A stretch of DNA of 64,000 bases, taken from Adineta ricciae (Eukaryota > Rotifera > Eurotatoria > Adinetida > Adinetidae). Below are positions 1 through 64,000 of this stretch, in pieces. The translations under genes were made by a program, and so were the position numbers. The stretch is from positions 434,001 through 498,000 of the forward strand of contig CAJNOJ010000041.1 of NCBI GenBank assembly GCA_905250025.1. The letters are read 5' to 3'. How positions within the stretch are numbered: the stretch's first letter is position 1; each line of letters starts with the position of its first letter. The notes beneath the pieces are model-generated. The model ran no database searches. It was not told the origin of the DNA and worked only from the letters and a program-made list of their open reading frames with translations.

Positions 1-2310
1 CGACAAGTCGCAAAACTCAGTTCCGAAGTTCATCAATGGAAATCACGTTACGAATCTGAAGGTAAATTTCACAACTGCACAGCTGTCAATGTAATCAAGA
101 TCTTCTCGTATAGGTTTAGCTCGCGGTGAAGAACTCGAAGAAGCTAAACGCAAATTAGCCTCTAAGTTAGCTGAAGCTGAAGAACAAGTCGAAGCTGCAT
201 TGAATAAATGCAATGCATTGGAAAAAGTTAAAGCTCGTCTTCAAGGTGAAGTCGAAGATCTTATGGTCGATGTCGAACGTGCCAATGCCAGTAAGTATAT
301 TCGAATCGAACTTATTACCAATCTATTTGATACTTCCAGATGCTTCGGCTATGGATAAGAAACAGAAACAATTCGATAAATTAATCAATGACTGGCGACA
401 GAAATGTGAAGATATCACTATTGAATTAGAGGCTTCACAAAAAGAAGCTCGTCATTATTCGACGGAACTATTCAAGGTCAAAACTCAATACGAAGAATCG
501 CACGAACAGATCGAAGCACTTCGTAAAGAAAATCGAAACTTAGCTGATGAAATCAAAGTAAATCTCACGACGATGACTTTTGATGAAAATAGAAATGCTT
601 TTTTTCACTCAGGATCTCATGGATCAATTAGGAGAAGGTGGAAAGAACGTTCATGAATTAGACAAAGCTCGAAAACGTGCTGAAATGGAAAAAGAAGAAT
701 TGCAAAGCGCTTTGGAAGAAGCTGAATCAGCCCTTGAACAAGAAGAGGCGAAAGTCCTTCGTGCTCAAATGGAATTGAGTACAGTTCGTCAAGAAATCGA
801 TCGTCGTATTCATGAGAAAGAAGAAGAATTCGAAACTACACGTCGCAATCACCAACGTGCTCTCGAATCAATGCAAGCCAGCTTGGAAGCTGAGTCACGA
901 GCGAAAGCCGAAGCACTCAAACAGGTATGCAAGACGGAAAACAAGACTTTCTCTTCGATAATACATACTTTATTTTCTTAATTATAGAAAAAGAAACTCG
1001 AATCGGATATCAATGAACTTGAAATTGCTCTTGATCATGCAAATCGTACTAATTCAGACTTGCAAAAGGCATTGAAGAGATTACAACAAACTGTTTCTGA
1101 ATTCACTGCCCAAATTGAAGAAGAACAGCGACAACGCGATGAAGCACGCGAAGCTGCTGCAGCTGCTGAACGTCGTGCTAACTTGATTGTTGGTGAAATC
1201 GAAGAATTACGCACAGCTTTAGATCAAGCTGAACGTGCTCGTCGCGCAGCTGAAACAGAATTGAATGAAGCTGCTGATCGTATCAGCGACTTGAGTACAC
1301 AAAATGCGACTTTATCATCGCAAAAACGGCAATTGGAATCAAGCATTGTTGCTATGCAATCAGATTTGGATGAAGCTGTTGCTGAACTCAAAAATAGTGA
1401 AGAACGTTCGAAGAAAGCTGGTAAGAGATTTCCTTTCAATCCATTGTTTGATTTGATTAAATTGAGTCTTCTGTTTAGCTGGCGATGCCGCTCGCTTGGC
1501 TGAAGAATTACGTATGGAACAAGAACATGCCATTCAAGTCGAACGACTTCGTAAAGGTCTCGAACAGCAAATCAAAGATCTTCAAGCACGTCTTGATGAA
1601 GCTGAAGGTAATTCACTCAAAGGTGGCAAACGTATCATTGCTAAACTTGAACAACGTGTATGTATGCAAGATGAATGTAAACGAAGATGAAGAGTATATT
1701 TTTGTTTAGATTCATGAATTGGAAAGTGAAAACGAATTAGAACAACACCGTCATCAAGAAACATTGAAAGAATTACGTAAGAACGACCGACGATTGAAAG
1801 AATTAGCATTTCAAACTGAGGAAGATCATAAGAATCAACAACGCTTACAAGATCTCACAGAAAAATTACAAAGCAAAATCAAAGTCTACAAACGACAAGT
1901 CGAAGAAGCCGGTTGGTGTCCTTCTTTTTTTCAAACGAAATTCATCGGATAAATCTTCAATTTTATATTTCAGAGGAAATCGCATCACTCAATTTGGCCA
2001 AATATCGTAAAGTTCAAACTGAACTCGGTAAGTTATTGTCGAACATTTCGCACAGTTTCGATCATTCGTCTTATGAAATTCTAGAGGATTCTGCTGAACG
2101 CGCTGATCTTGCTGAAAATCAATTAGGCAAATTACGTGCTAAGAGTCGTTCATCTGTTAGTGTTAGTCGACTTTCTCCAGGCGTAAGTACTTAATTTATC
2201 GATATTGTTCACATGCTGAATACTTTCTCTTCGTCTAGCGTGAAATCCGTGAATCAACAACTATTCGATCAGCATCAATTGTTCGTGGTGGTTCAGTTCG
2301 TCCTCATTAG
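1..2310 (+). CDS. Muscle myosin heavy chain, C-terminal rod (partial, 3' end)
   Basis: Partial gene entering from the left edge. Ten exons can be joined with consistent phases: 1-61, 114-290, 340-557, 613-924, 988-1420, 1479-1657, 1710-1911, 1974-2027, 2085-2182 and 2239-2310. They give about 601 residues ending at TAG 2308-2310. The product is almost entirely alpha-helical coiled coil with the charge pattern and signature stretches of the class II striated-muscle myosin rod, such as [12 protein letters not shown] and LEEAKRKL. It ends in a short Ser/Arg-rich non-helical tailpiece. In the family this rod drives dimerisation and thick-filament assembly; the motor head lies outside the window. 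Introns are 46-62 nt with GT-AG ends. A paramyosin identity is less likely because the C-terminal residues follow the myosin register. Confidence 0.93.
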
Positions 2311-2445
2311 ATTCCGAACGTTGAACATGAACACTTCTGCATGACTTTTTACTTCTTTTTTAATTTTCTAAATCAATCGAGCCGTTTATTCATTAATATG
2401 TAGATTGTCATTTGTACGTCATATTGTTCTTTAATGTTTCAACAG

Positions 2446-2451
2446 AATAAA
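2446..2451 (+). terminator. Polyadenylation signal of myosin heavy chain
   Basis: AATAAA lies 136 bp after the myosin stop, in an AT-rich 3' UTR. The rest of 2311-2688 shows no other feature. Confidence 0.6.
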
Positions 2452-2688
2452 AACATCATCGAAGATTAGAGAATGAAATCAAATTTTACTACCGAGGAAA
2501 TATCACTCATAAAATGTGATTTATTAAAAAAAAATATCAACCAACCTGATACTATATGACTGACTTTTACAAGTGCTGTGTTGTCCAACTCGACAAACAT
2601 ATCAATTCGCGACATCAATCACTTCCGAATTTTTGTTAGTGTGAAACGCACATGTGACAGAGGTGTTTTTTGTTTACAAACTTTACGA

Positions 2689-3981
2689 ATGTCTCGTCGT
2701 CCTTGCTCTATAGCGGATTGTTACCGTTTGTCTCGTGTGTTATGTTACTGTTGTTCGAAGAATTATTGTGTTGAACATATCAAGAGTCATAATGAAGAAT
2801 ATCTTTGTGAATTATATCAATTGACCAATGACATCAATCAACTTTCAGAATCTGTTCGTAATCAATATCGTCAACAATTGGATCAATAGCGACATCAATC
2901 CCATCAAACGGTTGATTTTTATTACGAAAAAATGTCTCGTGAACTAGATTCACTCGATACACAAGATGCAGAATCAAACGAATATCGCCGAATGATTAAA
3001 TCGATCCAAGCAAAACTAATTGAAAGCATTCGCGAACAAGATGCTACTCAAGAACAGATTCAGTCGTTTAAAGAAACTATAAGTAAGATTCAACGAGAAT
3101 TAAGTCAAAGACCACATGTAGATTTCCAACTGAATCTTCCACCGTTAATCTTCGATAATAATTTTATTCAAATCGAGAAAACTAACGTTAGTTTTCGACT
3201 TCAGTCTACTGTTCATTCGGTATTAAAAACTCAAGCTGTATCATCTGACGAATGCATAGTCATGACGAATAATTCGAGATATTTACTCTTTGGGAATCAA
3301 GGAAATTTATGTTTGTGCGATAAAAATTTGATTATGATCAAGCAAACACCGTGGATACATGGTTGTATAAGAGATATGTGTTACTCAAATGCTCTTGCGA
3401 GATTTATTCTTCTAGCAGAGAATGGAATGTTCACTTTGAACGAGGAAACAATGAATATCGAAGAAGGGAAAGTCTCCCCGAAAGCAAAACAATCATGGCG
3501 TTGTTGTGCGTCGACGAATCAACGTTTATTTCTTACATCAGGAGAATCACATCGTGTCGTACAAGAGTATGTGTACGTCGAAGATGCATACTCACGGAAA
3601 CGGAAACATCTATGTTGTACTCAAAATGAATATATCGAACATATAAAATGTTCGAACGACGACAAATTAGCTTTGATTATTTTAAACGATTCAGACAATG
3701 AAAGACGATTGGATCTAAGGTCGATTGAAGATTTCCATCAATTATGGACTATATCGTTGCAAATTCATAAGAAAGTTAATATCATATCATGTTGTGCACT
3801 GAATGATAAAAGTTGGCTGATTGTTAATCTCGCCGAGAATTTACTCATTCATGTGACTGCGCAAGGAGAAATCAAACAAACTAAATCATATCATCCATCT
3901 CCTCAATATGCTGTTCAATTCGACAATAAACTATTAACAATTTTAACAGATCAAAGTATCCGTTTACATGAAATTCAATGA
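2689..3981 (+). pseudogene. B-box zinc finger / beta-propeller protein interrupted by an in-frame TAG
   Basis: A single reading frame runs from ATG 2689 to TGA 3979-3981 but is broken by TAG at 2887-2889 (codon 67). The first 66 residues hold a B-box-like zinc ligand set (CSIADC, then CYCCSKNYC and EHIKSH). After the stop the frame continues for about 360 residues: a coiled-coil segment, then a beta-rich NHL/WD-like propeller. The layout matches the intact paralog at 7834-9391. There the aligned context is QIDQW, against QLDQ-stop here, so a single TGG to TAG change explains the break. Apart from that stop the frame is undamaged, so the event is recent, or is an allele, a sequencing error or recoding. 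B-box/propeller proteins of this kind (TRIM-like without a RING) are common in rotifers; the biochemical role is unknown. An internal ATG at 2932 could start a propeller-only product. Confidence 0.75.
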
Positions 3982-4357
3982 AAAACATTATTTTAATCTG
4001 ATCAATAGAAAATAAAATAAAATCTAATGTATTTTGTGCATTGTACGGCAAGCAATGATCATCGATGTTTCTGTACGGTTCGAGTCAATATGAATTAATT
4101 ATTATTTGAAATATCTATGCAAACAACTATTTTTGATGTTAAAGTGGTACATATCAAAACAAATGTTTGCTCGTTTTAGTGATACACGTTGTAAAAAGAT
4201 ATAATTATTAGTAATAAGATAAGTATAGGGAAAAACGAACAAAAAAGCAGTATGAAATTATTCGAAGTTTGTGGTATAAAGCTTCAATGTTCTTAGCATT
4301 AGCGAGTTTCATTGGCGCACTTTCTGTAGATCAAGTCCGATGTTTTTAAAACGGGGA
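3982..4357. other. Intergenic, AT-rich, no gene seen
   Basis: Short AT-rich spacer between the interrupted B-box gene and the 3' end of the small peptide gene on the opposite strand. No coding or RNA signal was recognised. Confidence 0.5.
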
Positions 4358-4540
4358 TCATTTTAATTTATAGCGAGCTGCTCCAACACCAGCAGTACGT
4401 TTCATATTCATAGGTCTAGTGGAATGTTTGTTAAGAGCACGTGCATATCGATATTCATCATCATCATCATCAGAATACTGCGAAGCACTAACAGCTGCAC
4501 CGATGATCAGCAATGAGACATTATCAAGTACTATCTTCAT
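4358..4540 (-). CDS. Small putative secreted peptide (60 aa)
   Basis: Short reading frame read leftwards from ATG at 4540. It begins with a hydrophobic, signal-peptide-like stretch (residues 3-19, VLDNVSLLIIGAAVSAS), followed by an acidic run of Asp/Glu (about residues 23-29). The basic C-terminal half carries Arg/Lys sites, including KR in NMKRTAG. The pattern of signal, acidic spacer and basic peptide resembles a small neuropeptide or antimicrobial-type precursor, but no known family is recognised. It has no introns. No clear TATA box or canonical polyadenylation signal flanks it, so it may be a chance frame. The upstream 4541-5118 is AT-rich and otherwise empty. Confidence 0.35.
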   Translation of the reverse strand: MKIVLDNVSLLIIGAAVSASQYSDDDDDEYRYARALNKHSTRPMNMKRTAGVGAARYKLK

Positions 4541-5118
4541 GATTTGTCAGTTATCTTGTTGAATAACGAATGTAGGAAAAAAAATCTAATATCGATGTAA
4601 CTAACACGACTTTTGTATGAAAAATGTGTTGTTAGGTTTAGTATGAATGAGATTTGAGCAGATGACACAGTGAAAATGTAGGAGTTTCTTATGTGTTGCA
4701 TTTAAGTTTCTACGATTTGTTTGAGATACTTACTAAGCAGAAAATATGATTATATTTTCAAGTACTTTAGTGAGTGAAATATATTCTTTTGAAGAATGCA
4801 AATGAGAGCAAAATTTTAGAATTAGCACTTAAAAACTGATTCTGCTACGAATATGCATTGAAAACTGTCGGAACTGTATGATTTATTGAATCGAGTTCTT
4901 GAATTTTTCTTGATAAAAAAGATTGTAAATGTCTAAATCCAGACTGTCGATATTTTGAATGAACGTATTGTGAGATTTGAAGTTACAGGTAGCGACATCA
5001 CAGAATATCGAGATGTAGCGGTAGAGAATTATACATTTTATATGATTGGCACAGGACGAAACGTAGTTTGATTAACAAATTCACTATTTGCTTTGCTGCT
5101 CACTACTACCAAGAGGAC

Positions 5119-6616
5119 ATGAATATATTCAATCGTTTTCTATTCAATTAGTAAGAGTTTTTATCACAAAATCATTCTTGTTTTCAAAGAGTTAGTTGAT
5201 CTTCTTTGCAGTGCAAAGTTTACTCAAATCAATGAACGATGTGTGCATTATTTATCTCAAGCAAATCCAATTCGTCAACCAAAAGATTTAGTGACATGTA
5301 TTCTAAACAATGTAATTTATCATGATGATCAAATCATTCTTTTGAATAAACCACCCGGTGTGATTGTTCTGGGTAGGGACAATGTAGAACAGACATTTCT
5401 ATTCATTGCGATTCTTGTCTTTCGTTTAGATGAAACGTGGGATAGGAAAACAGTACAAGTAACTAATGAGGATCACGATGACGACGAACAAGATCATTCG
5501 AATGTGAGAAACTCGAATCCTTGCACGATTCAATATCATATGCCACAATTTCGGTCGGCGCTCAAATGGGATCATTTCTTTCCTTGTATACGAACCCCGA
5601 AGTGAGAAAAACAAGTCATCTCGATTCATTTACATCGAACTTCATTCTAGTGAACCGAGTGGCTTACTCATGTACACTCAAAATGCTCAATTACACGATA
5701 ATATTAAAAAAACGGCCATGCGTTTATTTCGAAAATCGAGAGAACCTTATATAACATTTTAGTATGTCAAAATCGACCTCTCTAAAGAATCAAGTTTAAT
5801 CTGAATAGTTAGATACATTTTTAGCGGCATAACGACATCAATTCCCAGGAAATTAGAAGATTGTCATCACATGATGGTTGAACGACATCTTTACAAAGAG
5901 CAATATTTAGTAGGAACTGTGTCTTTTCGCATCATTCGAATCGTCACAGTCCACTTTTAGTCGTATGAAGTTTTTGAAGCAAGTTCCAATGCAATTAAAC
6001 ATGGCCGAGTATACAATGGAACTGTTCAACATCGAACACTGTCAGTTAACGATGAATTGAAAGTCGCTCTGGTTGAATTCAAAACAACGACATGTAAATC
6101 AAATGAAAACTAAACTTCTTTCTAATTTATGTCAAATGTTTTCGTAGGTACGTGGGATTTCGTTGAACTCTACTGTTTACGTCAATGCGCTCCTCTACTC
6201 GGCGACCATAAATATTGGAATCGAATAAAAACTGTCGGTGGTGTTCCAATGTATATTAATCCAATCAAACATGAGATTTATCCAGCTAAACAAGTGAGTC
6301 TGAAGAAGTGTACAAATGCCTGGTCTTCTTTCTATACGAAAGTTCCGTATTGTAGCAATTGAATAAGCATGTTCGGTTGGCACTTGATCTTTACGGTCTG
6401 CAAATCGTTTGTCCATTACATTTGCATCTGACCGACTTCAATCTACCGAAGAAATATCGACGTCAGCCAATTAGCGTGCATTACCAAGCACGACCGTTTC
6501 CTTACTTTTACGAAACTTTGGAAAGGTTGAAGTTAACATTTCCAGAGGATCTAGATTTGAATAAACCATTCGAACAGCATATCGATCATGAATTTGAAGA
6601 AGCAATCAATCGATAA
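5119..6616 (+). CDS. RluA-family pseudouridine synthase, mitochondrial RPUSD3/4-like
   Basis: Eight exons join in phase: 5119-5150, 5212-5372, 5430-5601, 5651-5761, 5825-5909, 5961-6093, 6148-6293 and 6368-6616, giving about 362 residues. The N-terminus (MNIFNRFLFNYAKF) looks like a mitochondrial presequence. The RluA fold is visible in the early LLNKPPG motif, in EPSGLLMYTQN, and in the C-terminal APLLGDHKYW and CPLHLHL blocks. Family members convert uridine to pseudouridine in mitochondrial rRNA or mRNA. The catalytic motif normally reads HRLDxxTSG. Here the aligned residues are CIRTPNEPSG, so the catalytic Asp appears to be missing; this could be a divergent RPUSD3-type enzyme or an inactive RNA-binding relative. 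The start was chosen because exon 1 joins in phase and encodes a basic amphipathic leader. The next gene starts 47 bp downstream. Confidence 0.8.
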
Positions 6617-6638
6617 ACTGTTTGTTTTCTTGTTTTCT

Positions 6639-6640
6639 AG
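6639..6640 (+). promoter_or_regulatory. Candidate spliced-leader trans-splice acceptor between RPUSD-like and DUSP genes
   Basis: A polypyrimidine run followed by TTTCTAG lies 23 bp after the upstream stop and 24 bp before the DUSP ATG, with no coding exon upstream to pair with. A 4-codon mini-frame (ATG TCT GTC GAC TAA) follows directly. In a lineage with spliced-leader trans-splicing this is the expected layout of an internal operon cistron. Confidence 0.5.
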
Positions 6641-6663
6641 ATGTCTGTCGACTAAGAACAGAA

Positions 6664-7613
6664 ATGGGCCAAGGAATGAGCGAAGTAGACAGATTCCACA
6701 GTTGTAGAAAGTCTTTTTCAGTGAATACTTTTGTTATAGGTAGCACCTGGTGTTTACGTCACCAGTGCACTCGTTGCTCGTCAAGGAAACGTACTGGATG
6801 AACATGGTATTACTCATGTTATTTCAATACAAAAAACTCCAATCAGTCCATTTGCAGTGAGTGAAATGGAAGATGATTCAGAGTATTCTTTCGTTTATTT
6901 TAGCATCGTCAATATCTTTTAATACCTGCCAAAGATCATATCTCACAAGACATATTACAATACGCTTCACAATGTAATGATTTTATTCATAATGCTCGTC
7001 TCAACCAAGGCAAAGTACTGATTCATTGGTAAGAACTAATCTAAAGAATAGAAGTTCTAAATTTTGCTTGGATCTAGCGTGGAAGGAAAAAGCCGTAGTC
7101 CATCGATTGCTTGTATGTATCTCATGACAATTACTGGTATAACATGGTCCGACATGATAAACAGTCTTCGAGGTGTACGCACCTTGGTGGATCCTAATTT
7201 TGCATTTCAAAAACAACTAAAATATTTCTACGAGCAACTCATGATACCGGTAAATCTTTCTCACCTTTCTCTTTCACTTTAAATCACAGATGCTCTTCAC
7301 ACAGGAACGCGAAAGACTGATTGCAAAATTTGGTGCTCTGCATATGACTGATGATGATACGGCATTCGTTTTGAAAAATTTAGAATTGTACAATGAAGAC
7401 CAACGTCGCCGATTGACGGGCAACGTTGTTGAAATCAAGCATATACCATTGCGCAAGACAACTACTGAAATTAGTATCTCTTCCGCCGATCATGATAGAA
7501 CAAGTCAACTGAATGAAACTAATTCTAATTGTGGTAAACTCTTCCTCGACAAAGATTCAGAACCAATGACACCCGAGTCTCAAAGTCTTCTAGATGAAAT
7601 GTTTTCATCTTAA
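6664..7613 (+). CDS. Dual-specificity protein phosphatase, DUSP22/DUSP15-like
   Basis: Five exons: 6664-6684, 6740-6856, 6904-7028, 7078-7249, and 7290 (or 7305)-7613, giving about 252 (or 247) residues. The start MGQGMSE places Gly at position 2, a likely N-myristoylation site as in DUSP22 and DUSP15. Domain order follows DUSP22: VAPGVYVTS, then ITHVISI, LLIPAKDHISQD (general-acid Asp region), and the catalytic loop HCVEGKSRS, which fits HCx5R[ST] with an intact Cys and Arg. The C-terminal 100 residues are lineage-specific and Ser/Thr-rich. The family removes phosphate from tyrosine and threonine in JNK and Src signalling at membranes. The last intron has two possible acceptors 15 nt apart, both in frame. 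It lies directly behind the pseudouridine synthase gene and may be co-transcribed. Confidence 0.88.
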
Positions 7614-7653
7614 TTCTCTCCATGTAGATATTTTTATACTAATTTTTTCATTA

Positions 7654-7659
7654 AATAAA
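7654..7659 (+). terminator. Polyadenylation signal of DUSP gene
   Basis: AATAAA 41 bp after the DUSP stop, in the convergent spacer before the B-box/propeller gene. Confidence 0.6.
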
Positions 7660-7833
7660 ACATACGAAATATAATTATCAACTTGATTCTAACGTTCTCT
7701 TTCATCTATACTACTCGTGCGATCTGTATGAAAAAAGAGTTGAGTTTGTACAATAATCGACGATATCAACTGAAATAACATTGCTTCGTCCTTGGTTCAT
7801 TTTTTATTACAAAACAAAACATAATGCGCAGCT

Positions 7834-9391
7834 TTATTTGGAAAGTATATAAAATAAAAGTTGATCATTATCGGTCAAAATAGCACAAGTTGTTCGTTGA
7901 CAGAAGGTAGCTCGTTTAATTTCAAGTATATCTTCAAATATACGTTTCGAAATCATTTCACCATCGTATCCAAACGAACATAGTTGATTTCCGTGTGCTA
8001 GAATAAACCCATGACGATTATCAAAAATGAGTTTCATTGGGCGCGACAATCGATCGAGTGCTATTGAACATATCGTAACAAGTAAATCGGGAAAATGTCT
8101 TAATTCAATTCGATAATTCAAAATCTTCTGCTTGTCGCGTAGCAACAAAGCTATCTGTTGATCCGATGTGCATAAATGCTCAACATGGTCATTCGTAATG
8201 ATCAATTGGTTCGAACAATGAATCAAGTTTCGTTTCGTCGAGTTTATTGTCCACTGATCAAGTCGATGTTTACTTGACATAAATAAATATAAGTACGATA
8301 ACTTCGAATCACAGAAAATTTGAGTATAGTACGTTTGATTATTGACTGTAATCAATTTTGACCAGGTATATGTATGTTTATCGGTATGATATTGTAGAGA
8401 ATAGACACTACCGTTTGTCGATAGGACAAAAAAGAAATCATCGGTAAATGTCGAAGAACATTGATCGTAACAGATGTCAACAATGTCACTGTGCTCCCAT
8501 GTAAACTGATCGATCATTGTTCCGTTCGTGGTAAAGATGTGTAGATGTTTTGTTTTGTTCGAATAGAGGAATATACGGTTTTGAGAACTTATTAAAACAC
8601 TTGGTAGAACCATCTTTTCACGACGAGTGCAAGAATTGGAAGGAGAAGGAGATAATGATGATGACGATGATGAAAGCACTGATGATGATTTAGTTGCATC
8701 AAAACAGACGTTTGCGGGATCGTGAATCAATGCGAGATCGAAATTGATTGAATGCTCGAATAAATGAAACAACTGTAGTGTTGATGTTGGAAACAAGATC
8801 AAATCATTATTAAGTAGATTCAATTCGACATGTGCATATTCGTATTCTTTCATAGACTTTTGTATATGCCGATTGTATGTATCGATCTTCATTCGAATAT
8901 CTGATTCGTTTTTGCTTTCGAAAGATAATTGCTCTATAGAACGAATTGAAATTGTTTGTTTTAGGTGTTGTTAAAAGAGAAAGTTTACCGATTTCTTCAG
9001 ATAATTGTTGTAGTTCTACTTGTTTGTCTGTAGACCATTCTTCAATTTCGAACGAAATTTGTTCAAACGATTCTTGTAACGATTGACGCGCGTGCGAAAC
9101 TAAATCGCTCAACTTTTTCATCATCGTCTTTTCCCATTGATCGATTTGTTCCAAGACCAACTGATATTGTTTGTTCGCATGGACTTGTGGATGATTCGAT
9201 TGGTTATTATCGAGATTAATCGATGCTAATGACAACAATTTGTTCATATCGTTGGTCAATTGACAGATTTGTGTTTCGATCGGTTGTTGATGTCGTGTTA
9301 AACATTTCAGACATAGATGTTGATCGCAATGCATACATTTGGCTACAGTTAATCGATTGCAACCATCATCTTCACACACAAGATTCGACAT
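7834..9391 (-). CDS. B-box zinc finger / beta-propeller protein (intact paralog)
   Basis: Two exons on the minus strand, 8989-9391 and 7834-8933, with a 55-nt intron (8934-8988), give about 500 residues. Residues 1-45 form a B-box-like zinc finger (CEDDGC, then CMHCDQHLCLKC and LTRH). Residues 45-200 are a coiled coil. The C-terminal 300 residues are a beta-rich, propeller-like region with repeated hydrophobic strands, and a Ser-rich insert lies near the start of the propeller. It is the paralog of the interrupted gene at 2689-3981 and keeps Trp (QIDQW) where that gene has TAG. No RING finger is present, so ubiquitin-ligase activity should not be assumed. Family role unknown; TRIM/NHL relatives bind RNA or protein partners. 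Confidence 0.85.
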
Positions 9392-9945
9392 AATTTGTTC
9401 TCGTCTGTCTTATCCAATTGTTGTTATCAATATATATATATATATGCATAGCGTACGAAAAGAAAAGAAGAAAAGATATTTTGTCAACTTAAAAGTTGAT
9501 ATTCGAGTGTGTAAAGAAGAAATTAGAATTCGAAACTAATCGTTTGTCGTTAATGCCTGACACCTAACGTTAGAAGAAAAACAACGAACGTCATATCCTT
9601 CTGCATCATTCCCAATAAGCCTAGATATCTTTCGTTATGGTAGAAACTAACTTGATTAAAGATAGTAATGTCGACAGGTAAAAATGTCAAAAAAAACCCT
9701 CTGAAAGAATAACATCTAGGGAATGAGTAATACGTGAGTGTCGATGAAATGGTGAAAGATTGTTGTTTACGTAAACTGTCGTTTTCGATATTTCCGTACT
9801 TTTCATTTTCTGTGTTTTAATATTCGATGTTATTAAGGCGAATTTTCGTTCTAACTTGGTTAATATCATCGTCATTATGACGGAGTAATCTTACACATTG
9901 ATATCCTTGAAAGATAACCGTTTTATGGAAATTTTTTTCTTTCAG
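9392..9945. other. Divergent promoter region
   Basis: About 550 bp between the diverging B-box/propeller and formamidase starts. It contains an (AT)n run around 9428-9445, about 40-50 bp upstream of the minus-strand ATG, that could act as a TATA element. No convincing coding sequence. Confidence 0.4.
9941..9945 (+). promoter_or_regulatory. Candidate trans-splice acceptor immediately before formamidase ATG
   Basis: TTTTTTTCTTTCAG abuts ATG 9946 with no in-phase upstream coding exon that looks protein-like. It is either the end of a 5' UTR intron or a spliced-leader acceptor. Confidence 0.45.
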
Positions 9946-10869
9946 ATGACAACAGAGGATGCTGATATTGATCATGCTTATTCACCGTCGCGTTGGTCTC
10001 ATAGGATTAAAGATCCAGTTGAGGTCATTAAAATGCATACTGAAACCTTGACTAAAGCTTCGCATTCCGCAAGAACACATTTACCTTGCCTGCTGAATTG
10101 TTCTGTCGATGCAGAGACATCTCTACCCGATCATTGCATTGACTTTTATTTCCCATCGAATATCAAGACTGACTCGCTTTTAAATGATACGATTGCAGCA
10201 AAAGCTATTTTTGTCTATATACACGGAGGTTATTGGCAGTTCTTTTCCCGCAATGAAAGCGCTTTCATGGCACAGACAATGAGTGATGCACAGATTCCAA
10301 CTGCTGTTGTCGGTTATCCTATCGCACCTTATGTTGAAATGAACCAAATTGTTCAATGTGTTGAGCAATCGCTGGTTAAAATACTTCGATGGGCAGAGAA
10401 ATTATCGGCAAAAATTTACATTTGTGGTCATTCAGCAGGTGCACATCTTGCCTCGACACTTTTACTTGTCAATTGGAAAGCTAAGTATAATATCGATCAT
10501 CAACGTTTTGGTGGTTTCTTTCTTATTTCTGGCATTTATGATCTCGTTCCACTTGTTCGGACAGATATTAATCAACCACTTCGTATGACTTCAACCAGTG
10601 CGAAGAATCTAAGCCCGTTGTTTCGTCCTCAAGAGGATTATTGGTCGGAACTGAAAAATGTGCCGATTTTATGCGTTCATGGACAATACGATTCGCCAAG
10701 TTTTCATGATCAAAATCGTCAGTATGGTGCCTATTTAGAGCAAATTGGTTTTACTCGTGTTCAAACCATTCAACAGGATAATTTCGACCATTTCGATGTC
10801 ATCGAACAGTTAGGAAAACAAGATCAACCTTTAACATCAATGGTTTTATCGTTGATGAACACTCCCTAG
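9946..10869 (+). CDS. AFMID: Kynurenine formamidase (arylformamidase), alpha/beta hydrolase
   Basis: Single-exon gene of 307 residues. It carries the arylformamidase hallmarks: YSPSRW near the N-terminus, the oxyanion-hole motif HGGYWQ, the nucleophile elbow GHSAGAHL (catalytic Ser), the acid in HGQYDSP and the catalytic His in NFDHFD. The enzyme hydrolyses N-formylkynurenine to kynurenine and formate in the tryptophan-kynurenine pathway, in the cytosol. Start 9946 is chosen because the sequence before it is an intron-like pyrimidine tract ending in AG. AATAAA at 10919-10924 follows, and PPIL6 begins 162 bp downstream on the same strand, so the pair may be transcribed together. Confidence 0.9.
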   Translation: MTTEDADIDHAYSPSRWSHRIKDPVEVIKMHTETLTKASHSARTHLPCLLNCSVDAETSLPDHCIDFYFPSNIKTDSLLNDTIAAKAIFVYIHGGYWQFFSRNESAFMAQTMSDAQIPTAVVGYPIAPYVEMNQIVQCVEQSLVKILRWAEKLSAKIYICGHSAGAHLASTLLLVNWKAKYNIDHQRFGGFFLISGIYDLVPLVRTDINQPLRMTSTSAKNLSPLFRPQEDYWSELKNVPILCVHGQYDSPSFHDQNRQYGAYLEQIGFTRVQTIQQDNFDHFDVIEQLGKQDQPLTSMVLSLMNTP

Positions 10870-10918
10870 AAAATTTTGCTGTTCTTTTCGTGTGCCACAG
10901 TGCCATCTACACCTGTCG

Positions 10919-10924
10919 AATAAA
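10919..10924 (+). terminator. Polyadenylation signal of formamidase gene
   Basis: AATAAA 50 bp after the stop. An intron-like acceptor (CGTTGCTAAG, ending at 11000) and the PPIL6 ATG at 11032 follow, which is an operon-like spacing. Confidence 0.55.
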
Positions 10925-11031
10925 AATTCATAAATATAAATGCATCAAGGCACTCTTGATTTGTTCCCCTATTCTTCAACAATAATTTCTCGTTGCTAAG
11001 TTACATTTTCACAACGTTTTTCATTTGTACC

Positions 11032-12109
11032 ATGGCACTTCCATCGTTTGAGATTGTTATCTACGGTCTTCTGAACTCTGATGAGTATCAAAAGGCTAAA
11101 AATTGCCTAGAAGATCTCATACGCACACACGCGAAACAGATTGCCCATTCGGAACTTCATCCATTACTCGAATATGATTGGAATTCGTTTGTTCGTAAGA
11201 AACGTACCGAACTACGTGGTGAAACATGGTCATTCAATGATAATTGTATGGTTTTCATCGATAAAAAACTACATGGAAATGCCGATCAATTCCGTGATTG
11301 GGCCAAGAGAACGTTTGATCATGTCGATTTTCGTGAGAGCGATCTGCTAGATATATTCTCCAGCGAAGAATATAAGTATGTAAACTAAATAAACAAAGAA
11401 AAATCGTATTTGACTTGTTGTAGACAACGGTATGAACATCATGTTGGCAAAAACAGCTTTTGTTTTATGGATTTTCAAATTGAAAATCGAGAAACTTCGC
11501 AGAAATCGTATATTGGCCGTTTAGTCTTCGAATTGTTCGATGAACAAGTGCCTGAAACATGCGCAAACTTTCGAGCGCTGTGCACAGGCGAAAAGGGTCA
11601 AAGTGAAAAGACTGGTACCGTACTTCATTACAAAGAGTCCATCATACATCGTATTGTACCAAACGGTTGGATCCAAGGTGAGAAATTTGAAATCCTACCG
11701 GGTAAATCATCTTAATTTGTCTATCATAGGTGGAGATATTCGAGGTGGTCGAGGTAACGGTGGCGAATCGATTTATGGTGAAACATTTCACGACGAAGCG
11801 TTTATTGTTGAACATAATCAACGCGGTATTCTCGGTTAGTTTAATCTATACTTACCAGTACATGAACATCTAGCATTTATTTGAATAGGTATGGCGAATA
11901 AGGGCCATCGACATTCGAACGGCAGTCAATTTTATATAACCTTATCGGACACGTGTCAATGGATGAACAAACGTTTTGTAGCTTTTGGTCGTGTTGTCGA
12001 AGGTTTCGATACATTGGATAAACTCGAACGTATGAGAACGATTAATCAACGGCCTGTGGAAGTTATTCATATCTCCAATTGTGACGTTTTTCAAGTAGAT
12101 GAAGATTGA
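11032..12109 (+). CDS. PPIL6: Cyclophilin-type peptidyl-prolyl isomerase-like 6
   Basis: Four exons, 11032-11375, 11424-11677, 11730-11834 and 11889-12109, give 307 residues. The first 115 residues are the PPIL6-specific N-terminal region (FEIVIYGLLNSDEYQKAKN, then RTELRGETW). They are followed by a full cyclophilin domain: IGRLVFELFDEQVPETCANF, HRIVPNGWIQGGD, GMANKG and HSNGSQFYIT. The catalytic Arg (in HRIV) and the Phe of SQFYIT are kept. The Trp of the cyclosporin pocket appears as CQWMN, and the usual active-site His after it is Phe (RFVAFG). In animals PPIL6 is associated with ciliated tissues; its substrate is unknown. The start has a good ACCATGG context. Confidence 0.9.
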
Positions 12110-12643
12110 AAACTGCTGATTCTCTTATTTAGACCTCTTCTTTCGTCTCTTCGATTTTGTTTGTACATCATCTTGCGCATATTTTTTTACGATCCAAATG
12201 AAATACTGAAGATGAGTTTAACCATCACCTCCTGATCAGCAAATGTTTTGAATATGTATGTAATCGAAAGAAAAATCAAAATCAACAATTAAAAGAAGAG
12301 CAAAGGGGAGAAAAAAAAAGCGAATGAAATGTTGAGTTAATCAATGCGAGAGTATCACAAGTTCACAAAAAAAACACGAAAGAATAAATATGCGTGCGTT
12401 TTTTCATGTTGGTCTTGTGCTAAAATGATTGACGCTACTTGAATATATGAGGGGAGAAAAAAGAAGTTAAACTGATTCATTGTTTCGATTTCTTTTCATG
12501 GTCTTTTTTCTTTTCTTTTCATGTTTAATCAATGAAGTAAGTACTTGTTTTCACATAAAAGTTATGATTGCTAGAATCGCTGATGACATAGTCACAAGAA
12601 AAAGAAGAAAAAAGAGGTGATGCGCGTATGAAAAAAAGCATGT
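12110..12643. other. Convergent 3' region, no gene seen
   Basis: AT-rich, with purine-rich and poly-A-like tracts. It separates the convergent ends of PPIL6 and eIF5A. Nothing codes here. Confidence 0.5.
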
Positions 12644-13327
12644 TTATTTTCTTGATTCTTGTTCTTGTTTGTATGTTATGATAGCTTCTTCACCGAGTGC
12701 TTGAAGAACCGTAATTTTCAATTGATCACCCTGATCGAATTTAGTTCGAATTTCTTGGCCTAAGTCACCTTCAGGAAGTTTGATATCACTACGTGTATCT
12801 GAGCTATCATCCATCAACGAAACGTAACCTTCATTGTCGATATCAATCAACTAGAATGGCAAAGCGGATGATATTATTTTCCAAATGTTCCTCGCTTTAT
12901 CTTGAAAGTTTCCTTACTGAATATTCAACACGCTTAACATTTGGAACGTTCATGTTGTGCGTTGAAGGACAGATATCCTCGTATTTCTTTCCTGTGAAAA
13001 TATCAATACCGACCATATGAATCTATTACAAAAGATACTTTAGCTATGGTTGACAAAGATTCAAAATGTTTACTTTAGCGTGACCATGTTTGCCTGTTTT
13101 GGATGTTGACATTTCCATGATTTTGCATGGGCGATTCTTTAACATAACATGGCCGTTTTTACGTAAAGCTGAACATTGTTGCGGATATCTGCGAACGAGT
13201 TAACCGAGTTCGAAAAGGAAAATTCCGGAAGAAAGACTTACGTTGCTGAAGCTCCAGCATCACCGGTTGTGAAATCTTCATCATGGTCATCATGAACAGC
13301 ATTGGCGGCAGCAGTGTTTTCGGCCAT
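12644..13327 (-). CDS. EIF5A: Translation initiation factor eIF5A
   Basis: Four minus-strand exons, 13242-13327, 13074-13188, 12918-13022 and 12644-12850, give 170 residues, a little longer than usual because of an N-terminal extension. The hypusination loop [12 protein letters not shown] is intact, with the modified Lys in GKHGH. The [18 protein letters not shown] and [14 protein letters not shown] blocks are also typical. The protein rescues ribosomes stalled on proline-rich stretches and acts in the cytosol. It needs deoxyhypusine synthase and hydroxylase, neither of which is in this window. Introns are 53-67 nt. Confidence 0.95.
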
Positions 13328-14422
13328 ATTAGTATTTAAAATCGAAATAGATCAAAAAACGAAATTTTCTACAAGACAGAATGAATTTGTTGGACAAGTG
13401 TGATTATCAGCAGGCGAAAAGCGAAAACAAAATATGCATCAGCAAAAGTGTTTTATGTTGCGTACGCTTCGTAATAATACGGTACAGCATGTCGCCATTA
13501 AAATGATGATACCTCTGCTGAGAAGAAGACAATGTTGCCTTCGTTTTTCTACTTTTCAAAGCTTTTGTTCTTCTAAATGTTTGAATTGCAATCATCATTT
13601 TCAAGATTTTTTTAGTATTTATTAAGGAAATTTTTCATTTATCTCCTTCGATTTCGAATTAAATGAAATGACGGGTACGAGACCGTCTGCCATCTATCGG
13701 AAACCACTTCTGACTTCGACTTCGAAAGGATGTATACTTATCACGCAGTCGAACACTTCATATTTCTTTACCTTCGAAGAAAAAAAAACCAGTAAGAACA
13801 TCCTTTTCCTCTCTCCCTCTCTTTCATCGTTTGACAATAGCTCGTTAGGAAAGCCTGTAAAGTGCCGGAATAAATATCTTGAACATGAAAAAAGTCAATG
13901 ATTAGTTCCGCTTTCCTATTTCACCTCGGTCAATATAAATTAATGAACGAATTCAAATTTGAACTTATTCCATCACGTTTTTCTTTTCTTGAATACAAAT
14001 AGAATAAATTTCTTTTTTCAGAAACAAAATCAAGAATAATAACAAAGCACATTCATGGAAAGAAACATAATATCACCATAGATTCACACATGAATGTATG
14101 TGTGCAGCACAAAATGAATGAAAGAAAGCAGATATCTCACAAAGTTTATCCGATCCACGATACAAGAAGAAAAACGAACGACGCAAGTAAAAACTAGATA
14201 TGTTCCTGAATTATATATTAGTGGCCATATTTAGATGAGATACCAACGTTCGACACTAGAGCAAATCGAAAGACTTTTAGCACAATGTGACTCAGGAAAG
14301 CAAATGACATACGAGGCTATGCATGATATCAGTGTTTTGATCATCGACGAGTGGTTTTTGACAGATCAAACATAGCTATAAAAGATCAAAGTCGATATGC
14401 TTCAGAGTTTGACGGAAGTCGT
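13328..14422. other. Intergenic, no supported gene
   Basis: About 1.1 kb upstream of eIF5A and downstream of the PAM2-motif gene. Short open frames around 13434-13625 and 13668-13901 lack splice context and family features. AT-rich, with poly-T and poly-A tracts. Confidence 0.45.
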
Positions 14423-15979
14423 TTATACTCTAGGACGATTTGTTGATACTGGATCGATCTGTCGACAAGAAAATGATGGTATCGATGGATGAGTTGCTGA
14501 TGTTGTTAAACGACGTGTACCACGTCCAACATTATGCGAGAGAAGTGAGTTCTGATCGAGATTTATTGCCTCGTGCAGTATGTTGCTAAATGGATTTGTT
14601 AAATCAGTTGTGAACGCATTTTCCTGATGTGTTAACGATGATGTAAGACGATGAATGAACAAGATTAAATGATGCAATTCATCGCAGGTTTGCGCCATTG
14701 CTTTGCATTCATGATGATACTCAGACGAGTAGATATTTCGAAAATTTCCCAATAATTTATCCATTAATTTAACCTAGAATGAAGATGATTCCGTCGAATG
14801 AAGATGAATAGCATTCCTTGAAGTAACACATACAGCACGTAAACTGTAATCAGTAAGAAGATCCGCATGGTTTATTTGTTCTATTGTTTGTGTTGAACGA
14901 TTGATACAATCGTTGATTTGATTACATTGTACAGATGTATCATTAACAGACGCTTTCCTAGGACAGATACATGTATGAATGGCGGTGACCTTTTCAAAGA
15001 AAAACTTGTTTACTTTGTAGATCTTTTGAAGGCTTCGATTGATTCGAGACTTTTTTCAATCAGATTATCGAATAATAAACGATAGGACGATTGAGTTTCA
15101 GCTGGTGTCGTCGAAGGAGGAGAATGACGATGATCGTGAATACCATTGCTTTCCAATAGTAATGCATTGGTAGGAGTACGAGTATTAACAAAAGAAAATT
15201 CACTCGCAAATGGGTTTAATTCGGGAAATTTCGTTGTTGATTTCTTCGTTTTTTGTTCGAGAAATGTAAGAAAGTCATCTTGGAGATTATCTGAATTAGA
15301 AGACATTGAGCGTGGGGGAAGTAATGGTTGTTCGAGTTCTAAATAGAAGTTAATTATTGAGAAGTTCCCGTGTTCACTCGAGAGACTTACCTGTCAACGA
15401 GGATGCTGATGATGAATCTGCTCGTATGTGTTCCGGTGTGTTGTTCACACCTGGATCGACGATTTCCAATGGCATTTCGTGTCGTTTGATTTCATTCAAA
15501 ACAGGTGATTGGCATTCACGTATATTCAAATTCTTATTTCGTTCATTATCATTGCCAATCGGAATCAAACCTGTCGAAGATTGACTTTTTGTTGTTAAGT
15601 TTGAACGCACCATCAATGGACATGGTGGCATAAGTATTGCTGAGCCTGCTACATGTGACATTGGAGGTAAAAGGTTCGTTCGCGTAGGATAAAACTGAGG
15701 ATAAAATGAGTTATAGCCGATACCATAAGGTGGCTGTTGTTGAGTACCATTCGATGGATATGCAACGGTTGGATGTACGACCGGGGTGTAATATGGTTGA
15801 CTAGATGTACTGCCATTGCCATATGAGAAGAACATATGTGTCATTGGAAAGTATACTGGAGTGGGAATCGTTGCAGGCGGACGATTCTATATGAGAAATA
15901 GAGAGAAAGAAACATTCTAATCCAATATGAGACAATATTATACTTCATCTGTAGTAGGTGTCGTACCAGTCTGATTCAT
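14423..15979 (-). CDS. Uncharacterised protein with PAM2 (PABP-binding) and LC8-binding motifs
   Basis: Five minus-strand exons join in phase: 15944-15979, 15391-15886, 15014-15338, 14834-14957 and 14423-14773, giving 443 residues. The N-terminal half is low-complexity, rich in Pro, Tyr, Ser and Gln. About residues 205-220 read ELNPFASEF, an almost exact PAM2 motif (LNPxAxEF), the peptide that docks on the MLLE domain of poly(A)-binding protein. A later helical part contains NRSTQTIE, which fits the dynein light chain LC8 consensus [KR]xTQT. The C-terminal 110 residues are predicted helical, with a Ser/Pro tail. PAM2 proteins (ataxin-2, TOB, PAIP, USP10 and others) act in mRNA translation or decay. 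No known full-length family is recognised, so the function is open. Confidence 0.7.
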
Positions 15980-17302
15980 TACTGTTTAATGATCCTAATC
16001 TAAAGTAAAACGTAGAAAAAATAAACACTGGCTATCAGGAACAAAACAAAGAATGTTCATTTACACATATCTCATATATAACACGATAAATGGAGCGTTT
16101 GTACGATGCTGTTGTGTTATCTCTCTCCTTTGTCGTCAATAACATAATCAATTACATTCAATCTGTAAATTTTCCCCCTTTTTCCTGCATCTCAATACAA
16201 AAGATCGGTAATGATCAAGTGTGCTTTGTAATGGCTTAGTTCTTTTCTTTCTGGATAGCTAATCAGAAAAACAAAGAGAAACAAAAAAGAAACTATGAAC
16301 TAAACGAATCAGTTTTCTATTTGTTTTTTTTTTTGTTTGTATAGACTGTTGAGTGTGTATTTTTAAATAAGTAAGTATATAATGAGAGAGAAAAAAGTAA
16401 GAGCGAACCAAACGAGAAAAAAAAGATAAACATCAAATACATTGTGTTGGTCTTCATTCTGCGAAACACACACACACACGCACACAAACAGATCAAGCAT
16501 CAAGAAAAAAAAAGACAAAAAAAAAACTTAGCAGCAGAGCAAAGAGCAGTGAGAAAAGAAAAAAAGAAGAAAAAAAGAAAGAGAGAAAGAAAAACACAAT
16601 GATACACGCGCTGATTAAAACGACTAGAACAACTGCGTTCGCTCTGAGAAGACACACACGCACACACAACAGCTGAAGTAGTAGAAGTAGGACGAGAAGA
16701 CTGGTGTGAGAACTATGTTCACACGATCCCGATCCATAACGATACGACAATTAAAAGAAACGTACACATGCACATACACATACATACATACATACGTAAC
16801 TACTGACGCCGATGGAAAAGAACATTAGAGAAAGAAAAGTGTCAAGCAAAAAAAGCAGTTTACAGAGAAAAAAAAGAAGACAAGGCAGGCAAGAAACAAC
16901 CCGTATCGTTTTAAAGGAAATCAGAGAGATAGAGAAAACGTCTGTGTATGTATGCATGTATGTATGTGTTTGTGTTCGACAGACGTGTTAAACCACTGTA
17001 AAGAAGAGAACAACAACATGAGTACAACAGAGACATGAAGAAAAAAGAGAAAGAGAAAAAAAGGACAACAAGCAAAATTGGCAATACCAAACGTACAAAA
17101 AAATATGTCCACCAGCCTAGAGAATGAGAGAGAGACAGATAGAGAGAAAAAGAAAGTAAGAGAGAAGAAAAACATAAAGTTATTGTATTGTTTGAGGTAG
17201 AATAGGTGAGAGGGCTGGCTCTGAATAATGTTGTTGTTATTATTGTCGTCGATGTGACATAGCAGATCTTCTTTATATGAGAATTAAAGTAAGTAATTTA
17301 GA
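15980..17302. other. Low-complexity purine-rich spacer
   Basis: Long A/G-rich stretches with (CA)n near 16463-16492 and 16651-16672 and tetranucleotide runs (GTAT/CATA) near 16770-16800 and 16940-16970. Open frames here exist only because the antisense of purine-rich DNA avoids stops. They read as Phe/Leu/Ser runs and are not genes. It includes the 3' flank of G-beta. Confidence 0.5.
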
Positions 17303-20930
<3,628 letters not shown>

Positions 20931-20931
20931 N
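20931..20931. other. Ambiguous base N at the duplication junction
   Basis: The only N in this region sits exactly between the end of copy 1 and the first base of copy 2. This suggests a scaffold join rather than an ordinary uncertain base call. Confidence 0.95.
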
Positions 20932-23733
<2,802 letters not shown>

Positions 23734-25952
23734 AGAGCACAATGAGGAAGAAAGAACAAGAGTAATGGCGGGAACTACTGTTGGATACCACTGAGAGCTC
23801 AACCCGACGTCAGTCGAGAGAACGGGAAGTAATGATTACTTGACGCGACGACGACGACGAGTAACGAACGCTAAAAAGAAAGAGAGGGAAAAGAAGCCGT
23901 TTGTGTATGTGTATGTGTGTTTTTTAACACGCATACACATACAGGCATACATCAGTATGGCATCGTCCTTATCTTTTTTTCTCTTCTACTTTTGCAGTGG
24001 CGTCTGTTCTTTGCCACAACTAACGCTACTATCACTGGAAAAAAGCAACAAGAAGCAAAAGAAAAGAAGAAGGATTCCACTTGATAACAGGCATCACTAA
24101 CAAATGATGTGAATAGACAAAACGAGACCAATGTCCATCATCGTTATTGTTTTCTCATGTCAATAGCAAAATATCATCATTGTCTAATGAAAGATTGAAG
24201 TGCGATTGTTGATATAAAGCAGACGAAACTCGACTGCAGTGTTCTATTATCATTCTAATGGAAAAAGAAGCAAGATCAAAGATATACCCATCGCAATTTC
24301 TTTTTTTTTATATTTTGATTGAATCAGAATGATATGAGAGAAAGAGAGGAAGAAAGCAAAAGTTTTCTCCGAACTTTTGAAGGTGAACAAAATAATCTTC
24401 TTGCATCTTTATCTCTTTTCTTCCTTTCTATCTAGCACTCTACTACTCTTCACTCTCAGTCATCTTTTCTCTTGTTGTTACTTAGTCGGTTTTCTTCGTT
24501 TTTTTTTCCAAGCGAAGGGAGGCATATAACCAGCACCGATGATGCCGCGAGTGACGAGTTTGACACACAGTTCCCTCCTCATTTCAAAGATGAACTAACG
24601 AGTGTACAAGAAGGAAGAACAAGAATAAGAAGAAAAAAAAACGAAGAAGAACAAGAATAAGAAAGTTAAGAATATATATATATATATGTCGCTCGTTGAT
24701 AAGAGAAACAAGCAAGCAGAGATTTGTGTGGGATAATGACAGATGTGATGTCGTTCAAACATCATTTTTACAAATTATTTTCATATCAACGATAGATAAA
24801 TGTGTATACATATATCAAACAAACGAAATCAATTGATTATATTTTAAAATATTTACCAAAGAAATTTGCCTCGTTTGTCTCACCCGGACATGTCATCAAG
24901 TAAAGAGAGAACGGAAAATGAAATCTAATAAAATCATCATGATCAGAAAAGAAAATTTCTTGTTCAATCTAATGAGATATGTATATAGACATGATTGATC
25001 TCGTCGTTGATATCAATAGACTTATGTTTTGACAAGATCAACATTGTTTCTTCAAACACTTCGAGATATATTCACTAACACTAGTGTCTGTTTTCGAGGT
25101 CTAAATATTTAGTTTTCTTGCGAACTGACACGTTGTCATCTGATGTGGCTTCTTAAACTAGAACGTTTCTTAGGTATTTGTTTAGTCTGATTGTAATTAA
25201 CTGATCTGAATGAGATTTATTCGTTGAAATGAAATGTAAATCACTTACCTAAAATGTATCTATTTGAGCTTCCTTCTGTGATGAAGCCCGTGTTGATGTT
25301 TAAAAAGATTATTTTGATACTGGTATTCACGAATGATTGTCAATAATTGGTCGATAGAAAAAGTTGAAAATTAATTGTAAAATTTGTTTTTTTATAATAA
25401 TAGTATATTGTCAAAAAAAATAGAATAATCAAAAGAGTAATAATGTGTCTGAAAGAAACATCAATAACACAATAAATGCTACCATTATCAATGTCTATTA
25501 GACAATAGCTAGACTCTAATTTGGTGTGAAAATTGGATGAAAATATCCCTGCTTTTTATTCGAATTCGAATGCTTTGAAATGTTTAGTAGAAATATCAAT
25601 ATCTAAACAAAATTTTCATGTCTTTATCATTCTAAAGTGATGCTTTAAATGCATTAGTGTACGTTCAGATGTCGCTAGTCAATGACACGAGCATAAATGT
25701 GATTGTATTCATCAAATGCAAATGGTTCAAAGTCGTTTTTACTTTTATTAGTGCTATTTTAGGAATCGAAGCAAACAAATGCGTTCGGCTGTACTAAGAT
25801 TGAATGTCTCGGGGAGATATCGACACACAATGCGCAACTGGACCAGTTAACGTGCACGACACAATCCTCGAGCTTTATTCGTATATGATATTTGGTATGT
25901 TGTTGCCCACTAAAATAGAAAAATCGATTGTATACATGCAGCGGAAAGTGTG
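23734..25952. other. Long non-coding stretch upstream of G-beta and downstream of the Pro-rich gene
   Basis: Continues beyond the duplicated block as unique sequence. It holds purine-rich tracts, an (AT)n run at about 24671-24687 and poly-T runs. Short frames at 23840-24100 and 24472-24660 are low complexity. No RNA gene or family domain was recognised. Confidence 0.45.
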
Positions 25953-27694
25953 TTAAGATACTGGGTTGTATTGGGCTCGATTGAAATTTGTGAAACCTTG
26001 AGTAACTGGTCGGAAAGGTGGATTTGCATTGTAACATTGAGATAAACCAGCAATGGATGCTGAGAGACTATGGTTGTTTGGCTGCTGTTGCCGGTACATG
26101 TATGGATTACATGAAGATTGACCAGTTTGTTGGTAGACAGAAGGAGGATTGGAACGGGCGATAAATGATCTTTCGTTTGTGTTCTGTTTGTTATTAGTAT
26201 TTTGGATGCCAATTGCAGCAAGTGTCTGAGGACTTAGTTGACATTTGATGTGATCAGGCTACAATGAAGAAAACTAGAATATTGATGAGAAAAACATCAT
26301 GTACTGACTAAGTTGTTCAGTTGGTCAACATAACAAACTTCGGCATTTCCATTTGGTTTTTGGTTGATAAACTGTTTGGGGTCAACATACGATATACCTT
26401 CATTGACACATTGCAGTTGAATTTTCGGTTCTAGTGCTTCGTATTGAATGATGACATTCTTCGGTGGAGGTGTGTCATTGGTGGCCGCTTTTTCCACGAT
26501 ACATGGCCGATCTTCGGGTTCCTCGTACGGAAGCCATTTTTCAAAGATGATCGGACGTGGTTTCGCTGGTGGTGTCGGTAATCGTTCGACGATAACCTGT
26601 CGAGGTGGCAGCGGTGGGGGTGGAATCTCTCGCTCGATGATAGTCGGTTCTTGCATTTCAAGCATGGGCGGTGGACATTCACGAATAATCAGTGCTGGTG
26701 GTGTGCACGGTCGAGGAGGTATTTGTCGGATAACAATCGGTGATTGTGGTGGTGGTTGAGGAGCACAACGTTCACTAGATAGAATCAAAAGATATGGATT
26801 TTATTCGGAAACAACGTCATTCAAACCGAATGATAATTGGTGGTGGCATGGGAGGTCGTGGTCTAGATAGTGAAAATAAAGAATTCAATAAGCGAAAATC
26901 ATAGAAGAAATAATTACGGTTGTAAATGACGAACAACAATCGATTGCTCATAACATTCCTCAAAGAAATGAGATGACACATGTTGATACTCGTGCGTTTT
27001 TCAATCAATAGAAGAATTTTACTTGACAATCTGCTGGCTTCTTCATACACAATGGATTTGGATCACAATTCACAGGTTCGTTCATAGTTACAGGTGAATC
27101 CGTGATGACCTCAAGGCAATCATTTGACGTTAAAGTTGATGCAATACCTGCTTTTTGAAGAATTTCATTTGCCAATTGACGATCACGTACGACCATTTTC
27201 TGTCGGTTCGATACATTGCCATTTGTCTCAGAAGAATAATTCAAATTATTCGAACCTGATGTCATTGGTCGTGATGAACGATTCATTTGCATAGTCTTAT
27301 CGATATCTTGTCTAATACCAATCATCTTGGTACTATCATTGAATTGTTTAGCCGAGCAATCTTTTCCTAGTGGTATTTGTCGTACATCGCTACATGCTCT
27401 TGGATTTAATGGCGGTGAGGAAAATCTTTGCGACGGAGTAATATCACGTGTCGGACAAACAATTTTACTATTTTCATACGCAGATGTTCGAGTATTGCAC
27501 AGAGCTGATCCATAGTCGATTCGTAAAGATGAATTCGGTCGATTGGGATAGTTATCATTATTCTTTCGTGGAACATACGAATTCGCATTCGTTAGTGTTG
27601 TTAGTCCGTTATTAATGGCAGGTAATTTACAACGATTTGGGTTCTCCATCGGATTATTCGATCGAAATGGAGCACAAAAATTTCGATTGGACAT
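25953..27694 (-). CDS. Proline-rich repeat protein of unknown function
   Basis: Five minus-strand exons, 27023-27694, 26918-26958, 26827-26862, 26309-26774 and 25953-26258, give 506 residues. The N-terminal 224 residues are polar (Asn, Ser, Arg, Thr) and probably disordered. Exons 2-4 hold about eight imperfect repeats of a Pro run followed by a hydrophobic triplet and charged pair: PPPIIIRFE-like, SPIVIRQIPP, PALIIRECPPP, PTIIEREIPPP, RQVIVERLPTPP, RPIIFEKWLPYEE. The last 102 residues are Asn/Gln/Pro-rich. The alternating V/I-charged-Pro pattern recalls alveolin-type cytoskeletal repeats, but this is only a resemblance. The donor of exon 4 (GTCAGT) is weak and that boundary is the least certain. 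No known family is recognised. Confidence 0.7.
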
Positions 27695-28486
27695 ATTTGT
27701 TATTCGTTCGGATAAAATTGAGCTGTTTTTCTCTTGTAAATCAGATGTACATATTCGTCAGATACGCGCCATTTTCAATTATTTTACAAAGAATAGAATG
27801 AAAAAATCTAGCTCAAGTATGTTTATTTGAAGTTATTTCTTTTTGCGCGAATACAATCGTAATTCCTTCGTGGTACGAACGTCATCGTGATTAGATTTTT
27901 CTCAGAAGAGATTTCCCTGAATATGATGAATACATAAAGCATATTAATTTATGAGAGATGACATAAATACCATCGGAAATAGATTTTCTTCACGTGTTGA
28001 TAAAAATAGATGTAAAGAAGCATCATGATCGTCGCTTTCCTCTCATCAAAAGACGCGAGATTATTGCTACACCACGCATCCCTATCAATCGATTGATTGT
28101 GCCCTACTTCCATGATTAAAAATCGAATTCCGATGGCGAGTGGCTTTTATGTTACACAATTTGATTGATTTTCGTCTCAATGAAAACACAAAAACATTAT
28201 TCATCGGGAACATAGATAATGTAATAACTTCCGCATGTTTTTCTTCCTCCCGTTCTGTCAGATTGGTAACGTCATCAGAGAAAAACATGTTTTTTCAACC
28301 ATTTGTGAAAGACGGAATAACTGATTTTTCCTATTCTTCACCGTCGCAGCCCACGCTTCGAAGGGAAGAAAGTCTCTTGGTGGGAGAATGAGTCAACCGG
28401 GTTTTTTTTTTGTATCGCTTCATCAAGCACTTGAAAACCTTTTCTCTTATTCGCATTCTTTGCATAACAAACAGAATACAAATGCA
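27695..28486. other. Divergent intergenic region
   Basis: Lies between the diverging Pro-rich gene and the first proline dehydrogenase. Open frames at 28085-28391 lack splice or family support. AT-rich, no obvious element. Confidence 0.4.
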
Positions 28487-30396
28487 ATGTTGAAAGTAAG
28501 ACTATCGGTTATAGTTTTCGAAACGGAAAACACAAAGCTGATTTTCATTTTCTCGTTAAGATTAAACATTTCTGTCCGACGAAGTCGACAATCTGCTTAT
28601 GTCGAAGAATTCAATTCTTCCCAACAGCAATTTCTCATGTATCTACTACTTCCATTCCGAATCCAAACGGAAATCAAAAGCAAGAAACGCGTCCAGATTA
28701 CCCGTTTCTTGATACAAAGTTTAATCAGTATCAAATCGCGTATCGCTATCGACATACCATCGAACTTCTTCGCGGTTATTTTGTCTATCGCTTATTCTCA
28801 ATTAATTTCCTTGTTAATAATCAAAACAAGGTAAATATCTTCTTCTGAAGTTAGTTAATGTGAAGATTATTCGTATTCAGATTGCCTACTGGGGTCGTCG
28901 AATTTTAGGCGAGAAAGTTTTTCACAAGGTTTTGAAATTAACTGCCTTCGGCCATTTTGTTGGTGGCGAAAGTCCACAAGAAATTATTCCGGTTATAAAT
29001 AGATTACAAAAATATCACGTTCATCCAATCCTAGATTACAGTGTAGAAAGCGATGATACCAATTCTACAGCATCGTATGTGTTCTGAAAGCGTTCTTCCT
29101 TTGAAGAAAATTGTTCATTTAGGTCGGATCACGTTCAACGTATGCACGATGATAACACTGCGAAGTTTATTGAATGTATTAAGACTTCGCATGATATATG
29201 TGGTGCGAACAATCTGATTGCAATTAAAGTTACTGCGTTGATACGGCCGAGTGTATTAAAAAAATTGAATACAGTGCTGCAATCAATAAACAATCGAGAA
29301 GTGCTACCGGCGTTATTTGAAATCATTAATCAGGATGAAACTAGTGGAAAAACAGTCACACGTTTGCAACAATCTCTTCAATTGCAGAATACAACAGATC
29401 AAGTATCTAAACAAAGAGTTTTTTGTATATAAAACTCGAACAAAACTTGTCTTTTAGAAGGAAATTTCCTCGAGTGTTAGATTCACAACGGATGAACTGA
29501 AAGAAATCTATCAACTTCTATTACGACTGAACAAAATCGCTCAAGTAACGAACGAACTATTCTCGTGAGAAAATACTTTGAATAACGATTGTTCATTCAG
29601 GCATGTGCACAGTACAAAATTTCCATTATGGTCGATGCCGAACAAACATACTTTCAAAACGCGATAAACTATCTTGCTACTGAATTACAACGATATTACA
29701 ATAAGAACAATATTCCTTTTATCTACGGAACTTATCAGTGTTACTTAAAAGTAAGTTTAGTAACGAGTAAAAGACATTCACGGATGAAGTTTTCTTTTTT
29801 CTAGGAAACACTGATTTGTTTAAAACGTGATCTTGCTCTCGCGGAAAAGTATAATTATATCTTTGCCGCCAAACTTGTTCGCGGTGCGTATATGGAGCAA
29901 GAGCGTCGTTTAGCCCGAGAAAACAGTTATGAAGATCCGATAAATGCTAATTTTGAGACAACAACACAGATGTATCATGTGTGTTTCGACGAAGTCATGA
30001 AAAGTACAGTTAAGCGTTCGCCAAACCAAGTTCGAGTCATGGTTGCTTCACACAACGAAGACACCATTCGTTATGCTATCACAAAGTAGGTCAAAGGTTA
30101 CTATTTGCATTCTTTATTGACATGACTGATTTAGAATGAAAGATTATGATATTCGTCGTGGTTCATCAATTGTTTCGTTTGCATCACTTTATGGCATGAG
30201 TGATTATGTCGCATTTGCTTTAGCAAATTCGGGATATAAGACATACAAATATTTACCTTATGGACCAATTGAAGCTTTGCAACCCTACTTATTTCGGCGT
30301 GCCCAGGAGAATCGTGCGATCTTTCAAAAAGCGGATAAAGATCGTCGTTTTCATCTTCAAGCATTCAAGGATCGAATCTTCAAATCCACTAATTAA
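28487..30396 (+). CDS. PRODH: Proline dehydrogenase, mitochondrial (tandem copy A)
   Basis: Eight exons, 28487-28495, 28561-28830, 28881-29074, 29123-29402, 29458-29544, 29601-29750, 29805-30085 and 30135-30396, give 510 residues. The basic leader ([19 protein letters not shown]) looks like a mitochondrial presequence. The PRODH barrel motifs are intact: [62 protein letters not shown], and [18 protein letters not shown] near the C-terminus. The FAD enzyme oxidises proline to pyrroline-5-carboxylate at the inner mitochondrial membrane. A 9-nt first coding exon is inferred, since it gives the only in-phase ATG with a leader. The paralog follows 470 bp downstream in the same orientation. Confidence 0.92.
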
Positions 30397-30471
30397 CTAC
30401 TTCAGTCCTTTTTGCATCATCTCACCTATACAAATCATGTAAATGTACTTTGTAACTTCTTGACACATTTC

Positions 30472-30477
30472 AATAAA
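30472..30477 (+). terminator. Polyadenylation signal of PRODH copy A
   Basis: AATAAA 75 bp after the stop. The remaining spacer to 30866 is AT-rich and empty. Confidence 0.6.
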
Positions 30478-30866
30478 AAAAACCGTTATAAATCCTTCCA
30501 CACTAGAATCATACGTCTCGCATTAACCCTTTGTTGGCAGACGTGGTATATATACTACTTCGAATGTTTTCTCAAAGTTGAGGAATAACGTATATTTCAA
30601 GTCAATCAGAAATGAATGAGAACAGTCTGTCGGGTACATTTTCTGCATTGATAGAGTAATTATTTGTTTAAAAATTTATCATATTCTAAAATACTTTTGT
30701 TGATGGTTTTGTGATAGAATAAACATCTGTTTTCACTATATTAAAACGCTTAACTTTAACAAAAACAAAACGCCAACCAAGAGTTAAGCTGGCCGATGAT
30801 AAGATAATTCGTGTTTTTGTTTATTTATAAAGAACGGAAGAAAAGAATGAAATTGCTAGTACGAAA

Positions 30867-32645
30867 ATGCTATCGAAACTGATTAGACGAAATCAATCCT
30901 CTTCAGTTGTTTTTATCCAACAATGTATGCGTTCATCGGTGTTGAATCCATCCAGAACCAACGATGAAATTCGGTTTGATTCCATTACGACAGCGTATGG
31001 ATATAAGTCGAAATATGAATTATATCGCGGTTGGGCGGTTTTCAAACTCTGCTCGTATACATCGCTTGTTAATCGTCTTACTCAGTTATTGAATATCTCG
31101 CGTACAATTCTCGGCCGATCTGTGTTCGAATCGATTATGCGTTCTACTCTCTATGGGCATTTTGTTGCCGGAACAGATAAGTCCGAATTAAAACCAATTG
31201 TGGAAAGATTAAGTCAGCATGGTGTTAAATTAATCCTCGATTATTCCATGGAATCGGATGTGGCAACTGATCATCTGTAGGAATTTTCAACAAAGCAATC
31301 TCGAACTCTGATTTGATCGTTACATTTTAGAGTGACCACGGCCCAATCGAACCATAGTATCTACGATGAAAACTTGCTAAAATCCTTGAAAAATGTGCAA
31401 ACAGCATCGGAATTATCAGGCTCATCAGCCATTACTGCGATTAAATTTACCGCATTCATTTCACCAGATGTCCTTCAGAAATTAAATCAAGCTGTTGAAC
31501 AACATCCCTCCGATCAACAGTCTCTATTCGAACTGGCATCGAAATCTTCGCTTGTAAGGAAGATATTTGATCTTGTACTACAAAAGATTTTGTTTGCAAT
31601 AGATAAGCAAACATGAATTGATCGAAATAGAACATTTCATACAACGAATAAATCGTATTGTGCAAGTAAAGCATTCTCCATTTGTCTGAAATATTCTCAA
31701 AGAATCTCTGTCTAGGAAGTGAAACAGCATCAAGGAAGAGTATTTATCGATGCCGAACAATCCTATTTTCAAACAGCTATTCATAAATTAGTCTTGGAAC
31801 TACAAGAATTATACAATCGAGACCGTATAATTGTCTACAATACCTATCAGTGTTATCGAAAGGTGAAAGTTTCATCTTAATCGATTTAGACATGTGTATT
31901 TCTCTTCTCCTTCAGATAACACTTAAAACAATCCAAAATGATTTAGCACGAGCGAAAACGAAGGGGTTTTCGATTGGATTCAAACTCGTTCGAGGTGCTT
32001 ACATGGATCAAGTACGTGTATTGTTTACTCGATATTTAACCTTTTCCCTATCTTTTAATCAACCAACATACGAAAGAAATGTACGTATCTTGACTTTTAG
32101 GAACGAAAACGAGCAGTAGAACTGAATACGAACGATCCGATTCATCCAAATTTTGCCGCAACAACTCAGTGCTATCATCAAGCATTTAAAGAAATCCTTA
32201 AGGATGCAAAAAATCATCCTAATCAATTTCATGTTTTCGTTGCCAGTCACAATGAAGACACGGTGAAATTCGCTCTTCGAACGTAGATTCTGTCGTTTTT
32301 GTATTCCATAACACCAAATCAATCGATTTGATGCCTTTTAGCATGGATGAAATGAATGTGAAACGTAATGATGGTCTCGTTGCATTTGCCACCCTCTTCG
32401 GCATGTGTGATTATCTTACATTTCCACTCGGTATGATCTGTCTTGCCCGTAAAAATTAATTTGATTCATATTTTCATTTGTACATAGCTGCTGTTGGCTA
32501 TGATGCTTATAAACTGGCACCATATGGACCCATTGACCGTCTTCTACCGTATTTAACACGTCGAGCACAAGAGAATCGAGCAATATTTGCTAAAGCTGAA
32601 AAAGATCGTCAATTACATTATAAAGCATTGAGAGAGAGAAATTGA
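30867..32645 (+). CDS. PRODH: Proline dehydrogenase, mitochondrial (tandem copy B)
   Basis: Eight exons, 30867-31276, 31331-31553, 31603-31665, 31716-31862, 31916-32011, 32101-32282, 32342-32430 and 32488-32645, give 455 residues, shorter than copy A. The leader is basic (MLSKLIRRNQSS). Motifs are kept: [64 protein letters not shown] and YGPIDRLLPYLTRRAQEN. Four introns are shared with copy A at the same place and phase. Copy B has extra introns inside YMDQ|ERK and after FPL, and lacks one present in A, so the duplication is old. AATAAA lies at 32711-32716. Confidence 0.92.
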
Positions 32646-32710
32646 ACGTTTTCCTTGCAGAATTTACGTCTTATTGTATCGATTTAGTAGCAAAGTAGAA
32701 CACATATATC

Positions 32711-32716
32711 AATAAA
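32711..32716 (+). terminator. Polyadenylation signal of PRODH copy B
   Basis: AATAAA 66 bp after the stop, in a 360-bp convergent spacer that otherwise holds only AT-rich and GAGA-like sequence (about 32944-32956). Confidence 0.6.
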
Positions 32717-33004
32717 AATTGCACCAGTAAGGTTCTTCCGACTTTAATCATATCTGTACGCCTGTTATTTGTATGCAAAAACGTCATCTTCATTGGTTTA
32801 ATCTATTCAATACGATGTTATTTTTATTATAGTTAGTTACAATAGGTTCATCTTACCAAAAAAAGGACCAAATAGAAATATATAAAGGAGAAACGAACAC
32901 TGTTCAAGAGTGGTAAATGTATAAAGACTAGCTAACGAAAACTGAGGGAGAGAGAGAATATACAAGGTCAATTGTAGAGAGATAAACATATTGAAAGAGA
33001 TATT

Positions 33005-34299
33005 TTATTGTTCATCTGAAACATAGCTCACTTTGTCCACCGGTGGATCTTGTGGAACAACTAGAAGGAAGTCAAAATCAGTTGATATCTATACTTTGAA
33101 GGGTTTCTTACTTGAATAGTTATCTTCTAATCGAATGGCTCCAGACGGTTTTCTTGTTCGAGTTTGTTCTTTTCGAAATTTCTTATAATACAGAACGACG
33201 AGAATGACGATACCTGTGAGAACAACAAAACTGGCAATAGGTATAATAATAGCAAGTATTCGTTTCGTTGTTGACGAATAAACAGATCGACGTGGAAAAC
33301 GTTGATCATTCATATAGTGATTATCACTGAACGCCCCGCGTTGATATTGACTGAATTCTCTACAATGAAAACAGAGTTCTTTCTTATCTTCAAGGAGAAT
33401 TAGACATATCAGTGAATACGAACTGAGCATTACAACAATATTGATAATTGGCCAAACCACAGCAGAATTGATCAAGTTGATTCATGCCTGTACTTGCTGG
33501 TAATGGACATGGAAATCGACCGTATACATATCCATCGAAATTGTCATGATTGTAACAAACTGAGCCACGTCCTTCGCGATCTATTTAAGTAATTAGAATG
33601 TCATGTATAATAAATCAAACAGTCTTACTTTCATTTAGAGCAAAATTGAAAGCCTTTTCACCTTTACTAGCGTATTGTCTGGCTATTTTAGCGAGAAATT
33701 GCTGTCCGCCATCGTGCCGTATTTGAGCAGTATTAGCTACAGCTCTATTTTCAAGAATGAATACAGAAGATCAAAAGCATCGTATATGAAATTACTTGTT
33801 AGGTGCCGCTTGTTTTTCTGCCGCTAGTTTATTCTTATCCAATTCACCATTTTGATTTGATACCCAATTGACATAACTAGTCCCAAACCATCCTGCTGGT
33901 TTGGCACCTGTGAATGTCGGAGGTTGAAATCCGGGACTACTATAGAATCCACGACCACGAATCACTTCGGTTTGCTGCTGTTGCGTTTGAGGAATAATTT
34001 GTCCTTGACTGATTTGTTGGTTTGTTAAGACAGTGTTCGGATTATTCGGCGGATTGTACGGAATGTTATTAAATTGTACAGGTCCTTGAGAGTTCTGCGA
34101 CGGCGGTGACGCGGGAACATTTGCAATACGATTTGTACCATCAACGATTTGGCGACGATGACGGGCAGCATGGACTGAAAGTTATTTACGACCGAAGATA
34201 AACGATATTCTGCTGATAAGTCAAATAATACTTACTAAAAGTAGAACAGACGATTATTTGTAAGAGAAATATCAGTGAAACATTGAAGCTGATAGTCAT
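33005..34299 (-). CDS. Shisa-like single-pass membrane protein
   Basis: Six minus-strand exons, 34236-34299, 33796-34174, 33629-33744, 33424-33580, 33112-33359 and 33005-33060, give 339 residues. An N-terminal signal peptide (MTISFNVSLIFLLQIIVCS) is followed by a long Pro/Gln/Asn-rich ectodomain. Then comes a cysteine cluster with the Shisa-type pattern (SVCYNHDNF, FPCPLP, FCCG, YQYCC). A single membrane helix (ILAIIIPIASFVVLTGIVIL) is followed by a basic juxtamembrane and short cytoplasmic tail with VPQDPP. Shisa proteins modulate Wnt/FGF receptor maturation or AMPA receptors, and tail PPxY or PP motifs bind adaptors; the role here is inferred. The exon 4 donor is placed at GTTCGT, since the stronger-looking GTATTC site 5 nt away would break the frame. 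Confidence 0.75.
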
Positions 34300-35188
34300 T
34301 CTATTGAATGTTGATATTAAACTTTTTTCTCTCTTTCTTCTTACGTTTTTTTTTCTTCTTCTTGCTGTCGCTGTATATGTCGAGAGTAGTGCGCTCTGTT
34401 CTTTCTCCTTTCTATACATTACAACTTTTTTTTTTCTTCTTCGGAAGACCATGACCTTTTCTTATGTGATACAACTTCTATTCCTTCGTTCAGTTTCCTA
34501 CCTTCAGTAATGTATAGCGCTTTCGTTTGTCATTACTTCACCTAGTTCTTCCTTCCTATACTGCCATGATTACCTCTCTCTTCTCGTCAATTCTTTGTGT
34601 TATACATAATTTTTTTTCAACGATCATACTTCGACATCCACGTATTGTTTAGAGGCCATACAGAGCTCTTTTCTCTTCTCTTTAATTTGTTGCATACAGA
34701 CGTAATCAAACGTTGAACATTCAAGTTGATGCATCGTTTTTCGAACGCATATTTGAGTTAATAATATATTTGTAATAGCATGAGTACGTGTACATAAAGA
34801 AAGACTCACTAAACTCAATAGTGTATAAAGAGAAAAAAAAATGTCCTATTTTGATTGAAATTTCGATATGAATTTATATGAAAAGACAATATTACATCAT
34901 ACGATGTATAATTGTACAAGAGAATTTATTGCATTGTTGTTTTGATATCGGCAAACAGGATTTGATAACGTAGATTAGATGCATTGGCTCTTTTGTTATT
35001 TATTATCGTAACTTTAAAAAAGTCTATTTACAAAGTTTTTGTTGAAGTCATTTTCTAACGAAAAAAATTGTATAATTTCATGAGAAACAAGGAAAAGAGA
35101 AGTAACATTTGATGTTAAACATCATGATAACAAGAATAAGAACAAACGAAATCGAATACGGATAATTCGAGCAATGAATTCCTTGTTT
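34300..35188. other. Intergenic between Shisa-like gene start and SENP gene end
   Basis: About 890 bp, with T/C-rich tracts near 34320-34450, plausibly the Shisa-like promoter. No gene supported. Confidence 0.4.
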
Positions 35189-37439
35189 CTATTCATCTTT
35201 CGTAATCACATGTTGATTAATAACATTCAAAGTTTCTTTACGTTTCATCGAACCTTTAAGATTCTTTTCACACCAATTTGTGAACGTTGTCGATTGAACA
35301 TTTACCGTCGAAGAGAGATGCGTAAAAAAACTTTCGATATATTGTAAGACGTACAAACCACAATCGGAATAGTTGCGTTGTTGAGGTACACCAGCTTCAA
35401 TCGTTGGTATTGTGTCCACATTGAATAATTTACGAGCTAATGATCCACTAGGTAGAGTTTTCTTATGATCATATTCAAGCTGAAGAAATTCACGTAATGT
35501 CGGTGCGACACGAGTTTTCGAGTCCGTGCGTAATGAATCGAAGATGATGATTGCAGGAGAGAGGGAATTGTTTTTCGGACCGACGAGTGATTCAATATTG
35601 AGCTGTAAGGGAACATCGTTGTCAGATGCGACTTCATCGGCATCTTCGAACTCGTCAATTAAGTATTGTTTACTCGCGGGTGACGAACTTCGAAGTCCAT
35701 TGGTACTACCAGTAGGGTGAATTATTCTCGATGAACGTCGCCGTTTCTTCGACTTGGATAGATCCTCTAAAGAAGAGAAAGAGTTTCAATATGTTCCGTA
35801 AGGATAAACTTCGAACCATGACTGTCGTCCTCATCGTCACTGATTAGATCGCCTTCAGTTGGAACGTTGTTGAGATTCTGGATAAGAACAATATACCAAT
35901 GTGCGTTTTGATTGATTGGTACGATAATATAAGTTTTAGCGAATAAATCAACATCACGAAGCCATCGTTTTACACGATTATACCGTCGTTCAGCTACTCT
36001 AGGAATTTTCAAAAAACAAAATAGAACTTCTCTTCGGAATGATAATTAGTAATGAACTTACGAGATGTCTGGATTATCACGTTTGTCTTTCTGTGTCAAT
36101 CGTTTGTAAAAGAATGAATTGAATAAATAAGTGCGTTGACGATCTTCATTCGATAACTTTTCATAATAAATATATCTAAAATAAAATCAAGACTCACATT
36201 CTCAATTCATTGACATGAAGAAATCCTACTGTAGATAAAAGTCGATAATATTATCATTGAGAAATTCACCCTCATTCAAACAATGCAAATCATCAGATGA
36301 AAGATCAAATCGAATAGTATTATTGTTTAATCCAACTGTTTTGGCAGTCCTAAACGAAAAATAAAGATCTTTGCTGTTCTTAAGAATAATCGATCATTAT
36401 CACGGTTGACTGACTTCACTCGAATGACTGTCTATTTGTATCTCATCAATCATGGATGGAAAAGAAAATGACATACAAATCGTTTGTATTGAGTACAAAT
36501 GGTGTTTTCTTCGGTGTTGGTGCTGAGGCTTTTGAGAAGCGCGTGAGGTTATACAATTCGTCAGCTCGTGTACCACTGATACAGTAGATGTCCTATTATG
36601 AACAATATCACATGAAGTTTATGTAAGAAAAACAAATGAAAGATTGGATTTACCGTTTTTGGAGATTTTGTCTTGAGAAAATGATAAATTGTAGGTAAAT
36701 GAATTCTCTGCATATCGGATGTTAATGGTTTCAGACAAAAAATAATATGGCGTCGTTTTTCATCTAGAAGCATGAGTAAAATAAAAATTTGACGACGACA
36801 TTGATTTGATGAACCTTTAGAAATCGGATTAAATCCTCGTCCGTGTTCATCTGATGTTGGAATTTTTTGATCGAAGAGTATAGCGAATTCATTGCGAACA
36901 TGAATAAAGGCAACTGGAATACGAGATTCGAAGGAAAAATAAAACTTCATCACATCCGTGTATGCTAATTTGATATTCAAATTATCCATGAAACCACCTA
37001 GAGAAGAAATTCAACAATAAAATGTTGATGATCATGATTTTCATGCCTGTTAATTTCATTTCGAATTCTGTTTCTTTCATCATGATAATTTCAGATTCAA
37101 CATTGAACTGAACGAGACCAAAATAAACACTTGAACAACGGATTTCAAATGGTTTTTTATAGATGTCGGAATATTTCATTGGTAATGGAGAAACATAAAT
37201 AATATCGTTCTCGTGAATAGCCCAATTCGATGCATTATTTGAAGAATTATTAACAATCGTTAAGCTTTCTTTTTGTTTAATAGGAGTCGTACGAGATTTG
37301 CTATTCACATGGTTATTATTATCATCATCATCGTCGTCGTCACTTAGACATATGACTAAAAATAACCAAAATAATATATGAGAAAAGAAATTCTATAGAA
37401 ATCAGTACTTTCTGTAGGTAGTTTTGTTTTTTTCGCCAT
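35189..37439 (-). CDS. SUMO-specific protease, SENP6/SENP7-like (C48 peptidase)
   Basis: Eight minus-strand exons, 37409-37439, 37047-37355, 36654-36997, 36477-36592, 36230-36349, 36062-36175, 35817-35998 and 35189-35766, give 597 residues. Near the N-terminus [11 protein letters not shown] is a typical SUMO-interaction motif. The catalytic domain starts at [17 protein letters not shown]. The triad is visible as His in NAHWYIV, Asp in IIIFDSL and Cys in [10 protein letters not shown], with the oxyanion Gln in VPQQRN. A charged, Ser-rich insert of about 80 residues splits His from Asp, as in SENP6/7, which trim poly-SUMO chains in the nucleus. The intron between exons 2 and 3 appears to be GC-AG (CAG|GCATGA). 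One intron (36350-36476, 127 nt) is longer than its neighbours. Confidence 0.88.
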
Positions 37440-38242
37440 TGGATGGACTGACTACAAAAACAGGTTCATAACTGTTTATTGTTAAAGAACTAAAATATAC
37501 AAGAATGAGATGTAGATAGCATGGAAAGGAATGTGAGAAAACTTACAGGAGAAGATGTTAGGTTTATCTATGAAAAATATTGTCTCGAACGAAATGCAAA
37601 TATGTAATAGTAATCATATCTCTGAGCAAAATATTCGTTTTTAATCAAGAAATCAAATAAAAATAAATAAAGACATACTTCTTCTTTCAGATCATATGTG
37701 TGATATCTAATTTAGTCGGATTTTATTGGTTCATAGATATATCAATAGATGACGTGCATTGTACAAATGCAGCGTTGACGAGATGAAGAGAAAACGAAAA
37801 ATCATGTTTGAACTGATGTCCTCATTGTTTTCTAGGACGTTCATTGAACTCATTAACAATTGAATGAACACTTGAATCATAAAAAATGTTCGATAGAGAT
37901 GATAACGATGAGATTTTTAAGAACAATTAAGAGACATATATGTCAGTTTGCTACTATATTTAGAAGGAAAGATTTTTTTTCTCTATAGAATACGTATTCT
38001 TAACATTTCTTTGATTTTGAATATTTAATGTAGGAGGATATGTCAAAGAAAGTTCTCTTTATTCAGCAGCTTTAGTTTGATGTGCATTCTATGATGACGA
38101 GTAAAAGAACTTTTAGTTTCTTTAAATCTTATTTGTCGAACATCACCTGCTACTTGAAGGCACGGCTGGCTCCATTTCCGTGATGATATCTCTCTCGTTC
38201 TCTTGTCGTATATTACCATTTGCAAAATTTTCTGATTAAGAA
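37440..38242. other. Divergent intergenic region
   Basis: About 800 bp between the diverging SENP and 7TM receptor starts. AT-rich; no coding signal, and no specific promoter element is convincing. Confidence 0.4.
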
Positions 38243-39289
38243 ATGTCAAACACTACCACACCTTCATTAAGTATAACTCTCTCCGCTGTACAATTTCGAA
38301 TGTCTACAATTTTCATGCCGATGTTTCTCGTTTTCGGCAGCGGTGGAAATATTCTCAATGCGTGCATACTCTTGCAAAAAACATTCCGTACGAGTAGTTG
38401 TTGTATGTATATGATCACTGCTTATATTCTTCATACAGTGGTTCTTTGTTTTGCATTATCAACAACACTCTATTCACTTTCGCATACAGATCCGTTAACA
38501 TATAGTGAACCATATTGTAAAATTCGTCAGTATCTTATCTCTGCTATATTCACCATGGCGCGTTGCTGCATCGGAATGGCATGTGTAGATCGCTATGCAA
38601 TTTCATCACCGAATGTCAGTACTCGTGCTTTCGGCAGACCACGAGTAGCTCTCTATGTCATTTGTTTTATTGTGATTATCTGGTCTATCTTACCAATTCA
38701 TTTAATTATATTTAACACGATTCAAAATAATCGATGCGTTATGTCTGGATGGTATCCTTACTTCTTTGCTGCGTATGCTATAATCATCGCTGCAATCATT
38801 CCACCGAGTATGATGATTACTTTCAGTATACTGGCTGCAAAAAACATTCAACAAATGCGCCAAAGAGTTCAACCAACAGTTGGCAATGTAAACACCAGTC
38901 AATTAACAACGAATTCAAATCTTGGTGTGCGTCTTAAACAATATGATTATCAATTATTGCGAATGTTAGTTGTCGATGTTACTATTTACTGTATATCGGC
39001 AGTACCATCACCAATTTATTATATTTATGCAGCAATAACGTTAAAAGCAACAAAGAGTTCTGACCAAGTTGCTTGGCAAAACTTTTTCAGTTATCTAGCT
39101 TATCAATTTCTCTTATATATCGCAGCATCAACAAGCTTCTATACGAATCTTCTCGTTTCGAAAGCGTTCCGAGACGAGTTTCGTATATTTATCAACCGGT
39201 GCACCAGATATCGAATACAACCCACTACGACGACAAGAAGTCAGGTACACAATAATCCAACCCTGCTAATCAGTCGTATTAATCTCTGA
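38243..39289 (+). CDS. Orphan rhodopsin-class 7TM receptor
   Basis: Intronless gene of 348 residues. An N-glycosylation site (NTT) precedes seven hydrophobic helices at about residues 22-44, 55-78, 95-116, 134-155, 170-196, 230-255 and 275-300. Class A marks include GNILN in helix 1, an extracellular Cys (EPYCKI) for the disulfide, and CVDRYAIS (DRY) at the end of helix 3. The usual NPxxY of helix 7 is replaced by SFYTNLL, as in many rotifer expansion receptors that resemble FMRFamide or neuropeptide receptors. The ligand is unknown. Single-exon structure stands out among intron-dense neighbours and is typical of retro-derived or tandemly expanded receptor families. Confidence 0.85.
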   Translation: MSNTTTPSLSITLSAVQFRMSTIFMPMFLVFGSGGNILNACILLQKTFRTSSCCMYMITAYILHTVVLCFALSTTLYSLSHTDPLTYSEPYCKIRQYLISAIFTMARCCIGMACVDRYAISSPNVSTRAFGRPRVALYVICFIVIIWSILPIHLIIFNTIQNNRCVMSGWYPYFFAAYAIIIAAIIPPSMMITFSILAAKNIQQMRQRVQPTVGNVNTSQLTTNSNLGVRLKQYDYQLLRMLVVDVTIYCISAVPSPIYYIYAAITLKATKSSDQVAWQNFFSYLAYQFLLYIAASTSFYTNLLVSKAFRDEFRIFINRCTRYRIQPTTTTRSQVHNNPTLLISRINL

Positions 39290-39832
39290 ACAGATGCTGA
39301 AAGCGCCTTTATTTTCTCATAACTTATCTTCATTTTCTGAAAAGTAACTGTAGCTATGACTTTACTTCAGTATTGTTTCCTTCATAAAGTGAAGTAGAGA
39401 TGGGTAATATACTGTATAGAGAAGCTGATGTTCTGATGAAGTAATTTAATAAATGTCAGTACGAAAATAGCCTCTTTGTCACCGAAGGCGGTCACAACAG
39501 CAAATGAGATGGCATTTTCAAAGAAAGTACATTACACCAGCTTAGGTACATAATTCGTATTTCACAGTATTAAATTCTAAACGTAGCCTATAAACGTCAG
39601 AGCTCAACGGATTAAATGTTCATACATAATGACATCTCATCAAACGGTAGCGACATCTTATGTTTGTTGCAAAAAAGGTGTGGTCATAGTAGCCAAGTCA
39701 TTGATGGTGTATGAAATGAAAATATCGATGAAATACCTGCCAATTGTTATCGTCTTTTCATCTATTCAATCCTTGTCATATTTTTGGGCATTTATTCGTG
39801 TGACAGATATAAGATTTGTGTCAGAATAAGCT
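39290..39832. other. Intergenic, no gene seen
   Basis: Spacer downstream of the receptor. It contains receptor 3' UTR sequence but no recognised element; a frame at 39629-39829 has no support. Confidence 0.4.
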
Positions 39833-42800
39833 ATGAATGAGGCTGCACCATCGCACAAGACTCTATATCGTTGGGAGAAACGTCAATCAGCGCTCGATAA
39901 ACCGTCGAAACCAACAAAAAATGGTAGCGCGAACAAGTTGAAGAATTTCAATAACTCTATTTCCTAAACTGATTTTAGATGATATTACCACTTGGTTACG
40001 GCAAGTAGAACATGCATCATCCACTGCTGTTGAAAGTGTTTTCCCCCGTTCATCGGGCCGACAAACAGGAAAAGCACTTGTCAATCAAGCAACTGTCTAC
40101 GCTAAAGCAACTGATAATACCTATACAGGTAGACCAAAGTAGTCTGTTAATCTGTAAAGATTTGTTTGTTTTCGGGTGATTTTTCAGAAGCACGAGAAAT
40201 TCTTGATGAATGGCTTAATGAAAAGCTTCGTCTAGAAGCCGGTCTCGATGATAGTGAAGATGAACATATAGCCGAAACGAACGTTCGATCTGTCAAACAA
40301 GCTTGTAATCTCAGTTTCGATGACGACGATCAACAACTCGAATTCCTACGTGAACCAAAAGATCTACTGACATATAAAGATCCAAGTCTTTATTATGAAA
40401 CTCACGATGAAAGTGATCTAGTCAAAGATATTCTTCACGGTAAACATTTTCATTCATTTGAGTCGACAGTTTCATAATGAAGTCATTTAGATTTACGAAG
40501 CAAAGAAGTATTAACTCGACAACAATTGAATGCAATTGAACAGACAAAACCAACGACAGTTGATATTCAAACGAAAATTGAAGAACGACATCGACAGGTC
40601 TCAGAAATCTTATGTTCGTTTTGTATCGAGTACCGTTGTTTTCTCCAGGTAAAAGAAAATCATGAGAAAATGCAGCGAGAACGCGAAGCAAAACGAAAAC
40701 AAGCTCAAGCGAAGAAAGAAGCTGAAGCACAAGCTCGTCTCGTTGTTTTGAAAGTAAATAATCATTGGTTTTCAAACCGTAGAATCTTGAATTCTCTCTA
40801 CAGGAAGAACGTGAACGAGCTTTGAAAGCAAAGCAAGAGGAAGAAATGATCGAACGGCATGTTGTTGAAATTCGACGAGAAATGAACGAAAAACGTTTAC
40901 AAGAAGAAGACCAACGAAAACAGTAGGAAGGGAACGATACATTGCTTGGATATTGTATGTTTTTATTACAGTCAACGAGAGTATGAACAAGCAAGATATG
41001 AAAGAACAAAAGCAGAACAAGAACGAACTCGTAAAGAGGAAGAATTACACAAACTGAAAGAGATCGCTCTTAAAGAACAAAATGAACTAAGAGAAAAACG
41101 ATTACAAACACTAGTTGATGATTTCATTCGAATGAAATCTCTGACAGTATGAGATCATTGCAGATTTTCCATACAAATAACAGTCGAATTCTTGATTTAG
41201 ATTCTACAAAAACATTTTTCTGCATGGTTGCACGTTGTATCGGAGCGACGCTTACAAATGGGTCGGGCAGCAGCGCTGGCTGATTGGAAATTGTTGTTCC
41301 AGTATGTCTCACCTTTACGTACAGCTCCTTCTACGAAAATCTGCATGTTTAGATCATTTAATTATTGGCGAAGTACAGTACGGACGAAAAAACTCGAAGA
41401 AGAAACTGAAGTACATATGACTGAAATGAAAGTCTTGTCAATGAAAATGCAACAAGCAAATTTACATTACGAACGAACACTATTACGAAAGTAATACCAG
41501 TTGACATCACCGAGTGATATCGCCTTCTGTTTATCTAGATCAATGATTACCTGGCAAATCTTTATTCGTAATGAACGTATAGCTAAAAATTTAAAACATG
41601 AACAAGAGGCGACCAAACGAAAGATCGATTCGTTTCTGGATGCTGCCTCAACTGGAAAACTTTGGGGAAATGAACAACAACAGCAAGAACATCCGCCATT
41701 TCCATCACAACCTGCAACGACGAATTCAACTACGCGTCAACAATTAAAAACACGACGAGTGTCGATAGCACCACGTCCGTCGTCTGTAACGTCACGATCA
41801 CGCTCAGCAGTACCGGTCGGCGACAAATCATCGTTAACAACACGAGCGCAGTCGGATATTAAATTAGATGATTTCTTTCAAATCTCATCACCGAGAAATG
41901 AACACGAAGAATTTGAGCAGAAGTAATGTTATCGAACTTCATGAATCAAATCGATACGATCAATATCTTGTTGTAGGACAAATCTGGAATTGGTATTGCC
42001 AACAGATACACGGCGTATGCATCTCGATTTCGATCAATTATCAAGTAGTGACGAGGATTTAAGTAAAAAGAAGCAACGTGAAAGGCGTATTCGCTCGGAA
42101 ATGGCAGAACACAAATCAGCAACACGCGTAATGAACACCTTTGAAAATCGTTATAATGCGCAAATGAAAATGCTTAAAGAACAGAATCGTTTACTAAAAG
42201 GTCTGTTTCATCTTTTTATATGCTTACATTCGAATTAGATATCTCTTTAGACCAACAAAGAATGATTGAAGAACTTAAATATCAACAAGATCAACAGGTT
42301 CTGCACAATCAGCTATCGAATCTCGAAGTACTCAAAGCACAACAAGTAAACTTTTAATCTTTCTGGAATGAATATAATTAACAGTATTGTTTTAGACCGA
42401 AATGGAAGAAAAACAACGGAAACAGTTAGTTACTGACCGACGTCATGCTACTGCTCTTATTCAAGCACATAATCGTGGCGAATTACAAAAACAATTGAAT
42501 ACAAGTCGATTAGAGTAAATTCAGCGAGAGCAAAGAAGAATATTTCGTTTGACTGAATTCGTTTTCATAGTAATCAAACGGTGGTTACTGATCGGCCGTC
42601 GACTAGAGGTGAAATGATATTATCGAATATGGAAGAACGGGCACGCAAACGCTATGAAATGAAAACTGAACGTGAAACGAAACGACGAGCGATGGAAGAA
42701 GAAAAATTAGCGAAAATACAACGTATGAGAATCTCGATGTTGATTTTCGAATACAACCTGTATTTTCTGTATAGAAATGATGGAGGAGAAAGTTCGTCAA

Positions 42801-43558
42801 GAAGAAGAAGAAAAACGCTTGAAAGCGGAAGAAGCACGCGACAAGCGACGCTTGGAAAAAGAACGTGAAGTCGAACGAAAACAATTCGAAGAACGTTTAC
42901 GCGTATTATCTGAAAAAGCCGATGCACATTGCCGGTAAGATCATATGAATTTTCAAAAAGCTGCATTTACATCATTGATCCAATCTCTAGACTCTATCGA
43001 ATGCGATATTTCGGCATCAACCCTTTGAAAAAACTGATAGCTATTCGTCATGAACACATTCAAGTTGCTGAAGAACATCATAATCATGTTCTTCTCCAAC
43101 GTACGTTCAATGTTTGGCATGAGACCATTCGACGCGATATCGAAATTAAAACAGCGCGAGCTGAAGATTTTTATAAGCGTTTACTCTATCGTCGATATTT
43201 TACTTCATGGCAACGATACAAGCAACAAACAGAAATCGCTGAAGAACGTGCCGAAAGACACTACATGAATCGTTTAGTAATCAACACGTTTAAAATCTGG
43301 CAAGATTATACTCAAACAGAAATTCTTCGTCTTTGGCGTTTAGACGATTTAGCAAGAGAGCATAATGTGAAGAGACTTTTGAAAAATGCTCTTATCATTT
43401 GGCGACAATATCCTGTTGAACGAAAAAAAGAACTTGAACGGGAAAAACGTTTAGCAGACATGCGTCTTAAAGTTAAAGATTTGGTACCAGACTATCGGGG
43501 AACAGAATCTTCATCTTCATCACTAACTACCGTTACCAGCAGTAATACTAAAACGTAA
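39833..43558 (+). CDS. CCDC191: CCDC191-like coiled-coil protein
   Basis: Sixteen exons join in phase: 39833-39923, 39979-40128, 40188-40439, 40491-40597, 40649-40753, 40804-40922, 40972-41146, 41201-41301, 41353-41490, 41539-41922, 41977-42200, 42251-42345, 42396-42514, 42571-42722, 42775-42934 and 42991-43558, giving 979 residues. An N-terminal conserved part (DITTWLRQVEHAS, AREILDEWLNEKLRLE) is followed by long charged Glu/Arg/Lys coiled coils. Several Trp repeats (HFSAWLHVV, SFNYWR, TFNVWHETIRR, YFTSWQRYK, TFKIWQDY) resemble SFI1/centrin-binding repeats, and the tail is Ser/Thr-rich. The order matches animal CCDC191, a poorly studied, centrosome-type protein. The 51-nt intron 40598-40648 has a weak donor (GTCTCA) and could be retained in frame. 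Confidence 0.82.
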
Positions 43559-43818
43559 ACGATCTTCTGCACTGTGCATGTCTTGTTTTTTTTTGTAAAT
43601 TTTCTCCTCTGTCTGTTAATAATAATCGATAGCAATCATGATATATTGGTACTTTCTCAGTAGAAAGTTGCAGCAGCTGAAGATTAATCATTGCTGTCTT
43701 CTTGATCCTTCACGATGAAGAAGAATCAAAAAGGATAAATACTAGCGCATCGACTTCCGACCAACAGGATGGAGCTTTTTCTTCCTTTTCTGTTCTGTTG
43801 TTCGCTGTACCGTCGACT

Positions 43819-43826
43819 ATATAAAA
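43819..43826 (+). promoter_or_regulatory. TATA-like box upstream of LRAT-domain gene
   Basis: TATATAAA 72 bp before the predicted acceptor/ATG region. The rest of 43559-43897 is 3' UTR of the CCDC191-like gene and promoter sequence. Confidence 0.45.
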
Positions 43827-43897
43827 CTCGTTTGTTTTCTTTCTGCTGAGAATCAATGGAAAAACAATTGATTGCTACTTGTTTATTTGTTGCAGAT

Positions 43898-45390
43898 ATG
43901 ATCGATCGACATCGACTAGTTCCTCATTTGAAAGAACAAATCACCGGCAAGTTTCGTTTGTTGAATGCCAAATATGCATCGAATATCGATTTGTCATTCT
44001 AGACGTGGTTAGAGTACTGACTCATCATGAGAAACGCTTTCAAAAGACTCGTAAAGAGAAAATTACCGATTTGAATCAACTGAAACCGGGTGATCATGTG
44101 AGTTTCTATAAAACTGACTTCTACTACGCTCACCATGGTATTGTTTGTGAAGCACGAACTAATTATCTTCGTGTAATACATTATTTCAATACATTAGAAC
44201 ATGCTCGTACTGCATTAATGAAAGGTTCGGTCTACATAGCAGCAATTATTGAAAGCGAATGGTCGGTAAATTTGCAGAGCACAAGTGAAGATGTCTATTT
44301 ACATCATTACGATAATATTCCGTGTTTCTCAAATGAAGAAACGTTACAACGAGCGTTTTCTCAGCTTGGCAAACGTGGATATTCGTTGATTGGAAATAAT
44401 TGTGAACATTGGGCACGATGGTGTCGGACAGGTGAACATTACTCAGAACAGATTATCAAATTTCGCAGTTTGGTTAAAGAAAAATCAGCGACATTACTAA
44501 TTGTCGATCCGACCGCTTTGATTGTTAAAGATATTGCAATCGTCGGCGTGCAAACGTTTGGACAGTTTCTTAGTGCGATTGGATCTGGACTGATCTTGAC
44601 CACGGTCGAATCGATTGCAGCATTTATTGATATAAGAAAAAAGAAAAATGAACGGAAAAAAGGAAGTTTGAGCGATGTAGCGTTGAAAAAATATGTTGTG
44701 CGACGAATCACATCAGCATCGACAACAGTACGATTATAAATTCTGATAAAATCTCATCTTTTTTCGACTTTTTAGATAGCCGGAGGAACAGTTGGAACAG
44801 TAGTTGGCACAATATTGATTCCAGTTCCTATACTTGGTGCCACAGTCGGTGGTATTGTTGGAAGTGTCGGTGGCAAACTTCTCGGCGGCGTTTCTGGTAT
44901 TGCTCTATCGAAAATTCTCGAAGTCTACGAGAAAATCAAAGCATCGAACATTAAGAAAATGACAACAGTGCCACAACTAATGAGTAACATATCACCAGAA
45001 AGTCAATTGATACGTGGTCTCATGACATTGGCACTCGATCCAGTAGAAGAAAAGCATATCGAAAAAGTTGTTCAAGAAGCTATGGAAGCGACTGCACCGT
45101 ATACATCATTGTATCCATCGCTCGATGAATTTTTTCATGAAAATGACAATACAACAAAGGACAAATATAAAAAAGTGCAAGAATTATCTACGGAACTGTT
45201 CACCGATGATCAGGGTTCAGTGGAGTATTTTGTTTTGACACCATTACCAGATGAGAATGCTCCCGAAGAATTCGCATCATCAACAGATTTACTTGTGTTA
45301 CGATGGCCGGGCCACGAAATGAAACCTTGGGAAACCGACGGAGAGAAAGTTTTAGATATCGATGAATTAAACAAACGAAAGAGTAATTGA
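43898..45390 (+). CDS. LRAT-domain protein with glycine-zipper membrane region
   Basis: The start ATG 43898 lies 3 nt after a pyrimidine tract ending in GCAG, a candidate trans-splice acceptor. A short intron near 43939-44009 is needed to keep the frame; two solutions work, donor GTTTCG with acceptor GGTTAG, or donor GTTTGT with acceptor TTCTAG. The second exon ends at 44727 and the last is 44776-45390. The LRAT domain shows LKPGDHVSFYK, catalytic His in AHHGIV, and the nucleophile in NNCEHWARWCRTG. This NCEHW motif marks acyl-transferase or phospholipase members of the NlpC/P60-LRAT superfamily. A hydrophobic segment follows, then a glycine zipper (GGTVGTVVGT through GGIVGSVGGKLLGG), suggesting membrane insertion, and an acidic tail. 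The substrate cannot be told from sequence. Confidence 0.8.
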
Positions 45391-45498
45391 AAATACAATC
45401 TCAATTATTTTTACTGTCAGATTTATTTTTTAATGTAAAAAAGTGTGTGGGCGTATGTCTGTTATGATTATTTATATAAAACGAAGATTATCAGTGTA

Positions 45499-48400
45499 TT
45501 AATTTGCTGGTATGATAACAGGAGCTTCATTCTCATCACGTAGACCCATTTCACGCAGAACACCGAATTCGAATTGAATGAATTCATTGTACTCATTCTT
45601 CATTCGAATATCAATTTCTTCTTGAGTAGGTATATGGCTTGGAGCAATACCAATTTTCATCGCTGCTAATCGATCCTTTTCACGTTTCTCCTCTTCACGT
45701 AGATTCCAACGATGTTTAACAAATGACCGACGTTCAGTTTCACGTGTGAAGTAATTGGTTACGACTACAAAGATCATCATGAACAATCGTTATTCGTCCA
45801 TCCGAATCATCTAATTATTTACCTTGTAGTTCCTGATTGATCGGTTGTCTCAATGATTGGGGAACTTCAAGTATATGAAGTGTGCCGTTGCTATCTCCTG
45901 CTGCAAGAAGTTGTTGTTTGGCTACAGAGAAGAACAGAATGATATTCTATGATTGTGTTCAAAGAAATAATTTGTTTTCTTTACAAGATATTGTTTTTAT
46001 ACTGAGATACGTTATAGCAGTGTTCGAAATAGACTGAGATATGGATGGAGCATGTGTTCGATCGATAATATCCCATACGTCAATGCTTCCGTTTTGTTTG
46101 GCCACATAAAAGACACCTGGTCGAGTTGGAGACCATTCGACATCAGTGATCTTCTCTTTCATCGGTGATGTATGCAAAAGTGAACCAGACTATAAAGAAG
46201 AAGGCTCAATTGAAAATTCGTTTTTGTCATAAACAATTTGCGTAGTTATCAACCGAATATGTGTTCTATCTAACATGATTTTGTTGACGGGAAGTTCAGA
46301 TATAACCTCATTGACCCGCACACGAACTGTTTCCGTTTATGATTTCATCGGAATCAGCTTTCACTTGCAATTGAAAAGAAATCTATTAGAAAATTGCCTT
46401 TGTTTCTTGACTGTCGATATGCGAATGCAGTGAATATTGGATTTTCCAGGAAGGAGAATTTCTACTTACATGAACTTTTTCTCGCCAGATTTGAAATATC
46501 CAGCCGCCTGCAATAATTAACACATCTTTGAAGAACGGTGAGCGCTTCAACGCAACGACAGGACCGTCGAGAACAATAGCCGACCAAGCTGCTTTCGGTG
46601 CTACAAACAAGAACGTTATCTTAGTTATACTTCAGAGGGAAAACTTCGTCGCTTACTTGTGAACTTCGCTGAATCATTCTCTTTTTGTGGTATCCAATCT
46701 TGATAAACTAATTGACCATCCTAGTCATTAAAAAGAGACGAGAAATCATAATTTCATTTCGTTAAAAGTCAAGATCTGTCCTTGATGGATTACAAAGAAG
46801 TAAAAACGACAAATTGCATCCTGTCTTGTCTATTTACAGGAAATTAAGTGAATAGAGAGAGAATATATAACGTTTGGGGTCTGAAATCTTTTCTACTTAG
46901 TCGGGAACTTTTTCACTAAACGACATGTTGTTCAAATCAATTGCTGTAATATTTTTATTATCAATCTCTTGTTTTATTTCAACCAGTGCGTATCGATTGG
47001 ATACTTCAATGCATCCGAATGACATTGATGATCTCGACGAGGCTGATGATCCATATCTGATGAAACAGGTACAGTTATTACTCGACAATGCTCACACTTC
47101 AAGTTATGGACAGTCTTATCACGATGACGATCTCTACTATCGAAATCGACGATTTTTTCATAATCGTCGACCTGGACTACTTCGTTTAAAATGAACTGTT
47201 TTCTTTATATTTCATCTTCATGAAATAAAACTTCGAAAATCATACTGACAAACTTACTTCAGTGCCAACATAGAAGAATGTGTCGATACTTTGGAGAATT
47301 TTCGCTTTCCCTTGTGATATCGTTTTGTTTCCATCGTCGATTGGATTGACAAATTGACCGCCAGTTGACTCCTTTTTCTTCTCAAATGTATAATCTTCTT
47401 TATTTACTAGAGGGAAAAAGAATCTGTCGAAGAAAATATTCAAAATGTTGTTAGTACATACGAGCGTCACGATCACCTTGACTCTCACGAATGGAAAACT
47501 TTCGTGGAGCAAAATCAACTTGGCCAGCTTCAGGACTTTGTAATTGTAACTAAAATCATATAAACATAAATGTTGCACACAGGCGTATTACAAATAACTT
47601 CAGAATTACTCGAAGAAATGGTCGCCAAATAAGATCCAAATGTTTAAATGTCAAGGGAACACCCATTGGATTGAGAATTTCTCGTTCTTTTTTTGATAAT
47701 GGTTTAGGACCACCTCGCGGTGGACGTGTTTCCCAGAGAAGAACTTGACTAAACAATCGAGTCCTATTTTGTAATTAATCTGAAGAATACCTCTGACATA
47801 CCTATCGAAAGAGCACGTCATTATTTGAGAACAATTTCCCGAAAGATTTTCCGTCGGTAAGCCTTGTGTGGTAATCTAGAAGTAAAATGATTCTAGACTT
47901 TTCAAATGGAAAACTATTCAGACTTGAAAATGATCCGGGATCCACTGAAGGTCCATGATGGGTTCTGAATGTCCATGTTCAATACTTGATACAGCGCAAT
48001 AACGAAGGGAAGGTGTTTGAAAAAAACTTTCGTCTTCAAAGCCAGGCTAAAGATAAATATAGATGCTGATTATGTGTGAAACATATCGAGCAGCATATTC
48101 TTACAATAAATAAGTCTTTATCACGATGATCACCGCGTGGATTCCGTATACGATCTTCATATTCTTTGATATCCCACATAACAACTTGTCCGTTGACACA
48201 ACCGCCAGCTATCACATGTGGATCGGTGGGTGAAAACTGAAAGCATTGAATGTCGTCTGGTGCTTCAAGATATAACTAAATTTCAAGTTTTGATGAAAGA
48301 GAATCACGATGATATCTCAAATTTACTTTCGGTTGGATTGGATCAATAAATGACCAAATAAAAATGAGTGATGGCGATGATGTGGTTTTACTGACATGTT

Positions 48401-50207
48401 CAACTCGTTCATCAAATCCTTGTCCCGCAGCAAGTGAAACAGCAATTATCCCTAGAAATGAAGTTCAGTTGATCTAAACCAAAGATCTTCTAAGTAACCT
48501 CGTATTGTTGGATGCCATTGAACACATGTCACGATCATACCTCGTGATTGTTTGATAGATGAAAACGATTGATATTCCTAAAGTTTGCCAAGGGACAAGA
48601 CAATCAAAAATGAAATTCTTTTTTCAACGAATGCAAACTATACTTTGAGATGTGAATCACCTGGTCCACCTAAACCTTCAAGATCTCCACCAAGTTCACT
48701 CCAATCGAGATAGAATGGATTGTGAATGACGTTTTGCTGAAGAGCTTCTTTGAAACTACATTAATAGAATACTAGAAATGAGATTCATATCCATAGTCGC
48801 ATACGTATCCTGAGAGTTCATAACCATCTCAATCAAGTGATTATCACTCATAGCTTTCTTTTGTTCTTCTTCGCTCAATGTTCGTGGTTCGTATTGTGTC
48901 CATTGGTTCTTTGGATACCGCCAAATCGTTTGAGCTGCATTTTCTCGGTATTCAGCAGCTGCCTACTCATTTCGAATTGATCATCATATGACGCAAAATC
49001 CATACATGGAAACTAAAGTCGTCCTACCTGAACAGCAGTGTCAATTTCCATTTTTTTCATATCAAATTGTTTGTCTTCATATTGATCGATGCTAACAAAA
49101 TTTTTCTTCCGTTCAATATCTGGATCGACATCTTTAAACTTTTCACTTGGTGTTGTCGTTGGACGTAGCGGAACTTTGATTTTGAACCGTTTCTATTTCA
49201 AAACATGCGAACATAAACAAAGTGATGCTGCCAGAGATTGTAGTTTCTTACCAATGGTCGATTGACGATTAAACGTTCATTCTCAATTTCTACTTCACTT
49301 CCAAGTGAAACCCAAATCTTCGGTTCAGGTGGAACATACTGTTCGGTATTATCGTCCTCTTGTAGAGGTAGTGTTGCCGGAGACTAAAAAATACGAACGA
49401 TGCAATCGTAGATGAAATGGATGCTGTATAACTCACATTCTCAATGTAACTTTTTAGCAAAGGATCGAAGCAGATTACTAAAACGAAAAGAATAACAAAG
49501 GATAGAAGTCATTTTTCTTCATACAGAAGTTTTGTGAGTAAAAGTAATCATAATCGTAGATCAAAGCGATTTGATTATCTGGATAATCCTATAGATAAGA
49601 TATGTATGAGATGATATTGATTAGTATAAAAAGAATTTACTTGTATTTGTTGTTGAAATTCATAAAAGTTTGAACCTTGTCCAAGAGTTTCAATATCTTT
49701 CAGGAGAACTTCTTTATCAACCAGTTTCCAGTTGTTATCTTGAGTAACATCTTCATCGACGCAGATTTGTAATGCTTGTTGCGTCGCAGACGAAATGAAA
49801 ATTGAATGGATATTGGATGGTAAATCTACAATCACAAACATTATTTCTCTCTCTCTGTCTCGTGCGCGCGTTCTTCATTCAAATCCTACATTGAGCATTC
49901 TCCGAAACTTCTCGTACAGTTGCTGATTTGACGGCTATAAAACGAAACATGTCAATTTCATCAGAATTGAGAGAAGAATCCTACTTGGCACTGGACTTGC
50001 AACAACGGGCTTATTCGCTGATGCATTAAGTCTATTGTCACGTGGTCGAGAAGCTGATGTTGAACCTGGAAGATTCGGTCGTAAAGCTGGTGAACCAGTT
50101 TGCGATGGAGCACCAGGACGACGCGGCCCAGCCGGCTGATTAGCAGCAGGTCTAGGTGCGACTGGTCTAGGCGCAGCTGGTCGTGGTGGTGGTCGCGGTG
50201 TGCTCAT
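45499..50207 (-). CDS. DNAI3: Axonemal dynein intermediate chain 3 (WDR63)
   Basis: Large minus-strand gene with more than 18 short exons and 45-60-nt introns. It starts at ATG 50207 and ends at TAA 45499-45501. The first exon (49985-50207) encodes a Pro/Arg/Ala-rich leader unlike the vertebrate protein. After it, exons follow WDR63 in order: QICVDEDVT, KIWVSLGSEVEIE, ENAAQTIWRYPKNQWTQY, PSLIFIWSFIDPIQPKL, LEAPDDIQCFQFSP, VIAGGCVNGQVVMWDI, LRYCAVSSIEHGH, FFYVGTE, GGWIFQIW and RPGVFYVAKQNGSIDVWD, with a charged C-terminal helix. In animals it is an intermediate chain of inner-arm dynein in motile cilia and can bind actin regulators. One intron (about 46722-47256) is ten times longer than the rest and contains an opposite-strand gene. 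Confidence 0.9.
46864..46870 (+). promoter_or_regulatory. TATA box of the nested peptide gene
   Basis: TATATAA, 55-60 bp upstream of ATG 46925, inside the large DNAI3 intron and oriented for the plus-strand gene. Confidence 0.5.
46925..47194 (+). CDS. Small secreted peptide precursor nested in a DNAI3 intron (89 aa)
   Basis: Intronless frame of 89 residues on the strand opposite to DNAI3. It has a strong signal peptide (MLFKSIAVIFLLSISCFISTSA), an acidic middle (DIDDLDEADD) and a basic C-terminus with Arg clusters (RNRRFF, HNRRPGLLRLK). A TATA box lies about 60 bp upstream and AATAAA 30 bp downstream (47224-47229), so the 535-bp intron contains a compact, complete transcription unit. Dibasic sites (RR) after an acidic spacer are typical of neuropeptide or hormone precursors, but no known peptide family is recognised and no amidation Gly-Lys-Arg signal is obvious. 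Confidence 0.65.
   Translation: MLFKSIAVIFLLSISCFISTSAYRLDTSMHPNDIDDLDEADDPYLMKQVQLLLDNAHTSSYGQSYHDDDLYYRNRRFFHNRRPGLLRLK
47224..47229 (+). terminator. Polyadenylation signal of the nested peptide gene
   Basis: AATAAA 30 bp after the TGA of the nested gene, just before the upstream DNAI3 exon boundary. Confidence 0.55.
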
Positions 50208-50425
50208 TTGATTAATTTGATGTGAACAGAGACGATGAATAAAATTTATTCGATGTACACTGAAGCCTTTTCGCCATTATAACCATCAAGTACTATGACA
50301 ACGATTGATCAAAGAAAACACAGATGTCGTTCAACGTCACTGATAAAAAATTTTTGTCTTTGTTTGAAAAAGAACGTATAAATGAACGTAGATAAGTGTC
50401 GTCAAAATTCAGTTGAATTCCTATC
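50208..50425. promoter_or_regulatory. Shared bidirectional promoter of DNAI3 and a centrosomal-type coiled-coil gene
   Basis: Only 218 bp separate the two divergent ATGs. A TATAAAT at 50377-50383 lies 43 bp before the plus-strand start. No clean RFX X-box could be made out by eye. Confidence 0.5.
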
Positions 50426-52561
50426 ATGGACAGTATCAGTAATTCAGGCGTCAGTTTAATACTGAATCCTGATATTGCCAATGTCATCAATGACCATCAG
50501 CATGATCTATCCACATGTGAAGAAGAGTTTGAGAATCAAGAAGAGATTCAACAAATGCTAGTCAATGCATTCGATAGTCATTCTTTATCGAATACAGAAA
50601 ATGATGATCATGTTTTCGACGATGATGACGAAGACGGAGAAGAAGAACCTGTACCAAATGAAAAGTAATGCCATTCGTTTTCCTCTGCTCTGTATCAAGA
50701 TTGTATGTTATTCTTAGTCCAAGACCAGACGATCATCATCTCTGTCAACAAGAGAATGAAAGTCTTCGTCAACGTTTGGCGACTTATATGAGCAATGAAG
50801 AAATCTATCGGAAAACTACGTCCGATTTCGAGAGCAAAATCAACGAGTTGAATGAAAAATACGAACAGAACCTTTTCTCTCTTCGTCTGGAATACGAAAC
50901 GAAAATTGAACAATTAACAATGAAAACCAGTGAACAACAGATCGAAATGTTAACGCTGAAACAAATGTACGAAACGATCTACGATGAAAAATGTCATGTC
51001 GATCAGCAAATAAATGAACTGCGTTCAAATGAACGAAATCTTCAAGAAAATCTGGATCGAATACAGATCGAGAACGAACGACTCTCAATAATGAATAAAA
51101 AACCATCAATGCTAAACAATGTTACTCAAACGGTAAGATCAACCTACTTTGTTGACCAAGTGAGACATATTTCGCTCTCAGGAACCAAACAATGAAGTTC
51201 AACAACAAATCGATGAGTTAAACAGAGTTAATATTCAATTAACTGATCAATTGAAGCGATTACAAATTCAATTCGACGAACGTGAACAAATTCACTCAGA
51301 TGAAAAACTGCGATATGAAAAATCGATCGCAGATCTATCCAAACAACCTTCGATGATCTCTCTTCAACTTCAGACTGTAATTTTCTTACTCATTTTCGTA
51401 TTTGCCATTTCATTTGTCTCGTTTCAAGGATTTTCCCGATGACGATAGGAAAATAAAACAATTACAAGGTGAACTGGATGATTACAAATTGAAGCTCAAC
51501 AGTAAACAAATGGAATTTAACAGTTTAAAATTCGATTATGACAATCTTCAACACGATATGAATGATCGTTTGTCTTTATTAACAAAAACTGTTCCGAATG
51601 ATCAACTGAATCAGATTACCCTTGAACGCGATCAATATTTAGCTGAACTAATGAAACTTAAGAATGAACTACCAGAATTGAAACAACAAATGATCGATAG
51701 TTTTCAGCTGAAGGTTGTTTCATTCAAAGAACAAGTAAAGAAGTCGTTAGTTGAAAAAGAAAATGAGTATCGGAAAAAGATTCAACAGATTGAAGATGAA
51801 TATGTCCATCAATATGAACAAGTTTTAGAGAAAAACAAACAAGTCGTACGAGGTTTGATTCTTGCTAAGCAAGAAGAGTTCAAAAATGAAAGAGTAAATG
51901 AATTTCTTTGAAAGACAAAGATGGTATTGAAATTTGTTGGATTTAGAATGAAATTATCGCGGAATATGAAGAAAAATTCAAAGTAGTTCAACAACAACAG
52001 CAAGTGAGCGGTTTTTGCTTCTCTTTCCAGAGCAATCCAAGCTTTTGTTTAGTTAAACAACGATGAACGACGTACATACGAACAGAAAATTGAAGAATTA
52101 ACACGTGCTAATGATAAATGCAGTCAATATCTCGCCAAACACGGAAAAACTTCATTAAATCTTCAACATTTCGATGAAGTAAAGCGCAAATACAATGATG
52201 AAATTCATCGTCTCTACGATCAAGTAATGTCCAAATTCCTCTTCAATCATTTATTTTCCTCAGCAAATTGTTTTAGATTGCCAAACAGAACCAACAACAA
52301 ATCGTACTGATCGATGAACATCAAAAGCAACTCGAACAAGGCAAGTTAACTTACGATCAACGCTATCGGATTCTTTTAGATGAATGGAAATTGTACAATA
52401 ACGATTTACACGAGAATAATTCAAAATTGAAAACAAAGTTAAAAGAATATGAAAAAACTATCGCGCAATTACGTTATCATATCATCAATTTACAAATTGA
52501 ATATTTGCAAAGCGGCGGTAATGCAAATAAAATTCTTCCCATATCCAATGAAATTTCATAA
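50426..52561 (+). CDS. Long coiled-coil protein, centrosomal type (CEP152-like?)
   Basis: Seven exons, 50426-50664, 50718-51132, 51182-51376, 51429-51893, 51947-52003, 52053-52223 and 52277-52561, give 608 residues. The N-terminus has an acidic segment (CEEEFENQEEIQQML, then a DDDDEDGEEE run). From residue 90 to the end it is almost continuous heptad coiled coil rich in Gln, Glu, Lys and Leu. The acidic EEEEL-type N-terminus followed by coiled coil recalls CEP152/asterless, but coiled coils are easy to confuse and this is tentative. It shares a 218-bp promoter with DNAI3, which supports a cilium or centriole role. Its TAA (52559-52561) overlaps the end of the opposite EF-hand gene. Confidence 0.75.
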
Positions 52562-53072
52562 ATGAATGATCGTCGAAACAAGTTTACGATATTGTATCCG
52601 ACCATTCGATGTTCGTGCATCAGTTGATTTAATCATGTCGTCAACCGAATCCTTTGATAATGGTTCACCTGTTTGTTGCATTAGAAAACGAAAATCATTT
52701 TCGGATATTGTTTCTATGTAGACATTTAAAAACAAAAGTCGAAATAAATCAATCGAGAGTATTTTTCTCCTTACCATCGTTGTTTGTATCGAAGAGTTTC
52801 AATGCTGACAGAATCGACTGCGTCTGTTGGTTTAAACTTGGTTGATGAGTAGCCGCTATGATTTGGAGTAATTGAGGGAAGTTTATACGATCAGTTTTGT
52901 CTGAATCGAACTTTTTCATTAAAGCATTGATTTCCTGGTTGCTGATCGAATATTGCATTGCTCGTAGGCACATTCCCAGTTGGGGTCGGGTGATGGAACC
53001 ATCACCGTCGTCGTCAACCATTGAGAAGATTTCTTTCATTTCATTGATACGTTCCTCGGTAAGCGACATCAT
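52556..53072 (-). CDS. Calmodulin-like EF-hand protein
   Basis: Two minus-strand exons, 52775-53072 and 52556-52713, give 151 residues, calmodulin size. Four EF-hand positions are visible. The first loop DDDGDGSITRPQ is canonical. The second, DSDKTDRINFPQ, lacks the central Gly. The third, DTNNDETISEND, has Glu instead of Gly at position 6. The fourth is degenerate (DARTSNGRIQYRK). Probably one or two sites bind calcium. Sequence is closer to divergent calmodulin-like or centrin-like proteins than to calmodulin itself. The second codon is also ATG (start at 53072 or 53069). The TGA at 52556-52558 lies inside the last codons of the opposite coiled-coil gene. Confidence 0.85.
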
Positions 53073-53732
53073 TCAATGCAAATGAATACTAGTTCAACAA
53101 GAAAAATGTGACCGCGCTCTATGTTCTGTTTCTTTCTTCTACTCTTGTTTTTTTTCGCAGTAAAAGAAAGGAGAAGAGGAGGCCAACGCCGTCTCGTCGT
53201 TCTTTTCCATTTACTTATAGGAGACGTCGAAGAAAAAAATCACTGTTAGTTTTTGTGCATAACCTTCGTATTTATTCAAGACGAAAAATATCCGAACCAA
53301 TCTGCACGGGCGAACCTTCTAGAAAGCACTCTCATGAGCTCATCAATAGAAAAAAAGGCTCTACTTCTTTCATTTAATAAAGATTCATCGATTCTAATGA
53401 ACAGGCAACGGAAATAGATTATTATTATTATTAATATAAAGTGTCGCATTTACGTCATCATTGTCAGCGTACTTTGAAAGAAATAAAAACATTTATCTAA
53501 GTGTAAATCATGTGAATATGAATATCTGGTAGAAATCTCATCGTATATCGATTGTTATCATCGATATTGACTCGATTCCTGGCGCCCTCTATCAGCTCCT
53601 TTGTCTTGTTCGTCATTTCTCTCGAATGAGTATTGTCTCTGTCTGCTCGCTTGTTTATTGTTTGTTTCAATCAATGATCAACTGAATATCGAGAATTTGA
53701 TATTAACTAACGGCAAGAAAACGACGAAGAAA
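53073..53732. other. Divergent intergenic region upstream of E-protein gene
   Basis: 660 bp, AT-rich, with no supported coding sequence. It is the likely promoter of the E-protein gene and the EF-hand gene. Confidence 0.4.
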
Positions 53733-56700
53733 ATGAATTTACACAATAATAAAGAACTTAGTGATCTTCTCGATCTCAATGCTGTAAGTTGTTTTTTTTT
53801 ATTCAAAAGAAAAAAAAAGACAAAGATTTCCAATTCGTAGGTGAAACATCGAAGTCATTTTTCCAATAACGTTGCCCATCCTTCATCATCTTCTGCATTA
53901 TCCTCATCGGTATAGCATCTCATTTGATTTAAATATGCAATAAATGCAGTTCTTCCTTCGTTTGTACAGATGCTACCATCAACAATTCATTTTCCAAATG
54001 GATCTCAAATTCCTCCCGCTTCGACCAATGCCGAAGGTATTTATCCAGCTAATGCTAACAAAGGTGAGCTTTTCAATCACTTGTCCGTAGTAAGAATGAC
54101 ATTTTCATCGAAATTTTCAGAATTTTGGACACCATCAGCAACTTACGACGAGCCGGTAGTGAAACAACCTGAGAAATCGATGGAATCTTATTTTGCTTTG
54201 TAGATCTACGACGGAAATTACAGCAATCGTGATATTCTCCATCCATTTATTACATCCGAACCATTAAGTATATTTCGAGCAAAGTAGTAACGAACGAGTT
54301 TTTAATATATATTGATTTTGCTTAGATCGTTCGAGTGACTTTCCAGCATCGAATTCGGTAGGGCTATTTTTCATTGTCGAGTCAATGATGATTAATACAT
54401 TTTCTCTTATTTTAGACAACACGAACATCAACAAATGATTTGACATATTCCGGTACAGGACTTTTCTTTGTTTAATTATCATTGATTTTGGTTTATTTTT
54501 AGATAAACTTAATGAAAAAGCTCGCCGATCGACGAATGTAAGTTTTTGTCATGAAACATACTCTTGTCACTTTGTCTGATTATTTAAACGTTCGATGAAA
54601 TTAGTGAGGAATGAATTAGATATTTATTGCTTTCCTTATACATGCGAGCGATCTGGTTAAGATCAAGCGAACACATTCATATATGTCCATCGTTCATTCT
54701 TTTCCATTCTCATTTTAAAAAAATTCACTCGTCCAAATTGAACGCGCACGCGAATCGAGAGGGAAAGAGGAAAAAAAAGAAGAGAACGCGAGTCACACGA
54801 GTGCCGTATTGATCATCGAACACATTCACATTTGTACGTATTCGTCGGGCATCGCTGAAGACAATACTAGCAATGACCTTGCTTCATTATGAACCGTATT
54901 TGGTAAAAAATTTTCTTCTAATTTTTTTCTTTTGTATATAGAAACGTAGACATATCTTTATCTTTATTTGCGACATTGAATGTTGACGTGTGAGNGCATG
55001 TTTTCTCTTTCATGAAGTCATCATCAAAACTTCATTCTATCGAGATACGTATATTTATAGAACGAGATTTATTACTGACAAATGTGTTATTCTTCGATGT
55101 TTCTCTTAGAAAAAAAAGAAAGATCAGAATCGAGAATGAGAGAAAAGAAAGCGCACTCGAATTGATTTAGTTTATATGGAATCTATAATCATCAGAGTAC
55201 TTCGGTGATTTATTGGAAAGTATTTACACATGAGATCAATCAAAACAAGTTAGATGTTAATATGCTAAAGACATTTGTTATCGATCTCTTATACAATCGT
55301 TCTTTTTCTTTATATTAGGTTTATACAGGAGAGGATTACAATCCAGAAAATTCGGCAAGATATCCAACAGGAAAGTCTGTCTATGGAAATGAAAGCAATT
55401 ATTTCGTCGGTGAGTAGCAGCTAGATCGATTGATCAGATGGAGAGGAAGTTATCTTTGATTAGATGGTCAGAATGCTCATCCATGGATAGGACCACCAGG
55501 AACTTATCTTCCTAATGAACATGGTACATTTACTGATGCCAATGGCACATGTTTACCATCAATGGCAAGTTTTCGACCACAAGTACCAACGCCGTACACG
55601 AGTAATGGCAATGAACAAACAGTACAAACTGGAGAAACACTCGGCAAAGCATTGCAATCTGTATGCTATTAGAGAAAACTTATCCACTAGATGGAGAGAC
55701 TTGAAACTCGATTGTTTATTTAGATTTATCCAAATGAACATCCCTATTCAACATCAGCATCAACACCTGTCGCATCACCACCAGTAAATGGTATGTTAAT
55801 CGAGAAGAAGAAAAGAAATCTTCTCACTCAAAAGAGTTACTGAATATTCATAGACCTTTTTTTGTTTATAGGATCTAGTCAACCATGGATCAATGCAGCA
55901 CAGACGTATCATCCACTTGTAAGTATTGATGATTGAAGGTCGATTTCGAATATTTCATTTTCTTCTAACTCTCAGACATCTTTAATCGATCTATCTGACG
56001 ACTCATATTGTTTACTTAATTTAAATGAGGTTTGTCTATAGACACATCAATATGATTTCGGGGATAATGGGTTGTAGACTTCTTTTGATTATTCGTTTTG
56101 TTTGGATTTTCCTCAAGAAAAACAAAACTTTCAATGTTTATTATTTCTAGCCGCCAAGATTAGATGTAGATGATACATTTCGAGCAAACGATTTTCATCA
56201 CTATTATCCTGGCTATCACCATCCACATTCCACTGGACCATATTCAAATTTCCTCAGTCATCCACCAACGACAACAACGACGACGTCGGATATCTCTGCC
56301 CGAAGTCGACATCATGATCCATACTTAAATTGTAAGTTTGTTTTCATCGATGCATGCTTGTGCTCTCATAGATACAATTTCAGATGGCAATCCAGCATCT
56401 TCATCTTCATCGACATCATCGAATGATGCCAACCATACATCGATGAACCCAGATTTAAAGCTCGAATGTCTTGACAAAGTTAAAGTTAACGTTGAGAATA
56501 AACCGCCAGCCACCAATGGTGCGACCCAATTAACCACAGGTAAACTAAACGACTTCAACCTTCGACATGATATATCAGAAGAGAATGCGGCACCGTTGAC
56601 AATTGCTGTTGGTGGTGCGAGTGGAACACATGCAGGACCAATATCGTCTTCGTCAACAAAATTACGAAAGTAAGGACAAATGATGTTTTACGTTCATCGA

Positions 56701-57330
56701 TTTGATCGTTTCTCTTGTCTATTGAAGTTCATTGACATTAAGTCCAAATAGTCATTTAAATTTATCGTATATGCGTGGCGGGCCACCGTCGGAAGAGAGT
56801 ATCGATCCAAATGAAACACCTGAAGAACGCGAACGTCGAGAGAAAGATCGGCGCGCAGCGAACAATGCTCGAGAACGGTACGTATCAACTGATTTCTGTT
56901 TCGCGGGAAAATCTTCATCAATATGATTTTAGATTACGTGTCCGAGACATCAATGATGCATTTAAAGAACTTGGCCGTATGTGTGCCATTCATATGCGAA
57001 ACGATAAACCAGTTACTAAGCTGGGTGTGCTTCAACAAGCAGTTAATTTGATCACAACACTTGAACAACAAGTTCGAGGTAAGACGAAATGATCTTGGCA
57101 GGTTCGTTGTTTGAAATGGGAATTCTTGTTTTCTAGAACGAAACCTGAATCCAAAAGCTGCATGTTTACGCCGTCGAGAAGAAGAAAAATCTGAAGATCA
57201 TAATGGAAATATGAACCTAATGACTTCTCAAGCTCAAATCCTAATGCCAACAGAATCATCATCGATTGATGGAGCAAATTTCATGGAACAAATGCATCCA
57301 TCGATCCCACCATCATATTGGCAGCAATAA
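53733..57330 (+). CDS. Class I bHLH transcription factor, E-protein (TCF3/4/12, daughterless)
   Basis: Seventeen exons join in phase from ATG 53733 to TAA 57328-57330, giving 591 residues. The N-terminal [12 protein letters not shown] is the AD1 activation motif of E-proteins. The mid-region [16 protein letters not shown] matches the conserved GKALxSIYP block. The C-terminal bHLH is nearly invariant: [20 protein letters not shown] (basic region and helix 1), then [14 protein letters not shown] and [17 protein letters not shown], the E-protein signature after helix 2. The protein dimerises with tissue-specific bHLH factors and binds CANNTG E-boxes in the nucleus. Intron 8 (54538-55318, 781 bp) is by far the longest and contains an N at 54994; vertebrate homologues often have internal promoters in such introns. 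Confidence 0.94.
54994..54994. other. Ambiguous base N in E-protein intron 8
   Basis: Single N in the 781-bp intron (context GTGAGNGCATG). It may mark a short collapsed or joined segment; the flanks show no duplication by eye. Confidence 0.9.
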
Positions 57331-58123
57331 ATCGATTTCTTGTGAATATTTCTTTTCTGCACACTATGATTTACTTATCGGTGCCTTCTCCTGAACCCTT
57401 CTCTTGTTTTCTCTCTCTCTCATCTATACATACATGACCAATCTTACAACTTGTGTTTCTTTCGTTTTTTTAGTATTTACCTGTATTTTTCTTTCTGTAA
57501 ACATGATCATGATGTGCAAATAGAAATGAATATTAAGATAGGATACGACAGTATTTTTTTTCTTTTGTTTTCTTTTCACATATACATATACTCTTGCGCA
57601 TGCGCTTCGTTGTGCAATCTTACATCGATGAGCCAGCAATACATTGTATGATTGTTGTTATTTGTTGTTGTTCACGCATTATTTTTACCAATTGGAATTG
57701 ACATGATGTATAAATCTGTTTGATTGAATATGAATTATTCTTGTTTTCGGTTTTTTTCTTCTCTCGTTTGTACAAAATGTTTCTTTCATTACATACGTCT
57801 AGTAGAAAAATCATGTTTCATTTGCTCTCGTTCTCTTTTTTCGTCCATTGATCTGTTAACTGTTCATTTCTTCATTTCTCGTACTGTTTGACACTTCTTT
57901 CTTTCTCTCATTCATCTCGTTTCTTTGGTTATTTCTCAATTGTCGTGCTTGCTTTTGAGTATTTCTTTGCGTATCCTTATTGCCAAATATACACTAACAA
58001 TGAACATACTTTCACAACTTTTCGGATAATCAAGTCAGACTCGAAAGGAAAATGACCGAGAATTGTATGAGTCGTTTATTACGTGCAACAAACGTACGAT
58101 TGCTTAATCTGACGTCTATACAA
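57331..58123. other. E-protein 3' UTR and spacer
   Basis: T/C-rich low-complexity sequence downstream of the E-protein stop, convergent with the LigD-type gene. No gene seen. Confidence 0.45.
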
Positions 58124-59063
58124 CTAGTCATGACTTTGTTTCGTTCGCTTGGACAATGTGGATGTACGTTGTGGACATTTTTCGTTTCCAGTAGCAGTCT
58201 TCGCTGTTTGCAGATCCCGTCGTGATCCATAATCAAGAATACGATCGAGCACGAAATGTTCATCAGCAAATTGATCGTTCTTTTTCATCAACAACCATTG
58301 ATTATGTTGTTGAGTTTTGCCGAATCGCGAACGAACCATGTGAAATTCGCCTTTCAATTTCTTGCCATGAAGTCGAAAGGTTATTTTGCCTTTGTCAATA
58401 CCCGCATTCATATCATCGTTGTCATCCAACGACTCATACGTTCCAATATCCCACGTTCGTACTTCGCCTATCAGGAGAAAACTTTGCATTACGGATTACA
58501 CTGAGATTTAACAAACCTGCGCCATATTCTCCATTTGGAATAGTTCCTTGAAAATTTATATATTCAATTGGATGATCTTCGACCATAATCGCTAGACGTT
58601 TATCTCGAGGATTTAAACTTGGTCCTTTCGGCACTGACCTGTGTAAATCATAGCGTAACAATAATCTTCGATCATTCTATCGACCTACCAGCTGCAAAAG
58701 ACATGTATGAAACTTCTTGCTCATGAAGCACAAATTTCAAATCTACCTTTTCATAACGCCGTTCAATTCAAGTCGAAAGTCAAAATGTAACGTCGAGGCG
58801 TGATGCTCCTGTACAACAAATCGATGTTGATTCATTTCATGCTGATCTTTCATTGGTTTAGGTTCGTTTGTTTTCTTAAAATCCCGTTTCTTTTCATACT
58901 CTGCGAGTAAATCTTTCGATGCCACCGTTTTCTTCTAAACAATAACAGAAACAAAACATTCGATAAGATCACGCGCCAATATTGCGAAACGTACATCGAA
59001 TCTGCAAGTTGATAGTGACAACAATCTATACAAGCACACATTTGTTAATTTCGTTGCTTTCAT
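58124..59063 (-). CDS. DNA ligase D-type 3'-phosphoesterase domain protein (LigD PE)
   Basis: Five minus-strand exons, 58995-59063, 58747-58934, a 3-nt exon 58689-58691, 58517-58638 and 58124-58467, give 241 residues. The core matches the bacterial LigD phosphoesterase domain: [19 protein letters not shown] (metal-binding HH/H/D and Arg), [51 protein letters not shown] and [10 protein letters not shown], with WLLMKK near the end. In bacteria this domain removes 3' phosphates or ribonucleotides at DNA ends during NHEJ. Here it stands alone, without ligase or polymerase domains. The N-terminus ([20 protein letters not shown]) is basic and looks like a mitochondrial presequence. A candidate trans-splice acceptor lies about 13 nt upstream of the ATG. 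The C-terminal 35 residues are basic and may be a nuclear signal. Bacterial origin is inferred. Confidence 0.85.
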
Positions 59064-59075
59064 TCGAACTTTAAT

Positions 59076-59077
59076 CT
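59076..59077 (-). promoter_or_regulatory. Candidate trans-splice acceptor before the LigD-type gene
   Basis: On the minus strand, TTTTCTTTTATTGATCAG ends 13 nt before the ATG. An AATAAA for the upstream RAPGEF1 gene lies about 25 nt before it (plus-strand 59102-59107), the spacing expected of an operon junction. Confidence 0.4.
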
Positions 59078-59324
59078 GATCAATAAAAGAAAACACCTCA
59101 TTTTATTATTCGTTTCTAAGTTCAATAAAATATGTAAAATCCAACAAAAAAGAAAACAACAATGATACACAGAATAGTCTGTTTTAAAAGATTGAAATTA
59201 GAAGGGACCGAAAAACTCTGATAGACACAAATAGGTCAACGAAGATGTTTCATGTTTAGTTTTGTTGTCACTGTAACGAAGAGAAAATATCTGACAGATA
59301 CACAAAACCATCTCAACTCGATTC

Positions 59325-62300
59325 CTAAGCATATGGATTAGATTTTTGTCGGGGCTTGATTTTCTCCGATTGGATCCATTGTGCATCTTCATTCATATAA
59401 TCATCGAAGTTATTAAAAAAATACAATATACGATCATTACGAATGAATTTATGTTCCCTAAAAACAGATAACAACGAGATTTCCATCGGCAGAACCTTTT
59501 CTGAACAATTACCATTTTCGACAGTAACGAAGTTTATGTAAAATTGTAAATTGTTGCCACCGTTTCCAAAAATTAACTGTTCGACCATCCGGTAAATAAT
59601 CCGTATTACCAATATGGACAAAGGTTAAATCCGACAGGATCAATCCACTAGAAAGCTTCCTATTGAAAAGTGTAACATCTGGTCGATTGACTTACATATA
59701 AGGTATACACGGTTGTCCAACCGATGCATTCAATGCTTCCCGGTAGTTTTTAAATGATCCAGTGCTGTCAATAAGTCCAGCGTGTTCCGATATTGACTAC
59801 ATGAACGACTGTGAAAATGAAATATTGAGAGAAGAAGTTTCTTACGTCAATAATACTCTTCGACCAATGCAATCGTTTTAATGGGCCACAATCCAAAGCG
59901 GAGAGTATGGCCAGATATGAGTTGAAGTTATTTAATCGCCGTAGATGCTAAACAGATGACACGTCTTACGATTACAACGTATTCTTCAAGGCAATGTCTA
60001 ATACTCTCATAAGAGAAACTCGATTTATTTATGTAGTAACGCAAGAGAGTAGTCGAGCCATAACAAATCCAGTCTACTGTCTGGCTATGCATTAGCTAGG
60101 TTAAGTCAATCTTCCGCTTCATTGAAAGTATCGTATTCTTACTTTTAATATTTTCAAGAACTTTTCAAAATGAACTTCACGTTGTTTCTGCGAGTTTTGT
60201 TCGAGGATTCGTGATCGGACCCTGCAAGAAATGAATAAAAGATCTGTTGATTCCAATTATTCGAACGTCTCACCAGTAGGAGATATTGTTGAAATGTTCG
60301 GTGAAAGCGGCTAAATTCGGTGAATATTCTTCTCCTTTTTCAATTGACATGTATAAGATTTCGGATAGTTGGATTTTGAGAAATAATTCTGAATCCAGTA
60401 GAGTTAATTGTTCACTAATATCACTGGCGTGAAAATCAAGTAACGTCGCTCGTTTGGAAGAAATTGAGTTTTGTATAACGAGAATATCTTGCGGAGTTTG
60501 TTCAGAGGATGGCGGGAATCTTGTAAAACGTTCGAGAGATTTCCGTCGTAGAAGTTTCCCTAGCTGAAGTTCACCTTGACGAATTAAATTCGTAACAAAA
60601 TTCGAAAGAGATTCCATTAAATCTTCCGTTAGTTCATTACTAAATACATGAAATTGTGAGTGAATTCTCTGAGAAATAAATATAATGTATGTTACTCGAT
60701 TTCATCGATGACTCGAATGAGAAGTGAAAACGCATATCGCGATATCTTTTTCTTCGTTTCAAATTGCGAAAAGAACGTATAACGTTGAATTAATTTTTCA
60801 ACTAAATCACTCGGAGAGACAAATGTACGATATGTAGTTAGAAACGCTTCTTGATAAACGAAATCTACAGAATACATCATTAGCATCACACAATTGACGT
60901 TTTTAGTAAGTAAAATCGAACCTTTTTTATCGGGAGATGTTGCTCGGATGATCAACGCATCGACAGAACCACCGCGTAATGACGGATTTTCGTTCTAGGG
61001 TGAAATATGCCTACGGAGTTACGCAATCGAAGCCTGTCATACTTACCAGATTAAAGACAAGTAAATGGGATATATTTTCCAGGAAAAGGTCACTCTGATA
61101 GTCAATTTTCAATGGATTTTTACATGTGAACGATTCGTCCATGTCTTTGAGCTGAAATGAATGGTAATTTGTTGATGCGAACATCGGATCCATCTACGAC
61201 TTACGGAGTCATTGGATTTGTCAGTGTTTTTTAGTTTTATTCTCAGCGATTCATCCAAATTGGGAAAGATTTGCATCTGTTGGAAGTGTTCTTGCATTTG
61301 TTCGAATAAATCTTCAAATCGGCGTTGAGGCGTTGGCACAGAACACGTATCACGAAGGAAATTTTCCGCGACATGTTGATCATACCGATCAAACAGGGAC
61401 ATGTACGCTCGAGCTAAAAAAACGGAACAGGAAAAAGAAAATGGTGGAGAACTGTTTCCGAATTTTAATCCAATCAAGTAGAACTCAACTAGTTGAAAGG
61501 AAAAGCAATTTTCTACGTCCGTTTCCGGTGTTCGAGAGGAAATAATAACCTGTCTTTCGTTTGGGCGGTAACGGTGGTGGTTCATTACTACTGTCTTCGG
61601 TTTTGACAAGATTTAGCTGTCGATTTTGAGATGTAACGAATGATTTCTGCTGTTCGTCTTCGTTGTTGATCTTTTCTCGATTGATGAATGTAAATTTTTG
61701 TGTTTGGAAATTTCCATTGGGTGACTGAATCGAACAATCGGTTTCGTTATAAAGCTGACACGATTGTTTTTGATCAATGATCTCATGGCCATTTTTAACG
61801 GTCGTTTTCGTTACTGTGCTTTTGGTGATTTTCGAAACTTGAGTTTCGTATAATGTGTCAGCATTTTGAGGATGTTGATGACATGGTGCTGTCATTGTTA
61901 TCGAACAATTCTGATCGAATAATTGTTCAGCTGAAGGGGAACGAGCCGTTGTTTTCGTACGTATCGCATCATCTAATTCACGTGTATATTTCTCGACGAT
62001 CTGATTGATATCATCGACAATAAGTTGTATACATTGATCGTTATCTTTATCTGGGCGGATCTTTCTCGGAACGGAATTCGTACTACCGTTAGGTCGTATT
62101 CGATTGGAGACAATGGTCGTGGAAGAATTGATCGAGGATTTATCGCGTTTTGGAGGAAGGACAGGTGCAGATTCATCATTATAACTAAACATACGAAGGA
62201 TTCGATGAAACAATCAATAGAGAAAACGAAATTTACCTGTTCGATGAGTGAAAACTTTGTATCGAACCAGAACGTGTCTCTACGCTTTGAATTGAGGATG

Positions 62301-62980
62301 CATCATTAGCAAATAAAATGCAATTCTATAGGAAGAAGAGAAGAGGATCGTGATTTAGTTCATTTCCGCCTACTTTGATCGCTTGGATAAGATCACGAGT
62401 TAGTTTTTTGTATTTTTCATCGGGATTTATTGATTTGGCTAGAAGGAATCGATCAGACCAGTCGATTAGATCTGCGAGGAGAGAATAGACGTCATTCAGT
62501 AGATGTGCTCTAAATTTATTGAAATACGTTCAGCTGATAACGATGCTTCAATGTTAATTTACCTGAATGAGGCAGATTCACGTTCGAATATACCTTTCAA
62601 TACACTTTCAATATCGAAAATATTCTCAATTAGCGATGTAACGATGCTCGGAAGAATTTCAAGTTTGTTATGTGTCAAGACTTGATCGAGATAATTCAAT
62701 GATTTGCATACTTCTTGTTCGTTTTTATGTAATCGTTCATAACTTGTCTGAGGTAACTAGTAGATAATCATTGTTTATTTATACGAACAAGCAAAAAGAA
62801 CATCATTCATACCGATAAAGAACCATTGCTGATAATTGAATTTCGATCGATTTTCTTTTGTGATTTATGCAGATTTTTGTCATGTTCAGGAGGAGTGGTA
62901 CTGAGAGAATCAGCTTTTGGATGCTGTCGATGAACCATGTCGCCAAGAACACGTCGGAGTGAATGTCGAGAGAAAGCCAT
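59325..62980 (-). CDS. RAPGEF1: Rap guanine nucleotide exchange factor 1 (C3G)
   Basis: Minus-strand gene of more than a dozen exons, from ATG 62980 (or an upstream exon) to TAG 59325-59327. Order matches C3G: the N-terminal helical region (VYSLLADLIDWSDRFLLAK), then polar linker with Crk SH3-binding sites (APVLPPKRDK, EPPPLPPKRKT), then the REM domain (DFVYQEAFLTTYRTFVSPSD, RYAFSLLIRVIDEI), then the RasGEF catalytic domain (FHASDISEQLTLLDSELF, PNLAAFTEHFNNISYW, HLRRLNNFNSYLAILSALDC, PCIPYIGLILSDLTFVHIGN, FWKRWQQF). It activates Rap1 downstream of Crk adaptors at the membrane. An AG acceptor lies 7 nt before ATG 62980, so a 5' UTR intron or trans-splicing is likely. The LigD-type gene follows 262 bp downstream on the same strand. 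Confidence 0.92.
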
Positions 62981-64000
62981 TCGATATCTAAGGAAACATT
63001 CGTGAGTAAACCATGCATTTCATCGATCTTCGACTTACTTAGTTCATCTCGAATGAATTCGAGTTTGACTAATGGCGATGCATAGATCTGTCGTCACACA
63101 TGCAGGTCAATGACGCAAACTAGTAGTAGTCGAAGCAAAAAACAACATTGCTTCTCTATAATATCGATCAATCATCATCGTCATCATTGGCGTTCTTCTA
63201 TCGTTATGTATTCTATTAGTTGTACTAGTGTGCACACTCGTTTGTCGATTGGAATCATAGCATGGCTTCTTCTATCATTATCTAAAAGTAGATAGTCGGG
63301 AGTCAGAGAAACAGAAAAGGAAAGAAAAAGCAGGATGGGATCGACTAATGCGTTTTTCTCTCTTCGATAGAGGAAGAGAATTAATAGCAATCTTCGATAG
63401 TTCCTTTAAGATCAATAGGGAAGGAGAAAAAAGAGAGAAGAGAGGGAAATAAACTAAAGTAATGACAGTTTTTTTGCCTTTCTTCGCGCCACGATGAGAA
63501 GGTTGGTCGCCTGTCCATGGATTATTTGTCAATGACAAGTCATCAGAATTTGAACAAAGAAATCATCGACTGACAATCAGTACGAATATGTCAGTTAAGA
63601 ATCAATATCTTCGACCATCACCAGTCAATCCGTACTTATAAATAGCACGAGAAAGAACGACATATGTCGACTTCTTTTTTTTCCTTTGTTCTTAATTAGA
63701 ATTTTTCAGACAAAGATCTCTTTTAATCATCGAGTGGAATAAAGAGAAGAGCACAGATTGTTTTCGATGAACATTTCAAATCGAGTCATTTATTAATATC
63801 ATACGGAAGACAACATCGAACATGGTAGAAGTCGAGAGTTTATACTTACGAACGTGAACTTTTCATCGTGTTCGCTGACTGAAAAAGAATCGATGATGAA
63901 AATCTGTTTTGGCATACGCCATAGAAACGATGTGATATTGACTTCTTGCAAAAAATGTAAAGAGACACTTGACAATGAATTGATTCGGTGAAACAAAAGA
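62981..64000 (-). other. 5' flank of RAPGEF1 with possible upstream exons
   Basis: Mostly non-coding. On the minus strand an ATG (ATGAAAAGTTCACG) in an AG-preceded segment ends at a good GTAAGT donor near 63848, and a frame around 63480-63540 reads SLTNNPWTGDQPSHRG. Either could be a 5' exon of RAPGEF1 or of a gene beyond the right edge. Neither joins with certainty. Confidence 0.3.

Follow-up and report, generated by a model that had tools for sequence, protein, structure and literature searches.

As described in the available part of PMC8656161, the 3'-phosphoesterase (PE) domain of LigD first takes off the nucleoside at the 3' terminus and next the 3'-phosphate, and the domain is also a 3'-ribonuclease. 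Here we describe a PE gene in a 64,000-nucleotide stretch of DNA (the window) from the bdelloid rotifer Adineta ricciae, which had previously been annotated by a model from its letters (the sequence-only reading). The PE domain of P. aeruginosa LigD (PDB 3n9b and 2lj6) belongs to the same family, carries the complete catalytic set and is ~50% identical to the rotifer protein; unlike P. aeruginosa LigD, however, the rotifer PE lacks a ligase or polymerase domain, has a leader, a tail and introns, and is an animal gene. Stand-alone PEs that we found in Bacteroidota are likewise single-domain proteins, with 59-61% identity to the rotifer protein, an IL.YGSR extension and a Lys-rich tail, but they adjoin a LigD-type ligase in three of four cases and have His at the position of Gln40. 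Solved structures are also available for stand-alone archaeal enzymes that are likewise PEs (3p43, which we take to be that of M. barkeri; 5dmp; and 3p4h, presumably that of Korarchaeum), but 3p43 and 5dmp lay far from the rotifer gene in our trees, from which 3p4h was left out. The archaeal PEs treated in the available part of PMC8656161 come from M. barkeri, Methanocella and Korarchaeum.

In bdelloids, Ligase E is an acquired DNA repair enzyme whose bacterial origin has been argued and which is strongly induced by radiation (PMC10665377, in the portion accessible to us). The rotifer PE would resemble it as an acquired repair enzyme, but Ligase E is a ligase, whereas the PE would be an end healer. 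In addition, a 2024 study of A. vaga reported over-expression of 'Ligase D in NHEJ' 8 h after Fe-ion irradiation, together with induction of NHEJ and BER genes after radiation (PMC10809525, as far as its accessible text goes). That text names 'Ligase D' once in the main body, with no sequence, domain or origin given there; the other match to 'ligase d' belongs to the name of an RNA ligase, and the pathway figures rest on KEGG assignments. Because the naming is KEGG-based, the A. vaga 'Ligase D' may be the same gene under the name of the parent enzyme, and it is possibly the orthologue of the gene described here. Save for that mention, our literature search found, in the portions of the papers it returned, no paper that deals with a rotifer PE or LigD protein.

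Gene structure, active site and a predicted microexon

The PE gene lies on the minus strand (59063..58124), and its five coding exons of 69, 188, 3, 122 and 344 nt encode a 241-residue protein. The limits 58124..59063 proposed in the sequence-only reading agree with the coding sequence including its stop codon, and the proposed number of five exons was right, one of them being only 3 nt long. The exons and introns are as follows.

58995..59063, minus strand: exon 1, with the start codon and a 23-residue leader that has no counterpart in the PE domain (from the translation)
58935..58994, minus strand: intron 1, 60 nt, GT-AG; of equal length in the second copy, with GT-AG ends and 5 differences
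58747..58934, minus strand: exon 2, N-terminal PE segment with the equivalents of Arg14, Asp15, Glu21, Gln40, His42, His48, Asp50 and Arg52
58692..58746, minus strand: intron 2, 55 nt, GT-AG; 6 differences in the second copy
58689..58691, minus strand: exon 3, predicted 3-nt microexon CTG, which completes the codons of Ser86 and Trp87
58639..58688, minus strand: intron 3, 50 nt, GT-AG; 5 differences in the second copy
58517..58638, minus strand: exon 4, SVPKGPS...VEDHP..., with the equivalents of Glu82, His84 and Tyr88
58468..58516, minus strand: intron 4, 49 nt, GT-AG; 7 differences in the second copy
58124..58467, minus strand: exon 5, end of the PE domain, extension with an LxYGSR-type motif, basic tail and stop

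A poly(A) signal, AATAAA, is found at 58080, 44 nt beyond the stop. The composition of the gene is host-like: the GC content of its coding sequence is 0.397, compared to 0.350-0.391 in four host reading frames and 0.362 in the window.

The protein consists of the PE domain only, with neither a ligase nor a polymerase domain. It matched Pfam LigD_N (PF13298) over profile positions 1-107 of 107 (E 2.3e-43; 147 bits against a cut-off of 31.1) and NCBIfam TIGR02777 over positions 1-156 of 156 (221 bits against a cut-off of 144). Five distinct sequences among solved structures also matched, the best being the P. aeruginosa LigD PE 2lj6 (E 4.5e-50). These matches lie far above what chance would give and, together with the spliced model on the DNA, bear out the earlier description of a stand-alone LigD PE of bacterial type encoded by a gene with introns. 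Using the numbering of the P. aeruginosa LigD chain, as in section 8 of PMC8656161, the available part of that article gives His42, His48 and Asp50 as metal ligands, Arg52, His84 and Tyr88 as the phosphate residues, Gln40 and Ser61 as supporting residues, and Arg14, residue 15, Glu21 and Glu82 as needed for phosphatase activity. Residue 15 is Arg as printed there and Asp in the P. aeruginosa chain. All of the listed catalytic and phosphatase residues are identical to those of P. aeruginosa in both rotifer copies of the gene (Ser61 given the 3-nt exon). Judged by its profile matches and these residues, the rotifer protein is a member of the LigD 3'-phosphoesterase family with a complete catalytic set.

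The predicted microexon supplies the third base of a Ser codon followed by bases one and two of a Trp codon, and the resulting Ser86 and Trp87 correspond to Ser61 and Trp62 of P. aeruginosa LigD. Ser and Trp were found at these positions in 135 of 135 aligned rows, two of which are the rotifer copies read with the microexon. The TIGR02777 score was 221.2 bits with the microexon and 206.2 bits without it, and the second copy keeps the same CTG despite 6 differences in 55 nt and 5 in 50 nt of the flanking introns. When the 108-nt stretch was shuffled, 0.57% of the versions yielded a 3-nt exon restoring Ser-Trp, a motif fixed after the data had been seen, between introns of 40 nt or more, and 13% yielded any 3-nt exon between such introns. 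A model with a single 108-nt intron in place of the microexon leaves the frame open, but it costs 15 bits and the two residues present in 135 of 135 rows, and we disfavour it. The microexon is thus predicted to be spliced into the PE mRNA. The LigD PE motifs quoted in the sequence-only reading are present in the product, though SWSVPKGPS depends on inclusion of the 3-nt exon. Since exons of 1 nt have been documented in plants (PMC8831610, in its accessible part), a size of 3 nt is extreme but not unheard of.

On paper, skipping of the microexon keeps the frame and turns the active-site Ser-Trp into a single Arg. The microexon might in this way serve as an activity switch, the skipped form being full-length, presumably dead and possibly DNA-binding, so that splicing would toggle end healing; we regard this idea as a long shot. 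The microexon is near the lower size limit of exons and may be overlooked by automatic annotation; such an omission could help explain why the PE gene has received little attention.

Place of the gene in the host genome

We searched the genome (130.46 Mb in 1033 contigs) and found two PE genes, which are homologous copies, each recovered as two exon matches, and no others. The second copy, at 247280-248216 of contig C128, is intact and encodes 240 residues, and C128 is collinear with the window at 95.2% identity over 7.9 kb. As a separate observation, C128 carries ~1.6 kb (L005 7870-9512), at the point matching window position 54995, that are absent from the window copy. Comparison of the two copies over residues 1-232 gave a dS of 0.191, a dN of 0.0325 and a dN/dS of 0.17; in the PE domain (65-173) the values were 0.166, 0.0116 and 0.07, and for residues 24-64 dN/dS was 0.265. 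The leader shows 3 synonymous and 0 nonsynonymous changes between the copies, its protein sequence being identical. Fisher tests on rounded counts gave P-values of 1e-7 (residues 1-232) and 1.2e-5 (PE domain). The PE gene is kept under purifying selection.

Furthermore, a third and more distant copy of the region was found on contig C131, whose aligned blocks share 67-88% identity with the window. On C131 the HLH gene and the RasGEF gene adjoin each other, and the PE gene is missing between them. Comparison with this empty site delimits the following segment.

57984..59339, no strand assigned: PE-bearing segment, 1356 nt compared to 141 nt on C131, also present on C128; located from the gap between blastn blocks and from junction alignments, with approximate outer limits

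The PE protein gave no tblastn match on C131 even at E 1. The PE segment either entered one of two older duplicates, of which the one lacking it is represented by the single contig found, or was lost from the other. A homologous pair with a more distant duplicate fits the degenerate tetraploidy of bdelloids.

These data bear directly on whether the gene is an assembly contaminant or a decaying pseudogene, a suspicion that a bacterial-type domain within an animal assembly naturally raises. The gene has introns and is present twice, on a pair of collinear contigs that carry animal genes; both frames are open, with a dN/dS of 0.17 and host-like GC. The contamination check named in the sequence-only reading was passed, with a second collinear copy, animal neighbours and an empty site in the older duplicate. 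Short of an assembly error shared by both contigs, contamination and pseudogene decay are refuted, and we assign them a negligible probability.

The neighbours of the PE gene encode an HLH domain on one side and RasGEF_N and RasGEF domains on the other. These domains are consistent with the names E-protein and RAPGEF1, which are those of the sequence-only reading. The PE start lies 261 nt downstream of the stop of the RasGEF gene on the same strand (gap 59064-59324), an AATAAA is found at 59107 shortly ahead of the PE start, and the ATG follows a pyrimidine-rich tract that ends in CAG. It is possible that the PE gene is the downstream gene of a trans-spliced operon, with a shared promoter or a trans-spliced transcript. 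Elsewhere in the window, an open frame at 43825-44736 on the plus strand encodes an LRAT domain (E 2.2e-17).

Bacterial relatives and origin

A scan of the genome collection gave at least 592 loci, of which the best 80 were kept. Searches by phylum, run at E thresholds that differ from one phylum to another, gave matches in 178 of 346 genomes of Actinomycetota, the phylum of Prauserella (E 1e-3; best 187.9 bits), in 2 of 297 of Acidobacteriota, the phylum of a Pyrinomonadaceae bin (1e-55; best 196 bits), in 20 of 240 of the phylum of a Bdellovibrionales bin (1e-52; best 211 bits), and in 5 of 395 of Bacteroidota, the phylum of Mucilaginibacter (1e-56; best 220.6 bits). Within one small order of Bacteroidota, 5 of 13 genomes matched at 1e-54; four of these matches scored 220-226 bits with 59-61% identity, and the class of that order gave no further matches (5/294). 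These four loci (L154, L158, L159 and L160) encode stand-alone PEs in open frames of 239-274 residues. In the alignment they have in common with the rotifer protein the extension D.[YF]AD....[LM]..IL.YGSR. Of 141 distinct PE reading frames, 4 had the pattern [IVL]L.YG[ST]R, namely the same four, and 121 of the 141 extend 30 residues or more beyond the core. L161, the fifth match in this order, is without the tail motif and lies elsewhere in the tree. An NHEJ-type ligase (TIGR02779 above its cut-off) is found beside the PE at L154, L158 and L160; at L159 the one neighbour tested is a relative of enoyl-CoA hydratase. LigD looks split in this order, with a stand-alone PE beside a stand-alone NHEJ ligase at three of the four loci.

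Our trees comprised prokaryotic PEs and the rotifer pair, with no eukaryotic PE; L066 and the viral loci L086-L095 were left out throughout, and the duplicates L106-L110 were left out of the trees of 135 and 69 rows and of the tail-motif count. In a quick tree of 135 rows, built with the tail excluded, the rotifer pair stood beside the four Bacteroidota PEs (SH-aLRT 86). In a more careful tree of 69 rows hand-picked from the 135, again with the tail excluded, the pair was sister to the four (bootstrap 99, SH-aLRT 80), on a long stem branch of 0.65. At the positions of Gln40 and Arg76 the four Bacteroidota PEs have His and His and the rotifer protein has Gln and Arg, a difference which argues that the rotifer gene is the sister of the four and not nested inside them. 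Forced alternatives were compared by AU test, for clades named after the trees had been seen: none of the three bacterial placements was rejected at 5% (two Acidobacteriota rows, p-AU 0.142; Prauserella, 0.072; six Bdellovibrionota rows, 0.054). A first tree of 84 rows, without the Bacteroidota order, had placed the rotifer gene with Prauserella and the Pyrinomonadaceae row (SH-aLRT 86); this placement was not upheld after the order was added, although the AU test still does not reject it. From the trees, with which the tail motif agrees, the nearest sampled relatives appear to be the stand-alone PEs at these four Bacteroidota loci.

We also considered mobile elements. The phage collection gave no match, and 10 of 44 pattern stretches on viral contigs encode a PE relative, the best at 48-49% identity over the matched part; with viral relatives no closer than bacteria and none in the phage collection, we rejected a virus as the carrier. 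Two of the ten viral contigs with PE-like domains (L086-L095) carry them in frames of more than 1600 residues, which continue beyond the end of the sequence examined (L090 and L093). Among plasmids, 499 records matched, the best place of each below 60% identity; of the 30 plasmid matches listed, 19 are annotated as ligD and 1 as an ATP-dependent DNA ligase. In addition, we noted a stand-alone PE in a Woesearchaeota bin (L037), with an open frame of 189 residues and 55% identity to the rotifer protein over the match.

PE domains have been reported in eukaryotic proteomes (the available part of PMC8656161, citing Nair 2010), and our literature search on eukaryotic PEs gave nothing specific. That report leaves room for a route by which a fungus or protist carrying a PE, and not a bacterium directly, passed the gene to bdelloids; the composition of our trees, which hold no eukaryotic PE, and the long rotifer stem branch of 0.65 would suit such an intermediate. 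The bacterial sisters, however, share the same C-terminal motif, and an extra donor would be needed, so we consider this route rather unlikely. The same report, along with introns and a host-like composition that fit long residence, could also be read as vertical descent of an old eukaryotic or metazoan gene lost in most animals. Against this reading, the C131 duplicate is without the gene and without a tblastn trace of it (though loss from one duplicate is possible), the gene has, of the groups sampled, a specific affinity to one bacterial group, and the genome search shows two homologous copies only; we hold vertical descent to be highly improbable. The gene, sister to bacterial PEs among the prokaryotes sampled, was probably acquired horizontally, as the sequence-only reading had proposed for a bacterial-type PE now integrated in an animal genome.

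Proposed function and significance

We consider it likely that the PE reached the host by horizontal transfer from a bacterium, was turned into a spliced gene of the host and has been retained by selection; its most likely role is that of a metal-dependent 3'-end healer. Among the ends produced by radiation and oxidation are 3'-phosphates. At broken DNA, the rotifer PE would remove the 3'-terminal (ribo)nucleoside and then the remaining 3'-phosphate, leaving the 3'-OH that a ligase needs, and the healed end would be handed to a host ligase (Lig4, Lig3 or Ligase E). Such a role might be called upon after desiccation or radiation. We infer the enzymatic activity, the DNA substrate, the ligase hand-off and the role in desiccation or radiation from the family and its conserved residues.

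A search of the rotifer genome for the LigD polymerase gave 0 matches (the control in B. subtilis was positive), and the LigD-type ligase of L154 had no match there in a search that is weak, having been run without a positive control. With no LigD polymerase or ligase match, the PE would have to work with host ligases. Three matches to PF14743, the OB-domain of the Ligase E type, were found in the same genome (on C28, C78 and C392), in keeping with the Ligase E already described from bdelloids. PNKP exists in A. vaga and becomes over-represented upon irradiation (PMC10665377, in its accessible portion), and its presence counts against a demonstrated need for a second 3'-phosphatase.

The sequence-only reading had also suggested a mitochondrial-like leader and taken the Lys/Arg C-terminus as a possible nuclear sign; neither suggestion was supported. 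The leader has 4 Lys/Arg and 1 acidic residue among its 23, and in a simple test its hydrophobic moment was no higher than that of shuffles (p 0.52), giving no amphipathic signal. The C-terminus is no particular indication of nuclear targeting, Lys-rich tails being present in the nearest bacterial PEs too. It is conceivable that the PE fold has been kept for another job, either RNA 3'-end repair or mitochondrial nucleic-acid processing: the exon 1 leader is without a clear bacterial counterpart, and the PE domain is also a 3'-ribonuclease (PMC8656161, part available). However, the leader lacks that amphipathic signal and the full residue set is kept, including the residues needed for 3'-phosphatase activity, which makes a changed job very unlikely in our view.

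The proposed 3'-end healing is directly testable, as it concerns one small protein for which the assay and the residues are known. Bdelloids survive massive chromosome breakage, and Ligase E is one horizontally acquired repair enzyme already tied to this survival. A 3'-end healer of bacterial origin, maintained by purifying selection, would imply that bdelloids imported the step preceding ligation as well, and did so apart from the ligase that adjoins the PE in three of the four closest bacterial relatives. An acquired PE may help explain how shattered chromosomes are survived in such animals.
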